DNA of 64,000 nucleotides, from assembly GCA_028285645.1 (NCBI GenBank), contig JANQOV010000068.1, forward strand, positions 24,733 through 88,732, given 5' to 3'. Source of the stretch: Hyphococcus sp. (lineage in GTDB: Bacteria; Pseudomonadota; Alphaproteobacteria; Caulobacterales; Parvularculaceae). The notes beneath the pieces were generated by a model. The model searched no databases, was not told where the DNA came from, and saw only the letters and a program-made list of their open reading frames with translations. This document shows, one piece after another, positions 1-64,000 of the stretch (its first letter is position 1; every line of letters starts with the position of its first letter). Made by a program: the position numbers and the translations under genes.

Positions 1-378
1 GTGCCTGTGGTGCGCGACACGGACCTGAAATCTCTGGCTGAAATCGAGCTTGAAATCGCAGACTATGGACGCCGCGCCCGCTCCGGCGATTTGAAGCTGG
101 AAGAGATGCAAGGTGGGACCTTCACCATTTCGAATGGCGGGATTTACGGCTCCCTGCTTTCTACGCCGATCCTCAACTTGCCGCAGTCCGGCATATTAGG
201 CATGCACCGCATTGAAAAACGCCCCGTCGTTATCGATGACGAAGTGGTTGTTCGGCCGATGATGTATCTGGCGCTTTCATATGACCATCGCATTGTCGAC
301 GGCAAAGGCGCCGTGACCTTCCTGGTGCGCGTTAAAGAAAATCTCGAAGATCCGCAGCGCCTGCTGCTCGATCTCTAA
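1..378 (+). CDS. sucB: 2-oxoglutarate dehydrogenase E2 component (dihydrolipoamide succinyltransferase), C-terminal part, truncated by window edge
   Basis: C-terminal catalytic domain motif [35 protein letters not shown]; directly followed by lpdA. Confidence 0.93.
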
Positions 379-388
379 GGAAAAATAA

Positions 389-1792
389 ATGTCGGAAAGT
401 TTTGACGTCGTCATTATCGGCGCCGGGCCGGGCGGCTATAATGCCGCGATCCGCGCCGGCCAGTTGGGCTTGAAAGCCGCCATCATCGAAAAACGCGAAA
501 CCAAAAAGCTCGGCGGCACTTGCCTTAACGTCGGCTGCATTCCGTCAAAAGCGCTTTTGCACGCATCGGAACTCTTTGAATCGGCGAACAAGGATTTTCC
601 GATGCTCGGCATCAAAACCGGCAAGGTTGCACTCGACCTTGAGGCGATGCTGAAACAAAAAGACGATGCTGTTGAGGGGCTCACCAAGGGCGTTGAGTTC
701 CTGATGAAGAAAAACAAGGTGGAAACATTTTTGGGCGCCGGGGAGATTATCGCGCCGGGCAAAGTCCGCGTTACCGGTGATCGGACCACGGAACTAAGCG
801 CAAAGCACATCGTCATCGCCACGGGATCGGAAGTCACGCCCTTGCCGGGTGTCGAGATCGATGAAGAAAAAATTGTCTCGTCAACAGGAGCCCTTTCGCT
901 GCCCGCCGTGCCGAAACATATGGTGGTGATTGGCGGCGGCGTAATCGGGCTTGAACTCGGTTCGGTCTGGCGGCGCCTTGGTGCGAAAGTAACGGTGGTC
1001 GAATTTCTCGACCGCATCCTGCCGACGATGGACGGGGAAGTTTCCAAGCAATTCCAGCGCATCCTTAAAAAGCAAGGCGTTGAGTTCAAGCTGTCGTCAA
1101 AGGTTACCGGCGCTGAAACGCTCAAAACAAAAGTCAAACTATCCATTGAGCCCTCTGCTGGCGGCGACGCGGAAACCATAGATGCTGACGCCGTTCTTGT
1201 GGCCATCGGCCGCCGTCCTTATACGGAAGGTCTTGGCCTAGAGACGGTTGGCATTAAGACTGACGGCCGCGGCTTCATCGAAACAGATCATTTCAGAACC
1301 AACATTGATGGCGTCTGGGCGATCGGCGATTGCACTACAGGGCCGATGCTTGCGCATAAAGCGGAAGAGGACGCTGTCGCCTGCATCGAACTCATTGCCG
1401 GCAAACCGGGTCATGTGGATTACAACAATGTTCCGAATATCGTTTACACCTATCCGGAAGTCGCCAGCGTCGGTAAAACCGAAGAAGAACTGAAAGACGC
1501 AGGCGTCGACTACAAGGTCGGCAAATTTCCTTTCGCCGCCAACAGCCGCGCCAAAACCAATCACCAAACGGACGGTTTTGTGAAGATCCTCGCTGACGCG
1601 ACAACCGATCGGCTGCTCGGCTGCCATATCATCGGTGTCGAGGCGGGCGAACTCATTGCTGAGGCCGTCAGCGTCATGGAATTTGGCGGCGCGTCGGAAG
1701 ACATCGCTCGCACCTGTCACGGCCACCCAACCCGCTCCGAGGCTGTGCGCCAGGCCGCCATGGGCGTTGAGGGCTGGACGATGCAGGCCTGA
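389..1792 (+). CDS. lpdA: dihydrolipoyl dehydrogenase
   Basis: GAGPGGYNAAIRAGQLG FAD motif, GGTCLNVGCIPSKALL redox disulfide, C-terminal HGHPTRSEA. Confidence 0.97.
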   Translation: MSESFDVVIIGAGPGGYNAAIRAGQLGLKAAIIEKRETKKLGGTCLNVGCIPSKALLHASELFESANKDFPMLGIKTGKVALDLEAMLKQKDDAVEGLTKGVEFLMKKNKVETFLGAGEIIAPGKVRVTGDRTTELSAKHIVIATGSEVTPLPGVEIDEEKIVSSTGALSLPAVPKHMVVIGGGVIGLELGSVWRRLGAKVTVVEFLDRILPTMDGEVSKQFQRILKKQGVEFKLSSKVTGAETLKTKVKLSIEPSAGGDAETIDADAVLVAIGRRPYTEGLGLETVGIKTDGRGFIETDHFRTNIDGVWAIGDCTTGPMLAHKAEEDAVACIELIAGKPGHVDYNNVPNIVYTYPEVASVGKTEEELKDAGVDYKVGKFPFAANSRAKTNHQTDGFVKILADATTDRLLGCHIIGVEAGELIAEAVSVMEFGGASEDIARTCHGHPTRSEAVRQAAMGVEGWTMQA

Positions 1793-1811
1793 CCGGCGGG
1801 GCAATGCGCCG

Positions 1812-2411
1812 GTGAGCGACGACATCGAACCCTCCAAAACACCGCTCACGGACATTATCGATGATATCGTTGATGACGCGGAAGACGGCGAACTGACGTT
1901 GGGTCATATTCTCGACGATCTTAACGACCGAAGCTACGGGCCATTGTTTTTTGTTCTGGGGCTGATCATTTTATTGCCCATCGGCGCCATTCCAGGCGTG
2001 CCGATTGTTATCGGCGCCGTCTTAATCATCCTTGCGGCGCAATTCGTCTTTGGCCTGCGTCACCCTTGGATGCCGGAGCGGTTTCGGCATTTGTCCGTAA
2101 GCGAAGAAAAGGCGCGCGACGCGCGCCAAAAGGTGGCGCCGTTTCTGAGGTTTATCGATCGCATTGTCGATACGCGGCTGACGTGGATTGTCTCCAAGCC
2201 CTTGCGCATATTTGCAGCGCTTTCGATCATTTTTTTGTCGCTCACCATGGTGCCGCTCGAAGTCATTCCCTTCGGGGTTGCGGCGCCGGGCGCCGCTGTC
2301 GTCGCATTTGGTCTTGCGATCACTGCGCGGGACGGGCTCTTGATGTTGATCGCCCTTGGTTTCGTCGGCGGCACTTTATATTTGCTTGCGCGGTTGATTG
2401 CGTTCTTTTGA
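1812..2411 (+). CDS. exopolysaccharide synthesis protein ExoD family
   Basis: Hydrophobic protein with ExoD pattern (GPLFFVLGLIILLPIGAIPGVPIVIGAVLIILAAQ). ORF track starts at 1635 but GTG at 1812, after the lpdA stop, is the likely start. Confidence 0.8.
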   Translation: MSDDIEPSKTPLTDIIDDIVDDAEDGELTLGHILDDLNDRSYGPLFFVLGLIILLPIGAIPGVPIVIGAVLIILAAQFVFGLRHPWMPERFRHLSVSEEKARDARQKVAPFLRFIDRIVDTRLTWIVSKPLRIFAALSIIFLSLTMVPLEVIPFGVAAPGAAVVAFGLAITARDGLLMLIALGFVGGTLYLLARLIAFF

Positions 2412-2456
2412 CGAAGCTCTTAGTCAAATAACCGAATAGTGCGGACGGGAAAGTAG

Positions 2457-2720
2457 ATGATGCAACTCGGCATTACTGATTTCATCGGCTTTACCGGCGT
2501 TGCGTTGATTGTCGCGACATATTTCCTGCTGCAGATCGGCCGCATGGACGCGAGTAAACCGCTTTATCCAGCGCTTAATGGCGCCGGCGCTATTTTGATC
2601 CTAATTTCGCTCATGCACACATTCAACGCGGCTTCTTTCGTGATCGAACTGTTCTGGCTCGCCATATCGGCGATCGGGCTCGTCCGCGCCCTGATCGCCC
2701 GTTCAAAAAGCGGCGATTAG
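2457..2720 (+). CDS. small membrane protein, CBU_0592-like
   Basis: 87 aa, three predicted TM stretches, pattern GFTGVALIVATYFLLQIGRMDASKPLYPALNGAGAILILISL. Confidence 0.65.
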   Translation: MMQLGITDFIGFTGVALIVATYFLLQIGRMDASKPLYPALNGAGAILILISLMHTFNAASFVIELFWLAISAIGLVRALIARSKSGD

Positions 2721-2727
2721 TCGCCGC

Positions 2728-2750
2728 GGCGGGCCGGGTGCCCGTTTTTT
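2728..2750 (+). terminator. Rho-independent terminator after small membrane protein
   Basis: CGGGC-CGGGT-GCCCG hairpin followed by TTTTTT. Confidence 0.6.
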
Positions 2751-2950
2751 CGCCACATTCATCGTCTCGTTTAGGCGCAACAGGCGCGCGCTCGCACTGT
2801 CAAGCACTGGATTTGCGGCCAATTTCCGGAATAGAGTGCGCGCTATTTTATCGACGCCTCGATTGTCAGCCTCGGGAAGGCGGCTGGTTCGAGGCCATTA
2901 ACACAGCTTGCGCCGGTTGAAACCGGGCGCGGTGTGGCAGGGAGTGACTA

Positions 2951-4582
2951 ATGTTCTATCTCGTACTTGGCGGTGTTGCGCTCATCGGTCTGTTGATGAC
3001 GCTTTTTCAGATGCGCAATCACCCGAAGGGGCTCTTCATTCTGTTTTTCGCAGAGATGTGGGAGCGCTTTTCATATTACGGGATGCGCGCACTCCTTGTG
3101 CTCTATCTAACGCAACACTTCTTATTCAGCGAAACACAAGCCTACGGACTTTACGGCGCCTACACGACGCTTGTTTACATTCTCCCTGTGATCGGCGGCG
3201 TGTTGGCCGACCGTTATTTGGGGCAGCGGCGCGCTGTCATGATTGGCGCCGTTCTTCTTGTCGCCGGACACACGCTGATGGCGGTTGAAGGCGAGCAGGT
3301 AGCGCCGGGCGGAAGTCCAAATTCTCTTGTGCTCAACACGTTCTATATGGCGTTGGCGCTCATCATCATGGGCGTTGGATTTTTGAAAGCGAATATCTCG
3401 ACAATCGTTGGCGAACTCTACGCCAAGACTGACACGCGCCGAGACGGCGCGTTCACGCTGTTTTATGTGGGCATCAATCTCGGCGCCGCCTTTGGCGCTT
3501 TGCTCGCCGGCTATCTCGGTGAAACTTTCGGTTGGAAATATGGCTTCGGCTTGGCCGGCATTGGGATGTTGGCGGGGCTGATCGTTTTCTCCTGGGGCAA
3601 ACCTTTGCTGAAGGGCGCAGGGGAATCTCCGAACTTGGCGTTGCTTAAGGCCAAGCGCTTTGCAGGCCTTTCGACGGAGTGGTTGATTTATCTCGGTACG
3701 ATTATCGTCACCATATTTGTTTGGTGGGTGGTGCGCGATCAGCAGACCGTCAACACGCTCCTCATGGTCGCCGGCGCCTTAACGGTAGGCTACATCCTTT
3801 ACCGTTCAGTATTCACCCTGGAGCCCCATGCGCGCGATCGCATTTTCGCTGCAATGTTCCTGATCTCAATCCAGGTGTTGTTCTGGGCGTTGTTTGAGCA
3901 AACCGGATCGTCGCTCAACATCTATACCCGTGACGAGGTCGATCGAACAATTTTCGGCCAGGAGATCGTGACTTCTGTGTTCCAGTCAATCAACGCGATC
4001 TACATCATCCTGCTCGGCCCCTTGTTCGCGATGCTATGGGTGTGGATGGGCAAACGCGGCATAGAACCGACTGCGCCGCAGAAGTTTGGTCTTGGGGTCA
4101 TTCAGCTTGGGCTTGGATTTCTTGTCCTTGTCTGGGGCGCGAACGCAGCGGGCGCGGGCGCGTTAACGCCGGTGATCTTCATCTTCCTGATCTATCTCTT
4201 GCACACGACGGGCGAACTTTGTTTGTCGCCGGTGGGCTTGTCAGCGATGACGCGGCTGTCAACGCAGTCGATGGTGGGGCTAATCATGGGCACATGGTTC
4301 CTAGCGTCAGGCGCGGGTAACGCGGTTGCGGCGTTGATTGCGCAAGCGACGGCGGCGGAAGGGCCCAATGGCGAGAGCCTTGTATTGGAGGTTTATTCGA
4401 ATGTGGGCTGGCTTGCGGTCTGGGTCGGTATCGGTCTGATCGTGATATCGCCGGTGATCAATTATCTGATGCATCTGAAGACGCTTAAAGACGAGCATCC
4501 GCTTGCTGGCGAGAGCGAGATCGGCGAGCCAATGGGCCCTGGCGTCCACCCTGCCAGGAAAACGGAAAAGCCGGCCGAATAA
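2951..4582 (+). CDS. POT/PTR2 family proton-dependent oligopeptide transporter
   Basis: HPKGLFILFFAEMWERFSYYGMRALLVLYLTQ, typical POT N-terminus; 12+ TM segments. Confidence 0.93.
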   Translation: MFYLVLGGVALIGLLMTLFQMRNHPKGLFILFFAEMWERFSYYGMRALLVLYLTQHFLFSETQAYGLYGAYTTLVYILPVIGGVLADRYLGQRRAVMIGAVLLVAGHTLMAVEGEQVAPGGSPNSLVLNTFYMALALIIMGVGFLKANISTIVGELYAKTDTRRDGAFTLFYVGINLGAAFGALLAGYLGETFGWKYGFGLAGIGMLAGLIVFSWGKPLLKGAGESPNLALLKAKRFAGLSTEWLIYLGTIIVTIFVWWVVRDQQTVNTLLMVAGALTVGYILYRSVFTLEPHARDRIFAAMFLISIQVLFWALFEQTGSSLNIYTRDEVDRTIFGQEIVTSVFQSINAIYIILLGPLFAMLWVWMGKRGIEPTAPQKFGLGVIQLGLGFLVLVWGANAAGAGALTPVIFIFLIYLLHTTGELCLSPVGLSAMTRLSTQSMVGLIMGTWFLASGAGNAVAALIAQATAAEGPNGESLVLEVYSNVGWLAVWVGIGLIVISPVINYLMHLKTLKDEHPLAGESEIGEPMGPGVHPARKTEKPAE

Positions 4583-4603
4583 ACATAGCGGCCCTTCAAG
4601 AAC

Positions 4604-4640
4604 AAACGCCCGGCGCAGTCGAACCGCCGGGCGTTTTGTT
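4604..4640 (+). terminator. Rho-independent terminator after POT transporter
   Basis: Perfect 11-bp stem AAACGCCCGGC/GCCGGGCGTTT with TTTTGTTTT tail. Confidence 0.8.
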
Positions 4641-4673
4641 TTACGATCATGGCTCCAATCGAGAGAGAAACCA

Positions 4674-5234
4674 ATGTCCAACAGACTGACCAAGATCGTA
4701 ACCCGCGGCGGCGACAAGGGCGAGACATCGCTAACTGACGGCAGCCGCGTTGCGAAAGACGATCCGCGCATCGAACTGATCGGCGATATCGATGAACTCA
4801 ACAGTTGGATCGGCGTCGTGCGCGCGCATGCGCCGGGTGAAGAAATCGATCGCGTACTCGAAGGCGTTCAGCATGACCTGTTTGACCTTGGCGGCGCGAT
4901 GTCGATGCCGGGGGCCCAGCTTTTGTCCGAGGCGCATGTGGCGCGGCTCGATGCTGCTGCGGGGGAACTCAATGAAGCGCTGCCGCCCTTGAAAGAATTC
5001 ATCCTGCCGGGCGGCGCGCCTTTATTGTCATGGCTACACATTGCGAGAACCGTCGCCCGGCGCGTTGAACGGGCGACTGTCACATTTTCTTCAAGCGCGC
5101 CAGAAGCGGCTATGGCGCTTCAATACCTCAATCGGCTTTCAGATTATTTGTTTATCGCTGCGCGTGCTGAGGCGCGTCGACTGGGTGTTGACGAAACGCT
5201 TTGGCGCAAGGAGATGAGTCTGTCAGGCGTGTAG
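4674..5234 (+). CDS. cob(I)yrinic acid a,c-diamide adenosyltransferase (PduO-type)
   Basis: TRGGDKGETSLTDGSRVAKDDPRIELIGDIDELNSWIG and LNRLSDYLFIAAR motifs; ORF track start (4503) lies inside the preceding gene, ATG at 4674 preferred. Confidence 0.93.
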   Translation: MSNRLTKIVTRGGDKGETSLTDGSRVAKDDPRIELIGDIDELNSWIGVVRAHAPGEEIDRVLEGVQHDLFDLGGAMSMPGAQLLSEAHVARLDAAAGELNEALPPLKEFILPGGAPLLSWLHIARTVARRVERATVTFSSSAPEAAMALQYLNRLSDYLFIAARAEARRLGVDETLWRKEMSLSGV

Positions 5235-5270
5235 AATGCTGATGGCGCTTACCCCAATAACAAACAGCAA

Positions 5271-5308
5271 AATTGCGGCGGAACGTTCGCTGTTCCGCCG
5301 CATGTTTT
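5271..5308. terminator. Bidirectional terminator-like hairpin
   Basis: GCGGCGGAAC-gttcgct-GTTCCGCCGC with T-rich flanks on both strands, between two convergent genes. Confidence 0.7.
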
Positions 5309-5345
5309 GAGTTAGGCTATTGGAAGAAAAAAGCGGTGTTTGCGA

Positions 5346-5495
5346 TTACTCGCTTGATGAAAGAACTTCGCCAGCGTCTTCCATTTGCTCGACGACGTCT
5401 ATCATCGGAACGTCATAAACGCCCGTATAGTCAAGAACCGACGCAACGCCGATCGCCGCCAACACCAACATAATCAACCAGATAAGAGCTTGCAT
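5346..5495 (-). CDS. small single-TM protein, 49 aa (below ORF-track cutoff)
   Basis: Translation MQALIWLIMLVLAAIGVASVLDYTGVYDVPMIDVVEQMEDAGEVLSSSE*; purine-rich SD-like AGAGGGTGGG upstream; terminator-like hairpin just downstream. Confidence 0.55.
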   Translation of the reverse strand: MQALIWLIMLVLAAIGVASVLDYTGVYDVPMIDVVEQMEDAGEVLSSSE

Positions 5496-5600
5496 TTGGT
5501 TTTCCCACCCTCTGACTTTTACCCCGAAGCATGCAGACTAGCGAAAAATTTTGGGCATGGCTACAGCAGAATTACGTGCGCAGACCCGCAATCTGCGGTG

Positions 5601-6655
5601 TTATCGGCTGTTATTCGCCCAAACTACCGGCGGGTCCAGAAACGCCACCGGACTTTCAGCGCCATCCCTAGGCGCCAACAAAACGCCGAAATAGCCAATA
5701 TCAATGACAATGTTTTGGAGGGGCGCTGCGACTGTCAGGCGCGGGTGTAAGTTATGCGTTTTTCAGGTTGCGTGCCGCTTTGCCGGTCGCCCGCTTCCCT
5801 TTAGGCGTCGTTTAAGGGGAAACGGCGCTCTCGATTTCAACGCTTGCGGGAAATGGCGCCGCAGCCGCCATCGCCGCCAGGGCGACGACATTCAGCGAAG
5901 TAAGCTTGCGGGCGTTTTCGGCGTTAAAGCCGCACATCACGTCCCCATAGTCATGCCGTTTTCAGTTCGAAGGTCCTGGTGCTGACGTTTATAACTTCAT
6001 GGGCTTCCATGATGCACTGGCCAGGAATTCTGAATTCGTTAAAGGGCCGGTGATGCCGCCATTTCGGAAACGATCGAGCCTGTAAATCGTCATCGCATTA
6101 AGATCTGCGATATATTGATCCGCAAGGCGATCAATATACCGGACAAGATTGCGTGACGAGCTGCCGACTTTACCGCTGGTAAACCGCCTTTTCCGCGCTT
6201 TTTCCAGTGTATCGACGGCGCGGGCGCCTTCCGAAAATACGCTGGCGATTGCTTTTTCGGGCGACCCTGCCTGGGCCGATAACGCTGCTCAACATGACCA
6301 TCCGTGGGGGATCCAATCGGTCGCGCAGGATGGCGATGATGATGGTATTGACGACTTTAGTTCGTTCTGGAATGCGGGGGTTCGACCTCGACAAAACCGC
6401 TGATCTCGAGGACCTCAAGGGAGTCGCCGCACGCTTTCGAAATCGACTAAAATTCTGATTTTACCCACCGCTGCGCGACGCAGATTCCAATAGGGTGTGG
6501 TGCGCGCCGAAGTTCGCCATTCGCTTGATATCCGCCTTGATTCGGAGCGCTGAAACGTCGCCCTGAAGCGCACGCAGAAGAGCGTCCTAATCCGATTGAG
6601 CAGCAGCCTTTGTGGAAAGCAGAGCAGCGGCGGCCAAGGCGCGTGTGTAAGGCAT
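5601..6655 (-). pseudogene. Decayed M28-family metallopeptidase (signal peptide, internal stops, frameshifts, internal deletion)
   Basis: Successive minus-strand fragments in shifting frames: MPYTRALAAAALLSTKAAAQSD*, DALLRALQGDVSALRIKADIKRMANFGAHHTLLESASRSGG*, DSLEVLEISGFVEVEPP/PRIPERTKVVNTIIIAILRDRLDPPRMVMLS, SPEKAIASVFSEGARAVDTLEKARKRRFTSGKVGSSSRNLVRYIDRLADQYIADLNAMTIYRLDRF, YGDVMCGFNAENARKLTSLNVVALAAMAAAAPFPASVEIESAVSP*, NIVIDIGYFGVLLAPRDGAESPVAFLDPPVVW; the order matches my recollection of bacterial M28 peptidases. Confidence 0.72.
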
Positions 6656-6914
6656 TAATTTCTCCTTAACTTTCGCCAATTTCCGGCGCTTTTTGTCACA
6701 TTGGGCGGGGGCGGCTTCACAATAGCCGATGAACCCTTGCCGAGACCGATGCGTTGATGCAACATCGTTAACCGGAAATTGTCGCAAACCAGCAAATCCG
6801 GGAAAAAAGGCTGTATCTGTGGGCCTAAAAGCGGTACGAGGGTTTGAGATTTTAACCGGACGCCGCAATCACGGCTCTGGCCGTATATATTTGATCCACC
6901 TGAGGAGGGGAAAA

Positions 6915-8069
6915 ATGAAGCTCAAAACTACCTTGCTCGCGGCTGCTGCGTCGATGGCGATTGCGCCAGCGGCTCACGCCTATGAGGGCTTGTACGGCGC
7001 CATCGGCGCTGGCCTCAACTACATGCAGCCCGAACGCGACGTCAGCAATGACGGCATTACCGGCGCCGGACCGTTCGTTTTTGACAGCGCTGCAGATTAC
7101 GACAATGGCATCGCGATTTACACCGCGCTTGGCTATGCATGGGGCAACGGCTTCAGAAACGAGATCGAATTTTCCTACGGCAGTAATGACATCGACCAGA
7201 TTGATCCCGATGGTCTGGGTTTCAGCGGTTGGCCGGCTGGTTCGATTACAGGCGATACGTCAACCATCGCGGTGATGTTGAATACGATCTATGATTTCGA
7301 CGGTATGTCAGACCGCTTCACGCCATATATTGGCGGTGGTCTTGGTATCGCAAGCGTCGATCACGACATTGCCGGCTCCGTTTCCCCAGGCGCGCCAACG
7401 ACGCCAATGTCGATCACTTACGGTCCGGACACGCGCACGCTGGCTTATCAAGGTATTGCCGGCGTTGCCGTTGGTCTCGCTGAAGGCCTCGCACTTGATC
7501 TTTCCTATCGCTATTTCGGCACAAAGAAGCGTCAAGTTTCCGGTACGTTGAATGGCGCTGCGACAGCATTTGATGTCGGACACGCCGCGCACAGGCTGAT
7601 GGCCGGCTTGCGCTGGAACTTCGGCGCGGCGGCGCCGGTGGTGCAGTACAAAGATTGCTGGGACGGTTCGAGCGTTCCGGTTACGTCTGAGTGCCCGCCG
7701 CAATTGGTCGAGCAAGCTGCGGCTGTTGCAGATCCGATCAATTTCACGGTTTATTTTGACTATGATAAATCGAACCTGACGTCACAAGCGCAAACGCTGA
7801 TCCAAGAAGCAGCAAGCCGCGCGCTAGCAAACGACATTGAAACGGTCGTTGTTCAGGGCAACACGGATACGTCCGGCGGTTCTGCTTACAACCAGGCGCT
7901 TTCTGAGCGTCGCGCAGCGGTTGTCCGTGATGCGCTGATCGCTAATGGCGTTCCGGCGGATCGTATTCGTACGGACGCGCTCGGTGAGACCAATCTTGCC
8001 AAGCCGACTGCGGACGGCGTTCGTGAGCCGCTCAACCGCCGTTCGGACGTGACGATCACGTTTGAATAA
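6915..8069 (+). CDS. OmpA-family outer membrane porin (beta-barrel plus OmpA peptidoglycan-binding domain)
   Basis: Signal peptide MKLKTTLLAAAASMAIAPAAHA, GLYGAIGAGLNY barrel start, NFTVYFDYDKSNLT...LSERRAAVVRDALIANGVPADRI OmpA domain; strong SD GAGGAGGGG. Confidence 0.93.
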   Translation: MKLKTTLLAAAASMAIAPAAHAYEGLYGAIGAGLNYMQPERDVSNDGITGAGPFVFDSAADYDNGIAIYTALGYAWGNGFRNEIEFSYGSNDIDQIDPDGLGFSGWPAGSITGDTSTIAVMLNTIYDFDGMSDRFTPYIGGGLGIASVDHDIAGSVSPGAPTTPMSITYGPDTRTLAYQGIAGVAVGLAEGLALDLSYRYFGTKKRQVSGTLNGAATAFDVGHAAHRLMAGLRWNFGAAAPVVQYKDCWDGSSVPVTSECPPQLVEQAAAVADPINFTVYFDYDKSNLTSQAQTLIQEAASRALANDIETVVVQGNTDTSGGSAYNQALSERRAAVVRDALIANGVPADRIRTDALGETNLAKPTADGVREPLNRRSDVTITFE

Positions 8070-8092
8070 GCGCATCGAGCGAAACTAGTTAC

Positions 8093-8123
8093 AAAACGGC
8101 GTGGAGCGATCCACGCCGTTTTT
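8093..8123 (+). terminator. Rho-independent terminator after ompA-like gene
   Basis: AAAACGGCGTGG-agcgat-CCACGCCGTTTTT. Confidence 0.85.
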
Positions 8124-8189
8124 GTGTGTGCTTCAGTATAGCCAGTAACGCGTCTTCATCCCGTCCGGCATTGCGCTTAATTGCAAATT

Positions 8190-8813
8190 TTACGGTGCAT
8201 GCAACACCATGAACGCTGCGATGCCGTCGTCGATCTGTTTATCGATTGCACGGTCAAGGTCTTCAGGCTCAACGCCCATCAACAGCTTTGTGTGCAGCGG
8301 TTCCGTAATCAGCACGCCAAGTTGCCAGATCGCCTCTTTTGCGTCTTTGACCTTGAAAACACCCTTGTCGGCGAAGCGCTGCATGATCGGTGTAAACATA
8401 TCCACCATCCATTCGGGGCCGTGCTTTAAATACGCTTTGCCCAGCGAAGGGGTGCGCGCCGCTTCGAAAGCGGCGATCCTTCGCAGCGCCAAAGCCTCCG
8501 GGTGAAAAAGTCCTTTCACAACCGTGTGGCTGAGCTGTCGAATAAGCGCGACCGGCGGGAGGCTTGCCTCGATGTCCTCAATATTCACCGGAAGCAAGTT
8601 TTTGCAGGACTCCATGATCGCGGCGGCAAAAAGCTCTTCCTTTGATCGGAACCGATTGTAAACGGTGCGCTTTGATACGCCCGCCGTCAGCGCAATCTGA
8701 TCCATGCTCGCTGCGTCGAAGCCCTTTGCCAAAAAGGTTTCGCGCGCCGCCCTTACAATGGCGTCAGTCTTTCCATCGCTCCGCGCCGAAGCGTCAAGCG
8801 CTGTGTCTTGCAT
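8190..8813 (-). CDS. TetR/AcrR family transcriptional regulator
   Basis: N-terminal HTH IVRAARETFLAKGFDAASMDQIALTAGVSKRTVYNRFRSKEELFAAAI. Confidence 0.95.
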   Translation of the reverse strand: MQDTALDASARSDGKTDAIVRAARETFLAKGFDAASMDQIALTAGVSKRTVYNRFRSKEELFAAAIMESCKNLLPVNIEDIEASLPPVALIRQLSHTVVKGLFHPEALALRRIAAFEAARTPSLGKAYLKHGPEWMVDMFTPIMQRFADKGVFKVKDAKEAIWQLGVLITEPLHTKLLMGVEPEDLDRAIDKQIDDGIAAFMVLHAP

Positions 8814-8926
8814 CGAATTGCCCCATTTATTGCCGCCCTGACGATGAGCTTAGCGGAATTGGCCGTTAATTCGCAAACATGGGGAAAATCCGTCTTTTAC
8901 GTCCTGTTAACATTCGCCCGTGATGC

Positions 8927-10816
8927 ATGGGTTTCATGGGTCAGCTACGCGCATATCGAAAGAAAAAGCAGGGTCGCCGCCGCACCGCAGCGAAGCCCCT
9001 GCCGCTTCCCATGCGTATTATCGCAAATGTCGGCGTTTTTTGTCTCATGCTGTTGATTGGCCTGACGGCGCTTACGGCTCACTATGCGCGCGATCTCCCG
9101 GACACGCGAAGTCTGTGGCGCAACGACGACGCCAGGCGCATCACCTTGTTGTCGCAGGATGGCGCGCCGATCTCCATGCATGGCGCTTCTTCGGGCGAGC
9201 CGGTGCGGCTTGCAGAGCTCCCGCCGCATGTGAGCGCTGCGGTGCTCGCTGTTGAGGACAGAAATTTCTATCATCACGCGGGCTTTAACCTTCTGTCGAT
9301 CGGCCGCGCCATGCTCGTCAATGCGAAAGACGGCGCTGTTCGTCAGGGCGGCTCGACGATTACCCAGCAACTGGCCAAAAACCTGTTTTTGAATTCAGAC
9401 CGCACCATGAAGCGAAAGGCGCAAGAACTGTTGCTCGCCTTGTGGCTGGAACGGAAATTCACCAAGGATGAAATTCTCACGCTCTATCTTAACCGGGTCT
9501 ATTTCGGCGCCGGCGCTTACGGGATCGACGCAGCGAGCTATCGTTATTTTGACAAGTCAGCGCGCGGGCTTTCCGTGGGCGAAGCGGCGGTGCTCGCCGG
9601 CTTGTTGAAAGCGCCGTCGCGGCTTGCGCCTAACACCAACCCGCAAACCGCCGGACGCCGCGCGCGCCTGGTGATCGATCAGATGGTCGAGACTGGCGCG
9701 CTAACGCCTGAACAAGCGGTGCGCTGGATTGCCGAGCCGGTGCGATTGCGCGCCGAACCGCCCAATGCGGCACCTTATTTTGTCGATCATGTAATGCGTG
9801 AAGTTGATCGGCTTGCTGGCGAAGTGGATGCGGATTTGGTCGTGCGGACGACCTTTGACCGTGCGGCGCAAGAGGCTGCGGACACAGGACTGATCGCCGG
9901 TCTGTCGCAAGATGCAGCGCTCCTCAACGACGCTCAGGCGGCGGTCGTCATACTCGACCAAGAGGGCGCTGTCCGCGCCATGATTGGTGGGCGCGATTAT
10001 CGAGAAAGCCAGTTTAATCGCGCTGCACAGGCGCGCCGCCAGCCAGGCTCTGCATTCAAGCCGATTGTTTATCTTGCTGCTGTTAAGCGGGGCGCACGAT
10101 CAGATGACATTGTGCTGGATGCGCCGCTGACGATTGGCGAATGGTCGCCGCAAAATTATCGCCAGAAATATTTCGGCGAAGTGACGTTGCGGGAATCCCT
10201 GGCGCGATCGCTGAACAGCGCCGCCATTCGCGTTCAGGAGGCAACTGGCCGCGCCCATGTGCGCGCCACCGCAAATGCATTGGGCTTAACGGGACCGCTC
10301 AACCAGGGGCCGGCGCTTGCGCTTGGCGTTGATGCTATATCACCGCTTGAACTCGCGGGCGCTTATGCCGCGTTTGCAAATGGCGGCTATCGCGTCGAGC
10401 CGTTTTGCATCTTATCAATCGAGACCAGCGACGGGGCCGTAGTCTATCGGTCCACAGGTTCGATCAGAGACCATGCGGCATCGACGACGGAAATCGCTGA
10501 ACTGAATATGATGCTGAACGCCGTGACCGCGTGGGGCAGCGGTCAGGCGGCGCGTCTTGAAGGCCGTATGGTCTATGGAAAAACCGGCACTACCCAAAAC
10601 AGCCGCGACGCCTGGTTTGCCGGACATGCGGAAGGGCTGACCACGGTTGTCTGGCTCGGAAAAGACGACAATGCGCCGATGTTAGGCGTTGCGGGAGCAG
10701 GGGCGCCGGCGATTATCTGGCGCGAAGTGATGGCGCGCGCCCTGCCGCCGGCCTGGGTTTCATCCCTGAGCGGCGCCGACGGGGCTTTGCTGGAACTGAC
10801 GCAACCGGGCGGCTGA
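8927..10816 (+). CDS. PBP1A-type penicillin-binding protein (transglycosylase/transpeptidase)
   Basis: GT51 motifs EDRNFYHHAGFN and GGSTITQQLAKNLFL; transpeptidase SAFKP and KTGTTQNSRDAWF. Confidence 0.93.
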   Translation: MGFMGQLRAYRKKKQGRRRTAAKPLPLPMRIIANVGVFCLMLLIGLTALTAHYARDLPDTRSLWRNDDARRITLLSQDGAPISMHGASSGEPVRLAELPPHVSAAVLAVEDRNFYHHAGFNLLSIGRAMLVNAKDGAVRQGGSTITQQLAKNLFLNSDRTMKRKAQELLLALWLERKFTKDEILTLYLNRVYFGAGAYGIDAASYRYFDKSARGLSVGEAAVLAGLLKAPSRLAPNTNPQTAGRRARLVIDQMVETGALTPEQAVRWIAEPVRLRAEPPNAAPYFVDHVMREVDRLAGEVDADLVVRTTFDRAAQEAADTGLIAGLSQDAALLNDAQAAVVILDQEGAVRAMIGGRDYRESQFNRAAQARRQPGSAFKPIVYLAAVKRGARSDDIVLDAPLTIGEWSPQNYRQKYFGEVTLRESLARSLNSAAIRVQEATGRAHVRATANALGLTGPLNQGPALALGVDAISPLELAGAYAAFANGGYRVEPFCILSIETSDGAVVYRSTGSIRDHAASTTEIAELNMMLNAVTAWGSGQAARLEGRMVYGKTGTTQNSRDAWFAGHAEGLTTVVWLGKDDNAPMLGVAGAGAPAIIWREVMARALPPAWVSSLSGADGALLELTQPGG

Positions 10817-10861
10817 ACGCGTCCTTGCATCGGAAAACTTGTTTATGGCGGAGGCGGCGTC

Positions 10862-11587
10862 CTAAGCGGCGACGCCGTAGGCAAACAGTCCCGGACCTTC
10901 TGATTTCAGCCAGTTCGCGGCGGCGCGTGGATCGACCCCGAGGTTTTTCAGGTCGCGCCAATAGGTCTTGGAGTGGTTCAAATGCACGAGATGCACGCAT
11001 TCATGGGCCGCCACATAGTCCAAAATCCAGGGCGGCGCCAAAATCAGGCGCCAAGAAAAAGACAACACGCCGTCAGACGAACATGATCCCCAGCGCGTCT
11101 GGGTGTCGCGAATGCGCAGCGCCGTGCGGTGTTTGCCGATGCGTGCGCTGTAGTGATCGACCCGCTCTGTTATCGCAGCACGCGCCTCACGCTTCAGCCA
11201 TTCGCACAGCCGGCGGTTTAAGTGCGCCGCATCGCCGCCGACAATGACGTGCGGCTCAGGCCTGTCAACATATCGTACCGGCGCCCGCGGACCACCCGCT
11301 TGGATGATCCGGCATTCGACGCCTCGATATGGAAACTTCATGGACTCCCGGAAAGGTTTAGCCCGCAGCTTTTCGTCGAGCTGCGTTTCAATCCACGACG
11401 CGCTTTCCTTTGCGAAAGCAATTGCTTCCGGCAGGGCGCGTTTCGACGGCGCGGTGACACAGATTTCCCCAGCCACTGCGTCAACCTTGATGATGAGTTT
11501 TTTCGCCCGGCGGTTGACGCGCGCCACCAGCGGCGCCGTTCGGTTGCCGAGATTGATTTCAGAACGCAGGATGTGGTCTATCGACAT
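10862..11587 (-). CDS. YgjP-like (DUF45) M48-type metallopeptidase
   Basis: RWGSCSSDGVLSFSWRLILAPPWILDYVAAHECVHLVHLNHSKTYW (HExxH-like zinc motif). Confidence 0.88.
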   Translation of the reverse strand: MSIDHILRSEINLGNRTAPLVARVNRRAKKLIIKVDAVAGEICVTAPSKRALPEAIAFAKESASWIETQLDEKLRAKPFRESMKFPYRGVECRIIQAGGPRAPVRYVDRPEPHVIVGGDAAHLNRRLCEWLKREARAAITERVDHYSARIGKHRTALRIRDTQTRWGSCSSDGVLSFSWRLILAPPWILDYVAAHECVHLVHLNHSKTYWRDLKNLGVDPRAAANWLKSEGPGLFAYGVAA

Positions 11588-11670
11588 GAGTCTCGATAAC
11601 GAAAGTAGCGTATGTATCCTCGCTGGTTCGGGATTTAAGGCAAGGCTTGATTTTCTTGGGGACGGTCACC

Positions 11671-14388
11671 ATGGATGGCTCGCAAGGCGCGCCGACAAAA
11701 ATAAAAAAACCGTCAACCGGCGGCGCCACATCGACGCCGATGATGCGGCAATATCTGGCGATCAAGGAGCAAGCGGGCGACGCGCTCCTGTTCTATCGCA
11801 TGGGCGACTTTTACGAATTGTTTTTTGACGACGCGATCAAGGCGTCGCAAGCGCTCGACATCACGCTGACCAAACGCGGCAAGCATGGCGACGACGACAT
11901 CCCCATGTGCGGCGTGCCGTTTCATGCTTACGAGTCTTATCTCGCCAAGCTGATTAAGGCGGGCTTTAAGGTCGCGATTTGCGAGCAGATGGAAGATCCT
12001 GCGGAAGCCAAGAAGCGCGGCTCGAAATCTGTCGTGCGTCGGGATATCGTCCGCACCGTAACCCCCGGCACTATTACTGAAGACACGCTCCTTGATGCGC
12101 GCGCCAATAACTTCCTCGGCGCCGTTGCGATCATGGCGGATGGCGAAGAAATTTCTATCGCCTGGGCTGATGTTTCAACCGGCGAACTCTGGGTGCGGCC
12201 GACTTCGAAAGAAAAACTGCGCGGTGAGATTGCCGCATTGGGTTTGCGTGAAATTGTTGCGCCGGATGCTGACGATCGGTTCACCGAAATCATTGCGGAG
12301 ATCGAGCCTGGCGTTTCTATCACGCGTCAGCCGCTGACGACCTTCAGTTCAACACAAGGCAGCCGCCGACTTGAAGACGCCTTTGGCGTTCAATCGCTTG
12401 ACGCATTCGGGGCGTTTACGCGCGCTGATTGCGGGGCCCTGGGCGCGCTCCTTGCCTATATTGCATTAACGCAAGTTGGGCGCATGCCAGCCTTGCGCAG
12501 CCCGCGCCGATCTGAAGCTGGCGAGGCAATGATCATTGATGCGGTGACCCGCGCATCGCTTGAATTGTTGACCGCGCAAACCGGCGGGCGAAAAGGCTCA
12601 TTACTTTGGGCGATCGACCGCACCGTCACCGGCGCTGGCGCAAGGACGCTTGCGGCGCGCCTTTCGGCCCCGCTGACAAATGTCGACGCGATTAATCAGC
12701 GTTATGATGAAGTCGATTATTTTCTCGCTACAAATGAAATACGCAGGCAAGCAAGAGAGCGGCTCGCCAAAGCGCCGGACCTGGCGCGGGCGTTGTCGCG
12801 ATTGTCTTTAGGGCGGGGCGGTCCGCGCGATCTTGGCGCCGTTCGAGATGCGTTGATGGCGGGGCGCGAATTGGCGCGCCTTGTCAATGAACATAAATCC
12901 CTCTCAACACCGCCGCAAAATTTACGCGACGCGCTCGCCGCAATTGAGGGCGCAGAAGGCGAAGGCTTTGCCGGGCTCATCCGCGAACTGAAAACGGCGT
13001 TAACGCCCGAGGCGCCGCTATTGGCGCGCGATGGCGGCTTTATCGCGAAGGATTACGATCCGGGTCTTGATCAGGCGCGGCTGTTGCGTGACGAAAGCCG
13101 CCGCGTCATCGCGGGTCTTGAATCGAAATATCGTGATGAGACTGGCGTCAAACCGCTGAAGGTCAAGCACAATAATGTGCTGGGCTATTTTGTTGAAACG
13201 CCGCCTTCCCATGGCGACAAGCTTATGGCGCCGCCCCATGAGAGCACGTTCATTCATCGGCAAACGCTTGCGAGTGCCGTGCGGTTCACGACGCCGGAAC
13301 TTGCAGACCTCGACGCAAAGATCGCAAGGGCGCGCGACGAAGCGCTGGCGCGGGAATTGAAGCTCTTTGATCAACTCGTTGCCATGGTGCTGGAGGAGCA
13401 ACAGGCCTTAAGCGCAGCGGCGGACGCGCTGGCGGCGATCGATGTCGCTGCTGCGCTCGCGGAACTGGCGGGACAAGCCGATTATATGCGGCCGACCGTT
13501 TCCGATACCCGTGACTTTGAGATTGAAGGCGGCCGCCATCCGGTTGTTGAAAAAGCGCTGCAGGCGGCCGGCGAAGCGGAGTTCATCGCCAATGATTGCC
13601 GCCTGAGCGAAGCCGGGGAAACGCGGCTGTGGCTGATCACTGGTCCCAATATGGCGGGTAAATCAACATTCCTTCGCCAGAACGCGCTCGTCGCCATCCT
13701 CGCGCAGGCGGGCGCGTTTGTTCCTGCGAAGTCAGCGCATATTGGCGTAATTGATCGCGTCTTTTCGCGGGTTGGCGCCTCGGATGATTTGGCGAAAGGT
13801 CGCTCGACCTTCATGGTTGAAATGGTCGAGACGGCGGCGATACTTAATCAGGCGACGGATCGATCGCTGGTCGTACTCGATGAAATCGGTCGCGGCACGT
13901 CAACTTTTGACGGGTTATCGATCGCCTGGGCGGCGGTCGAACGCTTGCATGACGCAATTGGCTGCCGCGGCTTGTTCGCCACCCACTATCATGAATTAAC
14001 AGCGCTTGAAGGACAGCTGCCGCGTCTCGTCAATATGTCCATGAAGGTTCGGGAATGGAAGAGCGAAGTCATCTTCCTGCATGAGATCGCCGCCGGTCCC
14101 GCTGATCGGTCTTATGGTGTTGCGGTCGCACGGCTTGCGGGTTTGCCTCAGGCTGTTGTCGAACGCGCGGAAACTCTGTTGGCGATGCTTGAAGCGCAAA
14201 AGAGCGCCGGCGGCGGGCTTGACGAGCTGCCGCTGTTTGCGGCGACTGCGCCGACAAAACCAGATGAAGACCCGGCACCGGATGACGCGATCATGCAAGC
14301 GCTTGACGCCGTCGATCCCGACGCGTTGACGCCGCGGGAAGCGCTGGAAGCGCTTTATCACCTGAAATCGCTGACAAAATCAGCATGA
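11671..14388 (+). CDS. mutS: DNA mismatch repair protein MutS
   Basis: [15 protein letters not shown]; Walker [32 protein letters not shown]. Confidence 0.98.
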
Positions 14389-17093
14389 CAACCCGCAAAA
14401 AAACCAGCGAGAACGAAAAACCTGCGGATCAGTTTGCTGAGGCGATTTCGAGCGCGTTTGCAAAGGAGCAGGCGGGTCAGGCCTACGGGCTGGTTGGCCA
14501 GGCCATCAAGAAAAATCTCGATGCGCAGTGCGAAGAAACCCTCAAAAACTTTGCCAGGGGCGATCGCATTTCCGCCCGTCTTTCAGAAGCCGTGGATGTT
14601 GTCCTCAAGACGCTGTTTGCGGCGATCGGCGAGGAGGGCGCTGTCGCGATCTGCGCGGTCGGGGGTTATGGACGTGCGGAGCTGGCTCCCTTTTCCGATA
14701 TCGATCTGTTGTTTTTGCATGAAAGCGGATCGGTCGACCAGGCGACGTCGATCTTAAATGCGATTCTCTATCCGCTCTGGGATTCCGGCCGCAAGATCGG
14801 CCATTCAGTGCATACGCCGCAATCGGCCGTCGCTTTTGCCCGCGAGGATATGGTCGGGCGCACGGCGTTTCTCGACGCGAGGTTTATCTGCGGCGACGCT
14901 GCATTGTTTGAGGATTTCGAAAAGCGGTACGATAAGCTCCGTAAAAAGACGAAACCGCAATTTGTCAAAGCAAAGCTCGACGAACAGGCGGCGCGCCAGA
15001 CCAAAGCAGGCGAGACCCGCTATATCACAGAGCCGGACATCAAAGAGGGCAAGGGCGGCCTAAGGGACCTGCAGACCATTCGCTGGATATACAAATATGT
15101 TTATGGCGGCGAAGTCGAAAACAGTGAGACCATCGCGAAAGTCATGAACGAAGCTGAGCGGCGGGACTTGCGCAAGGCGGAGCGGTTTTTGTGGGCGGTG
15201 CGCGCGCATATGCATGATTTGAAGGGGCGCGCCGAAGAGCGGTTGAGTTTTGATATGCAGCCGGCGGTGGCGGCGCGACTTGGTTATTCCGACCGGTCAG
15301 ACATGACCGCCGCCGAACGTCTGATGAAGCATTACTTTCTTACGAGCGTCGATGTCGGGCGGTTAACGCGGGTTCTTTGCGCGAAGTTGGAAGAGGAACG
15401 CGCCAAACGCTTGCCAAGGTTGCCCAAAGGTCTGCCGCGCAAGTTGCAGAAAGACGAAGCCGCCGGCAAACCGAACCTCAAGCTTCGCAATGGCCGGCTT
15501 GATTTTGAAAGCGCAGCGCGCGCCCGCCGGCAGCAGCGGGATTTATTCCGCTTGTTCCGCGCGTTTTCCAAAGAACCGAAATTCGACTTTCACCCAAAGG
15601 CTCTGGCGCTGGTCTCTGAAGCCTTGCCCCGCGTGACGTCAGATGTTCGTCGCGACCCGGTCGTGGCAAAGTTGTTTATGGCCATCCTTGCAGATTCAGC
15701 CGCGCCCGAGCGGACGCTGCGCATCATGGCAGAAACTGGATTGCTTGGAAAATACATCCCGGCGTTCGGGTCGATTGTCGGGCGTATTCAATATGGGCTC
15801 TATCGTCAGTTTACGATCGATGAGCATGTTTTGCGATCGGTTTCCTATGTGGATGACATCGCGAAGGGCGTGCTCAAAAAAGACCACCCGATCGCAAGTA
15901 GCATCCTTCAGGATACAGATAATATAGTTGTGTTCTATATTGCGGTGCTGCTGCACCAGTCGGGCTGGTCGCTCAAAGAAAACACGCCTGAATCCGTTGA
16001 GCGTCTGGTCATCCGGGTCGCCGGGCGCTTGGGGCTCGACGCAGATCAGGCAAAGCTTGTTGGATGGGCGTGCGCCCGTCACCTCTTGATGGTGCGCACA
16101 ACCGAGCGCCGTAATCTCACTGAAGTGAGAGCGATTGCGAATTTTGCCGAAAGCGTCGGCGACCGCGACCGTCTCGACCTACTGCTCGTGCTGTCGGTCT
16201 GTTATCTCCGCATTGTCGGCCAACATTCATGGGACGAATTTGCCAAGCGGCAATTGACGGAACTGTATGGCGCGAGCGCTGCATGGATGTCCGGCGGCGA
16301 AGTTGCGCTCGAAAAGCGCGCCGCCAAGCGCTTTGAGGCAGTGCGTGCGGAAACGGAATCTCGCCTTGCAGGGTGGGCCAAGAAAGACAGAGAAAGAGCG
16401 TTGTCGCGGATTACCGACACAATGCTGCGCTGTGTCGAGCCTGATCTCATCGTTCGCTTTGCAACGCTTATGAAGGCGGCGGAAGAAGACAAGACCGATG
16501 CCGCGGTGACGGTGACGCCGCGCGATTATGATCTTGAAGCGATTATCTACGCCAAAGACAGAATAGGTCTCTTGGGGGACTTGGCCGGCGCCTGCGCCGC
16601 CGCTGGCGTCAGCGTCAGATCGGTGCAGGCGTTGACGCTTGACGACAATATGGCGATCGACGTGTTCGTGTTGCAATCGCCTGACGGAACGCCGCTTGAT
16701 GATCCTGAAAAAATCGCCAGCGTTCACAAAAAACTCCTGCAGGCGGCGCGCAAGGCGCCGGAAAAGCCCTTGTTCTTAAAAAGGCGGTTTGGCGATCGCC
16801 GTGAAATCTTTGATGTTGAGCCGGCGGTCTGGATTGATGACGAGGCGTCTGACGAATGCGTTGTCATTGAAGCGGAAGGGCTTGATCGGCCGGGGCTGCT
16901 CCATGAACTTGCGTCAGCGTTTACCGACTTGAAGCTGACGATTTCCTCCGCCCATATCGCCACCTATGGGGAGCGCGCGGTCGACGCCTTTTATCTTAAC
17001 GAGGCTGATGGCGCCGCCGTCAAAGGTGCGCGGCGTCTTAAGCGAATTGAAAGCCGGCTCCTTAAGGTTCTCGCCTCTGGCGGCGACGCATAA
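14385..17093 (+). CDS. glnD: bifunctional [protein-PII] uridylyltransferase/uridylyl-removing enzyme
   Basis: [21 protein letters not shown] nucleotidyltransferase motif, HD domain, C-terminal ACT domains; starts overlapping the mutS stop. Confidence 0.97.
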
Positions 17094-17156
17094 ACACCTT
17101 TATCGGTCACGAATCCGGCGCAAAAACGCCTCCTAAGTTGTTTAGGAACGAAGACG

Positions 17157-18761
17157 TTGAGCAATAACGTGTTCAAATCTCTGGCGACCGTAAGCGGCAT
17201 GACCATGCTCAGCCGCATTTTGGGGTTTGTGCGTCAAATATTGATCGCCGGCGTCATCGGCGCTGGCGGCAATCCGGTAGCAGACGCTTTTTGGGCTGCG
17301 TTTCGTCTGCCGAATATGTTTCGGCGGTTGTTTGCAGAGGGCGCGTTTCATGCCGCCTTCATTCCCCTCTTTCAGGGCAAACAGGTAAACGAAGGCGAGG
17401 CAGCGGCTAAAAAATTCGCCGAAGAAGTTTTAACGGCGCTGGTCTTTATCCTGACGCTCTTCACCGCGCTGGTTGAAATCGCGGCGCCGCTTTTTGTCTT
17501 CATGATCGCTTCGGGATTTCAGGACGATCCGGAGAAATTCTCGCTGACAACGCTCTATGCGCGGATCATGTTTCCGTATTTGATGTTGATGTCGCTGGTC
17601 GGCTTGTTGAGCGGCGTCTTAAATTCCGTTGGCCGTTTTGCGGCGTCGGCCGGCGCGCCACTGGCGCTCAACATTTGTCTGATCACCGCGATCCTCATCT
17701 TCGCCGATGCTGAAACGGAAGTGACCGGCATGGCGGCGGCCTGGGCCGTCTTTGCCGGCGGCGTTGTGCAACTGGCGATCCTCGCTTATGGCGCAGCGCG
17801 TCAGGGCTATTGGCTGAAACTGCGCATGCCGCGGCTGACGCCGGATGTGAAGCGTTTGTTCATTCTCGGCGCGCCGGGTTTCATCAGCGCCGGCGCTATT
17901 CAGATCAATCTGATCATCGGCACCAATATCGCGAGCCAGGAGCCGGGCGCTGTTTCCTGGTTGATGAACGCCGACCAGCTTTATCAATTGCCCTTGGCGG
18001 TGATCGGCATTGCGCTGGCGGTGGTGTTGTTGCCGATGTTGTCGCGGCGCGTGAAAGAGGGCGATGAAGTTGGCGCGGCGCGGGCGATTAACCGTTCGCT
18101 CGAAATTGCCGCGCTGTTGTGTTTCCCGGCGGCAGTCGCGTTCATCATAATCGGCGCGCCCATATGCGATGCGTTGTTTCGCGGCCTCGCCAGCGACGCG
18201 CTTTCGCTATTCGGTTCCAGCGGTTCTAAATTTACAGCGCACGATGTTGAGATGACGGGCGCGGCCTTAGCGATCTTCGGCTGGGGATTGCCGGCCTTTG
18301 TCTGGCATAAAATCTTTTCACCGGCGTTTTTTGCGCGCGAGGATACGCGAACGCCCATGAACTATGCGCTGATTGCGATCGCTGTGAATACGGGCCTCGC
18401 GCTCGCGCTGTTTCCTTTTTACGGATTTTTGAGTGTTGCCTTCGCAACCGTCGTTGCAACCTGGTTGCAGGTCGGCTTGCTGGCCCACAAGCTTTATAGG
18501 CGCGGGCAATTCAAGCCGAGCAGGCGTCTTGCGGAACGGCTGGTTAGAATTCTCGCGGCCGCGATCGGCCTCGGCGTTTATCTTCACTTTGTCATACAGT
18601 ATACGGATGTCATTGCCGACATTTTCTGGGATCGGACCTGGATCAGCGTGCTAGCGATTTCCGCCTGCGGGGTTGCGGTCTATGGGGCGTTCGCCTTTTT
18701 GCTTGGCGCCGCGCGGATCGACGACTACAAGACGCTGTTCAAGGGCAAGGCGCAGTCTTGA
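17157..18761 (+). CDS. murJ: lipid II flippase MurJ (MviN)
   Basis: TMLSRILGFVRQILIAGVIGAGGNPVADAFWAAFRLPNMFRRLFAEGAFHAAFIPLF; TTG start. Confidence 0.96.
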   Translation: MSNNVFKSLATVSGMTMLSRILGFVRQILIAGVIGAGGNPVADAFWAAFRLPNMFRRLFAEGAFHAAFIPLFQGKQVNEGEAAAKKFAEEVLTALVFILTLFTALVEIAAPLFVFMIASGFQDDPEKFSLTTLYARIMFPYLMLMSLVGLLSGVLNSVGRFAASAGAPLALNICLITAILIFADAETEVTGMAAAWAVFAGGVVQLAILAYGAARQGYWLKLRMPRLTPDVKRLFILGAPGFISAGAIQINLIIGTNIASQEPGAVSWLMNADQLYQLPLAVIGIALAVVLLPMLSRRVKEGDEVGAARAINRSLEIAALLCFPAAVAFIIIGAPICDALFRGLASDALSLFGSSGSKFTAHDVEMTGAALAIFGWGLPAFVWHKIFSPAFFAREDTRTPMNYALIAIAVNTGLALALFPFYGFLSVAFATVVATWLQVGLLAHKLYRRGQFKPSRRLAERLVRILAAAIGLGVYLHFVIQYTDVIADIFWDRTWISVLAISACGVAVYGAFAFLLGAARIDDYKTLFKGKAQS

Positions 18762-18811
18762 AAACCCGCGTTGTCTCCTGCAAGGACGAGTAACTCTCGA
18801 AAGCGAGCCGA

Positions 18812-19828
18812 ATGACTGACTATTCCGGACCGATGCGCGTGCTTTCCGGCATTCAACCCTCCGGCGGCATGCATCTTGGCAATTATCTCGGCGCGATCCG
18901 CAAATTTGTGGACCTGCAGTCGGAATATGAATGCTATTATTGCGTCGTTGACATGCATGCGATCACGGTCTGGCAGGACCCGCAAAAGCTGCGCGAGCAG
19001 ACTTTTCATATCGCAGCAGCATTCCTGGCGGCGGGCGTTGATCCCAAACAGGCGGCGATTTTTCATCAGTCAGGCGTGCACGCCCATGCGGAGCTTGCCT
19101 GGATTTTCAACTGCGTCGCGCGCCTTGGCTGGCTCGACCGCATGACGCAGTTCAAGGATAAGGCGGGCAAGGACAAAGAGCGCGCCTCGGTTGGACTTTA
19201 CACCTATCCGGTGCTGCAGGCGGCGGACATCCTTGTTTATAAGGCAACACATGTTCCCGTGGGCGAGGATCAGAAGCAGCACCTTGAACTGTCGCGGGAC
19301 ATTGCTGGCAAGTTCAATCACGATTTTAAAGCGGAGAATTTTTTCCCGCTGCCGGAGCCGCTGATCAAAGGACCGGGCGCGCGCATCATGTCGCTTAAAA
19401 ACGGCGAAGCGAAAATGTCGAAATCCGATCCGTCGGAAAATTCGTGCATTTTCTTGATGGACGACGCTGATGCGATCACAAAAAAGATCAAGAAGGCAAA
19501 GACTGATCCCGAGCCTTTGCCATCGGAACCTGACGGCCTTAAAGGCCGGCCCGAAGCCGCAAATCTCGTTGGCATCTATTCGGCGCTGGCGAAGAAAACC
19601 GACGCTGACGTGCTTGCAGAATATGGCGGTCAGGGCTTTGGCGTGTTCAAGCCGGCGCTTGCGGACCTCGTGGTTGAAAAGATCGCGCCGATCGGCGAAG
19701 AGATGCGCCGCCTTGAGGCTGATCACGCTTATTTGCAAACCGTCTTGAGCGAGGGCGCCGGGCAGGCGGCTTCCATCGCCGATAAGGTCGTCAAGGACGT
19801 TAAGGAAATCATAGGGTTCCTTACTTGA
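18812..19828 (+). CDS. trpS: tryptophanyl-tRNA synthetase
   Basis: [18 protein letters not shown] (HIGH-like), KMSKSDPSE (KMSKS). Confidence 0.97.
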
Positions 19829-20025
19829 ATGTGCATTTTTGGCGCTGCGCTGACAGTAGCGCATCGTCATCTATCCAAAGCCTCATAAACAAAGACCTGC
19901 CTTCGTTTGGCGCCGCTGTCGTCAATGCAGCTTGGTGTTAGGGCGGGAAACGCACTCCGTTTCGGCTTTCTTAACGCCTTGCGGCAAAGGTCATTTCGAC
20001 TAGTTTGCAACTCAGGTGTGAAGTA

Positions 20026-21102
20026 ATGACGGCGAAAGTCGATAAGACCATGGCGGAAACAAAGATCGACCCAACGCTGGTCTGGCGCAAGACGCGTCCG
20101 CTGGTCTCCGTCGTGGCGCCTTGCTACAACGAAATAGAGGCGCTCGATCTATTTGTTGAGGCGGTCGCCAAGGTGTTGATGCGCGCCAATTGTCCTTATG
20201 AGCTGGTGCTTGTCGATGACGGCAGCGCTGACGGCAGCCGTGAGCGGCTCGCCCATTGGGCAAAGCAGAAAAAAGAAATCAAAGCGGTCATTTTCTCACG
20301 CAATTTTGGCAAGGAGGCGGCGCTTTCCGCTGGCCTTGAGCACGCCAAGGGCGATGTCGTCATTGTCATGGATGTCGATCTCCAGGACCCGCCGGAGTTG
20401 ATCTTGGGCTTCCTCGAAAAGTGGCGTGAGGGCTATGACGTTGTCTATGGCGAGCGTTCCGACCGACAGTCCGACAGTTTCGCCAAGCGATACACCGCCA
20501 ACAAATTCTATGACCTGTTCAACAAAATAGCCGGTGTAAAAATTCCCGAAAACACCGGCGACTTTCGCCTTATGGACCGCAAAGTTGTGGACGCGATTAA
20601 CCAGCTGCCCGAGCGCTCACGCTTTATGAAAGGATTGTTCGCTTGGGTGGGATATCGCTCAACCGGCGTTCCTTATGCGCGACCGGAGCGTTCCGCAGGC
20701 GCCAGCAAGTTTAACTATTGGCGATTGTGGAACTTCGCTATCGACGGGTTTGTGAGTTTTTCGTCAGCGCCGCTCAGAGTTTGGAGTTATGTGGGTGCGG
20801 CGGTCGCTGCATTTTCCTTCATCTACGCTTCCGTGATCATTATTAGAACGATCATTACAGGCGTCGATGTACCTGGTTACGCCTCGCTCCTGACATTCAT
20901 CCTTTTTCTTGGGGGCATACAGATTATATCGATTGGCGTCCTCGGCGAATATATTTCGCGCCTCTTCATGGAAGCAAAACAGCGCCCGATTTATCTGGTC
21001 GATGAGATTTACTCGGCTGAGACATTCGCCCCTTCGCAAGCTGAGGCCGACGAGCAAGAAAAATTCGCGTCGTCTCAGAACGTCGCGGCGAAGAGTTCCT
21101 GA
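20026..21102 (+). CDS. glycosyltransferase family 2 (polyprenyl-phosphate glycosyltransferase, GtrB-like)
   Basis: [44 protein letters not shown], two C-terminal TM segments; ATG at 20026 has a better RBS than the track start at 20005. Confidence 0.9.
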
Positions 21103-21986
21103 TTGGGACCGAAGCCGGCGCGCTTCATGCCGTCAGAGTTCCATGAAAACGCAACTTCGCCCTGGCGCGAAACGGCGATTACGCCGCCGTCGCCGCCAAG
21201 CCGCGCCACATCCTTGATGAGGCCGGCGGCCGCGTCGCGTAAATGCGATCCTTGATAACGCACGCGAGACGCCACATCCTGGGCGCCGCCTGCAAGAATG
21301 AAATATTCGCCAAGCCCCGTGCAGGAGGCGGCGACCTGTTCATCAGCCCAAGTGCCGGACCCGACAAGCGGCGTATCGCCGACACGGCCTTCGAGTTTCC
21401 CAAAGACGCCGCCGGTCGATGTTGCCGCGGCCAGGCGCCCGTTCTTGTCAAGTGCGACCGCGCCGACGGTGCCGTGACCGAGTTCCGCTTGCGTCATCTC
21501 CTCGGGCAAAACGCCAACCGGCACCACATAATACGTCTCCGGATTATCGATAAATTTAAATCCGTGGTCTCTGCAGAAATTTTCGGCGCCCCGCCCCGTC
21601 AGCATCACATGCGGCGTTTGCTCCATCACGCAGCGCGCAGCGGAAATCGGGTTCTTCAAATGTTTGACCGCAGCGATAGAGCCGGCGTGTCGTAAGATAT
21701 GGCCGCCCGGCGCCTCCCCCAGACCGCTCGCCATGATCGATGCGTCAAGCTCCGCATAACCGGCTTTGTTTGGCGGCGCGCCCTTGCCGGCAATATAGAG
21801 CCCGGAGTCTTCCATCTCGCGGACCAATTCCTCGACAACGTCGATGGCGTGTCCATCGCCGGTCAGCATTTCCCGCCCGCGCTTTGCCAGCATCAACAAA
21901 TGCTCTTCAGCTTTGGAATAATCCCGGCCGGCGCGCGCGCCGGCGCCGCCATGGATTGCAAGCGCGACAGGAGCGGGTTTTGACAT
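21075..21986 (-). CDS. isoaspartyl peptidase/L-asparaginase (Ntn-hydrolase, plant type)
   Basis: [17 protein letters not shown]; autoprocessing site [24 protein letters not shown]. Confidence 0.95.
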
Positions 21987-22053
21987 GGCGCGGTTCCTCC
22001 TTCGGCGGCGATGAAAACTTCAATCCGCCTTTAGAGGGTGCGCCGCCCAAAGG

Positions 22054-22917
22054 CTATCGAAAAATGACCGTTTTGGCGTCGTTCAGGAGAATGCGCCGTT
22101 CTGCGAACCAGCGAACGGCCTGGGCGAGCGCGCGCCGCTCGACATCGCGGCCAATGCGGATGAGATCGCCGGGCGTCATAGAATGATCGACGCGCTCGGC
22201 TTCCTGTTCGATGATCGGGCCTTCATCAAGATCGGCGGTGACGAAATGCGCCGTCGCGCCAATGAGTTTTACGCCGCGGCGAAAAGCCTGATGATAAGGC
22301 TTAGCCCCTTTGAAGCTCGGCAAAAACGAATGATGGATGTTGATCACCCTGCCGGGCAGTTTCTCACAGAATTCATTGGACAAGACCTGCATGTAGCGCG
22401 CGAGCACGATAAGCTCGATATCCTGCTGTTTGACGATTTCCATTAGTGCGCGTTCCTGCTCCGGTTTTGTCTCAGGGGTTACCGGCAGATGATGAAACGG
22501 TACATTGTGGTGCACCGCGATTTTCTCCGCATCGCGATGATTGGAGACGATCGCGCAAATTGAAATGTTAAATTCCCGCCGCTCCATGCGATGCAAAAGG
22601 TCGATCAGGCAATGGTCGAACTTCGAGACCATCAGGATGGTGCGCAAGGGCTCCTTGGCGTCGTGGATTTTCCAGTCCATGTCGAAACGGCGCGCGATGG
22701 GCGAAAATCCAGCCGTGATTTCGTCGAGCCGCGCCGTTGCCCCAAGGTCAAATTCAACGCGCATGAAAAAGAGGCCGGTTTCCCGATCGGCGAATTGCGC
22801 GCTTTGTTCGATGTTGCAGCCGGTTTCGGTCAAATAGCCGGCAACCGCGGCGACAATCCCGAAATTATCGGGGCAGGAAAGTGTGAGGACCGGTGCGGGC
22901 GTCATCGTTTCAGTCAT
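22054..22917 (-). CDS. purU: formyltetrahydrofolate deformylase
   Basis: N-terminal ACT plus formyltransferase fold: LARYMQVLSNEFCEKLPGRVINIHHSFLPSFKGAKPYHQAFRRGVKLIGATAHFVTADLDEGPII. Confidence 0.96.
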   Translation of the reverse strand: MTETMTPAPVLTLSCPDNFGIVAAVAGYLTETGCNIEQSAQFADRETGLFFMRVEFDLGATARLDEITAGFSPIARRFDMDWKIHDAKEPLRTILMVSKFDHCLIDLLHRMERREFNISICAIVSNHRDAEKIAVHHNVPFHHLPVTPETKPEQERALMEIVKQQDIELIVLARYMQVLSNEFCEKLPGRVINIHHSFLPSFKGAKPYHQAFRRGVKLIGATAHFVTADLDEGPIIEQEAERVDHSMTPGDLIRIGRDVERRALAQAVRWFAERRILLNDAKTVIFR

Positions 22918-23020
22918 GGGTTCTCCACCATTTCGAAAACCGGCGGCAAACCGTCGCCGCCTCTGGCCATTAGAGCTTCAAGCAACTATCAAGCCGAAAG
23001 GATAGACGAGGAGTTAACCA

Positions 23021-23746
23021 ATGGCGCAGCTTGCCCTGATCCGTCACGGTCAAAGCCAATGGAACCTGCAAAACCGCTTTACCGGCTGGGTCGATGTGGG
23101 ACTGACCGAGAGGGGCGTCGCGGAAGCCAAAAAGTCCGGCGTCCTCATGCGCGAGACCAGAATTGAGTTTTCAGCCTGCTACACCTCTGTCCAAAAACGC
23201 GCCATCAAGACGCTCTGGATCATGCTGGAAGAAATGGACCGCATGTGGCTGCCGGTTACCCGCGATTGGCGGCTTAACGAGCGCCACTATGGGGGGCTGA
23301 CCGGCCTTGATAAGGCGGAGACGGCCGAAAAACATGGGGCTGATCAGGTTAAGATATGGCGGCGCAGCTATGATACGCCGCCGCCGGAGATGGCCGTCGA
23401 CAGCGAGCACAATATGGCTGACGATCCGCGCTACAAGGCGCTTGGCGTTACGGTGCCGAGAACGGAATCGTTGAAACTAACGCTGGAGCGCGTGCTTCCC
23501 TGTTTCGAACAGGAAATTGCCCCGCGTCTTAAGGCTGAGCAATCGCTGATGATTGCAGCCCACGGAAATTCCCTAAGGGCGTTAGTGAAGCTGTTGCTCG
23601 ACGTGTCAGACGACAAAATCGTCCATCTGGAGATACCGACCGGCAATCCGCTGCTGTTCGATTTGAAGGGCGGATCATTGTCGCCGACTTCCGTGCGTTA
23701 TCTGGATGAAAACCGCGCGCAAGACATCCCGCCAATACCGGCCTAG
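23021..23746 (+). CDS. gpmA: 2,3-bisphosphoglycerate-dependent phosphoglycerate mutase
   Basis: LIRHGQSQWNLQNRFTGWVDVGLTERG; RHYGGLTGLDKAE. Confidence 0.96.
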   Translation: MAQLALIRHGQSQWNLQNRFTGWVDVGLTERGVAEAKKSGVLMRETRIEFSACYTSVQKRAIKTLWIMLEEMDRMWLPVTRDWRLNERHYGGLTGLDKAETAEKHGADQVKIWRRSYDTPPPEMAVDSEHNMADDPRYKALGVTVPRTESLKLTLERVLPCFEQEIAPRLKAEQSLMIAAHGNSLRALVKLLLDVSDDKIVHLEIPTGNPLLFDLKGGSLSPTSVRYLDENRAQDIPPIPA

Positions 23747-23761
23747 CTAGGCTGCGCTGAA

Positions 23762-24091
23762 TTAAGCGCGCTCCAAACGCTCGGCCATTTCATTGACCCT
23801 TGAAACCGCGGCTTCGATGGCGCGGCTAGCGCCGCCAACCGTATCCTGGTCGAGCTCGTCGGCGGCGTTCTCAAGGGATTCAGCGCGCGCTCTTGCTTCA
23901 AACATCTCATCACAAACCGTCAGCGCGGCAAGCAGCATCAACCGCGCATCGCCAATTTGTCCGAGATCATCGGTAATCTCCGTCACTTGCCGGTCAAAGT
24001 AAGCAGCGAGCTCTTGCAGGCGCTGTTCCTGTCCGTCATCGCAGGTCACTTTGTAGTCGCGCCCATTCACCCGAATTTCAACCTGCGCCAT
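23762..24091 (-). CDS. zapA: cell division protein ZapA
   Basis: VEIRVNGRDYKVTCDDGQEQRLQELAAYFDRQV. Confidence 0.9.
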   Translation of the reverse strand: MAQVEIRVNGRDYKVTCDDGQEQRLQELAAYFDRQVTEITDDLGQIGDARLMLLAALTVCDEMFEARARAESLENAADELDQDTVGGASRAIEAAVSRVNEMAERLERA

Positions 24092-24095
24092 CTGG

Positions 24096-24329
24096 CTATT
24101 CCTTTTCCTTGTCGGCCGTTTCCGAAAGCAAGGACTTTAAGTCAGCAATTGACCTTGTAAGGCCGCGCGATGCTTCTGCCGCATGACCGCGCGCGGCGCG
24201 CGCATGGCGGCGCTCCGCTGCGATGTCGTCGCCCGTCGCCGATTGATCATGAAGCCGGCCTTCCAGTTTTGTTTCTAGGTTTTCAAGGGCGCTGGCGAGA
24301 TCTGCAACGGCGTTTTCGAGAACGGACAT
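24096..24329 (-). CDS. small coiled-coil protein, DUF4164-like, upstream of zapA
   Basis: MSVLENAVADLASALENLETKLEGRL..., position next to zapA as in other alphaproteobacteria; internal ATG at 24329 preferred over track start. Confidence 0.65.
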   Translation of the reverse strand: MSVLENAVADLASALENLETKLEGRLHDQSATGDDIAAERRHARAARGHAAEASRGLTRSIADLKSLLSETADKEKE

Positions 24330-24553
24330 GCGTTGAGGTTCCTTCACAACCGGGACTTGACGCTCATCACTGTGGCGGGGCGAAGTGATTCTGTCCAGCG
24401 CCGCGCGCCGCGAATAAGTTTTCAACAGGCTCGGCCAAAACGCGGCAATCGCGCTCGCAGCGTCGCCTTACCCTTGACCGCCGCCTTGCCCCGATGCATG
24501 AAGCGCGCATTGTAATTCAGCGTTTTTGCCCGTGGATTGGGGATTTCCGCAAA

Positions 24554-26539
24554 ATGCACGCAATGGCCGATAAAGGCGTTGGCGACGACCAGATGGCGAA
24601 CGCGATTCGCGCTCTTTCAATGGACAGCGTTGAACGCGCAAAATCCGGCCACCCTGGCATGCCCATGGGTATGGCTGATGTCGCGACCGTCCTCTTTACA
24701 AAGGTCCTGAAATTTGACGCTGGCGATCCTGCCTGGCCGGACCGGGATCGATTTGTCCTTTCCGCGGGCCATGGCTCGATGCTGATTTATGCGCTGGCCT
24801 ATCTCCTTGGCTATGACGGGATGACCCTCGATCAGCTTAAAAATTTCCGCCAGCTTGGATCGAAAACCGCCGGTCATCCGGAATATGGTCATGCGCCGGG
24901 CGTTGAAACGACAACAGGCCCGCTCGGTCAAGGATTTGGCAATGCGGTGGGCATGGCCATTGCGGAGGCGCATCTTGCCGCGCGGTTCGGCGATGATCTC
25001 GTTAGTCATTACACTTATGTGCTCGTCGGCGACGGCTGCTTGATGGAAGGCGTCAGCCAGGAAGCGCTAAGCCTCGCGGGACATCTAAAACTGCGCAAGC
25101 TGATCGTCCTGTTTGACGATAATGACATTTCTATCGACGGACCGGTGTCGCTTTCGGATCGCACCGATCAACTAGAACGGTTCGCCGCCTCAGGATGGGC
25201 CACTGCAGCGATCGACGGTCACGATCCGCAAGCAATTGAACAGGCAATCGAAGAAGCAAAAAAATCCGACCGGCCGACATTGATCGCCTGCAAGACAACG
25301 ATCGGCAAAGGCGCGCCTTCGAAAGCTGGCAAGGCGGCGGCCCACGGCGCACCGCTCGGCGAGGAGGAAATTGCCGGCGCAAGGAAAGCCCTCGACTGGC
25401 CGCATGCGCCCTTTGAAATTCCTGACGATATTTTGTCCGCATGGCGTGAGGCTGGCGTTCAAGGGAGCCGTGATCGCGAGGCCTGGGAAGCACGGCTTGC
25501 AGCGAGCGCCCATTGTGAAGCGTTCAAAACCGCACTGGCGGGCGATTACGCGCAATCGCTTATACCTGCGATCCGCGAGCATAAACAAAAGCTCGTCGCC
25601 GAGCCGGTAAAAGTCGCAACGCGCAAGGCGTCGGAGCTGGCGCTCAGTGTTGTAAACGATGTTGTGCCGGAGACAATCGGCGGATCAGCCGACCTTACGG
25701 GCTCCAACAACACCAAGACCAAAGATCTTGGTATTCTTGATGCTGACAATTATGGCGGCCGCTATATGCATTACGGTATTCGCGAGCACGGCATGGCTGC
25801 GGCGATGAACGGCATGGCGCTCCATGGCGGCGTCGTTCCCTATGGCGGTACGTTTTTGGTGTTCGCTGATTATTGCCGGCCGTCCATTCGTCTTGCGGCG
25901 CTTATGGGGGTGCGGGTTGTGTTTGTGATGACCCACGACTCTATCGGACTTGGCGAAGACGGGCCGACCCACCAGCCGGTGGAGCATCTGGCGAGCCTAC
26001 GCGCTATGCCGAATTTGAATGTCTATCGGCCTTGTGATGCAGTCGAGACAGCCGAATGCTGGGAGCTCGCGCTTAAGAACATCGCAAGGCCGTCGCTGAT
26101 TGCGCTCACCCGGCAGGGTCTTGAACAGGCGCGGGTTGAACAAGATGATGATAACCTGTCTGCGCGCGGGGCTTATGTGATCGCGGATGTCGCCAATTAC
26201 GACGCGACCATCATCGCCACCGGCTCTGAAGTTGAAATTGCGCTCGCTGCAAGTCGTGCGCTTGCCGGGGAAAACATCAAAGCGCGTGTCGTATCTGCGC
26301 CTTCATTTGAATTATTCGCCCAACAGTCTGAATCCTATCGGCTGGAAGTCCTGGGCGAGAAACCGCGGGTCGGCGTCGAGGCTGGCGTCGCCCAAGGCTG
26401 GGACCAGTTTTTGCGGCTCAAAGACGAATTTGTCGGCATGACGAGCTTTGGCGCTTCTGCGCCCGCAAAGTATCTTTACGCACATTTTGGCATCACGGCG
26501 ACGGCGGTCGCTGACAAGGTAAAACAGTTGCTCGCCTAG
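24554..26539 (+). CDS. tkt: transketolase
   Basis: [73 protein letters not shown]. Confidence 0.97.
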
Positions 26540-26549
26540 GAGAAAGTTC

Positions 26550-27560
26550 ATGGCTTTGAAAATTGCAATCAACGGCTTTGGCCGCATCGGTCGTCTGGCG
26601 CTTCGGTCCATCATCGAAACGGGCCGCAGAGGCGTGGACGTTGTCGCGATCAACGATCTGGGACCGGTCGAAACCAACGCGCATCTCGTTCAGTATGACA
26701 GCGTTCACGGCCGTTTCCCCAATGAAGTGAAAACGACCAGCGATACGATCGATGTTGGCGCAGGGCCGATCAAGGTCTTTTCCGAACGGGATCCGTCGCA
26801 ACTGCCTTGGGGCGATCTCGACGTCGATATCGTGTTTGAATGCACCGGCATATTTACGGCGCGCGACAAGGCGGCGATGCATCTTGATGCGGGCGCAAAG
26901 CGTGTTCTGGTTTCGGCGCCGGCCTCGGGCGCTGACAAAACCATCGTTTATGGCGTTAATCACGGCGCGCTGACGAAGGACGATCTCGTTGTTTCCAACG
27001 CCTCCTGCACGACGAACTGCCTGGCGCCGGTCGCCAAGGTGCTGCATGACGCGGTCGGCATTGAGCGCGGCTATATGACAACCATTCACGCTTATACGGG
27101 CGATCAGCCGACGCTTGATACGTTGCACAAAGACCTTTATCGCGCCCGCGGCGCAGCGACCAACATGATCCCGACCTCAACCGGCGCTGCTAAGGCTGTC
27201 GGTCTTGTTTTGCCCGACCTTAACGGCAAGCTTGACGGGTCTTCGATCCGCGTGCCGACAGCGAATGTGTCTGTGGTTGACCTTGTGTTTACGCCTAAGA
27301 AAGACACCACTGTTGAAGAGGTCAACAATGCGGTGGTCGAAGCGGCGAGCAGCGGTCCCTTAAAAGGCGTTCTTGGCGTCACCGATAAACCGCTGGTGTC
27401 GTCAGACTTCAATCATGATCCGCATTCGTCAAACTTCGCTTTGCCGCAAACGCAAATCCTCGAAGGCAAGCTGGTGCGGGTGCTTTCCTGGTATGACAAT
27501 GAGTGGGGCTTTTCGACCCGCATGACCGACACGGCGTTGGAGCTGGCGCGGCATATTTAA
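26550..27560 (+). CDS. gap: glyceraldehyde-3-phosphate dehydrogenase, type I
   Basis: INGFGRIGRLALRS; SNASCTTNCLAPVAKVL. Confidence 0.98.
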   Translation: MALKIAINGFGRIGRLALRSIIETGRRGVDVVAINDLGPVETNAHLVQYDSVHGRFPNEVKTTSDTIDVGAGPIKVFSERDPSQLPWGDLDVDIVFECTGIFTARDKAAMHLDAGAKRVLVSAPASGADKTIVYGVNHGALTKDDLVVSNASCTTNCLAPVAKVLHDAVGIERGYMTTIHAYTGDQPTLDTLHKDLYRARGAATNMIPTSTGAAKAVGLVLPDLNGKLDGSSIRVPTANVSVVDLVFTPKKDTTVEEVNNAVVEAASSGPLKGVLGVTDKPLVSSDFNHDPHSSNFALPQTQILEGKLVRVLSWYDNEWGFSTRMTDTALELARHI

Positions 27561-27579
27561 AAGACGGGAGCGCTCGAAG

Positions 27580-27951
27580 ATGCGCGTCTTAAAGGGTTTG
27601 GTTTTGGGGGCCTTTGCCGGCGTTGCAGCCTGTGCTGGATCGCCTGCTCCCGAGGCGGAAACGGCGCCCTATGTGGGGCGCTGGGCCGCCGATCCCGCCT
27701 GGTGCGCCAACAAGCCCGGCGAAACCGACGCGCTGCCCATCACCATCACTGAGACGGCGTTTTTAGGATACGAAAATGAGTGCGAGATGGACGTCGTCGC
27801 CACAGATGAGGCCGGCGTTTATAGCATTCGCCGGCAATGTGTCGGAGAGGGCGTTCCTTACGAGGACGATATTTCGGTTTCGATCAATAATGATCGAATG
27901 ACGCTGACGACGGCTGAGGGGCGTGAGACGGAGTTTTATAAGTGTGACTAG
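27580..27951 (+). CDS. putative lipoprotein of unknown function between gap and pgk
   Basis: MRVLKGLVLGAFAGVAACAGSPAPEAE lipobox-like; 123 aa; short intergenic gaps on both sides. Confidence 0.8.
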   Translation: MRVLKGLVLGAFAGVAACAGSPAPEAETAPYVGRWAADPAWCANKPGETDALPITITETAFLGYENECEMDVVATDEAGVYSIRRQCVGEGVPYEDDISVSINNDRMTLTTAEGRETEFYKCD

Positions 27952-27972
27952 AGTAAGCTGACGAACAAATTC

Positions 27973-29163
27973 ATGAGCCATCGCACTCTCGAAAAACTTG
28001 ATGTCGTTGGAAAGCGCGTTCTCGTCCGCGTTGATTTCAACGTGCCGATGCAGGACGGCGCCGTAAGCGATGCAACCCGCCTTCAACGCGCTTTGCCAAC
28101 CATCACCGAACTTGCCGACAAGGGCGCGAAAGTCATTCTCCTGTCGCACTTTGGCCGGCCGAAAGGAACGCTGGTGCGGGAGATGTCACTGCACCCGGTC
28201 GCTGCCGAACTCAGTAGGCTGCTTGATCGGGATGTCGCGTTTTCCGGCGATTGCGCTGGCGTTTTCGCCGAGAAGGCCGTCGGCGCCATGCGCGGCGGCG
28301 ATATTTTGCTCCTTGAGAATACGCGGTTTCACGCTGGTGAAGAGAAAAACGATCCTGACTTCGCCAAGGCGCTCTCCGCAAATGGCGACGCCTATGTGAA
28401 TGACGCGTTTTCAGCCGCGCATCGGGCGCACGCATCGACAGAAGGCTTGGCGCATCTCCTTCCCTCAGCGGCGGGGCGCGCCATGGAGCGCGAGCTCAAT
28501 TATTTAAAAGCAGCGCTTGCAGAGCCAAAGCGCCCTATGATGGCGGTGGTCGGCGGTGCGAAAGTCTCCACCAAGATTGAGCTTTTGTTGAACATTGTGG
28601 GCCGCGCCAATGTGCTCGCCGTTGGCGGCGGCATGGCGAATACATTTTTGTTCGCCAAAGGCGTTTCGGTCGGCAAGTCGCTTTGCGAACCGGACCTTGC
28701 CGACACAGCGCGGGAAATCATGGCGCAGGCGGAAAGCGCCGGCTGCGAGATTATTCTGCCGACGGACGTTGTTGTCGCCAAAGAGTTCAAGGAAGGCGCG
28801 AAACGCGAGGTTTTGCCCGCAGATAATGTTGCGGGCGACGATATGATCCTCGATTTGGGCCCCGATACGGTTGATCTGATCGCCGAACGGATCGAAGCGG
28901 CGAAAACGCTCGTCTGGAACGGCCCGCTCGGCGCCTTTGAGATCAAACCCTTTGACACGGCGACTGTTGAAGCGGCGCGGTTTGCCGCAAAACAGGTCAA
29001 AAAAAGCGATCTGGTCGCCGTCGCAGGCGGCGGCGATACGGTAGCGGCGCTGGCCCATGCCGGCGTCGTTGATCAATTCACCTATGTGTCGACCGCAGGC
29101 GGCGCATTTTTAGAATGGCTTGAAGGCAAAACATTGCCCGGCGTTGCGGCGCTGGAGGATTAA
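27973..29163 (+). CDS. pgk: phosphoglycerate kinase
   Basis: [39 protein letters not shown]. Confidence 0.98.
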
Positions 29164-29183
29164 TCGGCGCTCGGGAGGTATCG

Positions 29184-30077
29184 ATGACGAATAAGGACAT
29201 GGCGGCGCAGGCTGCAAACAAAGACGGCTTTATCGCCGCGCTTGACCAATCGGGCGGGTCAACGCCAAAGGCGCTGAAGCTTTATGGTGTTGATGAAAGC
29301 GCCTGGTCGAATGACGAGGAGATGTTCGGCCTCATTCACAAAATGCGCGCGCGCATCATCAAATCGCCGGCGTTCACTGGTGACAAAGTGATGGGCGCGA
29401 TCCTCTTTGAACGGACCATGGACGGCGACATCGACGGCACGCCCACAGCACAATATCTGTGGGAAGAGCGCGGCGTCGTGCCGTTTTTAAAAGTCGACAA
29501 GGGCCTCGCGGATACAACCGACGGCGTCAAGCTCATGAAACCGATGCCTGACCTTGATGCGCTTTTGGAACGCGCCAAAGCCAAAGGCGTTTTCGGCACC
29601 AAGATGCGCTCGGTTGTGGATGCGGCAAATCCCGCGGGCGTTGCTGCAAACGTCGCGCAGCAATTTAAAGTCGGCAAACAAATTCTCGCCCATGACCTTG
29701 TGCCCATTCTCGAGCCGGAAGTGACGATTTCGATTGAAGACAAAGCCACGGCTGAAGATCTGGTGCTTGCCGAGATCACCAAGCAGCTTGATGGGCTGCC
29801 CGCCGGTAAGCAGATCATGTTGAAGCTGACGCTGCCTGACAAGCCGAACCACTATAAGTCGCTTATAGATGATCCGCGGGTGATGCGTGTCGTTGCGCTT
29901 TCCGGCGGCTATTCGCGCGAAGAAGCCAATGCAAAGCTCGCGCAAAACACCGGCATGATCGCAAGCTTCTCGCGCGCGCTTACCGAAGGCTTGTCGGCCG
30001 ACCAAAGCGATGAAGCTTTTGACGCCATGCTGGCGGATACCATCGACAGCATATTCAAGGCGTCCTGCGCAGGCTAA
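29184..30077 (+). CDS. class I fructose-bisphosphate aldolase
   Basis: GFIAALDQSGGSTPKAL; VVPFLKVDKGL; ALSGGYSREEAN. Confidence 0.92.
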   Translation: MTNKDMAAQAANKDGFIAALDQSGGSTPKALKLYGVDESAWSNDEEMFGLIHKMRARIIKSPAFTGDKVMGAILFERTMDGDIDGTPTAQYLWEERGVVPFLKVDKGLADTTDGVKLMKPMPDLDALLERAKAKGVFGTKMRSVVDAANPAGVAANVAQQFKVGKQILAHDLVPILEPEVTISIEDKATAEDLVLAEITKQLDGLPAGKQIMLKLTLPDKPNHYKSLIDDPRVMRVVALSGGYSREEANAKLAQNTGMIASFSRALTEGLSADQSDEAFDAMLADTIDSIFKASCAG

Positions 30078-30117
30078 CGCGGCGGTGCGAGCCCTTGTCG
30101 TAAGGATGAACGATTGC

Positions 30118-30156
30118 GAGCCCCCCGAATGCATGCGTGTTCGGGGGTTTTGTTTG
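30118..30156 (+). terminator. Rho-independent terminator closing the glycolysis cluster
   Basis: CCCCCCGAA-tgcatgcgtg-TTCGGGGG followed by TTTTGTTTG. Confidence 0.85.
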
Positions 30157-30243
30157 TCCTTGAATTTCCTGCAGCTTGGGGCGCCATGGTCTTTGTAAAC
30201 TAATCAGTGTAGTATTGTCGCGAACAAGATCGTGAGCCCAACC

Positions 30244-31095
30244 ATGACAGAGACAACACCGCCCGCTGAAGTCCCGCCCGAACAGATTGAATGGATCAAC
30301 GGGTTTCCGACGCCGCCCTCGGAGCCAAACAAGCCGCTGCACGCCTTCATTTCGGTCATGCGCCTCCTGCGCAACAAAGAAGACACCCGTCAGGTGTTCG
30401 AAATCGTGCAGGCGCTGTCTTCTGGTTCCGCCAAAAAAACATTTCGGCGGTTTACAGATACCGACTACGGTCGGCGGGTTGTCGCCGAGCCCGTGAAGCT
30501 GGAAGAGATTTTGTCCAACCGTGAAGCGTTGCGCGCCATGCCTGAAGGCAGCCTTGGCCGGGTCTATCTTGACTTTATGGAGGGCGAAAACCTGACGCCG
30601 GACGGCTTGATCGACGCAGCGGAAGAAGCCGGTCTCGATTTTCGCGGCGAAACCCAGTTCGAAGAGTTTCGCCGATTGTTTTTGCATCTCGATGTCAGTC
30701 ATGACCTTTGGCACGTGTTGACCGGCTATGGCCGCGATGCGCTTGGCGAACTTTGCAATCTCGTCGTCACGCGGCGCATGTCCAAGAATAATGGTTTCCG
30801 CCTCATCGTGTTCATTGGCATGATCGCTCAGAAGCTCGAACGCCCCGGAACGCCAATCATCAAGGCCCTTAACGAAGCCGGCGAGATGAGCCGCGCCATG
30901 GCGTGGTTGCCGGCGATTGACATCGAAGAATTGCTGCCATTGCCGCTATCAGAAGTGCGCCGTAGGCTGAATATTTCAGAACCGGCGATCTATAATTTGG
31001 TGCCTGACGAGATCAAGGCGAGCCTTTTGAAACCCAAAATCAAGGAAACGCAAACCGAGCGCGAAACCGCAAACGACGGAGCGTTAGCTCACTAA
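30244..31095 (+). CDS. coq4: Coq4 family ubiquinone biosynthesis protein
   Basis: LDVSHDLWHVLTGYGRDALGELCNL (HDxxH-type Coq4 motif). Confidence 0.85.
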   Translation: MTETTPPAEVPPEQIEWINGFPTPPSEPNKPLHAFISVMRLLRNKEDTRQVFEIVQALSSGSAKKTFRRFTDTDYGRRVVAEPVKLEEILSNREALRAMPEGSLGRVYLDFMEGENLTPDGLIDAAEEAGLDFRGETQFEEFRRLFLHLDVSHDLWHVLTGYGRDALGELCNLVVTRRMSKNNGFRLIVFIGMIAQKLERPGTPIIKALNEAGEMSRAMAWLPAIDIEELLPLPLSEVRRRLNISEPAIYNLVPDEIKASLLKPKIKETQTERETANDGALAH

Positions 31096-31147
31096 CGTGC
31101 AGGCGCGGGTCTCGCCAACGACGCTTCGCCTGCCTATATAGCGCGCC

Positions 31148-31804
31148 ATGGATGCGCCCTGCCGACTTTATCTCATTACGCCGCCGCAGATCGAAGACGC
31201 CGCTGTGTTCAGCGACCAATTAAAAGCAGCGTTCGATGCAGGCGATGTCGCCTGCGTGCAATTAAGGCTGAAATCGCCCGACGGCGCATCTGCGCCTGAC
31301 GATGAAATCTTGCGCGTAGCGGAGGCCTTGGCGCCGCTCGCGAAAGCCCGCGACGTTGCTTTTTTGATCAATGACCGTCCCGACCTAGCGCTCAAGGCGG
31401 GCGCCGACGGCGTTCATGTGGGGCAGTCCGATGCGCCTTACGGTAAGGCGCGTGCGATGCTCGGGGATGACGCAACCATCGGCGTTACCTGTCACAATTC
31501 GAAACATCTTGGGCTCGATGCGGGCGAGGCGGGCGCTGACTACGTTGCCTTTGGCGCTTTCTTTCCAACCGATACGAAACAGACGCAGTATCGCGCAACG
31601 CCCGAATTGCTGGAATGGTGGTCCTTCGCGACCACGGTTCCGTCCGTTGCGATCGGCGGCGTAACGCCGGAAAATTGCGGCCCCCTCGTGCGCGCCGGGG
31701 CGGATTTTCTTGCTGTCTCTTCTGCGGTTTGGGCGCATCCCGAAGGGCCCGCCGCCGCCATTGCGGCCTTTGAAGCCGCCATCCTTAAGGCGCGGCGGCC
31801 TTAA
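31148..31804 (+). CDS. thiE: thiamine-phosphate synthase
   Basis: RLYLITPPQI; VAFLINDRPDLALKAGADGVHVGQSDAP; VAIGGVTPENCGPLVRAGADFLAVSSAVW. Confidence 0.92.
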   Translation: MDAPCRLYLITPPQIEDAAVFSDQLKAAFDAGDVACVQLRLKSPDGASAPDDEILRVAEALAPLAKARDVAFLINDRPDLALKAGADGVHVGQSDAPYGKARAMLGDDATIGVTCHNSKHLGLDAGEAGADYVAFGAFFPTDTKQTQYRATPELLEWWSFATTVPSVAIGGVTPENCGPLVRAGADFLAVSSAVWAHPEGPAAAIAAFEAAILKARRP

Positions 31805-31870
31805 CCAAAAAACGACCCCGCCCGGAACGCGGTTTGCAACGTTATCTCGCAACGGCAATCAACAGGCGGG

Positions 31871-32011
31871 ATGGCGATGGTGAACAAGTGGGTCCTTAGA
31901 GCGTCTTCAGCAGCGTTCGCCATTATGGCGTTCTCGCTTTCCTTACTGGCGGGCGCTAGCGCGGTCTATGTCGAGCATACGCCGCAATCGCTCGAAGCAG
32001 CGAGCCGCTGA
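31871..32011 (+). CDS. small secreted/single-TM protein, 46 aa (below ORF-track cutoff)
   Basis: MAMVNKWVLRASSAAFAIMAFSLSLLAGASAVYVEHTPQSLEAASR*; signal-peptide-like; lies in the gap between thiE and the Sel1 gene. Confidence 0.45.
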   Translation: MAMVNKWVLRASSAAFAIMAFSLSLLAGASAVYVEHTPQSLEAASR

Positions 32012-32024
32012 AAGCTTGGCGCGT

Positions 32025-33062
32025 ATGGATAAAATCCGCTACAAAATTGTCATGATGAGGATTTTGATCTTCGCCTTTATCGTGGCGATCAGCCTTCTTT
32101 CCCTGCAAGTGCGCGCTGAGGAAGCGACGGGAGACGCTTCCGCAGCGGCTGCGTTCGATTTGCTGCTTGCGGGTGAATACGAAAAAGCGCGGGCCATGGC
32201 GGCGCCGCTTGCTGAGGCTGGCGACGCTGATGCGCAACACCTCATGGGGTATCTCGACGAAAAAGGTTTGGGTGGGCCAAAAGATTTAGCAAGCGCCATC
32301 GCTTTTTACATGAAGTCCGCCGAGCAGGGGCAGCCCGACGCGCAATTTGCGCTCGGCGAGTTAGCGTATTTTGGGGATGGCGTCGTTCAGGACGATGAAA
32401 CCGCCGCCGGTTGGTTTGCGCTTGCGGAACGGCAAGGCCATGCGCGCGCGAAAATGCGGCTCGGCTACATGTACGCAAAGGGACTTGGGGTAGAGCCGGA
32501 CCAGCGCCGATCGCTGCAGCTCTTTGAAGAAGCAGCGAAACTTGGGGATGCGGAAGCGCAATACAATCTTGGCGTCGCTTATCTTACCGGCGACGGAACG
32601 GATCAGGACTACAAAAAGGCCGCCGCCTGGTTTGAGCAGGCTGGCGTTCAGGGCCATGCGGATTCCCAATACAATCTAGCTTTGATTTATGATGCTGGCC
32701 TTGCCGGCAAGAAGGACCCGGAAAAGACGCTTAAATGGATGACAGCCGCAGCGGACTCGGGGCTTACCGCCGCTTATGTGGCGCTTGGACTGATGACCCA
32801 TGGCGGCGTTACAGGCGATGAAGCGCCAAGCGCTGCTGATTGGTTTCAGCGGGCTGCAGACGCCGGCGATCCGCAAGGTCAGTTTCTTTACGCTGTCGCC
32901 CTGAAAGAGGGCGACGGCCGCGAAAAGGACCTTGCCGGCGCGATCATGTGGATTGATCGCTCGCTGGCGGCTGAAGAGGGCGGACTGGAACCCCAAACCC
33001 GCCAGGAAGCGGAAGCGTTACGCAGCCAAATCATTGCTGAGATGTCGAGCGCCGGGCAGTAA
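32025..33062 (+). CDS. secreted Sel1-repeat (tetratricopeptide-like) protein
   Basis: Repeated (A)xxLGxxYxxGxGVxxDxxxAxxWFxxAAxxG units; N-terminal signal peptide. Confidence 0.9.
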   Translation: MDKIRYKIVMMRILIFAFIVAISLLSLQVRAEEATGDASAAAAFDLLLAGEYEKARAMAAPLAEAGDADAQHLMGYLDEKGLGGPKDLASAIAFYMKSAEQGQPDAQFALGELAYFGDGVVQDDETAAGWFALAERQGHARAKMRLGYMYAKGLGVEPDQRRSLQLFEEAAKLGDAEAQYNLGVAYLTGDGTDQDYKKAAAWFEQAGVQGHADSQYNLALIYDAGLAGKKDPEKTLKWMTAAADSGLTAAYVALGLMTHGGVTGDEAPSAADWFQRAADAGDPQGQFLYAVALKEGDGREKDLAGAIMWIDRSLAAEEGGLEPQTRQEAEALRSQIIAEMSSAGQ

Positions 33063-33126
33063 ACCGCGCTCATCACCCAAATAGATTCCTGTTTCGTTCT
33101 GTCGCGAACCGCGCCATGTTTCGCCC

Positions 33127-33630
33127 ATGAGTGAAGTGATTCGAATTCTTGGCGTCGATCCCGGATCGGCGGCGACGGGCTGGGGCGTCATCGATGTCGC
33201 CGGCGCGCGGCTGACCTACGTCGCTTCCGGCGTCATCCGACCCAAACGAAAGGCCGTTCGCGCAGAAAAATTGGCGCAAATATTCTCAGGGCTAAGCACC
33301 CTCATTGACGAATTCAAACCTAAGGAAGCTGCGGTCGAGGAGACCTTTGTCAACGCTTCCCCGCGGGATGCGCTGGTTCTTGGCGAGGCGCGGGGGATGG
33401 CGCTCGCTGCGCCGGCCCATTGCGGCTTGCCGGTGTTCGAATACGCCGCCAACAGCGTGAAAAAATCCGTGGTCGGACGGGGGCATGCTGACAAAACGCA
33501 AGTTGAGGCCATGGTGAAAGTCTTGCTGCCCAAGTGCGGCGCGCCGAAAGCCGATGAAGCGGATGCACTCGCTGTTGCGATTTGTCATGCGCATCATGGC
33601 GGCATGCGCAAATTGGAGGCGGCGTCATGA
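33127..33630 (+). CDS. ruvC: crossover junction endodeoxyribonuclease RuvC
   Basis: RILGVDPGSAATGWGVIDV; EADALAVAICHAHH. Confidence 0.97.
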   Translation: MSEVIRILGVDPGSAATGWGVIDVAGARLTYVASGVIRPKRKAVRAEKLAQIFSGLSTLIDEFKPKEAAVEETFVNASPRDALVLGEARGMALAAPAHCGLPVFEYAANSVKKSVVGRGHADKTQVEAMVKVLLPKCGAPKADEADALAVAICHAHHGGMRKLEAAS

Positions 33631-34253
33631 TCGGGCGGCTCAAGGGAACGGTTGCGGGCGTCGGCGCAGACACAGCGCTCATCGATGTTAGCGGCGTCGG
33701 TTATGAAATTTTTGCCGCGCCGCGTCTCTTACAGAATTTAAACGCCGGCGATGAAACGACGGTTTCGATCGAGACCTATGTCCGCGAGGACATGATCAAA
33801 CTTTACGGGTTTGAAAATGACGCCGAGCGGCAGTGCTTTCGGCTGTTGCAGTCAGTGCAAGGCGTCGGCGCCAAACATGCGCTGTCGATTTTGCAAATCC
33901 TGCCGCCGGCGGCGTTGTACGACGCGGTCGCGGCGGAGGACGTCACGGCCATTTCCCGCGCCCATGGGGTCGGCAAGAAAATCGCCCAACGCATTGCAAC
34001 GGAACTGCAATCGAAAGTCGGCGCGCTTGCCGGCGCAACGGGCGAACCGTTGATCGTCGCGGCGCGCAAAACGGCGGCGGCAAAATCATCCGACCCGCAG
34101 CTTGCCGCCCGGGCTGACGCGGTCTCGGCGCTTGCCAATCTCGGTTATGACGGGGCCGAGGCGCGCCGCGCAGTCGCTAGCGCCGCTGAAGCCATGGACG
34201 CGCCCGGCGTTGAGGCGCTCATCAAGGCGGCGCTGAAGGAATTGGCGGCTTGA
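33627..34253 (+). CDS. ruvA: Holliday junction DNA helicase subunit RuvA
   Basis: MIGRLKGTVAGVGADTALIDVSGVGYEIFA; LLQSVQGVGAKHALSIL; ATG overlaps ruvC stop. Confidence 0.97.
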   Translation: MIGRLKGTVAGVGADTALIDVSGVGYEIFAAPRLLQNLNAGDETTVSIETYVREDMIKLYGFENDAERQCFRLLQSVQGVGAKHALSILQILPPAALYDAVAAEDVTAISRAHGVGKKIAQRIATELQSKVGALAGATGEPLIVAARKTAAAKSSDPQLAARADAVSALANLGYDGAEARRAVASAAEAMDAPGVEALIKAALKELAA

Positions 34254-34278
34254 GTTGAGATTTTTGTACGGATAGATA

Positions 34279-35319
34279 ATGGCTGAACCTGCATTCAACG
34301 ACGACCGCCTGATTGAGCCGGAGCGCAAGCCGGAGGACGCTGATGCTGCGTTGCGGCCGAAGCGCCTCGATGACTTCATCGGTCAACGTCAGGCCAAGGA
34401 CAATCTGCGGGTTTTCGTCGAAGCGGCGGTGAAGCGAGCAGAAGCGCTCGACCATGTGTTGTTTCACGGACCGCCGGGGCTTGGCAAAACCACATTAGCG
34501 CAAATCGTCGCCAACGAACTTGGCGTTAATTTCCGTTCGACCTCTGGACCGGTGATCACCAAGCCGGGTGATCTCGCGGCGCTGCTCACCAATCTGGAAG
34601 CGGGCGATGTTTTGTTCATTGACGAAATTCATCGCTTAACCCCCGCCGTTGAGGAAGTGCTGTACCCCGCCATGGAAGATTACGCGCTAGATTTAATGAT
34701 CGGTGAGGGGCCGGCGGCGCGCTCGGTGAAAATCGACTTGCCGCGCTTTACGCTGATTGGCGCAACGACCCGTTCGGGGCTTTTAGCGAAACCGTTGATG
34801 GACCGGTTCGGCATTCCGGTGCGACTTGAATTTTATTCCCATGGAGAGCTTTGCCGCATTGTCGCTCGCGGCGCCGAAAAACTCGTCGCGCCAATGTCTG
34901 AAGACGGCGCCCTTGAAATTGCTCGCCGCAGCCGCGGCACGCCGCGGGTCGCCGGGCGTTTGCTGCGCCGGGTGCGTGATGTGGCGACGGTCGAAGGGGC
35001 GGGCGAGATTGACCGGCAAGTGGCCGACAAGGCGCTCAAGCGTCTTGAGATCGACGGCCTTGGCCTTGACCCGCTCGACCGGCGCTATCTCCGGTTGATT
35101 GCGGAGCATTTTGGCGGCGGCCCGGTGGGCGTTGAAACCCTTGCCGCCTCGCTCGCTGAAGCCCGCGACGCTGTCGAAGATGTGGTTGAGCCTTTTCTTC
35201 TGCAATGCGGGCTTATTCAGCGCACGCCCCGGGGCCGCGTTTTATCGTCGACAGCCTGGAAACATTTGGGCCTTGCACCGCCAAAAGGCCCAAGCACGGA
35301 TTTGTTTGTCGAAAAATAG
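34279..35319 (+). CDS. ruvB: Holliday junction DNA helicase RuvB
   Basis: [42 protein letters not shown]. Confidence 0.98.
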
Positions 35320-35376
35320 GCCGCTTCCGCGTCATGGTCGTGCGACGCAATCAAACAACGCATTCGGGGAGCGCTT

Positions 35377-35889
35377 ATGAAACGCACAGCACTGTTCTCG
35401 GTCTTGATCAGCACCTTCTTAATCGGATGCGCTTCGGCGGGCGAGGAGATTGACGTTAAAACCCTTGAAGCGGGCGAGGTTTCGCCGCCGGCAAAAATCG
35501 AAGCGCTGGCCTGGCTCGCTGGTCATTGGCAAGGCGAGGGACTTGGCGGAACCGTAACGGAACTAATCGCGCCCGCCGCCGGCGGTCAGATGATGGGCGC
35601 CTTTTCTTTCATCAAGGAAGATGCCGCGCCCGGCTTTTACGAATTTTATCTGTTCACTGAAGTTGACGACACAATCATCTTGAAGCTGAAGCATTTTTCG
35701 CCCGAGTTGGCCGGCTGGGAAGAAAAGGACGGGTATGTTGAATTTCCGCTTGTCGCTCTAGAAGAAAATGCCGCTTACTTTGGCGGACTTACCTATGTGA
35801 AGACCGGTCCTGATGAATTAAAGGCGGCGGTGCGCCTAGACGAAAACGAGACGGCGTATTTTTCCTACAAGCGTAAGCCGTTGGACTAA
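35377..35889 (+). CDS. DUF6265-like lipoprotein
   Basis: Lipobox LISTFLIGCAS; LAWLAGHWQGEGLGGTVTELIAPAAGGQMMGAFSF. Confidence 0.75.
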   Translation: MKRTALFSVLISTFLIGCASAGEEIDVKTLEAGEVSPPAKIEALAWLAGHWQGEGLGGTVTELIAPAAGGQMMGAFSFIKEDAAPGFYEFYLFTEVDDTIILKLKHFSPELAGWEEKDGYVEFPLVALEENAAYFGGLTYVKTGPDELKAAVRLDENETAYFSYKRKPLD

Positions 35890-35916
35890 CCGGTTCACTG
35901 TAATGCACCGTCAGCG

Positions 35917-37035
35917 TCAATCGACAGGCGCCGCATCGCGGCTAAGTTCGCCTTTTTCATTTGGTTTGAGGTTTTGCGGTGTGCCGAAATGATCAAGGCA
36001 AGCGCGGATCCGCCATTCGATGTCTTCCGGCGACCGACCATCAACCCGTACAGCGCCGATATTTTGGGCGCCGCAATGGTGGGCCAAAAACAGATTGTTA
36101 TTTGGCCACCAGTCATTGAGAAAAAGTTCGATAACGTTTTTCGGCCGCCAATGAAGGATGTTGGCGACGGCGGAACCGTGATCAGCGATCACGGTTTCCG
36201 TATAGCGGGCATGGGTCGCCGCTTTATCTGAAGACAAATCTTCCGGCCTTAAAACACGTCCGCCGAGTTTCGTTACAATGGTTGCGACAACTTCGCTTGG
36301 ATACTGGCGGGTCGCTGCTTCGCCGACAAAATCAAACCGGCCAAGATAAGTGATGCTGCCGGGCTCTGGCTCTGGCCTTACCGGCGCGAGTTTTGCGCGA
36401 TAAGCATCGACCTCCCGCTCAGTCCAATAAAGCAGCGGTGTTTGCTTGCGTAAGATTTTTGCGCGGCGAATGCATCGCCATTCGTCGGCGACAATGTAAT
36501 CAATATTTGCGCGCTTTAGGTCGCGGGCGACATAATCTTTTTTTGCAAGAAACGCAGGCAATAAAAGCGGCGCACCCAAAGGCTCCGCGCATAAGACCGT
36601 ACCCAGATAAGTTTGCACCCAGTCGCCATAGGTATAGGGATAATCGCACTCGACAATGACAGCTTCATCGATCACCGCAGCCTTCGCCTTTGGTCGCCGC
36701 AGTATTTCCAAGAGAGATGGCATGCGTACGCTGTAGGCTTGGTGCAGCGCACCATCGACCCACGCCATGCCGCTCGGCGAATAAAAAACATTGGCGCGCG
36801 TCTCAAATAGCGGCCGCGGCGTTTCAAATTCCACAAGCCGCTGCTCATGCATGCGCGTGGGACCGTCATAGTTAAGCGTATCGCCAAAATACTGAACCGC
36901 GACGCCGGCTTTCCTTCGCTGCGCCGACGCCGGCGTTCGCCGCAAAACACCCATCGCCGAGGCGGGGCCCAACGCCAATCCTTTTACGGTGTTGCGTAAT
37001 TTGACCGTCGGCTTGCGCCGATCCTGTAATTGCAT
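35917..37035 (-). CDS. GT61/DUF563-like glycosyltransferase
   Basis: VIVECDYPYTYGDWVQTYLGTV, VIADHGSAVANILHWRPKNVIELFLNDWWPNNNLFLAHHCGA; start at MQLQDRR preceded by GGGGGAGAA. Confidence 0.65.
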   Translation of the reverse strand: MQLQDRRKPTVKLRNTVKGLALGPASAMGVLRRTPASAQRRKAGVAVQYFGDTLNYDGPTRMHEQRLVEFETPRPLFETRANVFYSPSGMAWVDGALHQAYSVRMPSLLEILRRPKAKAAVIDEAVIVECDYPYTYGDWVQTYLGTVLCAEPLGAPLLLPAFLAKKDYVARDLKRANIDYIVADEWRCIRRAKILRKQTPLLYWTEREVDAYRAKLAPVRPEPEPGSITYLGRFDFVGEAATRQYPSEVVATIVTKLGGRVLRPEDLSSDKAATHARYTETVIADHGSAVANILHWRPKNVIELFLNDWWPNNNLFLAHHCGAQNIGAVRVDGRSPEDIEWRIRACLDHFGTPQNLKPNEKGELSRDAAPVD

Positions 37036-37114
37036 TGCTTCTCCCCCAACCCCATACTGCCTAGCAAGAAGCAAGCCACTAAAATAACGCACCGGGGATC
37101 GTTTTGGAAGTGTA

Positions 37115-37510
37115 ATGGCTATGGATTTTTTGTTTCCGGTGCGCGTTTATTACGAAGACACCGATTTTTCCGGCGTTGTTTATCACGCCGCCTATTTGAA
37201 GTTTTTTGAGCGGGGGCGGACCGAAGCGCTTCGCGCTTGCGGCGTGTCGCACACTGAGCTTTTGGCGCGAGACGAGCCGCTTGCTTTCGCCGTCAGAAAA
37301 ATGACCACGGAATGGCTAATCCCGGCGCGCATCGACAATCTGCTGGAAGTGCGCACCGCGTTTGTTTCCGTTAAAGGCGCGCGCATGACGCTGAATCAGG
37401 AAATCTGGCGCGATGAGGATTTGATCGCTCGCGCCGAAGTGGAGGCCGCCTGTATGTCGCTGTCAGGCCGCGCGCGGCGTCTTCCTCCTGATATATTGGA
37501 AAAATTTTGA
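37115..37510 (+). CDS. ybgC: Tol-Pal-associated acyl-CoA thioesterase
   Basis: FPVRVYYEDTDFSGVVYHAAYLKFFERGRTEALR. Confidence 0.94.
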   Translation: MAMDFLFPVRVYYEDTDFSGVVYHAAYLKFFERGRTEALRACGVSHTELLARDEPLAFAVRKMTTEWLIPARIDNLLEVRTAFVSVKGARMTLNQEIWRDEDLIARAEVEAACMSLSGRARRLPPDILEKF

Positions 37511-37600
37511 GTCTCATTCTGCTACCGCAAGCCAGCTCGAAGGGGAATGTTAAGTCCTCGCCGCCAGAATTTGCGCATTTAGGCGAAGGACGTTCGATCG

Positions 37601-38716
37601 TTGACTACGAAGCGCGCTAAGAGGAACCCCCGCACTTTGGCTGCGGCCTGGGAAGAAAGCCGGGCCGCCGGCAATAATTTCGACGCCATCCGTCTGTTCG
37701 CCGCTGGGCTTGTGATTTTTTCTCATAGCTTTGAAATCACCACTGGGACCCGTGACACAGAGCCCTTGGAAGTTTTGTCCGGGCAAATCAGCCTCGGCGA
37801 ACTTGCTGTTTTGATCTTCTTTGTGGTGAGCGGTTTTTTGATCACCAAAAGCTGGCAAGCGGCGCCGCATTTGGGCGTCTTCTTGCGCAAGCGCGCCTTG
37901 CGTATTCTGCCGGCGCCTTTTGTTTGCGTCGGCTTGCTTGCGCTGGTTGCTGGTCCGATCCTTACCAACGCCCCGCTCGGCGAATATTTTTCCTCGCCGC
38001 TGTTGTGGGCGTTCCTCTTGAATGGCGTCTTCATCCATAGCGTCGGTTCTTTGCCGGGCGTCTTTGCTGATGCGCCCTTTCCTGCGACCGTCAACGCGCC
38101 GCTTTGGACGCTTGCGTTTGAAGCGGTTTGTTATGGGCTTGTTGCGGTGCTTGGGATCACTAGGCTCTTGAAACCGCTCGGCTGCGCGGTGGTTTTTTTG
38201 TTGTTGATCCTCATTGCCGATGGCGCGTGGACATTTTTTGGCGGCTCTGCCGGCGCCTTCCTGTTCAAGCTCTCTTTGCTTGGTCCTTCGTTTTTTGTGG
38301 GCGCAATGATGGCTCTTGCTGCCGACCGCATTGTCCTTGATGCGCGTTTGGCGGCGGCGGCCGCTGGCGTTCTTGTGATAGCGACATTGATGGGCGGTCT
38401 TGTCGTCGCCTTCGCTTTGGCGGGCGCTTATCTGACGCTTTATCTTGCCTTCGCGTCGCTTGGGTCTGTGCGCCATGCCGGCAGATTCGGCGACTTTTCC
38501 TATGGGCTCTATCTTTGGGGCTGGCCGGTGCAGCAGGTTGTGGAGCAGGCGCTCCCGGGCAGCGGCTGGGCCGTTAATTTCGCCATCGCCCTGCCGATTG
38601 CCCTTTGCCTTGCGGTCCTCAGCTGGCGGCTTGTCGAAAAACCAGCTTTGCGCCTCAAGGTTGTCAAACGCCAAAACAACGCCGCGCCGAGCGCTGCAGC
38701 GTCAGTGCGTTCTTAA
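37601..38716 (+). CDS. acyltransferase 3 family membrane protein (OafA/YrhL-like)
   Basis: NNFDAIRLFAAGLVIFSHSFEI, FFVVSGFLITKSW, FLRKRALRILPAP, NAPLWTLAFEAVCY; TTG start. Confidence 0.9.
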   Translation: MTTKRAKRNPRTLAAAWEESRAAGNNFDAIRLFAAGLVIFSHSFEITTGTRDTEPLEVLSGQISLGELAVLIFFVVSGFLITKSWQAAPHLGVFLRKRALRILPAPFVCVGLLALVAGPILTNAPLGEYFSSPLLWAFLLNGVFIHSVGSLPGVFADAPFPATVNAPLWTLAFEAVCYGLVAVLGITRLLKPLGCAVVFLLLILIADGAWTFFGGSAGAFLFKLSLLGPSFFVGAMMALAADRIVLDARLAAAAAGVLVIATLMGGLVVAFALAGAYLTLYLAFASLGSVRHAGRFGDFSYGLYLWGWPVQQVVEQALPGSGWAVNFAIALPIALCLAVLSWRLVEKPALRLKVVKRQNNAAPSAAASVRS

Positions 38717-39033
38717 GGCGCTTCGCTGAACCGCCGGTGGTCAGCGCAACTTGGCATTAAATCTTTGCAACGCCCCAAATGCCGGCTTTCAAAAGCCGCC
38801 AATTTGCCCGATTTCTGCGGCATAGGGGATTAAATCGAAGCCCCATCAGTGTTAACCATGGGTTCGCCAGCGCGCCGGCATGGTATGGCGCGATGAAGAA
38901 ATATTGCCCCTAGCCTGCTAATGGATTGGCGCTATAGGGCAAATGACGTTGAAGAAGAGCAAGGAAGCGTCGTTTTGGTTTTGTTTTGTGGCCCAATGAC
39001 AAAAGCCGGGCCCTATCAGGGGATATCGAGATA

Positions 39034-39744
39034 ATGGAGACAGAAGTCGCAACAGCCGCAATCGGCGGTGAGTTCAGCCTTTGGAGCCTGTTTTTTCGCG
39101 CAGACCCCATTGTCAAAACCGTCATGGCCATCCTCGTCATCGCATCGGTCTGGTCGTGGGCGATCATTATCGACAAGTCGATGGTGTTCGGCCGGCTAAA
39201 GCGCAAGTCCAACCGGTTCGAAGATATGTTCTGGTCGGGCAAGCCGCTGGACGATCTTTACCGCAAACTGGGCGACAAGCCGGATCACCCGATGGCCCGC
39301 GTCTTCGCCGCCGCCATGGAAGAGTGGACGCGCTCAAAGGGAACGACGTCGAAAGACAATCTAGTGATCGGCGCCAAGGACCGCATCGACAAAATCTTGA
39401 ATGTCACGGTGGCGCGCGAGCTTGAAAAAGCCGAACGGCATCTCGGCGTCCTGGCGACGGTGGGGTCTGCTGCGCCCTTTGTCGGTCTCCTCGGCACCGT
39501 CTGGGGCATCATGAACGCCTTCCAGGCAATCGCGGTTACCAAGGACACCAATCTTGCGGTTGTTGCGCCTGGCATCGCCGAAGCGCTGTTTGCGACCGCT
39601 CTTGGTCTCTTAGCGGCGATCCCGGCGGTTGTTTTCTACAATCGCTATTCTGCATCTTTGAATTCTTTCGCTGTTCGCCTGCAGGGCTTTGCCGATGAAT
39701 TCTCGGCGATCCTCTCGCGGCAGTTTGACGAGAGGTCGCGCTAA
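39034..39744 (+). CDS. tolQ: Tol-Pal system proton channel protein TolQ
   Basis: LGVLATVGSAAPFVGLLGTVWGIMNAFQAIAVTKDTNLAVVAPGIAEALFATALGLLAAIPAVVFYN. Confidence 0.96.
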   Translation: METEVATAAIGGEFSLWSLFFRADPIVKTVMAILVIASVWSWAIIIDKSMVFGRLKRKSNRFEDMFWSGKPLDDLYRKLGDKPDHPMARVFAAAMEEWTRSKGTTSKDNLVIGAKDRIDKILNVTVARELEKAERHLGVLATVGSAAPFVGLLGTVWGIMNAFQAIAVTKDTNLAVVAPGIAEALFATALGLLAAIPAVVFYNRYSASLNSFAVRLQGFADEFSAILSRQFDERSR

Positions 39745-40178
39745 TGGGCGCGCAGCTCAATCCCGGCGGCGGGCGTCATCAGCCCGGCCGTACACGGATG
39801 ATGGCGGAGATCAATGTGACGCCGTTTGTCGACGTCATGCTGGTCTTGCTCATCGTCTTTATGGTGGCGGCGCCGCTTTTAACCGTCGGCATTGAAGTCG
39901 ATACGCCTGAAACATCGGCGAACCCGCTGCAGGAAGCCGGCGAGCCGATTACCGTTTCGATCACCGCGGAAGGAACCATATTCGTTCAGGAAACGCCGAT
40001 CGAATATGAAAATCTCGTGTCGCATCTCGAGGCGATAGCCACCGCCGGATATGACCAGCGGATCTTCATCCGCGGCGACAAAAATCGCGCCTATGGCGAT
40101 ATCGCCCGCGTGATGGGCCGCATCAACGCCGCCGGGTTTACGCAGATCGGCCTTGTCACCGATCAGGAACTCGAATGA
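39744..40178 (+). CDS. tolR: Tol-Pal system protein TolR (ExbD family)
   Basis: MMAEINVTPFVDVMLVLLIVFMVAAPLLTVGIEVDTPET. Confidence 0.96.
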   Translation: MGAQLNPGGGRHQPGRTRMMAEINVTPFVDVMLVLLIVFMVAAPLLTVGIEVDTPETSANPLQEAGEPITVSITAEGTIFVQETPIEYENLVSHLEAIATAGYDQRIFIRGDKNRAYGDIARVMGRINAAGFTQIGLVTDQELE

Positions 40179-40225
40179 GCCGTGGGCTCGCCTTAAGACG
40201 TTAGCCAAAGAAGGCCGCTTGTTTC

Positions 40226-41062
40226 ATGCGTTTCGGCTTTTTCTTCTCTCTGGTGCTTCATATCGCTGTGGCGACAGTTGCGTTCGTGCAATTGCCGGCA
40301 AGCTGGCGCCCGTCTGTTGAAGCCGAGCCCTATGTTCCGGTGGAACTCATCCGCCAGGCGGAGCTTGACCTTACCACCAGTATTCCCGCCGCCGCACCGG
40401 AGCCGGAACCCGAAGAAATTGAAGAACCTGATCTGCCGGAGCCGGAGATCGAAGAAACCCCGGCGCCGCCGGAGCAGGTCGAGCCGGAGCCCGCGCCTGT
40501 TGAGCCGGAGCCGGAAGCTGTTGAGGAAGAACCCGAACCCGAGCCTGAGCCGCCGGAAGAACCGCCCGTGGTTGAGCCGCAAGAAACGCAAACCGCTGAG
40601 CTAGATCTAGATGCGCTGTCCCAGTTGATCGACAGGGAACAAGACGAAGAACGCACAGAGGCCCCGCGCGAAGCGCCGTCAGAGACGACGGAAGTCGCTG
40701 AAACGCCAAGGCGCGCTGTGGGCGCAGGCGACCGCTTGACTGCGAGCGATGAAGCCAAAATGCGCGCTGCGGTCGAGCGTTGCTGGAATGCGAGCGCGAT
40801 CATTGGCGCGCCCGAGCCGGAAAAGCTAATCGTCACCCTTGAATTTGAGCTGCAGCCCGATGGAACGCTCACGTCGCCGCCGCGGGTGGCGAACGCCATG
40901 CAAATCAATCTATCAGGCAACCGGTTCTGGAAAGTCGCCGAGCAGGTCGCCGTGCGCGCAGTCGTTGCGTGTCAGCCATACGATTTCTTTCCTGCTGACC
41001 GGTATGCGGACTGGAAGGAATTTAGAGCCAATTTCGACCCGAGCCAGATGGTCGGGCGCTGA
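40226..41062 (+). CDS. tolA: TolA-like/TonB-C-terminal cell envelope protein with Pro/Glu-rich linker
   Basis: Single N-terminal TM, long PEPEP linker, C-terminal domain RCWNASAIIGAPEPEKLIVTLEFELQPDGTLTSPPRV; between tolR and tolB. Confidence 0.88.
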   Translation: MRFGFFFSLVLHIAVATVAFVQLPASWRPSVEAEPYVPVELIRQAELDLTTSIPAAAPEPEPEEIEEPDLPEPEIEETPAPPEQVEPEPAPVEPEPEAVEEEPEPEPEPPEEPPVVEPQETQTAELDLDALSQLIDREQDEERTEAPREAPSETTEVAETPRRAVGAGDRLTASDEAKMRAAVERCWNASAIIGAPEPEKLIVTLEFELQPDGTLTSPPRVANAMQINLSGNRFWKVAEQVAVRAVVACQPYDFFPADRYADWKEFRANFDPSQMVGR

Positions 41063-41113
41063 TCAACCTCGTGCGTGAAGTAACCAAGCGGGGGCTTGAA
41101 AGAGAGTAGAAAG

Positions 41114-42448
41114 ATGAAACGGTTTTTTGCAATTCTCCTGACAGCCATGGCAGCGGCCTTTGCCAGCGCCGCCCAGGCCCGCGTCACCATCGACATTACC
41201 CAAGGCAATGTCGATCCGATGCCAATCGCGGTGCCCAACTTCATCGGCGGCGACGACAATGCAAGCGCCCTTGGGCGCGACATCACTGGCGTTTTGATGA
41301 GCAATCTTGACCGCTCGGGCTTGTTTCAAGTCATTGATCAGCGGGCCTATATCTACAATCGCGAGGAATTCGGCGTTAACACCCGCCCGCGTTTCGCGGA
41401 CTGGCGGATTATCAATGCACAAGTGCTTGTCGCCGGCGAGATCGAAGAACTGCCCGATGGCCGCATGCAGGTATCGACCCGCGTCTGGGACGTTTATGCA
41501 AACGAACAGCTCGGCGCCGTCGCCTTTAAGACGCCTGCTGACAATTGGCGCCGCGCCGCCCACAAGGTTGCTGACTTTGTCTACAAAACCCTGACCGGCG
41601 AAGAGGGATATTTCGATACACGCGTCGTTTTTGTGCACGAAACCGACGACAAACAAAACCGCACCAAACGGTTGATGATCATGGACCAGGACGGCGCAAA
41701 TCCCGTCCCGCTTACCGATGGCCTCAACTATCAGGTGCTGACGCCGCGCTTTTCACCCACCCAGCAGCAGATCACTTACATGGCGCTTTTCCAAAATCGT
41801 CCGGGTCAGGTCTATCTTTTCAATATCGAGACCGGCGAGCAGGAGCAGCTTGGCACCTTCCGCGGCATGACGTTTGCGCCGCGCTTTTCGCCCGACGGCA
41901 CCAAAGTGATCATGTCCATGGAGCGCAACGGCAATTCCGATGTGTTCAAAATGGATTTGGCGACAAGGCGTCTAACGCGGCTGACGGATAATCCGTCAAT
42001 CGATACGTCGCCGACCATGTCGCCCGACGGCCGGCGTATCGCCTTTACGTCCGACCGCGGCGGCTCCCAGCAGATTTATACGATGAACGCCGATGGCGGC
42101 GGCCAGAAGCGAATAACCTTCGGCGACGGTTTCTATCAGACGCCAGTGTGGAGCCCCCGCGGCGATCTCATCGCGTTTACCCGGCAATACAAAGGCCGGT
42201 TCTATATCGGCGTTATCCGGCCTGACGGTACTGGCGAACGGCTTTTGACGGAGAGTTTCCTCGACGAGGGGCCCACCTGGTCGCCCAATGGCCGGGTCAT
42301 CATGTTCTATCGCCAAACGCCGACCCGCCGTGACGGCTCAGGGGGCGATGCTTCCCTCTGGTCTGTTGACCTGACGGGCAGAAATTTAAGGCGAATTCGC
42401 ACCCCCGCAGGCGCTTCAGATCCAGCCTGGTCGCCGCTTTTGCCCTAA
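41114..42448 (+). CDS. tolB: Tol-Pal system beta-propeller protein TolB
   Basis: ARVTIDITQGNVDPMPIAVPNF; repeated FSPDGTKVIMS / MSPDGRRIAFTSDRGGSQQIYTM blades. Confidence 0.97.
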   Translation: MKRFFAILLTAMAAAFASAAQARVTIDITQGNVDPMPIAVPNFIGGDDNASALGRDITGVLMSNLDRSGLFQVIDQRAYIYNREEFGVNTRPRFADWRIINAQVLVAGEIEELPDGRMQVSTRVWDVYANEQLGAVAFKTPADNWRRAAHKVADFVYKTLTGEEGYFDTRVVFVHETDDKQNRTKRLMIMDQDGANPVPLTDGLNYQVLTPRFSPTQQQITYMALFQNRPGQVYLFNIETGEQEQLGTFRGMTFAPRFSPDGTKVIMSMERNGNSDVFKMDLATRRLTRLTDNPSIDTSPTMSPDGRRIAFTSDRGGSQQIYTMNADGGGQKRITFGDGFYQTPVWSPRGDLIAFTRQYKGRFYIGVIRPDGTGERLLTESFLDEGPTWSPNGRVIMFYRQTPTRRDGSGGDASLWSVDLTGRNLRRIRTPAGASDPAWSPLLP

Positions 42449-42712
42449 AACCCCAGTAAAACAGGGAGATTCGTAACGGAAAATTCATTCTCGGGCCGGA
42501 ACAGCCGTTCTTGATTGCGCCCGCGGCTAAGGTTACGACTCTCCTATTGGTTAAATTTTAGGATTTGACCGACACGGTACGGAAACAAAGCAATGATAGG
42601 TGTTTTAAGTCGATCGGCGCTTTAGACAGTTCAATAGAGGGGCTTAATAGCGGGGGCGCGCTCGCAAAAGTCCAATAATATCCCAGCGTTTGGGGAAGTG
42701 GAGCAGGAAAAA

Positions 42713-43222
42713 ATGAGCACGAAGTTTTTGAAAATTGCAGGGGCAGTGGCGTCTTTGGCGCTCATTTCCGCATGCGCAAGCAGCACAGGCCCGGACATTG
42801 ACACAACAGCGGGTGCGGATACTGGCGCTGGATCAGGGCCTGTGGGCGCTGTGCCTGGCAGCCAGGAGGATCTGGAGCAGTCCGCAGGGCATCGGGTTTT
42901 CTTTGCTTATAACCAATATACCTTGACCCCGCAGGCGCAGGCGACGCTTTCTCGGCAGGCGGCCTGGCTGAAAGAATATCCGGAAACCCGGATCGTCTTG
43001 GCCGGCAACTGCGACGAGCGCGGCACGCGCGAATACAACCTTGCGCTCGGCGCCCGCCGCGCTGAAGCGGCACGGGCCTATCTGAGCAGCCTCGGCGTCG
43101 ACTCGTCACGGATCACGACGGTTTCCTACGGCAAAGAGCGCCCGCTTGATCCGCGTTCGACGGAAGAAGCCTGGTCGCTGAACCGCAATGCAACGACGAC
43201 GATTTCTTCGGTCGGCTCTTAA
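42713..43222 (+). CDS. pal: peptidoglycan-associated lipoprotein Pal
   Basis: Lipobox SLALISACAS; OmpA domain RIVLAGNCDERGTREYNLALGARRAEAARAYLSSLGV. Confidence 0.96.
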   Translation: MSTKFLKIAGAVASLALISACASSTGPDIDTTAGADTGAGSGPVGAVPGSQEDLEQSAGHRVFFAYNQYTLTPQAQATLSRQAAWLKEYPETRIVLAGNCDERGTREYNLALGARRAEAARAYLSSLGVDSSRITTVSYGKERPLDPRSTEEAWSLNRNATTTISSVGS

Positions 43223-43245
43223 TCGCTGACCGATTTGGACTTTAG

Positions 43246-43288
43246 AGGGCGCGCTGTTTTCGCGAAGAGCAGCGCGCCTTTCTTTTTT
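43246..43288 (+). terminator. Rho-independent terminator after pal
   Basis: GGCGCGCTG-ttttcgcgaagag-CAGCGCGCC followed by TTTCTTTTTT. Confidence 0.8.
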
Positions 43289-43432
43289 GGGGCGTTAGTC
43301 CCTTTATCGCCATGGTTTCGCCGCAGGCAGGCGTTTATTGAACTACGCGGGAGAGTAGCGCCCCGTGCAAATGGCGCTAAAATAACCCTTTCTGGCGGCG
43401 TCATGGCCGGCAGCGTTGAAGGATGAAGTGAT

Positions 43433-44275
43433 ATGCGTGTGAAGAAAATTCTTGTCACCCTGGCGGGCGCGGCTGCGGTCGCAATGGCCGGACCTGCAAT
43501 TGCCGGGACGAAACAGGACGTGCGGGATCTGCAGGCGCGTGTTGCGGAGCTTGAACAAAGCGTTCCCGCTGGAGCTGCGGCGACGGTCCGCATCGGCGAA
43601 CTTGAACGGCACATTCAGGACCTTACCGGGCAAATCGAAGAACTGCGCTTTCAACTTGATCAAGCCAATGCGCGGCTGAACGCGGTTACGGCGGCGCTTT
43701 CTGGCGAAGCGCCGATTGGCGGCGCAACGGCGCCGGGCTTGCCGCCGACAACCGGCGGGCCGGTTGATCTTACAACAGGTGATCCGATTGCGGATCAAAT
43801 CACGCGCGAGGCGTCGCCCGGCGGCGCTAATGCCGTTGCTGGCGCCGCAGGCGCGGCGCCTGAGATCGCCAGCGACATCGCGCTGCCGCTCGATCCGGAT
43901 GCGGCGTTTGATTACGCCTCAAGCTTTCTCCTGCAGGGCGATTACGCGCGCGCCAAGCAGGCCTTTGCGCTTTACGCAGAAGCGTTTCCGAACCATCCGC
44001 GCACCCCTGACGCCAAATTCCGGCTCGGTGAAATTCATCTCGCCCTTAGCGAAAACGCAGCGGCGGCTGACGTCTTCATCGCGCATATTCGCGAATATCC
44101 GAACGATCCGCGTGCTGCGGAGGCTTATTTGAAACTTGGCACCGCCTTTTCCCGGCTTGACCGTCCACAAGAGGCGTGCACGGTCTTTAAGTCTATGCAG
44201 GCCAAGTTTCCCAATGCGGCAAGACCAGTGGTCGATCGCGCCAATCTCGAAATGGCGCGCATCGATTGTCAGTAG
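43433..44275 (+). CDS. cpoB: Tol-Pal system coordinator CpoB/YbgF
   Basis: Coiled-coil N-terminus plus TPR: FDYASSFLLQGDYARAKQAFALYAEAFPNHPRTPDAKFRLGEIH. Confidence 0.92.
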   Translation: MRVKKILVTLAGAAAVAMAGPAIAGTKQDVRDLQARVAELEQSVPAGAAATVRIGELERHIQDLTGQIEELRFQLDQANARLNAVTAALSGEAPIGGATAPGLPPTTGGPVDLTTGDPIADQITREASPGGANAVAGAAGAAPEIASDIALPLDPDAAFDYASSFLLQGDYARAKQAFALYAEAFPNHPRTPDAKFRLGEIHLALSENAAAADVFIAHIREYPNDPRAAEAYLKLGTAFSRLDRPQEACTVFKSMQAKFPNAARPVVDRANLEMARIDCQ

Positions 44276-44281
44276 GAAGCG

Positions 44282-45607
44282 TTGACGGCGCCGTCGCTCG
44301 CAACACGTGTTGGTCTTGAAGAGTTTGTAGCGCGCTGCGATGCGCTCGGCGTTCCGTCGCGATTTGCCATTGCTGTTTCCGGCGGGCGCGATTCCATGGC
44401 GTTGGCGGCGCTTGCAGCGCTATATTCAGAAAAGGCAGGCGCTGAAGTTCTTGCGCTTACCGTCGATCATGGATTGCGGGCGGGATCGGCTGAAGAGGCG
44501 CAAGATGTCGCCGGCTGGTGCGAGGCTTTAGGGCTTGCCCACGAGACGCTTCTTTGGGAAGGCAAAAAACCGACAAGCGGCGTGCAGGCGGCGGCGCGCC
44601 ATTCGCGTTATCGACTTCTCGCGGAAGCGTGCGAGGCCCGCGGCGTTGATGCGCTCCTGACGGCGCATACCGCAGACGATCAGGCGGAAACGGTTCTGAT
44701 GCGCCTTGCCCGCGGCGGCGGCGTCCGGGGCTTAAGCGGTATGGCGGCGGAAACATTGATCGCAGCGGGCGGCGGCGCGCCGATCAGGCTGTTGCGGCCG
44801 CTGCTCAACTTTTCCCGCGCGCGCATGACCGCAACGGTTGAAGCGGCGGGCGTTTTATTTATCGATGATCCGTCTAATGAGGATACGGGCTTTGAACGCA
44901 TTCGTATGCGCAAGCTTCTGGCCGAGCTTGAGGCGCAAGGCGATCTGACAAAAGACGCGCTCGTGCAAACCGCCGTGAAGATGCAAAAGACGCGGGCGCT
45001 TCTGGAGGAAAGAGAACTTGCATTGTTCGAGCGCGCGGACGGCGCCTTTTTCGAATGGGGCGGCGCGCGATTAGACATGCAAAGGACATTGCCCGAACTG
45101 ACCGACCCCGCCATCGGCTCGCTTACCACCCGCATCTTACAGGCCGTCGCTGGCGCCCCCCATCGCGCTGACGAAGAGGCGGCGTCAGCAGCATTGCATG
45201 ATGTCATCCACACAGGCGCGGCAACCCTCGGCGGCGTTTTGATGAAACTTCGGAAAGATCAAATCTGGTTTGTTCGAGAGCCGGCGGCGGTGTTTGGCCG
45301 CGAAGGGGTTGCGCCGCTCGCGCCAAAGATGCTGGAGCCCGGCGCGCGCCTTTTGTTCGATCGCCGGTTTGTGATCGAGAACAAAGGGGCCGAAGCGCTA
45401 GAGATTTGCCCATTGGGACGAGACCGGTCGCAGGACGTGTCAGTCGGATTAGAAGGGCCTAAGGAAGCGCTGTGGACGTTGCCTGGCGTCTTTCGCGGCA
45501 GCGAGCTCATTGGCGTAGGCGGCCTCGGCGCGGTGCTGGGAGGTCCGGAATGCGCCATAAAAGCCCTTCCGGAACAGCAGTTTCGCCTTCCGATCATTAG
45601 ATTTTAG
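44282..45607 (+). CDS. tilS: tRNA(Ile)-lysidine synthetase
   Basis: PP-loop FAIAVSGGRDSMALAALAA; AHTADDQAETVLMRLARGGGVRGLSGM. Confidence 0.95.
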   Translation: MTAPSLATRVGLEEFVARCDALGVPSRFAIAVSGGRDSMALAALAALYSEKAGAEVLALTVDHGLRAGSAEEAQDVAGWCEALGLAHETLLWEGKKPTSGVQAAARHSRYRLLAEACEARGVDALLTAHTADDQAETVLMRLARGGGVRGLSGMAAETLIAAGGGAPIRLLRPLLNFSRARMTATVEAAGVLFIDDPSNEDTGFERIRMRKLLAELEAQGDLTKDALVQTAVKMQKTRALLEERELALFERADGAFFEWGGARLDMQRTLPELTDPAIGSLTTRILQAVAGAPHRADEEAASAALHDVIHTGAATLGGVLMKLRKDQIWFVREPAAVFGREGVAPLAPKMLEPGARLLFDRRFVIENKGAEALEICPLGRDRSQDVSVGLEGPKEALWTLPGVFRGSELIGVGGLGAVLGGPECAIKALPEQQFRLPIIRF

Positions 45608-45730
45608 TAGAAATGAAGAAATTTCCCGCCGGTTTGTGGCGCGGGGCTTTCTTAACGCCTATCTACTAATCTCTCAGCGCATACTGTGCGTATGGAATAA
45701 GTCTGCCTGCCTGTCAGCAAAGGACCAATA

Positions 45731-47656
45731 ATGAACGGACGCAATTTCCTGATCTGGGGCCTCGTGATCGTGTTTTTCGTGGTTGCGCTGCAACTGGTGG
45801 AGTTCTCCACCCCCGGCCCGCAGCCCCAGGAACTGAATTACTCCGAATTCGCAGCCCGTATCGACAATGGCGATATTCGCACCGCCCAGATCGACCGTAC
45901 GGAAGTCTCTGGCCAGCTCAAGGAAGGCGGCGAATATGTCACCACCATTCCTGAAAATGGTCAGGCGGCGATTGCGGACAGGCTCGACGCTGCAGGCGTC
46001 CAGACCCAGATCAAAGCGGAAGAAGAACTGCCGATTCTGGTGCAGCTTCTGTTCAACATCCTGCCGCTGATTTTCTTCCTGGCGCTGTTCTTTTTTGTCA
46101 TGCGCCAGATGCAGGGCGCCGGCGGCAAGGCCATGGGCTTTGGCAAGTCCCGGGCGAAATTGCTCACCGAACGTCAGGGGCGCGTTACCTTTGACGACGT
46201 CGCCGGCATCGACGAGGCAAAGGAAGAGCTCGAAGAAATCGTCGAGTACCTGAAAGACCCGATGAAGTTTCAGCGCCTCGGCGGCAAGATCCCGAAAGGC
46301 GCGCTGCTGGTCGGCCCTCCCGGCACAGGTAAAACATTGCTCGCTCGCGCCATTGCCGGCGAAGCTAATGTGCCGTTCTTCACGATTTCGGGTTCCGACT
46401 TTGTTGAAATGTTTGTCGGCGTTGGCGCGTCCCGCGTCCGCGACATGTTCGACCAGGCGAAAAAGAACGCGCCGTGCACCATCTTCATTGATGAGATTGA
46501 CGCAGTGGGCCGCCATCGCGGCGCAGGTCTCGGCGGCGGCAATGACGAACGCGAGCAGACTTTGAACCAGCTCCTGGTCGAGATGGACGGCTTTGAAGCC
46601 AATGAAGGCATTATTCTGATCGCCGCCACCAACCGTCCGGACGTTCTTGATCCTGCGCTGTTGCGCCCGGGCCGTTTCGACCGTCAGGTGGTTGTTCCGA
46701 ACCCTGACGTTGTCGGCCGTGAGAAAATCTTGCAGGTTCACATCAAGAAAGTGCCGTTGGCGCCCGATGTTGTGGTCCGCACCATTGCGCGGGGCACGCC
46801 CGGCTTTTCCGGCGCTGATCTTGCCAATCTCGTGAACGAAGCAGCGCTCTTGGCGGCGCGGCGCGGCAAGCGGTTTGTCACCGCAAAAGAATTTGACGAC
46901 GCCAAGGACAAGGTCCTCATGGGTGCTGAGCGCCGCTCCATGGTGATGACAGAGGATGAAAAGCAGCTCACCGCCTATCACGAGGCGGGTCATGCGCTGG
47001 TCGGACTTTCCGTGCCGGGCAACGATCCGGTGCACAAGGCGACCATCATTCCGCGAGGGCGCGCCCTTGGCATGGTGCAGTATCTGCCAGAGCGCGACCG
47101 CTATTCCATGAGCCTTGAGCAGATGAAGGCGCGCATCGCAATGGCCATGGGCGGGCGTGTGGCCGAAGAACTCAAGTTCGGCAAGGAGAAAGTCACCTCC
47201 GGCGCCCAGCAGGATATCGAGCAAGCAACCAAGATCGCCCGGGCGATGGTCACCCAATATGGCCTTTCCGAAAAACTTGGGCCCATCGCTTATGCGGAAG
47301 ATGAGGGCGAGGTGTTCCTCGGCCAGTCCATCGCTCGCTCAAAGACGATCTCCGGCGATACCGCCAAACTTATCGAAGATGAAATCAAGCGGTTCGTGAC
47401 GGATGGATTTGACAAGGCAAAAGAAGTGCTAACAACGCGCAGAGATGCGTGGGAAGCGCTTTCGCAGGCGCTTTTGGAATATGAAACGCTGACCGGCGAA
47501 GAAATCGACAAAATCATCGCTGGCGAAACCATCACCCGCGATGATCCCACCGATACGGAGGATCACACGCCGCCAAGCTCCGTTCCCACAGCCGGCGCAA
47601 CTGCGACGGACGACAAGCCGAAAGGAACTGGCGGCATGGAGCCGAGCCCGGCTTGA
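45731..47656 (+). CDS. ftsH: ATP-dependent zinc metalloprotease FtsH
   Basis: [21 protein letters not shown] region, HEAGHALVG zinc motif. Confidence 0.98.
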
Positions 47657-47692
47657 TATTAGGGATTAGGTATTTGGGGATTAGAGTGGCGG

Positions 47693-48523
47693 ATGGCGAC
47701 GACTAATCCCCAATCACAAACCCCCGAACCCTCCCTCATGGGCATCGTCAATGTCACGCCAGATTCGTTTTCCGATGGCGGACAATTCAGCAATGCGGCG
47801 GCGGCGATCGAGCACGGATTAAGGCTCGCGGAAGAAGGCGCTGACATTCTCGACATCGGCGGGGAGTCTACACGGCCGGGCGCTGAGCCTGTCCCGGTCG
47901 ATGAAGAATTGCGCCGCGTCCTGCCGGTCATCGAAGGTTTGGCGGCGAAGTCCAAAACGCAACTCTCAATCGACACCCGCAAGCCGAAAGTAGCGCGCGC
48001 CGCTGTCGAAGCAGGGGCTGCCATCTGGAATGATGTTTCTGCACTGACGTTTGACGAAACAAGCGTTGAAGCGGCGGCGTCGATGGCTTGCGATGTCGTG
48101 CTGATGCACGCGCAGGGATCGCCTAAGACCATGCAGGATGATCCGGCCTATGTTGATGTGGTTGCTGAAGTGACGGCCTATCTCGCTGCACGGGTAGAAC
48201 TATGCGTCGCCGCCGGCATCGCACGGGAACGGCTGATCGTCGATCCGGGGATCGGGTTTGGCAAAACGCTGGCGCACAATTTATCCTTAATGGCGTATCT
48301 TGATCAGCTGGCGCGGCTTGATTGCCGGGTGCTGCTGGGCGCGTCGCGCAAGCGCTTTATTGGGGCTCTCGACGGGGAAGGCCCGGCTAAGGAGCGTCTT
48401 GGCGGCTCTATCGCCGCCGCCTTGGAGGGCTGGCGGCGAGGCGCTTCGATTTTAAGGGTTCACGATGTTGCGGCGACCCGGCAGGCCTTAAATATCGCCG
48501 CCGCCATCAAAAAAATGGCATAA
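47693..48523 (+). CDS. folP: dihydropteroate synthase
   Basis: LMGIVNVTPDSFSDGGQF; DIGGESTRPGAEPVP; LIVDPGIGFGKTLAHN. Confidence 0.97.
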   Translation: MATTNPQSQTPEPSLMGIVNVTPDSFSDGGQFSNAAAAIEHGLRLAEEGADILDIGGESTRPGAEPVPVDEELRRVLPVIEGLAAKSKTQLSIDTRKPKVARAAVEAGAAIWNDVSALTFDETSVEAAASMACDVVLMHAQGSPKTMQDDPAYVDVVAEVTAYLAARVELCVAAGIARERLIVDPGIGFGKTLAHNLSLMAYLDQLARLDCRVLLGASRKRFIGALDGEGPAKERLGGSIAAALEGWRRGASILRVHDVAATRQALNIAAAIKKMA

Positions 48524-48591
48524 TTCAGTTAAACACTTGCTTTCCTTTGTGGTCTACTCTTTGAACGGGGCGTAGCAGTTTCGGGGACGCG

Positions 48592-49962
48592 ATGCGGGGC
48601 GACGACCAGTTGAGCGGAAAACGAGAGATCTTCGGCACCGACGGCGTGCGCGGGCTCGCCAATGCCGGCGCGATGACGCCGGACGCGATTTTGCGCCTCG
48701 GCATGGCGGTCGGCCGGGTCTTCAAAAACGGTCAACACAGGCACCGGGTGGTGATCGGCAAGGACACGCGCCTTTCCGGCTATATGATCGAGCCGGCGCT
48801 GACCGCGGGCTTTGCCGCATCGGGCATGGATGTTTTTCTCTTGGGTCCCTTGCCAACGCCGGCCATGGCGATGCTCACGCGGTCCTTGCGCGCTGATCTT
48901 GGCGTCATGATCTCCGCGTCCCATAATCCGTATCATGACAATGGCGTTAAATTTTTCGGCCCCGACGGTTTTAAACTGTCTGACGAGACAGAACTCGAAA
49001 TTGAACGGCTGATGCAGGACGATCCTGATGTTGGCCTTGCGCCATCGCTTGAGCTCGGTCGCGTTAAGCGCATTGAAGACGCTGGCGCGCGTTATATAGA
49101 ATTTGCAAAAGCAGCGTTCCCGCGCGCCTTATCGCTTGAAGGATTGCGCGTCGTAATCGATTGCGCCAACGGCGCCGGCTACAAAGTTGCGCCAACCGTC
49201 TTGTGGGAGCTTGGCGCCGATGTAAAGCCGATCGGCGTTGAGCCGAATGGTTTCAATATCAACCGGGCCTGCGGCTCGACATCGCCTAAGCAAATGCAGG
49301 ATGCGGTGCGTGAATATCGCGCCGACATCGGCGTTGCGCTTGATGGCGACGCTGATCGCGTCATCATATGCGACGAAAAAGGCGCAATTGTCGATGGCGA
49401 CCAGATATTGGCGGTGATTGCGCAGTTCTGGAAAAAGCGCGATCGCTTAAAGGGCGGCGGCGTGGCGGCGACCGTCATGTCGAATATGGGCCTTGAAAGG
49501 TTCTTGCAAAGCGAAGGCTTAACGCTGGAGCGCACTAAGGTCGGCGACCGCTATGTGGTCGAAACCATGCGCGCCAAGGGCATGAATATCGGCGGCGAGC
49601 CCTCCGGTCATGTGATCTTGAGCGATTTTGCAACAACTGGCGATGGTCTTGTGACAGCGCTGCAAGTCTTGGCGGTGATTGCGTCTGAAGGCCGCCGCGT
49701 CAGCGATGTCTGCAACAAATTCGAACCCTTCCCGCAACTCCTTGAGAACGTCCGGTTTAACGGCGGCGACCCTCTGGAAGATGCGGGCGTTAAAGCGGCG
49801 ATCAAGGCCGGCGAGGCGCAGCTTGGCGAAAAAGGACGTTTGGTCATCCGCAAATCCGGCACCGAGCCGTTGATTCGCGTGATGGGCGAGGGCAAAGACG
49901 CGAGCGCGGTGAAAGCCGTTGTTGCGACGATCTGCGACGCGGTGAAAGATGCGAAGGCGTAA
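48592..49962 (+). CDS. glmM: phosphoglucosamine mutase
   Basis: [48 protein letters not shown]. Confidence 0.98.
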
Positions 49963-50018
49963 TCTGTTAAAGGCGTAGCGCAGAGTCTCTGCATCAAACA
50001 GCTTTTTGATGCCTTCCT

Positions 50019-50101
50019 CGTCATCCTGACGGAAGTCAGGATCCAGAGCGGCGACCTCAGTGCATAACGGCTCTGGATCCCAAATTGAATTTGGGATGAC
50101 G
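50019..50101. repeat. Intergenic palindromic element with cloverleaf architecture
   Basis: Outer stem CGTCATCC/GGATGACG; arms CCTGAC-ggaa-GTCAGG, GGATCCAGAG/CTCTGGATCC, CAAATT-g-AATTTG, directly abutting. Confidence 0.8.
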
Positions 50102-50186
50102 GCGTTGTTAGCAGGCAAGCGCCAAACGCGCGCAACGTTGATGTTAGGCGGCGCATGAAATCTGTCCGGTGACATCAACCAAAGAA

Positions 50187-50228
50187 AACCCGCCGGCGAA
50201 TGGTTCCGCCGGCGGGCTTGTTTTTCTG
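50187..50228. terminator. Bidirectional terminator between convergent glmM side and 50250-50717 gene
   Basis: CCCGCCGGCG-aatggttc-CGCCGGCGGG with T-rich tails in both directions. Confidence 0.8.
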
Positions 50229-50249
50229 TTTTGAAAAAGCTTCTGTGGG

Positions 50250-50717
50250 TTAGGTCAGCACCCGAACTCTTGCGCGCGGTGAACAGGCGCGATTGGCGAT
50301 GCGATGCATCCGGCGCACTGATACATAATTCGCTTCCGGTCCCCGTGCTCTGACGGTGCAGACCAGCCTGCGCTTGCCGCGACGGTTATAGCGAATTTCT
50401 TCGGTGAGGACGATGCGCGCACGATAGCGGGTGTCAAACACTTGCCGGTTCACAACGCGGCTGCGATAGCCGTTTGAGCGGCCTCTGTAATAGGCGTCGC
50501 GATAGCGATAATCGTCGCCAACCCGAACCGAGATGCTTAGTCCCGAATTCCTCTTCGCGCCGGAACGATGGTAGCGGTCTCGTTCGTAACAATCATCGTA
50601 TCGGCTATCGCAATAGGCAGACTTTGCGCTGCGATCCTGGTCCGCATAGGCGCTTGAAACGCCAAGCGCTAGCAGTCCGGCGGCGCCCGCAGCAATAGCT
50701 TGAAAGAGAGATTTCAT
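50250..50717 (-). CDS. secreted basic Arg/Tyr-rich protein of unknown function
   Basis: Signal peptide MKSLFQAIAAGAAGLLALGVSSAYA, then RYDDCYERDRYHRSGAKRNSG...; internal ATG at 50717 with RBS-like GGAG preferred. Confidence 0.7.
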   Translation of the reverse strand: MKSLFQAIAAGAAGLLALGVSSAYADQDRSAKSAYCDSRYDDCYERDRYHRSGAKRNSGLSISVRVGDDYRYRDAYYRGRSNGYRSRVVNRQVFDTRYRARIVLTEEIRYNRRGKRRLVCTVRARGPEANYVSVRRMHRIANRACSPRARVRVLT

Positions 50718-50946
50718 CTGGAGGTCTCCGTGCTTGCCCCAGCCGGATTTCCATGAACCACAAGATGACAATTGATTGCGGCGAGATTGGCGCCAATTGC
50801 CGTCCAATTCGCGTCACAATTATGAACGGGCACACGTTGCCGTGAGTGAATTTGTAACAGTTGCACAAAACTACACGGGAAAACTTGCGCGCCGGATATG
50901 AAGCTTTTGTCGGACGAAGGCCGGCTCAGGCGCGCGAACAAAAATT

Positions 50947-51168
50947 CTAATGCGGGTCGTTTCGGCGGCGATGACCGCACTCGCCAGTCTGGCCGGTGCT
51001 GACCGTCACGAAGGCTGATGTCAAAATCAGAAAAACGCCAAAGCCGAATAGCAACCAGGCGGCGCCGGCGTCAGCGCCAAGTCTGAACGCTGCTTCCCGA
51101 AAAAGAAGCGTCAATAACGCGCCGATGCAGCTGATCAGGCCGACCCAAAGCAATCCATTTGCGGTCAT
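50947..51168 (-). CDS. small two-TM membrane protein
   Basis: MTANGLLWVGLISCIGALLTLLFREAAFRLGADAGAAWLLFGFGVFLILTSAFVTVSTGQTGECGHRRRNDPH. Confidence 0.55.
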   Translation of the reverse strand: MTANGLLWVGLISCIGALLTLLFREAAFRLGADAGAAWLLFGFGVFLILTSAFVTVSTGQTGECGHRRRNDPH

Positions 51169-51297
51169 GGGGCTTTTCCCCTCCGTCTCGTTGAATTTTC
51201 CTCCGTCTAATGAGCAATGAGGGCGCAATCTTGATGGCTTCGCGGCGATTTCACGGAAAGTTGATTACGCTTCATAAAGGCGCGTAGACTTGAGGCC

Positions 51298-52101
51298 ATG
51301 AAAGGCCGTGTTCTCATTATTGCAGGCTCGGACCCCTCAGGCGGGGCTGGCGTTCAGGCGGATATCAAAACCGTAACAGCGCTTGGCGGTTATGCAGCAG
51401 CGGCGATTACAGCGCTTACGGTGCAGAACACCAAGGGCGTCACTGACATTGTCCCGACCGCGCCGGAGATTATTGCTGCGCAGATCCGCGCCGTTCTCTC
51501 CGACATCGGCGCTGACGCCATCAAGATCGGGATGATTGGTGATGCGGAAGCGGCGAAGACCATTGCCTACGTCCTAAGCGATCATGCGTCTTCAATCCCG
51601 ATCATTCTTGATCCAGTGCTGGTTGCGACATCGGGCGATCCGCTTGCGGGCGAAGGCGTTGCCGGCGTGATCCTTGAAAAACTGACGCCGCTGGCGGCGG
51701 TGGTGACGCCCAACAGCGAAGAGGCTGCAGCGCTTACAGGGCTTGCCGTTTCTGATCGCGACAGCATGATTGAAGCGGGCAAAGCGTTGATCGAACGCGG
51801 GGCGAAGGCTGCGCTGGTCAAAGGCGGACATTTAAGCGGCGAAGTTGTCGAAGACGCACTTGTCGCCGCCGACGGCGTTCGGGTGTTTTCAAGCCCGCGC
51901 CTTGAAACGACATCAACCCATGGCACTGGCTGCACGCTTGCTTCGGCAATTGCCATTGGGCTTGCGCAAGGGCTTGCGTTGCAGGCGGCGGTGAAGCGCG
52001 CTGTCGCTTACGTGCATCTTGCCATCAAAACCGCGCCGGGCTTTGGCGAAGGCGCAGGGCCGCTCAATCATGCTCATAGCGTTAAGCCCTTTGGCGAATA
52101 G
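51298..52101 (+). CDS. thiD: bifunctional hydroxymethylpyrimidine kinase/phosphomethylpyrimidine kinase
   Basis: IIAGSDPSGGAGVQADIKTVTALGGYAAAAITALTVQNT; STHGTGCTLASAIA. Confidence 0.96.
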   Translation: MKGRVLIIAGSDPSGGAGVQADIKTVTALGGYAAAAITALTVQNTKGVTDIVPTAPEIIAAQIRAVLSDIGADAIKIGMIGDAEAAKTIAYVLSDHASSIPIILDPVLVATSGDPLAGEGVAGVILEKLTPLAAVVTPNSEEAAALTGLAVSDRDSMIEAGKALIERGAKAALVKGGHLSGEVVEDALVAADGVRVFSSPRLETTSTHGTGCTLASAIAIGLAQGLALQAAVKRAVAYVHLAIKTAPGFGEGAGPLNHAHSVKPFGE

Positions 52102-52177
52102 CCAAATCTGTGCACGTTGGAGGAGCGGCAGCGCCGTGGTACGGTTAACCTGCAATTGCTGACTGGGGAGTAAGCAA

Positions 52178-52738
52178 ATGAAGTCCACGATAATCTTTAG
52201 CCTGTTCGCCGCCGCCTTGCTCGCAAGCGGTTGTGAAACAACGATACCCGCGAGTGATTCTGAATTTCCGTTGGTGCGGATTAGCGCTGTGAATGAAGGC
52301 AACCGGATCATCGCGTCGAGTGATCCTGCTGAAGTGCTATCAACGGATTTGACATGCGGGCCTATGACGGAACTCGGCTTGAATGTCTTTGTCTTGCGCA
52401 GATTTCCAACCCGCCTGTTGCTCACCGTTGGCGATTCGGGCGGCGTTGCTATGGCGCGCGCGATTGTTGGCGGCGGAAGGGTGTCGAATGTAACGCCGGC
52501 CGATGCTGTCGTAAGGCCCGGAGAAGGATCGGGCGACACCACCGTCATCGAAAAGTTCTACGACCGCAGCGACCCGCGCACCGGCCAGGCCATTACATTT
52601 GACGTAGAACCGACGAGCGGTACTTCGCGGGGCCCGAATACGGTATTCGTCAATGCCGTGGGCGCTGACTTCAGCGGCAACGGCCACTCATCCTCGCGGC
52701 CTCATATCGGAACGCAAGAGGGGTTGTGCGGCGGTTAA
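52178..52738 (+). CDS. putative lipoprotein of unknown function
   Basis: MKSTIIFSLFAAALLASGCETTIPA lipobox. Confidence 0.75.
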   Translation: MKSTIIFSLFAAALLASGCETTIPASDSEFPLVRISAVNEGNRIIASSDPAEVLSTDLTCGPMTELGLNVFVLRRFPTRLLLTVGDSGGVAMARAIVGGGRVSNVTPADAVVRPGEGSGDTTVIEKFYDRSDPRTGQAITFDVEPTSGTSRGPNTVFVNAVGADFSGNGHSSSRPHIGTQEGLCGG

Positions 52739-52854
52739 CCGCTAAGGCCCGCGCCTATTCATCGGCTTAGTATTTTTCGCTTGTCTTCTCCTGCTTTGAG
52801 GCGGAAGAACGCGGCGCAGGATCATGGGCGACGCCTGCGCCAGGAGAGCAAAAA

Positions 52855-53742
52855 ATGAAACACTATGACTTTGAAACCTGGGATGTGTTCACGGCGGAGC
52901 GGTTCGCCGGCAACCAGTTGGCGGTGCTGATGGATGCGGAAGGGCTCGGAACCGATGAAATGCAAACCATCGCCCGGGAGTTTAATTTCGCTGAAACGTC
53001 TTTTGTGTTGCCGCCAGAGGACCCCAATCATACGGCGCGGGTGAGAATTTTCACGCCTGCTTATGAAATGCCTTACGCGGGGCACCCGACTGTGGGAACG
53101 GCGATCGCTGTCGCGAAGGCGCGCGGGCTTTCCGGCGGGCTTACCCTTGAACTCAATGCAGGGCTGTTTCCCGTTGAGACAAATTTCGATGGCGCGGCGC
53201 CCTTCGCGCAGTTTCAAAACCCCAATGCGCCGCGAGAGACCGGCGATGCGCCGTCTGCTGACCTTATCGAAGCAGCGCTTAGCCTTCCTGAAGGGTCAAT
53301 TGATCGCGGCCAACACAAACCGCGGCGCCTGGGCGCCGGCGTTGATTATGTGTGCGCGCGGGCGCCGCTGGACGTGGTGGCAAAGGCCAAAGTCAACAGC
53401 GCAGATTGGGGCGCCATGGGCCTAGAGAACATTGTTGGCGTTTATCTTTATGCGGATGGCGGGACATCGCCTGATGTTGATTGGCATGTGCGGATGTTCG
53501 CCCCTGACGCCGGCGTCTTTGAAGACGCTGCAACGGGCTCAGCAGCGGCGACGTTTCCGGGACAAGTCGCGCTGAGTGAAACCCTGAATGACGGCGTTCA
53601 CCGCTGGAAGATCGAACAGGGCATTGAAATGGGCCGGCCGGCATTGATTGAGGTTGAGTTTGAAACCAAGGACAGCGTTGTTGAATCGGTGCGGATTGGC
53701 GGCGCTGCAGCATTGGTGATGCGCGGTCAGATCGTCGTTTGA
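52855..53742 (+). CDS. PhzF family isomerase
   Basis: DVFTAERFAGNQLAVLMDAEGL; YEMPYAGHPTVGTAIAV; GVFEDAATGSAAATFPGQVA. Confidence 0.94.
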   Translation: MKHYDFETWDVFTAERFAGNQLAVLMDAEGLGTDEMQTIAREFNFAETSFVLPPEDPNHTARVRIFTPAYEMPYAGHPTVGTAIAVAKARGLSGGLTLELNAGLFPVETNFDGAAPFAQFQNPNAPRETGDAPSADLIEAALSLPEGSIDRGQHKPRRLGAGVDYVCARAPLDVVAKAKVNSADWGAMGLENIVGVYLYADGGTSPDVDWHVRMFAPDAGVFEDAATGSAAATFPGQVALSETLNDGVHRWKIEQGIEMGRPALIEVEFETKDSVVESVRIGGAAALVMRGQIVV

Positions 53743-54737
53743 TTGTCTGGCTTAACAGTGGTCGGCGCGGTTGGACGCTGCGAACCCTGGCGCTGACTGA
53801 TGGCGACGCCGGCAAGGATAACCGCGAGCGCGATAAAAGACGATGCCGCAAGGCGTTCATGAAAAATAAGCGCGCCCATGGCGACCGCCCAGATCGGCGT
53901 TAAGTAATTCGCCAGGGCCATAAATCCCGCATTCACCCGTTGAATAAGAATAACGATAATAATGCCGGCAAGACCCGTCGGCCCAAGGCCAAGACCGATG
54001 ACATTTAGTACGCCTGTAAGCGACCACGCGCTGACATTTAAGTCTGTCGCCAGCAGTATCGGCGTTGAGAAAATAGCAGCGCAAAGCAATGTCCCGGCGG
54101 TGAAGACGCGCGGCTTGATGAGCGGCGCCTTGCGGGTAAGGACCGCAAAGATTGCATAGCACAGGGTTGCAAACAGCATTGCCGCCTGTGGGATAAGCGC
54201 GGCGTTTTGGGCAAGCCCGACAACTTCAGGCCCCATCAACATGAGAACGCCGACAAGGCCCAAAAGGAAGCCGATCATTTTTCGGGGCCCGAGGGACTCG
54301 CCAACCAGGAAATAAGCGAGCACCACCGTCCATATCGGCATGAACGCCATGTAAATGCCCGCAAGGCCGCTTTCGACGAATTGCTGCGCCCAGGGAAAGA
54401 TGAAGAATGGTGTTACATAACCAATGACGCCGAGCAGGATCATCCAGCGCCACTCAACGTTAAGCGTTTGGCTGCCTGAGGTTGAATCAATCAGCGGCGG
54501 GAAACGGCGTCCGGCGTGCCGCATGATCACGTAGAGAAAAGCTGCGCCGACCCACAGCCTTCCTACGGTCACCACAGCCGGCGGAATGGTCTCAACTGCG
54601 CCGCGGATCATCGTGAACGAAAACCCGCCAAGCGCCACGAGCAATAAAAGCAACGCCCAGTCCGTTAACTGTGCGGGCGTGTGAGAAGAAGTGGCGGGTG
54701 TTGCCAAAACCTGGTCTTTCGAAAGAGCGGATATCAC
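53727..54737 (-). CDS. DMT superfamily (EamA) transporter
   Basis: Ten hydrophobic segments; LTPIWAVAMGALIFHERLAASSFIALAVILAGVAIS. Confidence 0.9.
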   Translation of the reverse strand: MISALSKDQVLATPATSSHTPAQLTDWALLLLLVALGGFSFTMIRGAVETIPPAVVTVGRLWVGAAFLYVIMRHAGRRFPPLIDSTSGSQTLNVEWRWMILLGVIGYVTPFFIFPWAQQFVESGLAGIYMAFMPIWTVVLAYFLVGESLGPRKMIGFLLGLVGVLMLMGPEVVGLAQNAALIPQAAMLFATLCYAIFAVLTRKAPLIKPRVFTAGTLLCAAIFSTPILLATDLNVSAWSLTGVLNVIGLGLGPTGLAGIIIVILIQRVNAGFMALANYLTPIWAVAMGALIFHERLAASSFIALAVILAGVAISQRQGSQRPTAPTTVKPDNQTTI

Positions 54738-54954
54738 CGCGAGTAACGTCGTATGCTCCTTAGGCGACGAAATCCCATTGGACTACCTGAAAATCGCGGT
54801 TAATCGAATCTTGCGCCGAGGCGCTAGTGTTCACGCTAATTCATCGCTTTGGAAAACGCCGCTGAGCGCTTTCTGCTCCGGCGCGATATTCCTGCTTTCT
54901 TGGGCGGTCACAAATCTTTCCCTTGACGATGGCGCCGGTATTGCGAATAGAGCG

Positions 54955-55009
54955 GTTGGGCCACGCACCCCCAACGGTGCGCGCGCCATCTGTAAGGATG
55001 GGATACATT
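54955..55009 (+). promoter_or_regulatory. Structured serC leader, candidate serC-type RNA motif
   Basis: GTTGGG/CCCAAC and CGCACC/GGTGCG helices are mutually exclusive; a third hairpin CCATC-tgtaag-GATGG contains the SD (AAGGATGGG) just before the serC ATG; TTGACG-16 nt-GAATAG promoter-like pair upstream. Confidence 0.45.
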
Positions 55010-56167
55010 ATGACTGTTTCAAAACCGGCGACGCGCCCTGCGCGCGCGCATTTTTCTTCCGGCCCTTGCGCCAAGCGCCCTGGCTGGTCTCCTGAAAATC
55101 TGGCAACGGCGCCGCTTGGGCGATCGCACCGCTCAAAGCTCGGCAAGGCGCGCCTAAAAGCTGCGATTGATCGCACGCGGGCGATGCTGGAAGTGCCCGA
55201 GGATTATCGCATCGGCATTGTACCGGCATCGGACACTGGCGCCGTTGAAATGGCCATGTGGTCGATGTTGGGTGCGCGTCCGGTCGATATGCTTGCCTGG
55301 GAGAGCTTTGGGCAAGGTTGGGTGACTGACGCCGTCAAGCAACTTGAGCTCGACGCGCGCGTCCTTGACGCCCCATACGGTGAAATTGCCGATCTGGCGG
55401 CGGTCGATCCTTCACATGATGTTGTCTTTACCTGGAACGGCACAACCTCAGGCGTGCGCGTGCCAAATGCGGACTGGATTTCGGATGACCGCGAAGGTGT
55501 CGTGATTTGTGACGCAACCTCGGCGGTTTTTGCGCAGGCGATCGACTGGTCAAAGCTCGATGTCGTTACCTTCTCATGGCAAAAGGTTATGGGCGGGGAA
55601 GCCGCTCACGGGATGCTCATCTTAAGTCCGCGCGCCGTCGAGCGCCTTGAGACTTATGCGCCGCCGCGGCCTTTGCCGAAGCTTTTCCGTCTTACAAAGA
55701 ACGGCAAGCTCATCGAAGGGGTGTTTGAAGGCGCGACCATCAACACGCCGTCTATGCTGTGCGTTGAAGACTATATTGACGCGCTCAAATGGGCGCAGAG
55801 CGTCGGTGGGCTTGAGGGCCTGCAATCCCGCGCCGAAGAAAACCTTGCAACGCTTAGCGAATGGGTTGAGCGCACGGAATGGGTCGAGTTTTTATGCGCC
55901 GACCCTGCGATCCGCTCGAATACCTCCGTATGCCTTAAAATTGTCGATGCGGGATTTGCCGCCCTTGATGAAGCAGAGCAGCGCGCCTTCGTAAAACGCA
56001 TGACGGCGCTTCTCGAAAACGAAGAAGCTGCGTTTGACATTGGCGGCTATCGCGATGCGCCGCCGGGTCTCCGCATCTGGTGCGGCGCTACCATTGAACG
56101 CGACGACGTTGAAGCGCTGACGCCCTGGCTCGACTGGGCGTTCGAAGAGGCAAGGGCGAGCGCTTGA
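55010..56167 (+). CDS. serC: phosphoserine transaminase (alphaproteobacterial type)
   Basis: [42 protein letters not shown]; followed by serA; start at MTVSKP preferred over the track start. Confidence 0.93.
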
Positions 56168-56243
56168 GTTTGGCGCTCGCCAACTCCCGCCCATTCCAGA
56201 CACGCTTTATTTTCTAAACCGATCAACAAACGGAAGACAAAAA

Positions 56244-57824
56244 ATGCCCAAAGTTCTCATCTCTGACGCGCTAAGCGAAACCGCCGCCGACATTTTCAGA
56301 GACCGCGGCGTCGATGTCGATTACGAGCCCGGACTTGGCAAAGACAGGGACCGCCTCCTGTCGGTCATCGGCGATTATGACGGGCTTGCGGTACGCTCGG
56401 CCACCAAAGCGACGGAAGCTGTCATCGCCGCCGGCAAGAACCTTAAAGTCATCGGCCGCGCCGGCATTGGCGTTGACAATATCGATATTCCGTCCGCTAC
56501 GGCGGCGGGAATCGTGGTCATGAACACGCCCTATGGCAACGCCATCACCACCGCCGAGCACGCCATCGCCATGATGTTCGCGCTGGTGCGAAAAATTCCG
56601 CAGGCCAATCAATCGACTCACGCAGGCAAATGGGAAAAGTCGGCCTTTATGGGCGCTGAGGTTTTTGGGAAGACCCTTGGCGTTATCGGCTGCGGTAATA
56701 TCGGCTCTATCGTCGCCGAGCGCGGCGTTGGTCTTAAGATGCGCGTCATCGCCTTTGATCCGTTTTTAACGGATAGCCGCGCTGTCGAGCTCGGCGTTGA
56801 GAAGGTCGACCTGGATACGCTGTTGGCGCGCGCCGACATTGTCACGCTGCACACGCCGCTTACCGATCAGACCCGAGACATTCTAGGCCGCGAAAACATC
56901 GGCAAGCTGAAGCACGGCGCCTATGTCATCAACTGCGCCCGCGGCGGCCTGGTTGACGAAGAGGCGCTTAAAGACGCGCTCGACGAAGGCAAGATCGCCG
57001 GCGCCGGCATCGACGTATTTGCAAAAGAACCGGCGACGGAGCACCCGCTGTTCGGTCACCCGGCTGTGGTTGCAACGCCGCATCTTGGCGCCTCGACGCG
57101 GGAAGCGCAGGAAAATGTCGCCATCCAGATCGCCGAACAGATGGCTGAATTTCTGACCCGCGGCGCTGTATCGAATGCGCTCAACATGCCGTCGATCACC
57201 GCTGAGGAAGCACCGCGGCTCAAGCCCTTCATTGCGCTTGCGGAAGACCTTGGGGCGTTCGCCGGCCAGCTTACGGAAACGTCGATCTCGGCAATTGAAG
57301 TGAGCTATGCGGGCGCTGTCGCCAAGCTCAACACCAAGCCGTTGACCGCAGCCGCCGTCGCAGGCGTCTTAAAGCCGATGTTATCTGAAGTGAATGTGGT
57401 CAACGCGCCGGTCATTGCCAAAGACCGCGGCATCGCTATAGCCGAAACCTATCGCGACAGCGCGGACAGCTATGAAAGCGTCATCCGTTTACGGATTGTT
57501 ACTGAGCGCGACGACCGCACGGTATCCGGCGCCCTGTTTGGCCCGGCGCCGAAGATCGTCGAAATCAAGGGCGTTGAGATGGAAGCCGGCTTTGCGCCGC
57601 ACATGCTCTATACGACCAATGACGACAAGCCGGGCTTTATCGGCGCGCTTGGCGCAGCGCTTGGCGAAAGCAACATGAATATCGGTGCGTTTAACCTTGG
57701 GCGCTCGGCGCCGGGCGCGGAAGCAATCGCATTGGTCGCCGTTGACGATCCTGTTACCGACGAGCTTTTGGAAAAAGTGCGGGCGATTTCCCATGTCCGC
57801 CAGGCAAAGGCGCTGACGTTTTAG
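56244..57824 (+). CDS. serA: D-3-phosphoglycerate dehydrogenase
   Basis: VIGRAGIGVDNIDIPSATAAGIVVMNTPYGN; GVIGCGNIGSIVAERG; C-terminal ACT domain. Confidence 0.97.
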   Translation: MPKVLISDALSETAADIFRDRGVDVDYEPGLGKDRDRLLSVIGDYDGLAVRSATKATEAVIAAGKNLKVIGRAGIGVDNIDIPSATAAGIVVMNTPYGNAITTAEHAIAMMFALVRKIPQANQSTHAGKWEKSAFMGAEVFGKTLGVIGCGNIGSIVAERGVGLKMRVIAFDPFLTDSRAVELGVEKVDLDTLLARADIVTLHTPLTDQTRDILGRENIGKLKHGAYVINCARGGLVDEEALKDALDEGKIAGAGIDVFAKEPATEHPLFGHPAVVATPHLGASTREAQENVAIQIAEQMAEFLTRGAVSNALNMPSITAEEAPRLKPFIALAEDLGAFAGQLTETSISAIEVSYAGAVAKLNTKPLTAAAVAGVLKPMLSEVNVVNAPVIAKDRGIAIAETYRDSADSYESVIRLRIVTERDDRTVSGALFGPAPKIVEIKGVEMEAGFAPHMLYTTNDDKPGFIGALGAALGESNMNIGAFNLGRSAPGAEAIALVAVDDPVTDELLEKVRAISHVRQAKALTF

Positions 57825-57872
57825 GGGCTGTGCTGTTCTTTGTGCTTGCGGGTTAATTAGTCAGCATCGCCG

Positions 57873-58637
57873 TCAAACGTGATTCCACCAGGCAACGTCT
57901 GAATAGGAGCGCAGGTCAAGTTCGTGGGTCCAGACCGAGCGATGTTGGCTAGCAATATGAAAATACGTCTCCGCCATTTTTTCCGGCTGCAGCAGACCGT
58001 CTTCAGCGCCCTTTGTCTCCCGTAGCTTTTTGAACAGCTCAGGGCCAAGCATCTTGCCGAGGGTGTCAGGGGCGTCAACGGCGCCGTCGACCAGGATATG
58101 CGCCACATGAATGCCCTTGGGCGCAAATTCTGCGTTTAAAGTTTGGCAAAGCATGCGCCGCCCGCCCATGGCCGCAGCATGGGAATGTTGTCCGGCGTTT
58201 CCGCGCACCGCCGCCGTTGCTGAGGTGACAAGGATTTTGCCGCCGCCGCGTTCTTCCATCAGGGGACAAACTGTTTTGGCGAGCCGGAAAAGCCCGAAGG
58301 TTGCAAGCCGCCAGCCCATTTCAAAAGCGCGCATGCTGGTGTCGGCAAGGACGCGGTCGCCAATTTGCGCGCCGAGATTGTAGATCACCACCTCGATGGG
58401 CCCGATTTCCTTTTCAACAAATGCAACGCGGTCCTCAATGGCGTTCTCGTCAACGGCGTTCATTAAGAACCCGGTCGCGTCGCCGCCTTCGTCTTTGATG
58501 ATATCCACAAGCGCGTTGAGGCCCGCTTCGTCGCTGCGGCGGCATAAGACCGCGTGATAGCCCTCGCGGGCGAATTTGCGGCCAACCGTGCCGCCAATCC
58601 CGGCGCCGGCCCCCATCACAAAGCAAACAGGTTTCAT
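57873..58637 (-). CDS. SDR family oxidoreductase
   Basis: VCFVMGAGAGIGGTVGRKFAREGYHAVLCRRS; IYNLGAQIGDR. Confidence 0.9.
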   Translation of the reverse strand: MKPVCFVMGAGAGIGGTVGRKFAREGYHAVLCRRSDEAGLNALVDIIKDEGGDATGFLMNAVDENAIEDRVAFVEKEIGPIEVVIYNLGAQIGDRVLADTSMRAFEMGWRLATFGLFRLAKTVCPLMEERGGGKILVTSATAAVRGNAGQHSHAAAMGGRRMLCQTLNAEFAPKGIHVAHILVDGAVDAPDTLGKMLGPELFKKLRETKGAEDGLLQPEKMAETYFHIASQHRSVWTHELDLRSYSDVAWWNHV

Positions 58638-58665
58638 CGGTCAGGCTCCAAAACCACATTTCAAA

Positions 58666-58712
58666 TAGTTGCAATTTAAAACCAATAGCGTTATTAGTTG
58701 CAAAACGCAACT
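58666..58712. promoter_or_regulatory. Candidate HxlR operator in divergent SDR/HxlR intergenic region
   Basis: TAGTTGCAA twice (58666-58674, 58695-58703), the second within inverted repeat AGTTGC-aaaac-GCAACT. Confidence 0.45.
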
Positions 58713-58749
58713 TTTTTGTCAGCCCCATGGACACCGAGGAAAAGCATTC

Positions 58750-59265
58750 GTGAAGCGCCACACGCAACACTGCCCCATTGCCGGCATGCTCAATATTGTC
58801 GGCGACCGCTGGACCTGGCTTGTCATCCGCGAGGCCTTTTATGGCGCATCGCGGTTCCATGAATTCGAACGCAACACCGGCATCGCCAAGAACCTGCTTG
58901 CGGACCGGCTTGCCTTGCTGGTTGACGAGGGCGTTTTTGAAAAGCGCGATATCGGCGACCGCGGCACGCGCTACGCCTACGAACTAACGGACAAAGGCAA
59001 AGCCATGCAGCCCGTTCTGATCGCCATGCTGCAATGGAGCAACGACCATATTTACGGGGCCGGCCGCGAGCTTGTGCAAGTGGTTGAACGCAAGACCAAC
59101 AAACCACTGCAAAAATTTCAACCGACAACAAAAAGCGGGAAACGCCTTGCGTGGTCTGATCTCGCCATCACACCGGGGCCGGCCGCCAGCAAAGCGGTGC
59201 GTAAGCGCCTTTCGCAAATTCCCACTGAAGCTGGCGGACCGCAGCAACGCAAGCATGCTTCTTGA
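58750..59265 (+). CDS. HxlR family transcriptional regulator
   Basis: HCPIAGMLNIVGDRWTWLVIREAFYGASRFHEFERNTGIAKNLLADRL; GTG start at 58750. Confidence 0.92.
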   Translation: MKRHTQHCPIAGMLNIVGDRWTWLVIREAFYGASRFHEFERNTGIAKNLLADRLALLVDEGVFEKRDIGDRGTRYAYELTDKGKAMQPVLIAMLQWSNDHIYGAGRELVQVVERKTNKPLQKFQPTTKSGKRLAWSDLAITPGPAASKAVRKRLSQIPTEAGGPQQRKHAS

Positions 59266-59282
59266 CCAACTGAGGAGACACC

Positions 59283-59882
59283 ATGACCAAGACCATCGAC
59301 TTCATTTTTGATTTCGCCAGCCCTAATGGCTATCTCGCGCACAAAGTGCTTGTCGACATTGCCGCTGAAAAAGGCGCCGACATCAACATCATTCCCTGCC
59401 TGCTTGGCGGCATTTTCAAGGAGACAGGAAACCAGGCGCCAATGGTTGCGTTCGGCAATATCCCTAAAAAGATGGCGTATGAAATGCTTGAAATGCAGCG
59501 TTATATTCAAAAGCACGGACTTCCGTTCAAGATGAACCCCAACTTTCCCATTAACACGGTCCTCCTGATGCGCGGGCACATCGCTGCGCAAAAGCTTGGG
59601 CTCGCCGACGCCTATATCGCCGCCGTGTCAAAGGCCATGTGGGAGGAAGAAAAGAACATGGGTGATGCGGGCGTCGTGGCCGAGGTTTTGACCGCTGCTG
59701 GTTTGCCGGCGGATGAGATTTTGGCGGCCGTACAAACTGACGCCATCAAAGACAAACTGAAAGAAAACACAGCGAATGCGGTTGAGCGCGGCGCCTTTGG
59801 CGTGCCGACATTCTTTGTCGGCGACGAGATGTTTTTCGGCAAGGACCGTCTGGCGCAAGTTGAAGAGGCGTTGGGGGATTAG
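59283..59882 (+). CDS. DsbA-like/2-hydroxychromene-2-carboxylate isomerase family protein
   Basis: IDFIFDFASPNGYLAHKVL; AVERGAFGVPTFFVGDEMFFGKDRLAQVEEAL. Confidence 0.92.
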   Translation: MTKTIDFIFDFASPNGYLAHKVLVDIAAEKGADINIIPCLLGGIFKETGNQAPMVAFGNIPKKMAYEMLEMQRYIQKHGLPFKMNPNFPINTVLLMRGHIAAQKLGLADAYIAAVSKAMWEEEKNMGDAGVVAEVLTAAGLPADEILAAVQTDAIKDKLKENTANAVERGAFGVPTFFVGDEMFFGKDRLAQVEEALGD

Positions 59883-59912
59883 TTTCTCCCGTGCTTTCGA
59901 AACGCTCGGCCA

Positions 59913-60058
59913 TCATCCCGTGTGCTGTGCAGCACAAAGTGATGCGCTGCTAACACGGGATCTCCCTAAGGACGACTGAGGTGGCGACGGGAGATCCCGG
60001 CTCTAACAAGCATTTGCCAACCACGGTCGCGCTTGGATGCTTGTAACGGCCGGGATGA
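59913..60058. repeat. Intergenic palindromic element with cloverleaf architecture
   Basis: Outer stem TCATCCCG/CGGGATGA; arms TGTGCT/AGCACA, GGGATCTCCC/GGGAGATCCC, ACAAGCAT/ATGCTTGT. Confidence 0.75.
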
Positions 60059-60088
60059 CAGTGTCGGGTATAGGGCTCGAGTTTTGGC

Positions 60089-60643
60089 CTACCCATCCCC
60101 CTCAGAGCGCTTCTTATAAATCCCTGTGAACCAGTCGCCCCATTCATCCGTCTCCGCATTAAATTGCTGGAAATACTGACGAACGGTGCCGTCCTCCTGT
60201 AAGGTCCATGTGCCGCGGAAGGGCGCTGACGTTCCATTGTGATAGCGAATGTCGCCTTCGAGCACCATTTCGCCTGCGTCATTAAGGCCGCCGGCATAGT
60301 CGATGACTGCGCCGCGCGACACCCAGACCTGTCGGTATTTCTCTAGGCCCGGATCATAGAAGTTGTAACTCTGGCCGGTGACGCCCTGCACATTCGTCCA
60401 TTTTTCCAACAGCAGGCAGCCATATTCCTCTTTGGAAATGATGTTCTCGCCGGCCTTGGCGCCAGCCGCATCGAAAACTTCCCAATCCCCGAGCCAGAAA
60501 TCGAATGCGCGATACGGCGCAGCATCGCATGGGTTCGGCGGCGGGGTTTGCGCGGCGGCGCTTTGCGCATCAGCGGCGGTTTCTTGCGCCGTGGCGCAGG
60601 ACGCAGTCATCGCGGCGGTTGCGATAAGCGCGAGCTTCTTCAT
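60089..60643 (-). CDS. secreted DUF1579-like protein
   Basis: Signal/lipobox MKKLALIATAAMTASCATAQ; YRAFDFWLGDWEVFDAAGAKAGENIISKEEYGCLLLEKWTN. Confidence 0.7.
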   Translation of the reverse strand: MKKLALIATAAMTASCATAQETAADAQSAAAQTPPPNPCDAAPYRAFDFWLGDWEVFDAAGAKAGENIISKEEYGCLLLEKWTNVQGVTGQSYNFYDPGLEKYRQVWVSRGAVIDYAGGLNDAGEMVLEGDIRYHNGTSAPFRGTWTLQEDGTVRQYFQQFNAETDEWGDWFTGIYKKRSEGDG

Positions 60644-60811
60644 GGGGCCCTCCCGGATTGACCGACGCCCACGGCGATGCGAGGGCGCTCCCTTACTAAT
60701 GACAATTTAGGGCGGTGTCGCCTCAATGACGCGCCATCGCGCCCCCTTGTTTGACGTGGGACGCAATAAGCCTAAGGTGCGCTGCAACATCCGTTATCGT
60801 GGAGAGACTAT

Positions 60812-62104
60812 ATGGCCGACGTGGCCGTGATCGGCGCGCAATGGGGCGACGAGGGCAAGGGCAAAATTGTCGATTGGCTGTCGGCGCGGGCTGACGTGGT
60901 GGTGCGCTTTCAGGGCGGCCACAACGCCGGTCATACGCTGGTGATCGACGGTGAAACCTACAAACTTTCGCTGTTGCCGTCGGGCGTCATACGTCCTGGT
61001 TGCATTGGCGTGATCGGTTCTGGCGTGGTGGTTGACCCCTTTGCGCTGCTTGCTGAGATCGATCGGCTTGCTGGCCAAGGCGTTGCGATCACGCCGGACA
61101 ATCTCGTCATCGCAGAAAACGCAACACTGATCCTGCCAGTGCATCAGGAGCTTGACGCGCTGCGCGAAGGCGCCGCCAGCGGTGTTAAGATCGGCACCAC
61201 CAAACGCGGCATAGGACCCGCTTACGAAGACAAAGCCGGGCGCCGGGCGTTGCGCATTGTTGACCTCAAAAACCCCGAGCGTCTGACCGAAAAGATTGAA
61301 AACCTCCTTGTACATCATAATGCGTTGCGTCGCGGTTTTGGCGCTGCGGATGTTGATGTAGGCGCGCTCAGCGCTGCGCTGATCGAGGTTGCATCAAAAA
61401 TCGCGCCCTTTGCGCAACCGGTATGGCGGGTGCTCGACGAAGCGCACAAGGCGGGCAAACGGATTTTGTTTGAAGGCGCGCAAGGGGTGCTGTTGGATGT
61501 GGATCATGGCACTTACCCTTATGTGACGTCATCGAATACGGTCGCTGGCCAGGCGGCGACCGGCTCAGGCCTCGGCCCCCGCGCCGTCAATTACGTTCTC
61601 GGCATTGTTAAGGCCTATACGACACGAGTGGGCGAGGGGCCGTTCCCCACAGAGCTAAATGATGATGTTGGGCGCCGTCTTGGTGAGCGTGGCCATGAAT
61701 TTGGCACGGTGACTGGGCGACAGCGGCGCTGCGGTTGGTTTGATGCGGCGCTGGTGCGCCAGTCCCTTAAAATCGCCGGCGTCGACGGGATTGCGCTCAC
61801 CAAGCTCGACGTGCTTGACGGATTTGACGAACTCAATGTCTGCGTTGGCTACAAGATTGACGGCGAGCGGTTTGATTACTTGCCCGCGGGCGCTGACAAT
61901 CAGGCGGCGGCGGAGCCTGTCTATGAAACGCTTCCCGGCTGGTCGGGATCGACGGAAAATGCGCGGAGCTGGGCGGATTTACCGGCCGAGGCCGTGAAAT
62001 ATGTCCGCCGCATCGAGGAGCTCATCGAAACGCCGGTGGCGTTGGTCTCAACCAGCCCTGAGCGCGATGATGTGATTTTGATGCGCGATCCCTTTCAGGA
62101 CTGA
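60812..62104 (+). CDS. purA: adenylosuccinate synthetase
   Basis: [42 protein letters not shown]. Confidence 0.98.
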
Positions 62105-62133
62105 GCGTATTACCGCGTGGTGCGAGCGGTAGC

Positions 62134-62475
62134 TCAGTGGGCGGTCGAGAAGAAGACAAGCAGCGTCATATCTTCGTCGATTTCGAAAAACGAATGCTCT
62201 TCTGTGGCGCTCACATAAAGGATTGACCCCGGGCCGACCACGCGAATGTCCTCGCCAATGCGCACCCGCGCCTTGCCCTCGAGGACGTAGTAAACCTCGT
62301 CTTCATTGTGCGGCCCCTGCAGGTCCTGCGCGCCCGCCGCAAGATGATAGAGCCCAAGCGAAAGGGCGGGCACGCGTAAAAACTCCTGATAGTGCGCCGG
62401 CTTCTCCGGCAGGTTCGCCACGAGTTCCTTGATATCGAACCCTTGCCAGTCCGGCTGATCCCCCTTTTCCGTCAT
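62134..62475 (-). CDS. cupin domain-containing protein
   Basis: GPHNEDEVYYVLEGKARVRIGEDIRVVGPGSILYVSATEEHSFFEI. Confidence 0.9.
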   Translation of the reverse strand: MTEKGDQPDWQGFDIKELVANLPEKPAHYQEFLRVPALSLGLYHLAAGAQDLQGPHNEDEVYYVLEGKARVRIGEDIRVVGPGSILYVSATEEHSFFEIDEDMTLLVFFSTAH

Positions 62476-62577
62476 CGTCTCACACCCTTTTGAAGCTGTT
62501 GGTATTGTCCGCGCGCTATTGTTTCCATAGAGCTTGCAATATTATCAATGATCCTAATCAAATAAACTCAAGATGTA

Positions 62578-63063
62578 ATGGTAAAGCCCATGGCCGCGAC
62601 GAAACGCCTTAAGGATTTCCTCCTTCCCGCCATTCTTGTGATTGGCGTTGCCGCATTCGCCATTGCCGGGCGCACGTCTGCGACCGACGCCGAATATACC
62701 TATGAAGGCGAGCCGGAAGTCGTTGCGGCGACTTTTTCGTCAGCATGGTGTTCCGCCTGCAAGGTGCTGGAGCCGCGCCTTGCGAAGGTCATTCCAGACT
62801 TTGCCGGCAAGCCAGTAAAATTCGTTGAGCTTGATTTCACGTTTGGTCAACGCGCGGAAATTAAAGAGCTTGCTGAGCGAGAAGGGCTTGGGGACGTCTA
62901 TCCGCGCTTTGAAGGCGCTACGGGCTTTACGCTGCTCGTCGATGCAGAGACGGGCGAGATTATTGATATGCTGACAGTCGAGCATTCAAAAGAAGCGATG
63001 CGAACCGTCATTGCACAGACAATTGCCCTGGCGTCCCGCGCTGAAACGTCCAAAAACCCCTAA
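62578..63063 (+). CDS. membrane-anchored thioredoxin-like protein
   Basis: N-terminal TM; VVAATFSSAWCSACKVLEPRLAKVIPDF with CxxC (CSAC). Confidence 0.85.
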   Translation: MVKPMAATKRLKDFLLPAILVIGVAAFAIAGRTSATDAEYTYEGEPEVVAATFSSAWCSACKVLEPRLAKVIPDFAGKPVKFVELDFTFGQRAEIKELAEREGLGDVYPRFEGATGFTLLVDAETGEIIDMLTVEHSKEAMRTVIAQTIALASRAETSKNP

Positions 63064-63243
63064 AATTGTGAATTACTTTCACGCAAGCGGGCGCCGATTT
63101 TTCTTGAAATCGCAGTAGAATTGGTCCAAGCTTTTTTCTGTTCCGAGGGGCGTCCCGCCTGTCGCCAATGAACGACAGCTCGTGCGACGCGCACCTTCAA
63201 GGTCTGCCCGACAAACTCGATAAAGGGCGACCGACAAGCAATG

Positions 63244-63325
63244 CGCGCCAGGGAGCAATGGGCAAATGGGACTGAGATGAACCCTTCGAACCTGATCCGG
63301 GTCATGCCGGCGCAGGGACGGAGCG
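63244..63325 (+). promoter_or_regulatory. TPP riboswitch (THI-box) aptamer
   Basis: CTGAGATGAACCCTTCGAACCTGATCCGGGTCATGCCGGCGCAGGGA, near-canonical THI-box 3' half; P1 candidate CGCGCC/GGAGCG; P3 arm not clearly paired. Confidence 0.88.
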
Positions 63326-63369
63326 ATTGGGGCGCGGCATTCCGCAAAGGTGTTGCGTTTCAAAGTCGA

Positions 63370-63414
63370 TTTCCTCATCGCCGGATCCCAAAGGCTTAAG
63401 CTGCGGTGAGGAGA
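63370..63414 (+). promoter_or_regulatory. SD-sequestering hairpin, likely expression platform of the TPP riboswitch
   Basis: TTTCCTCATCGC (63370-63381) pairs with GCGGTGAGGAGA (63403-63414), 12 bp with two G-U pairs, masking the GAGGAG SD of the ATG at 63418. Confidence 0.65.
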
Positions 63415-63417
63415 CCG

Positions 63418-64000
63418 ATGCCATTGTCAGGTTGCGTTAGGGTCAAATTAATAGAGAACCGTCACGGCTTCCGCCGTGTACGGTGTTTTTTGCTTTCCGC
63501 CATCCTGGCTGCTTTGAGCGCGGCCTGTGCGTCTCATGCGCAAGAAGGCGGCCAAGCCGGAAACAGCACTGAGGTAGCGGATGGCCCCTGCGCTGAGCAG
63601 GCCCATGACGGCGCCGACTATGTGGTCTGCCGCTTTCAGCCCGGCGCTGATATGCGGCTCTTTCTCAACAATGAAGCCGGCGAGCCTTACAAGCATTTCA
63701 ACTGGGTAAACGAGGCGCTTTCGGGCGCCGGCGAGCGCCTTGTCTTCGCCATGAACGCCGGCATGTATCACGAAGATAGATCGCCCGTGGGCTATTATCG
63801 CGGGGCCGGCAAAGACGTAACGCCTATCAACGACAATAACGGCCCCGGCAACTTTCACTTAAAGCCAAACGGGATTTTCTTCATTTTGGAAAACGGTTTT
63901 GCAGGCGTCGAGGAAACGAGTGTTTTCTTGATGACGAAGCGCCCGCCGCCGGCTTACGCCACCCAATCGGGCCCGATGTTAGTGATTGATGGGAGTTTGC
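63418..64000 (+). CDS. phosphodiester glycosidase (DUF2233)-family secreted protein, truncated by window edge
   Basis: MPLSGCVRVKLIENRHGFRRVRCFLLSAILAALSAACASHAQ... then LVFAMNAGMYHEDRSPVGYYRGAGKDVTPINDNNGPGNFHLKPNGIFFILENG...YATQSGPMLVIDGSL. Confidence 0.83.
   Translation, partial: MPLSGCVRVKLIENRHGFRRVRCFLLSAILAALSAACASHAQEGGQAGNSTEVADGPCAEQAHDGADYVVCRFQPGADMRLFLNNEAGEPYKHFNWVNEALSGAGERLVFAMNAGMYHEDRSPVGYYRGAGKDVTPINDNNGPGNFHLKPNGIFFILENGFAGVEETSVFLMTKRPPPAYATQSGPMLVIDGSL

Follow-up and report, generated by a model that had tools for sequence, protein, structure and literature searches.

The window (the whole 64,000-nt stretch of DNA that was analyzed) carries, on the + strand at its 3' end, a thioredoxin-like gene (62578–63063; PF00085), an extended TPP riboswitch-type element (63140–63324), a second conserved hairpin referred to here as HP2 (63365–63419) and the 5' part of a gene encoding a phosphodiester-glycosidase-like secreted protein (63418–64000; hereafter NAGPA), whose first codons contain a terminator-like hairpin (63458–63491). 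As the initial annotation had proposed for an ATG about 90 nt downstream of a THI-box, the NAGPA-like gene opens with an ATG at 63418, preceded by GAGGAG and located 94 nt past the 3' end of the aptamer (63324). The window fragment scores above the gathering threshold of the Pfam family PF09992 (27.1 vs. 25 bits), and the full-length ortholog of Marinicaulis flavus (G022) reaches 75 bits. A search of solved structures with this full-length ortholog returned no match, and among the papers searched, none joined "TPP riboswitch" and "phosphodiester glycosidase". The upstream neighborhood is constant: essentially all loci have the thioredoxin-like gene 5' of the element, with a small gene intervening in some. 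No promoter was recognized for the element by our scan.

The window ends with contig C156 (position 88732 of the contig), inside the NAGPA gene. The minus strand of contig C9 opens with the last 86 codons of the same gene; residues 13–178 of the ortholog are matched on C156 and residues 185–263 at the end of C9. Because the gene is split between both, the two contigs are very probably adjacent, with probably a few codons missing between them. Past NAGPA, C9 presents an opposite-strand amidohydrolase-type ORF, a canonical TPP riboswitch and thiC. The possibility raised earlier that the gene heads an operon with a thiamine gene beyond 64000 is therefore borne out insofar as thiC follows, but thiC is preceded by a canonical riboswitch of its own and is separated from NAGPA by an opposite-strand ORF. 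The general order of the locus is purA, the thioredoxin-like gene, the extended element, variable genes, the canonical TPP riboswitch and thiC, the latter lying 0.4–7 kb 3' of the extended element behind its own riboswitch.

We defined the complete TPP aptamer as 63140–63324 (185 nt) using an alignment of 27 sequences (A1) and its pair counts. The initial annotation had set the start of a THI-box at 63244. The THI-box is real, but its true start is 63140: the earlier coordinates covered the 3' half only and missed the 5' strands of P1, P2 and P3 as well as most of an insertion of ~100 nt. The suggested check with the Rfam model RF00059, run as a permissive scan of 63100–63500 (401 nt), did yield a match (63240–63336, + strand; E = 6e-9, or 1.3e-8 genome-wide), but its score remained below the gathering score despite this strong E-value (49.7 vs. 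54.3 bits). When the whole window was scanned with Rfam at gathering scores, no TPP element was detected and a serC leader alone was reported. The P4/P5 half of the RF00059 alignment is good and the P2/P3 half is broken, a misalignment caused by the P3 insertion. When the weak elements of relatives were aligned with 150 nt of upstream sequence, GUUCCGAGGGGCGUCCCGCC appeared strictly conserved ~100–150 nt 5' of the UGAGA box. This segment, located ~100 nt 5' of the start that was first annotated, supplies the missing 5' sides of P1, P2 and P3, and the element of the window scores 184.9 bits under a dedicated covariance model.

The element presents the P1–P2–P3–P4–P5 three-way junction fold. P1 pairs 63140–63145 with 63319–63324 (GUUCCG with a CGGA/GAC end) and P2 pairs 63146–63149 with 63282–63285 (AGGG with CCCU). 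The P3 arm extends from 63152 to 63272 with GUCCC and GGGAC at its base: GUCCCGCC (63152–63159) pairs with GGC (63261–63263) and GGGAC (63268–63272), which are separated by a 4-nt bulge. The five lower pairs of P3 are invariant (27/27) and the next three are 96% paired. The pyrimidine-sensor motif UGAGA (63273–63277) is likewise invariant (27/27), and the pyrophosphate-sensor arm P4/P5 (63291–63316; CCUGAUCCGGGUCAUGCCGGCGCAGG) has 98.6% of its cells paired and a high RF00059 posterior. Invariant columns of A1 comprise UGAGA (T134–A138), CCUGA (C152–A156), GCG (G171–G173), the GGCG of P5/P4 and the G equivalent to thiM G19 (G11), which we take to be the TPP contacts established from thiM crystal structures. 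The element is a TPP riboswitch-type aptamer, and these invariant contact motifs predict that it binds TPP. TPP riboswitches usually, though not by strict definition, precede genes of thiamine biosynthesis or transport; here the next gene is NAGPA-like, and it varies in relatives.

The structured P3 insertion (63160–63260; ~100 nt) consists of four helices: the hairpin P3a (63161–63164/63173–63176), P3b (63178–63181/63253–63256), P3c (63188–63193/63242–63247) and P3d (63195–63197/63236–63238). Across the 27 sequences of A1, 97.9% of the cells of the element fold are paired relative to 30–45% in slid controls. Nine pairs are doubly changed, with 26 doubly changed cells for 7.6 expected, and none of 500 shuffles matched these covariation values. 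Of these nine pairs, seven lie in the helices of the insertion (one in P3a, three in P3b, one in P3c and two in P3d), and the strongest single covarying pair lies in P3c (G-C in 14, A-U in 8 and G-U in 5 sequences). Several bases of the insertion are unpaired yet invariant (C27, G47, C110 and A111 in element numbering). The conserved fold and these unpaired bases suggest that the P3 arm may have a function beyond spacing. We rejected the insertion as a dispersed repeat, its pattern occurring once in the genome, and neither the insertion nor HP2 gave a meaningful Rfam score to another known RNA family up to an E-value of 10. Several sequences (L038, L039, L041, L042, L052, L055, L061 and L062) present an extra small hairpin of the type CUAAC-AAG-GUUAG in A1 columns 129–145, between the 3' strands of P3c and P3b.

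Relative to the RF00059 aptamer, the element shares the order of P1 to P5, the motifs UGAGA and CCUGAU...GGCG..AGG and a thiC-linked locus. It differs by its ~100-nt conserved multi-helix P3 structure, which reaches a 336-nt form of the element in the genus g3, by the absence of a fixed target gene and by being misaligned or underscored by the model. Long P3 arms are known from fungal TPP riboswitches, where P3 averages ~150 nt and reaches 172 nt, as compared with 18 nt in E. coli, and RF00059 truncates these riboswitches when P3 exceeds ~60 nt (PMC11683625). As in fungi, P3 exceeds the rest of the aptamer, but our element is bacterial and lies outside introns, and its arm is conserved in sequence and fold across genera with invariant unpaired bases. 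Variable insertions of riboswitches are usually nonconserved stem-loops (PMC2258182); the unusual part of the element is the conserved, multi-helix character of its insertion. These results indicate a TPP riboswitch of a new architectural variety, in which a bacterial P3 arm approaches fungal size. The standard RNA model misses or truncates the whole group, and further such riboswitches may therefore be hidden from it.

We further analyzed the distribution of the element by searching 59 relatives with RF00059. Nearly every genome of the genus presented two TPP elements, a canonical one (57–75 bits) and a weak, short one (35–52 bits); whenever both were found on one contig, they were on the same strand with the weak element upstream. 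In this genome, the search revealed one further clear TPP element, located 5' of thiC. The extended element measures 155–207 nt across relatives and 334–336 nt in g3 (L063, 4766–5101; L095, 2686–3019). In the g3 version, ~150 nt are added at the tip of the P3 insertion. We then searched 200 genomes of the order with R1, a covariance model built on the complete element. Genomes of Parvularculaceae scored 149–190 bits, and the other TPP riboswitches of the order at most 82 bits among the matches listed. Members outside the training set (L091, L101, L104, L081 and L090) scored 161–190 bits, and the g3 version was recovered in two fragments scoring 61 and 24 bits. In this same search, the genera g2 and g7 of Parvularculaceae presented ordinary TPP elements only. 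A conserved 24-base pattern of the element matched 33 stretches in GTDB genomes, all titled Parvularculaceae or Alphaproteobacteria; the isolates Marinicaulis flavus SY-3-19 and Amphiplicatus metriothermophilus were among them. Among the matches listed, the extended-arm element is found in this one bacterial family only.

The 5' strand UUCCGAGGGGCG and the 3' strand ACGGA are nearly identical in the extended element and in the canonical thiC riboswitch of the same genomes; the two are therefore likely paralogues. The canonical element differs by its short P3, by a long P3a after UGAGA, by scores above the Rfam cut-off (57–75 bits) and by a start codon that often lies just 3' of it.

HP2 has a 17-bp interrupted stem with a small inner stem and presents eight doubly changed pairs, a value reached by none of 500 shuffles (30 sequences). 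It was found in nearly all loci at a spacing from the aptamer that varies from a few nucleotides to ~90 nt, and sequence conservation stops at it. The genome contains its pattern only once, which excludes a dispersed repeat. The 3' strand of HP2 bears the Shine-Dalgarno-like GAGGAG directly before the ATG, but in most species GAGGAG is not directly followed by a start codon, and a general role as Shine-Dalgarno sequester was rejected. We also rejected base pairing between the HP2 loop (CCGGAUC) and P4/P5 (GAUCCGG), which is present here but uncompensated in G009, G022 and G025. The core of the loop (63394–63401; columns 32–39 of alignment A2) is an octamer, mostly self-complementary, whose bases change together (GCUUAAGC, GCAAUUGC, GCUAUAGC, ACAAUUGU). 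Judging from this symmetry, the octamer might serve RNA dimers or a dimeric protein.

The terminator-like hairpin (ACCGUCACGGCUUCCGCCGUGUACGGU-G-UUUUUU; six T) has a predicted energy of −17.4 kcal/mol. The scan identified one terminator-type site relative to 0.9 expected. Terminator-like hairpins occur 65–85 nt 3' of HP2 in ~8 loci, the strongest being the one described here, and those with good U-tracts represent a minority of loci. Such hairpins are also present in control stretches (13 vs. 9 and 5 of 34), and their recurrence 3' of HP2 is thus suggestive only. Together with the alternative 5' fold described below, the hairpin of the window suggests transcriptional control, in which it would serve as a terminator.

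The genes that follow the element are variable. Based on ORF calls, not transcripts, NAGPA is the first same-strand gene in ~9 of 34 loci, this genome included; elsewhere, this place is taken by an OMP barrel, a DUF4136-like protein or a small secreted protein. About one-third of the loci have no intact same-strand gene before an opposite-strand gene or the riboswitch of thiC. The small secreted family (GYEIIxVDAPVGxANARFILRK...YSC) is the recurrent first gene in G020, G025 and G027, and the one member tested matched no NCBIfam family. Conservation of the riboswitch–glycosidase adjacency, which the initial annotation had proposed to check, did not hold up. Indeed, ten genomes without NAGPA ortholog (E ≤ 1e-8 over the whole genome; G002, G003, G008, G016, G020, G021, G026, G112, G117 and G122) keep the element at 159–190 bits, the same range as genomes bearing the gene. 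NAGPA was rejected as the conserved target on these grounds: the gene has been lost without loss of the element, which argues that the next gene cannot account for its whole output. The RNA thus persists after the loss of its neighbor, a sensor that appears separable from its target.

The interpretation that we favor as most likely, with moderate confidence, is a TPP-responsive leader RNA of variant architecture with exchangeable targets. In this RNA, the enlarged P3 forms a conserved multi-helix domain of ~100 nt, and the aptamer is followed by the independent HP2 and, here, by the terminator-like hairpin. Binding of TPP would lock P1, P2 and P3 so that transcription is stopped or ribosome access is blocked before the next gene. 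Without TPP, the 5' strand would pair with the insertion (GAGGGGCGUC with GACGCGCA.CUC), allowing read-through. The output would be the NAGPA-like gene here and, in relatives, whichever gene occupies that place, often one for an envelope or secreted protein. We infer the direction of control, the use of the terminator and the alternative 5' fold. The RNAalifold consensus is a mutually exclusive fold of the 5' strand with the insertion's own 5' strand; this fold is supported by hardly any compensatory changes specific to it and could represent the TPP-free or co-transcriptional state. The covariation of the aptamer and of HP2, the invariant contact motifs, the scores of members outside the training set, the recurrent terminator-like hairpins, the RNAalifold consensus and the frequent secreted or envelope nature of the first same-strand gene speak for such a leader. 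The loci without same-strand gene speak against it, as do the minority of good terminators and their presence in control stretches, the few compensatory changes of the alternative fold, the failure to recognize a promoter and the lack of an evident route from ligand to output, HP2 being self-contained and variably spaced.

Alternatively, the aptamer, HP2 and a terminator might form a stand-alone TPP-sensing RNA, either active in trans or with a stability controlled by TPP, its neighbors being incidental; we regard this as possible but doubtful. The full score of the element in the ten genomes without NAGPA fits such an RNA, as do the loci with convergent genes or nothing after the element (G003, G015, G018, G002 and L104), the end of conservation at HP2 and the terminator-like hairpins that come next in several loci. 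However, no trans target is known, terminators are inconsistent between species and a same-strand gene does come next in about two-thirds of the loci. Slightly more doubtful still is the form in which regulation would operate through the extended P3 and HP2, possibly with two inputs and in trans, with a conserved output other than the next gene. Riboswitch-controlled or riboswitch-derived small RNAs such as Rli55 and SreA of Listeria similarly show that a metabolite-sensing RNA is not bound to act on the next gene. To our knowledge, no TPP-sensing member of this group has been described.

Spaced tandem control of the thiC unit, with the extended element first, the canonical element second and a transcript from the thioredoxin-like region, appears unlikely. 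In three genomes (G002, G021 and L091, the latter from Amphiplicatus), the canonical element lies 350–490 nt 3' on the same strand with no gene or a mere remnant in between, and elements on one contig are always on the same strand. In most genomes, this one included, they are nevertheless separated by 1–7 kb, often with opposite-strand genes. In a few species, the locus resembles the tandem TPP riboswitches reviewed in PMC9481103 in having two same-strand aptamers before thiC, but the two aptamers described here differ in architecture and lie 350–490 nt apart at the closest (the same three genomes) and kilobases apart in most.

We consider it improbable that the element is a thiamine-regulon switch dedicated to a secreted glycosidase salvaging a thiamine precursor or conjugate. 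Direct adjacency was observed here and in ~8 relatives, and in many genomes of another family (f2) NAGPA orthologs share the strand of the thiC riboswitch and lie 2–15 kb 5' of it. Yet the element is kept in genomes lacking the gene, f2 links NAGPA to thiC without the extended element, and the substrate of the glycosidase is not known. Since the linkage exists in f2 without the element, it probably predates it. Linkage of NAGPA with the thiC riboswitch, the gene usually lying 5' on the same strand, was observed in f2 and in G054, G101 and G146, and its recurrence across families hints at a possible old functional tie. Finally, a decayed, non-functional THI-box lacking P3, as the score below gathering and the poor P3 of the RF00059 alignment could imply, was refuted once the missing strands appeared upstream in the alignment, conserved and covarying in 27 genomes, and retains next to no credibility.

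The control target of this apparently orphan riboswitch is testable in Marinicaulis flavus and Amphiplicatus metriothermophilus, both of which are cultured. Elsewhere in the window, the serC leader (RF00517; 54954–55006, + strand; 50.3 bits) is followed by ORFs of 388 and 526 aa, consistent with an ordinary serC–serA arrangement.
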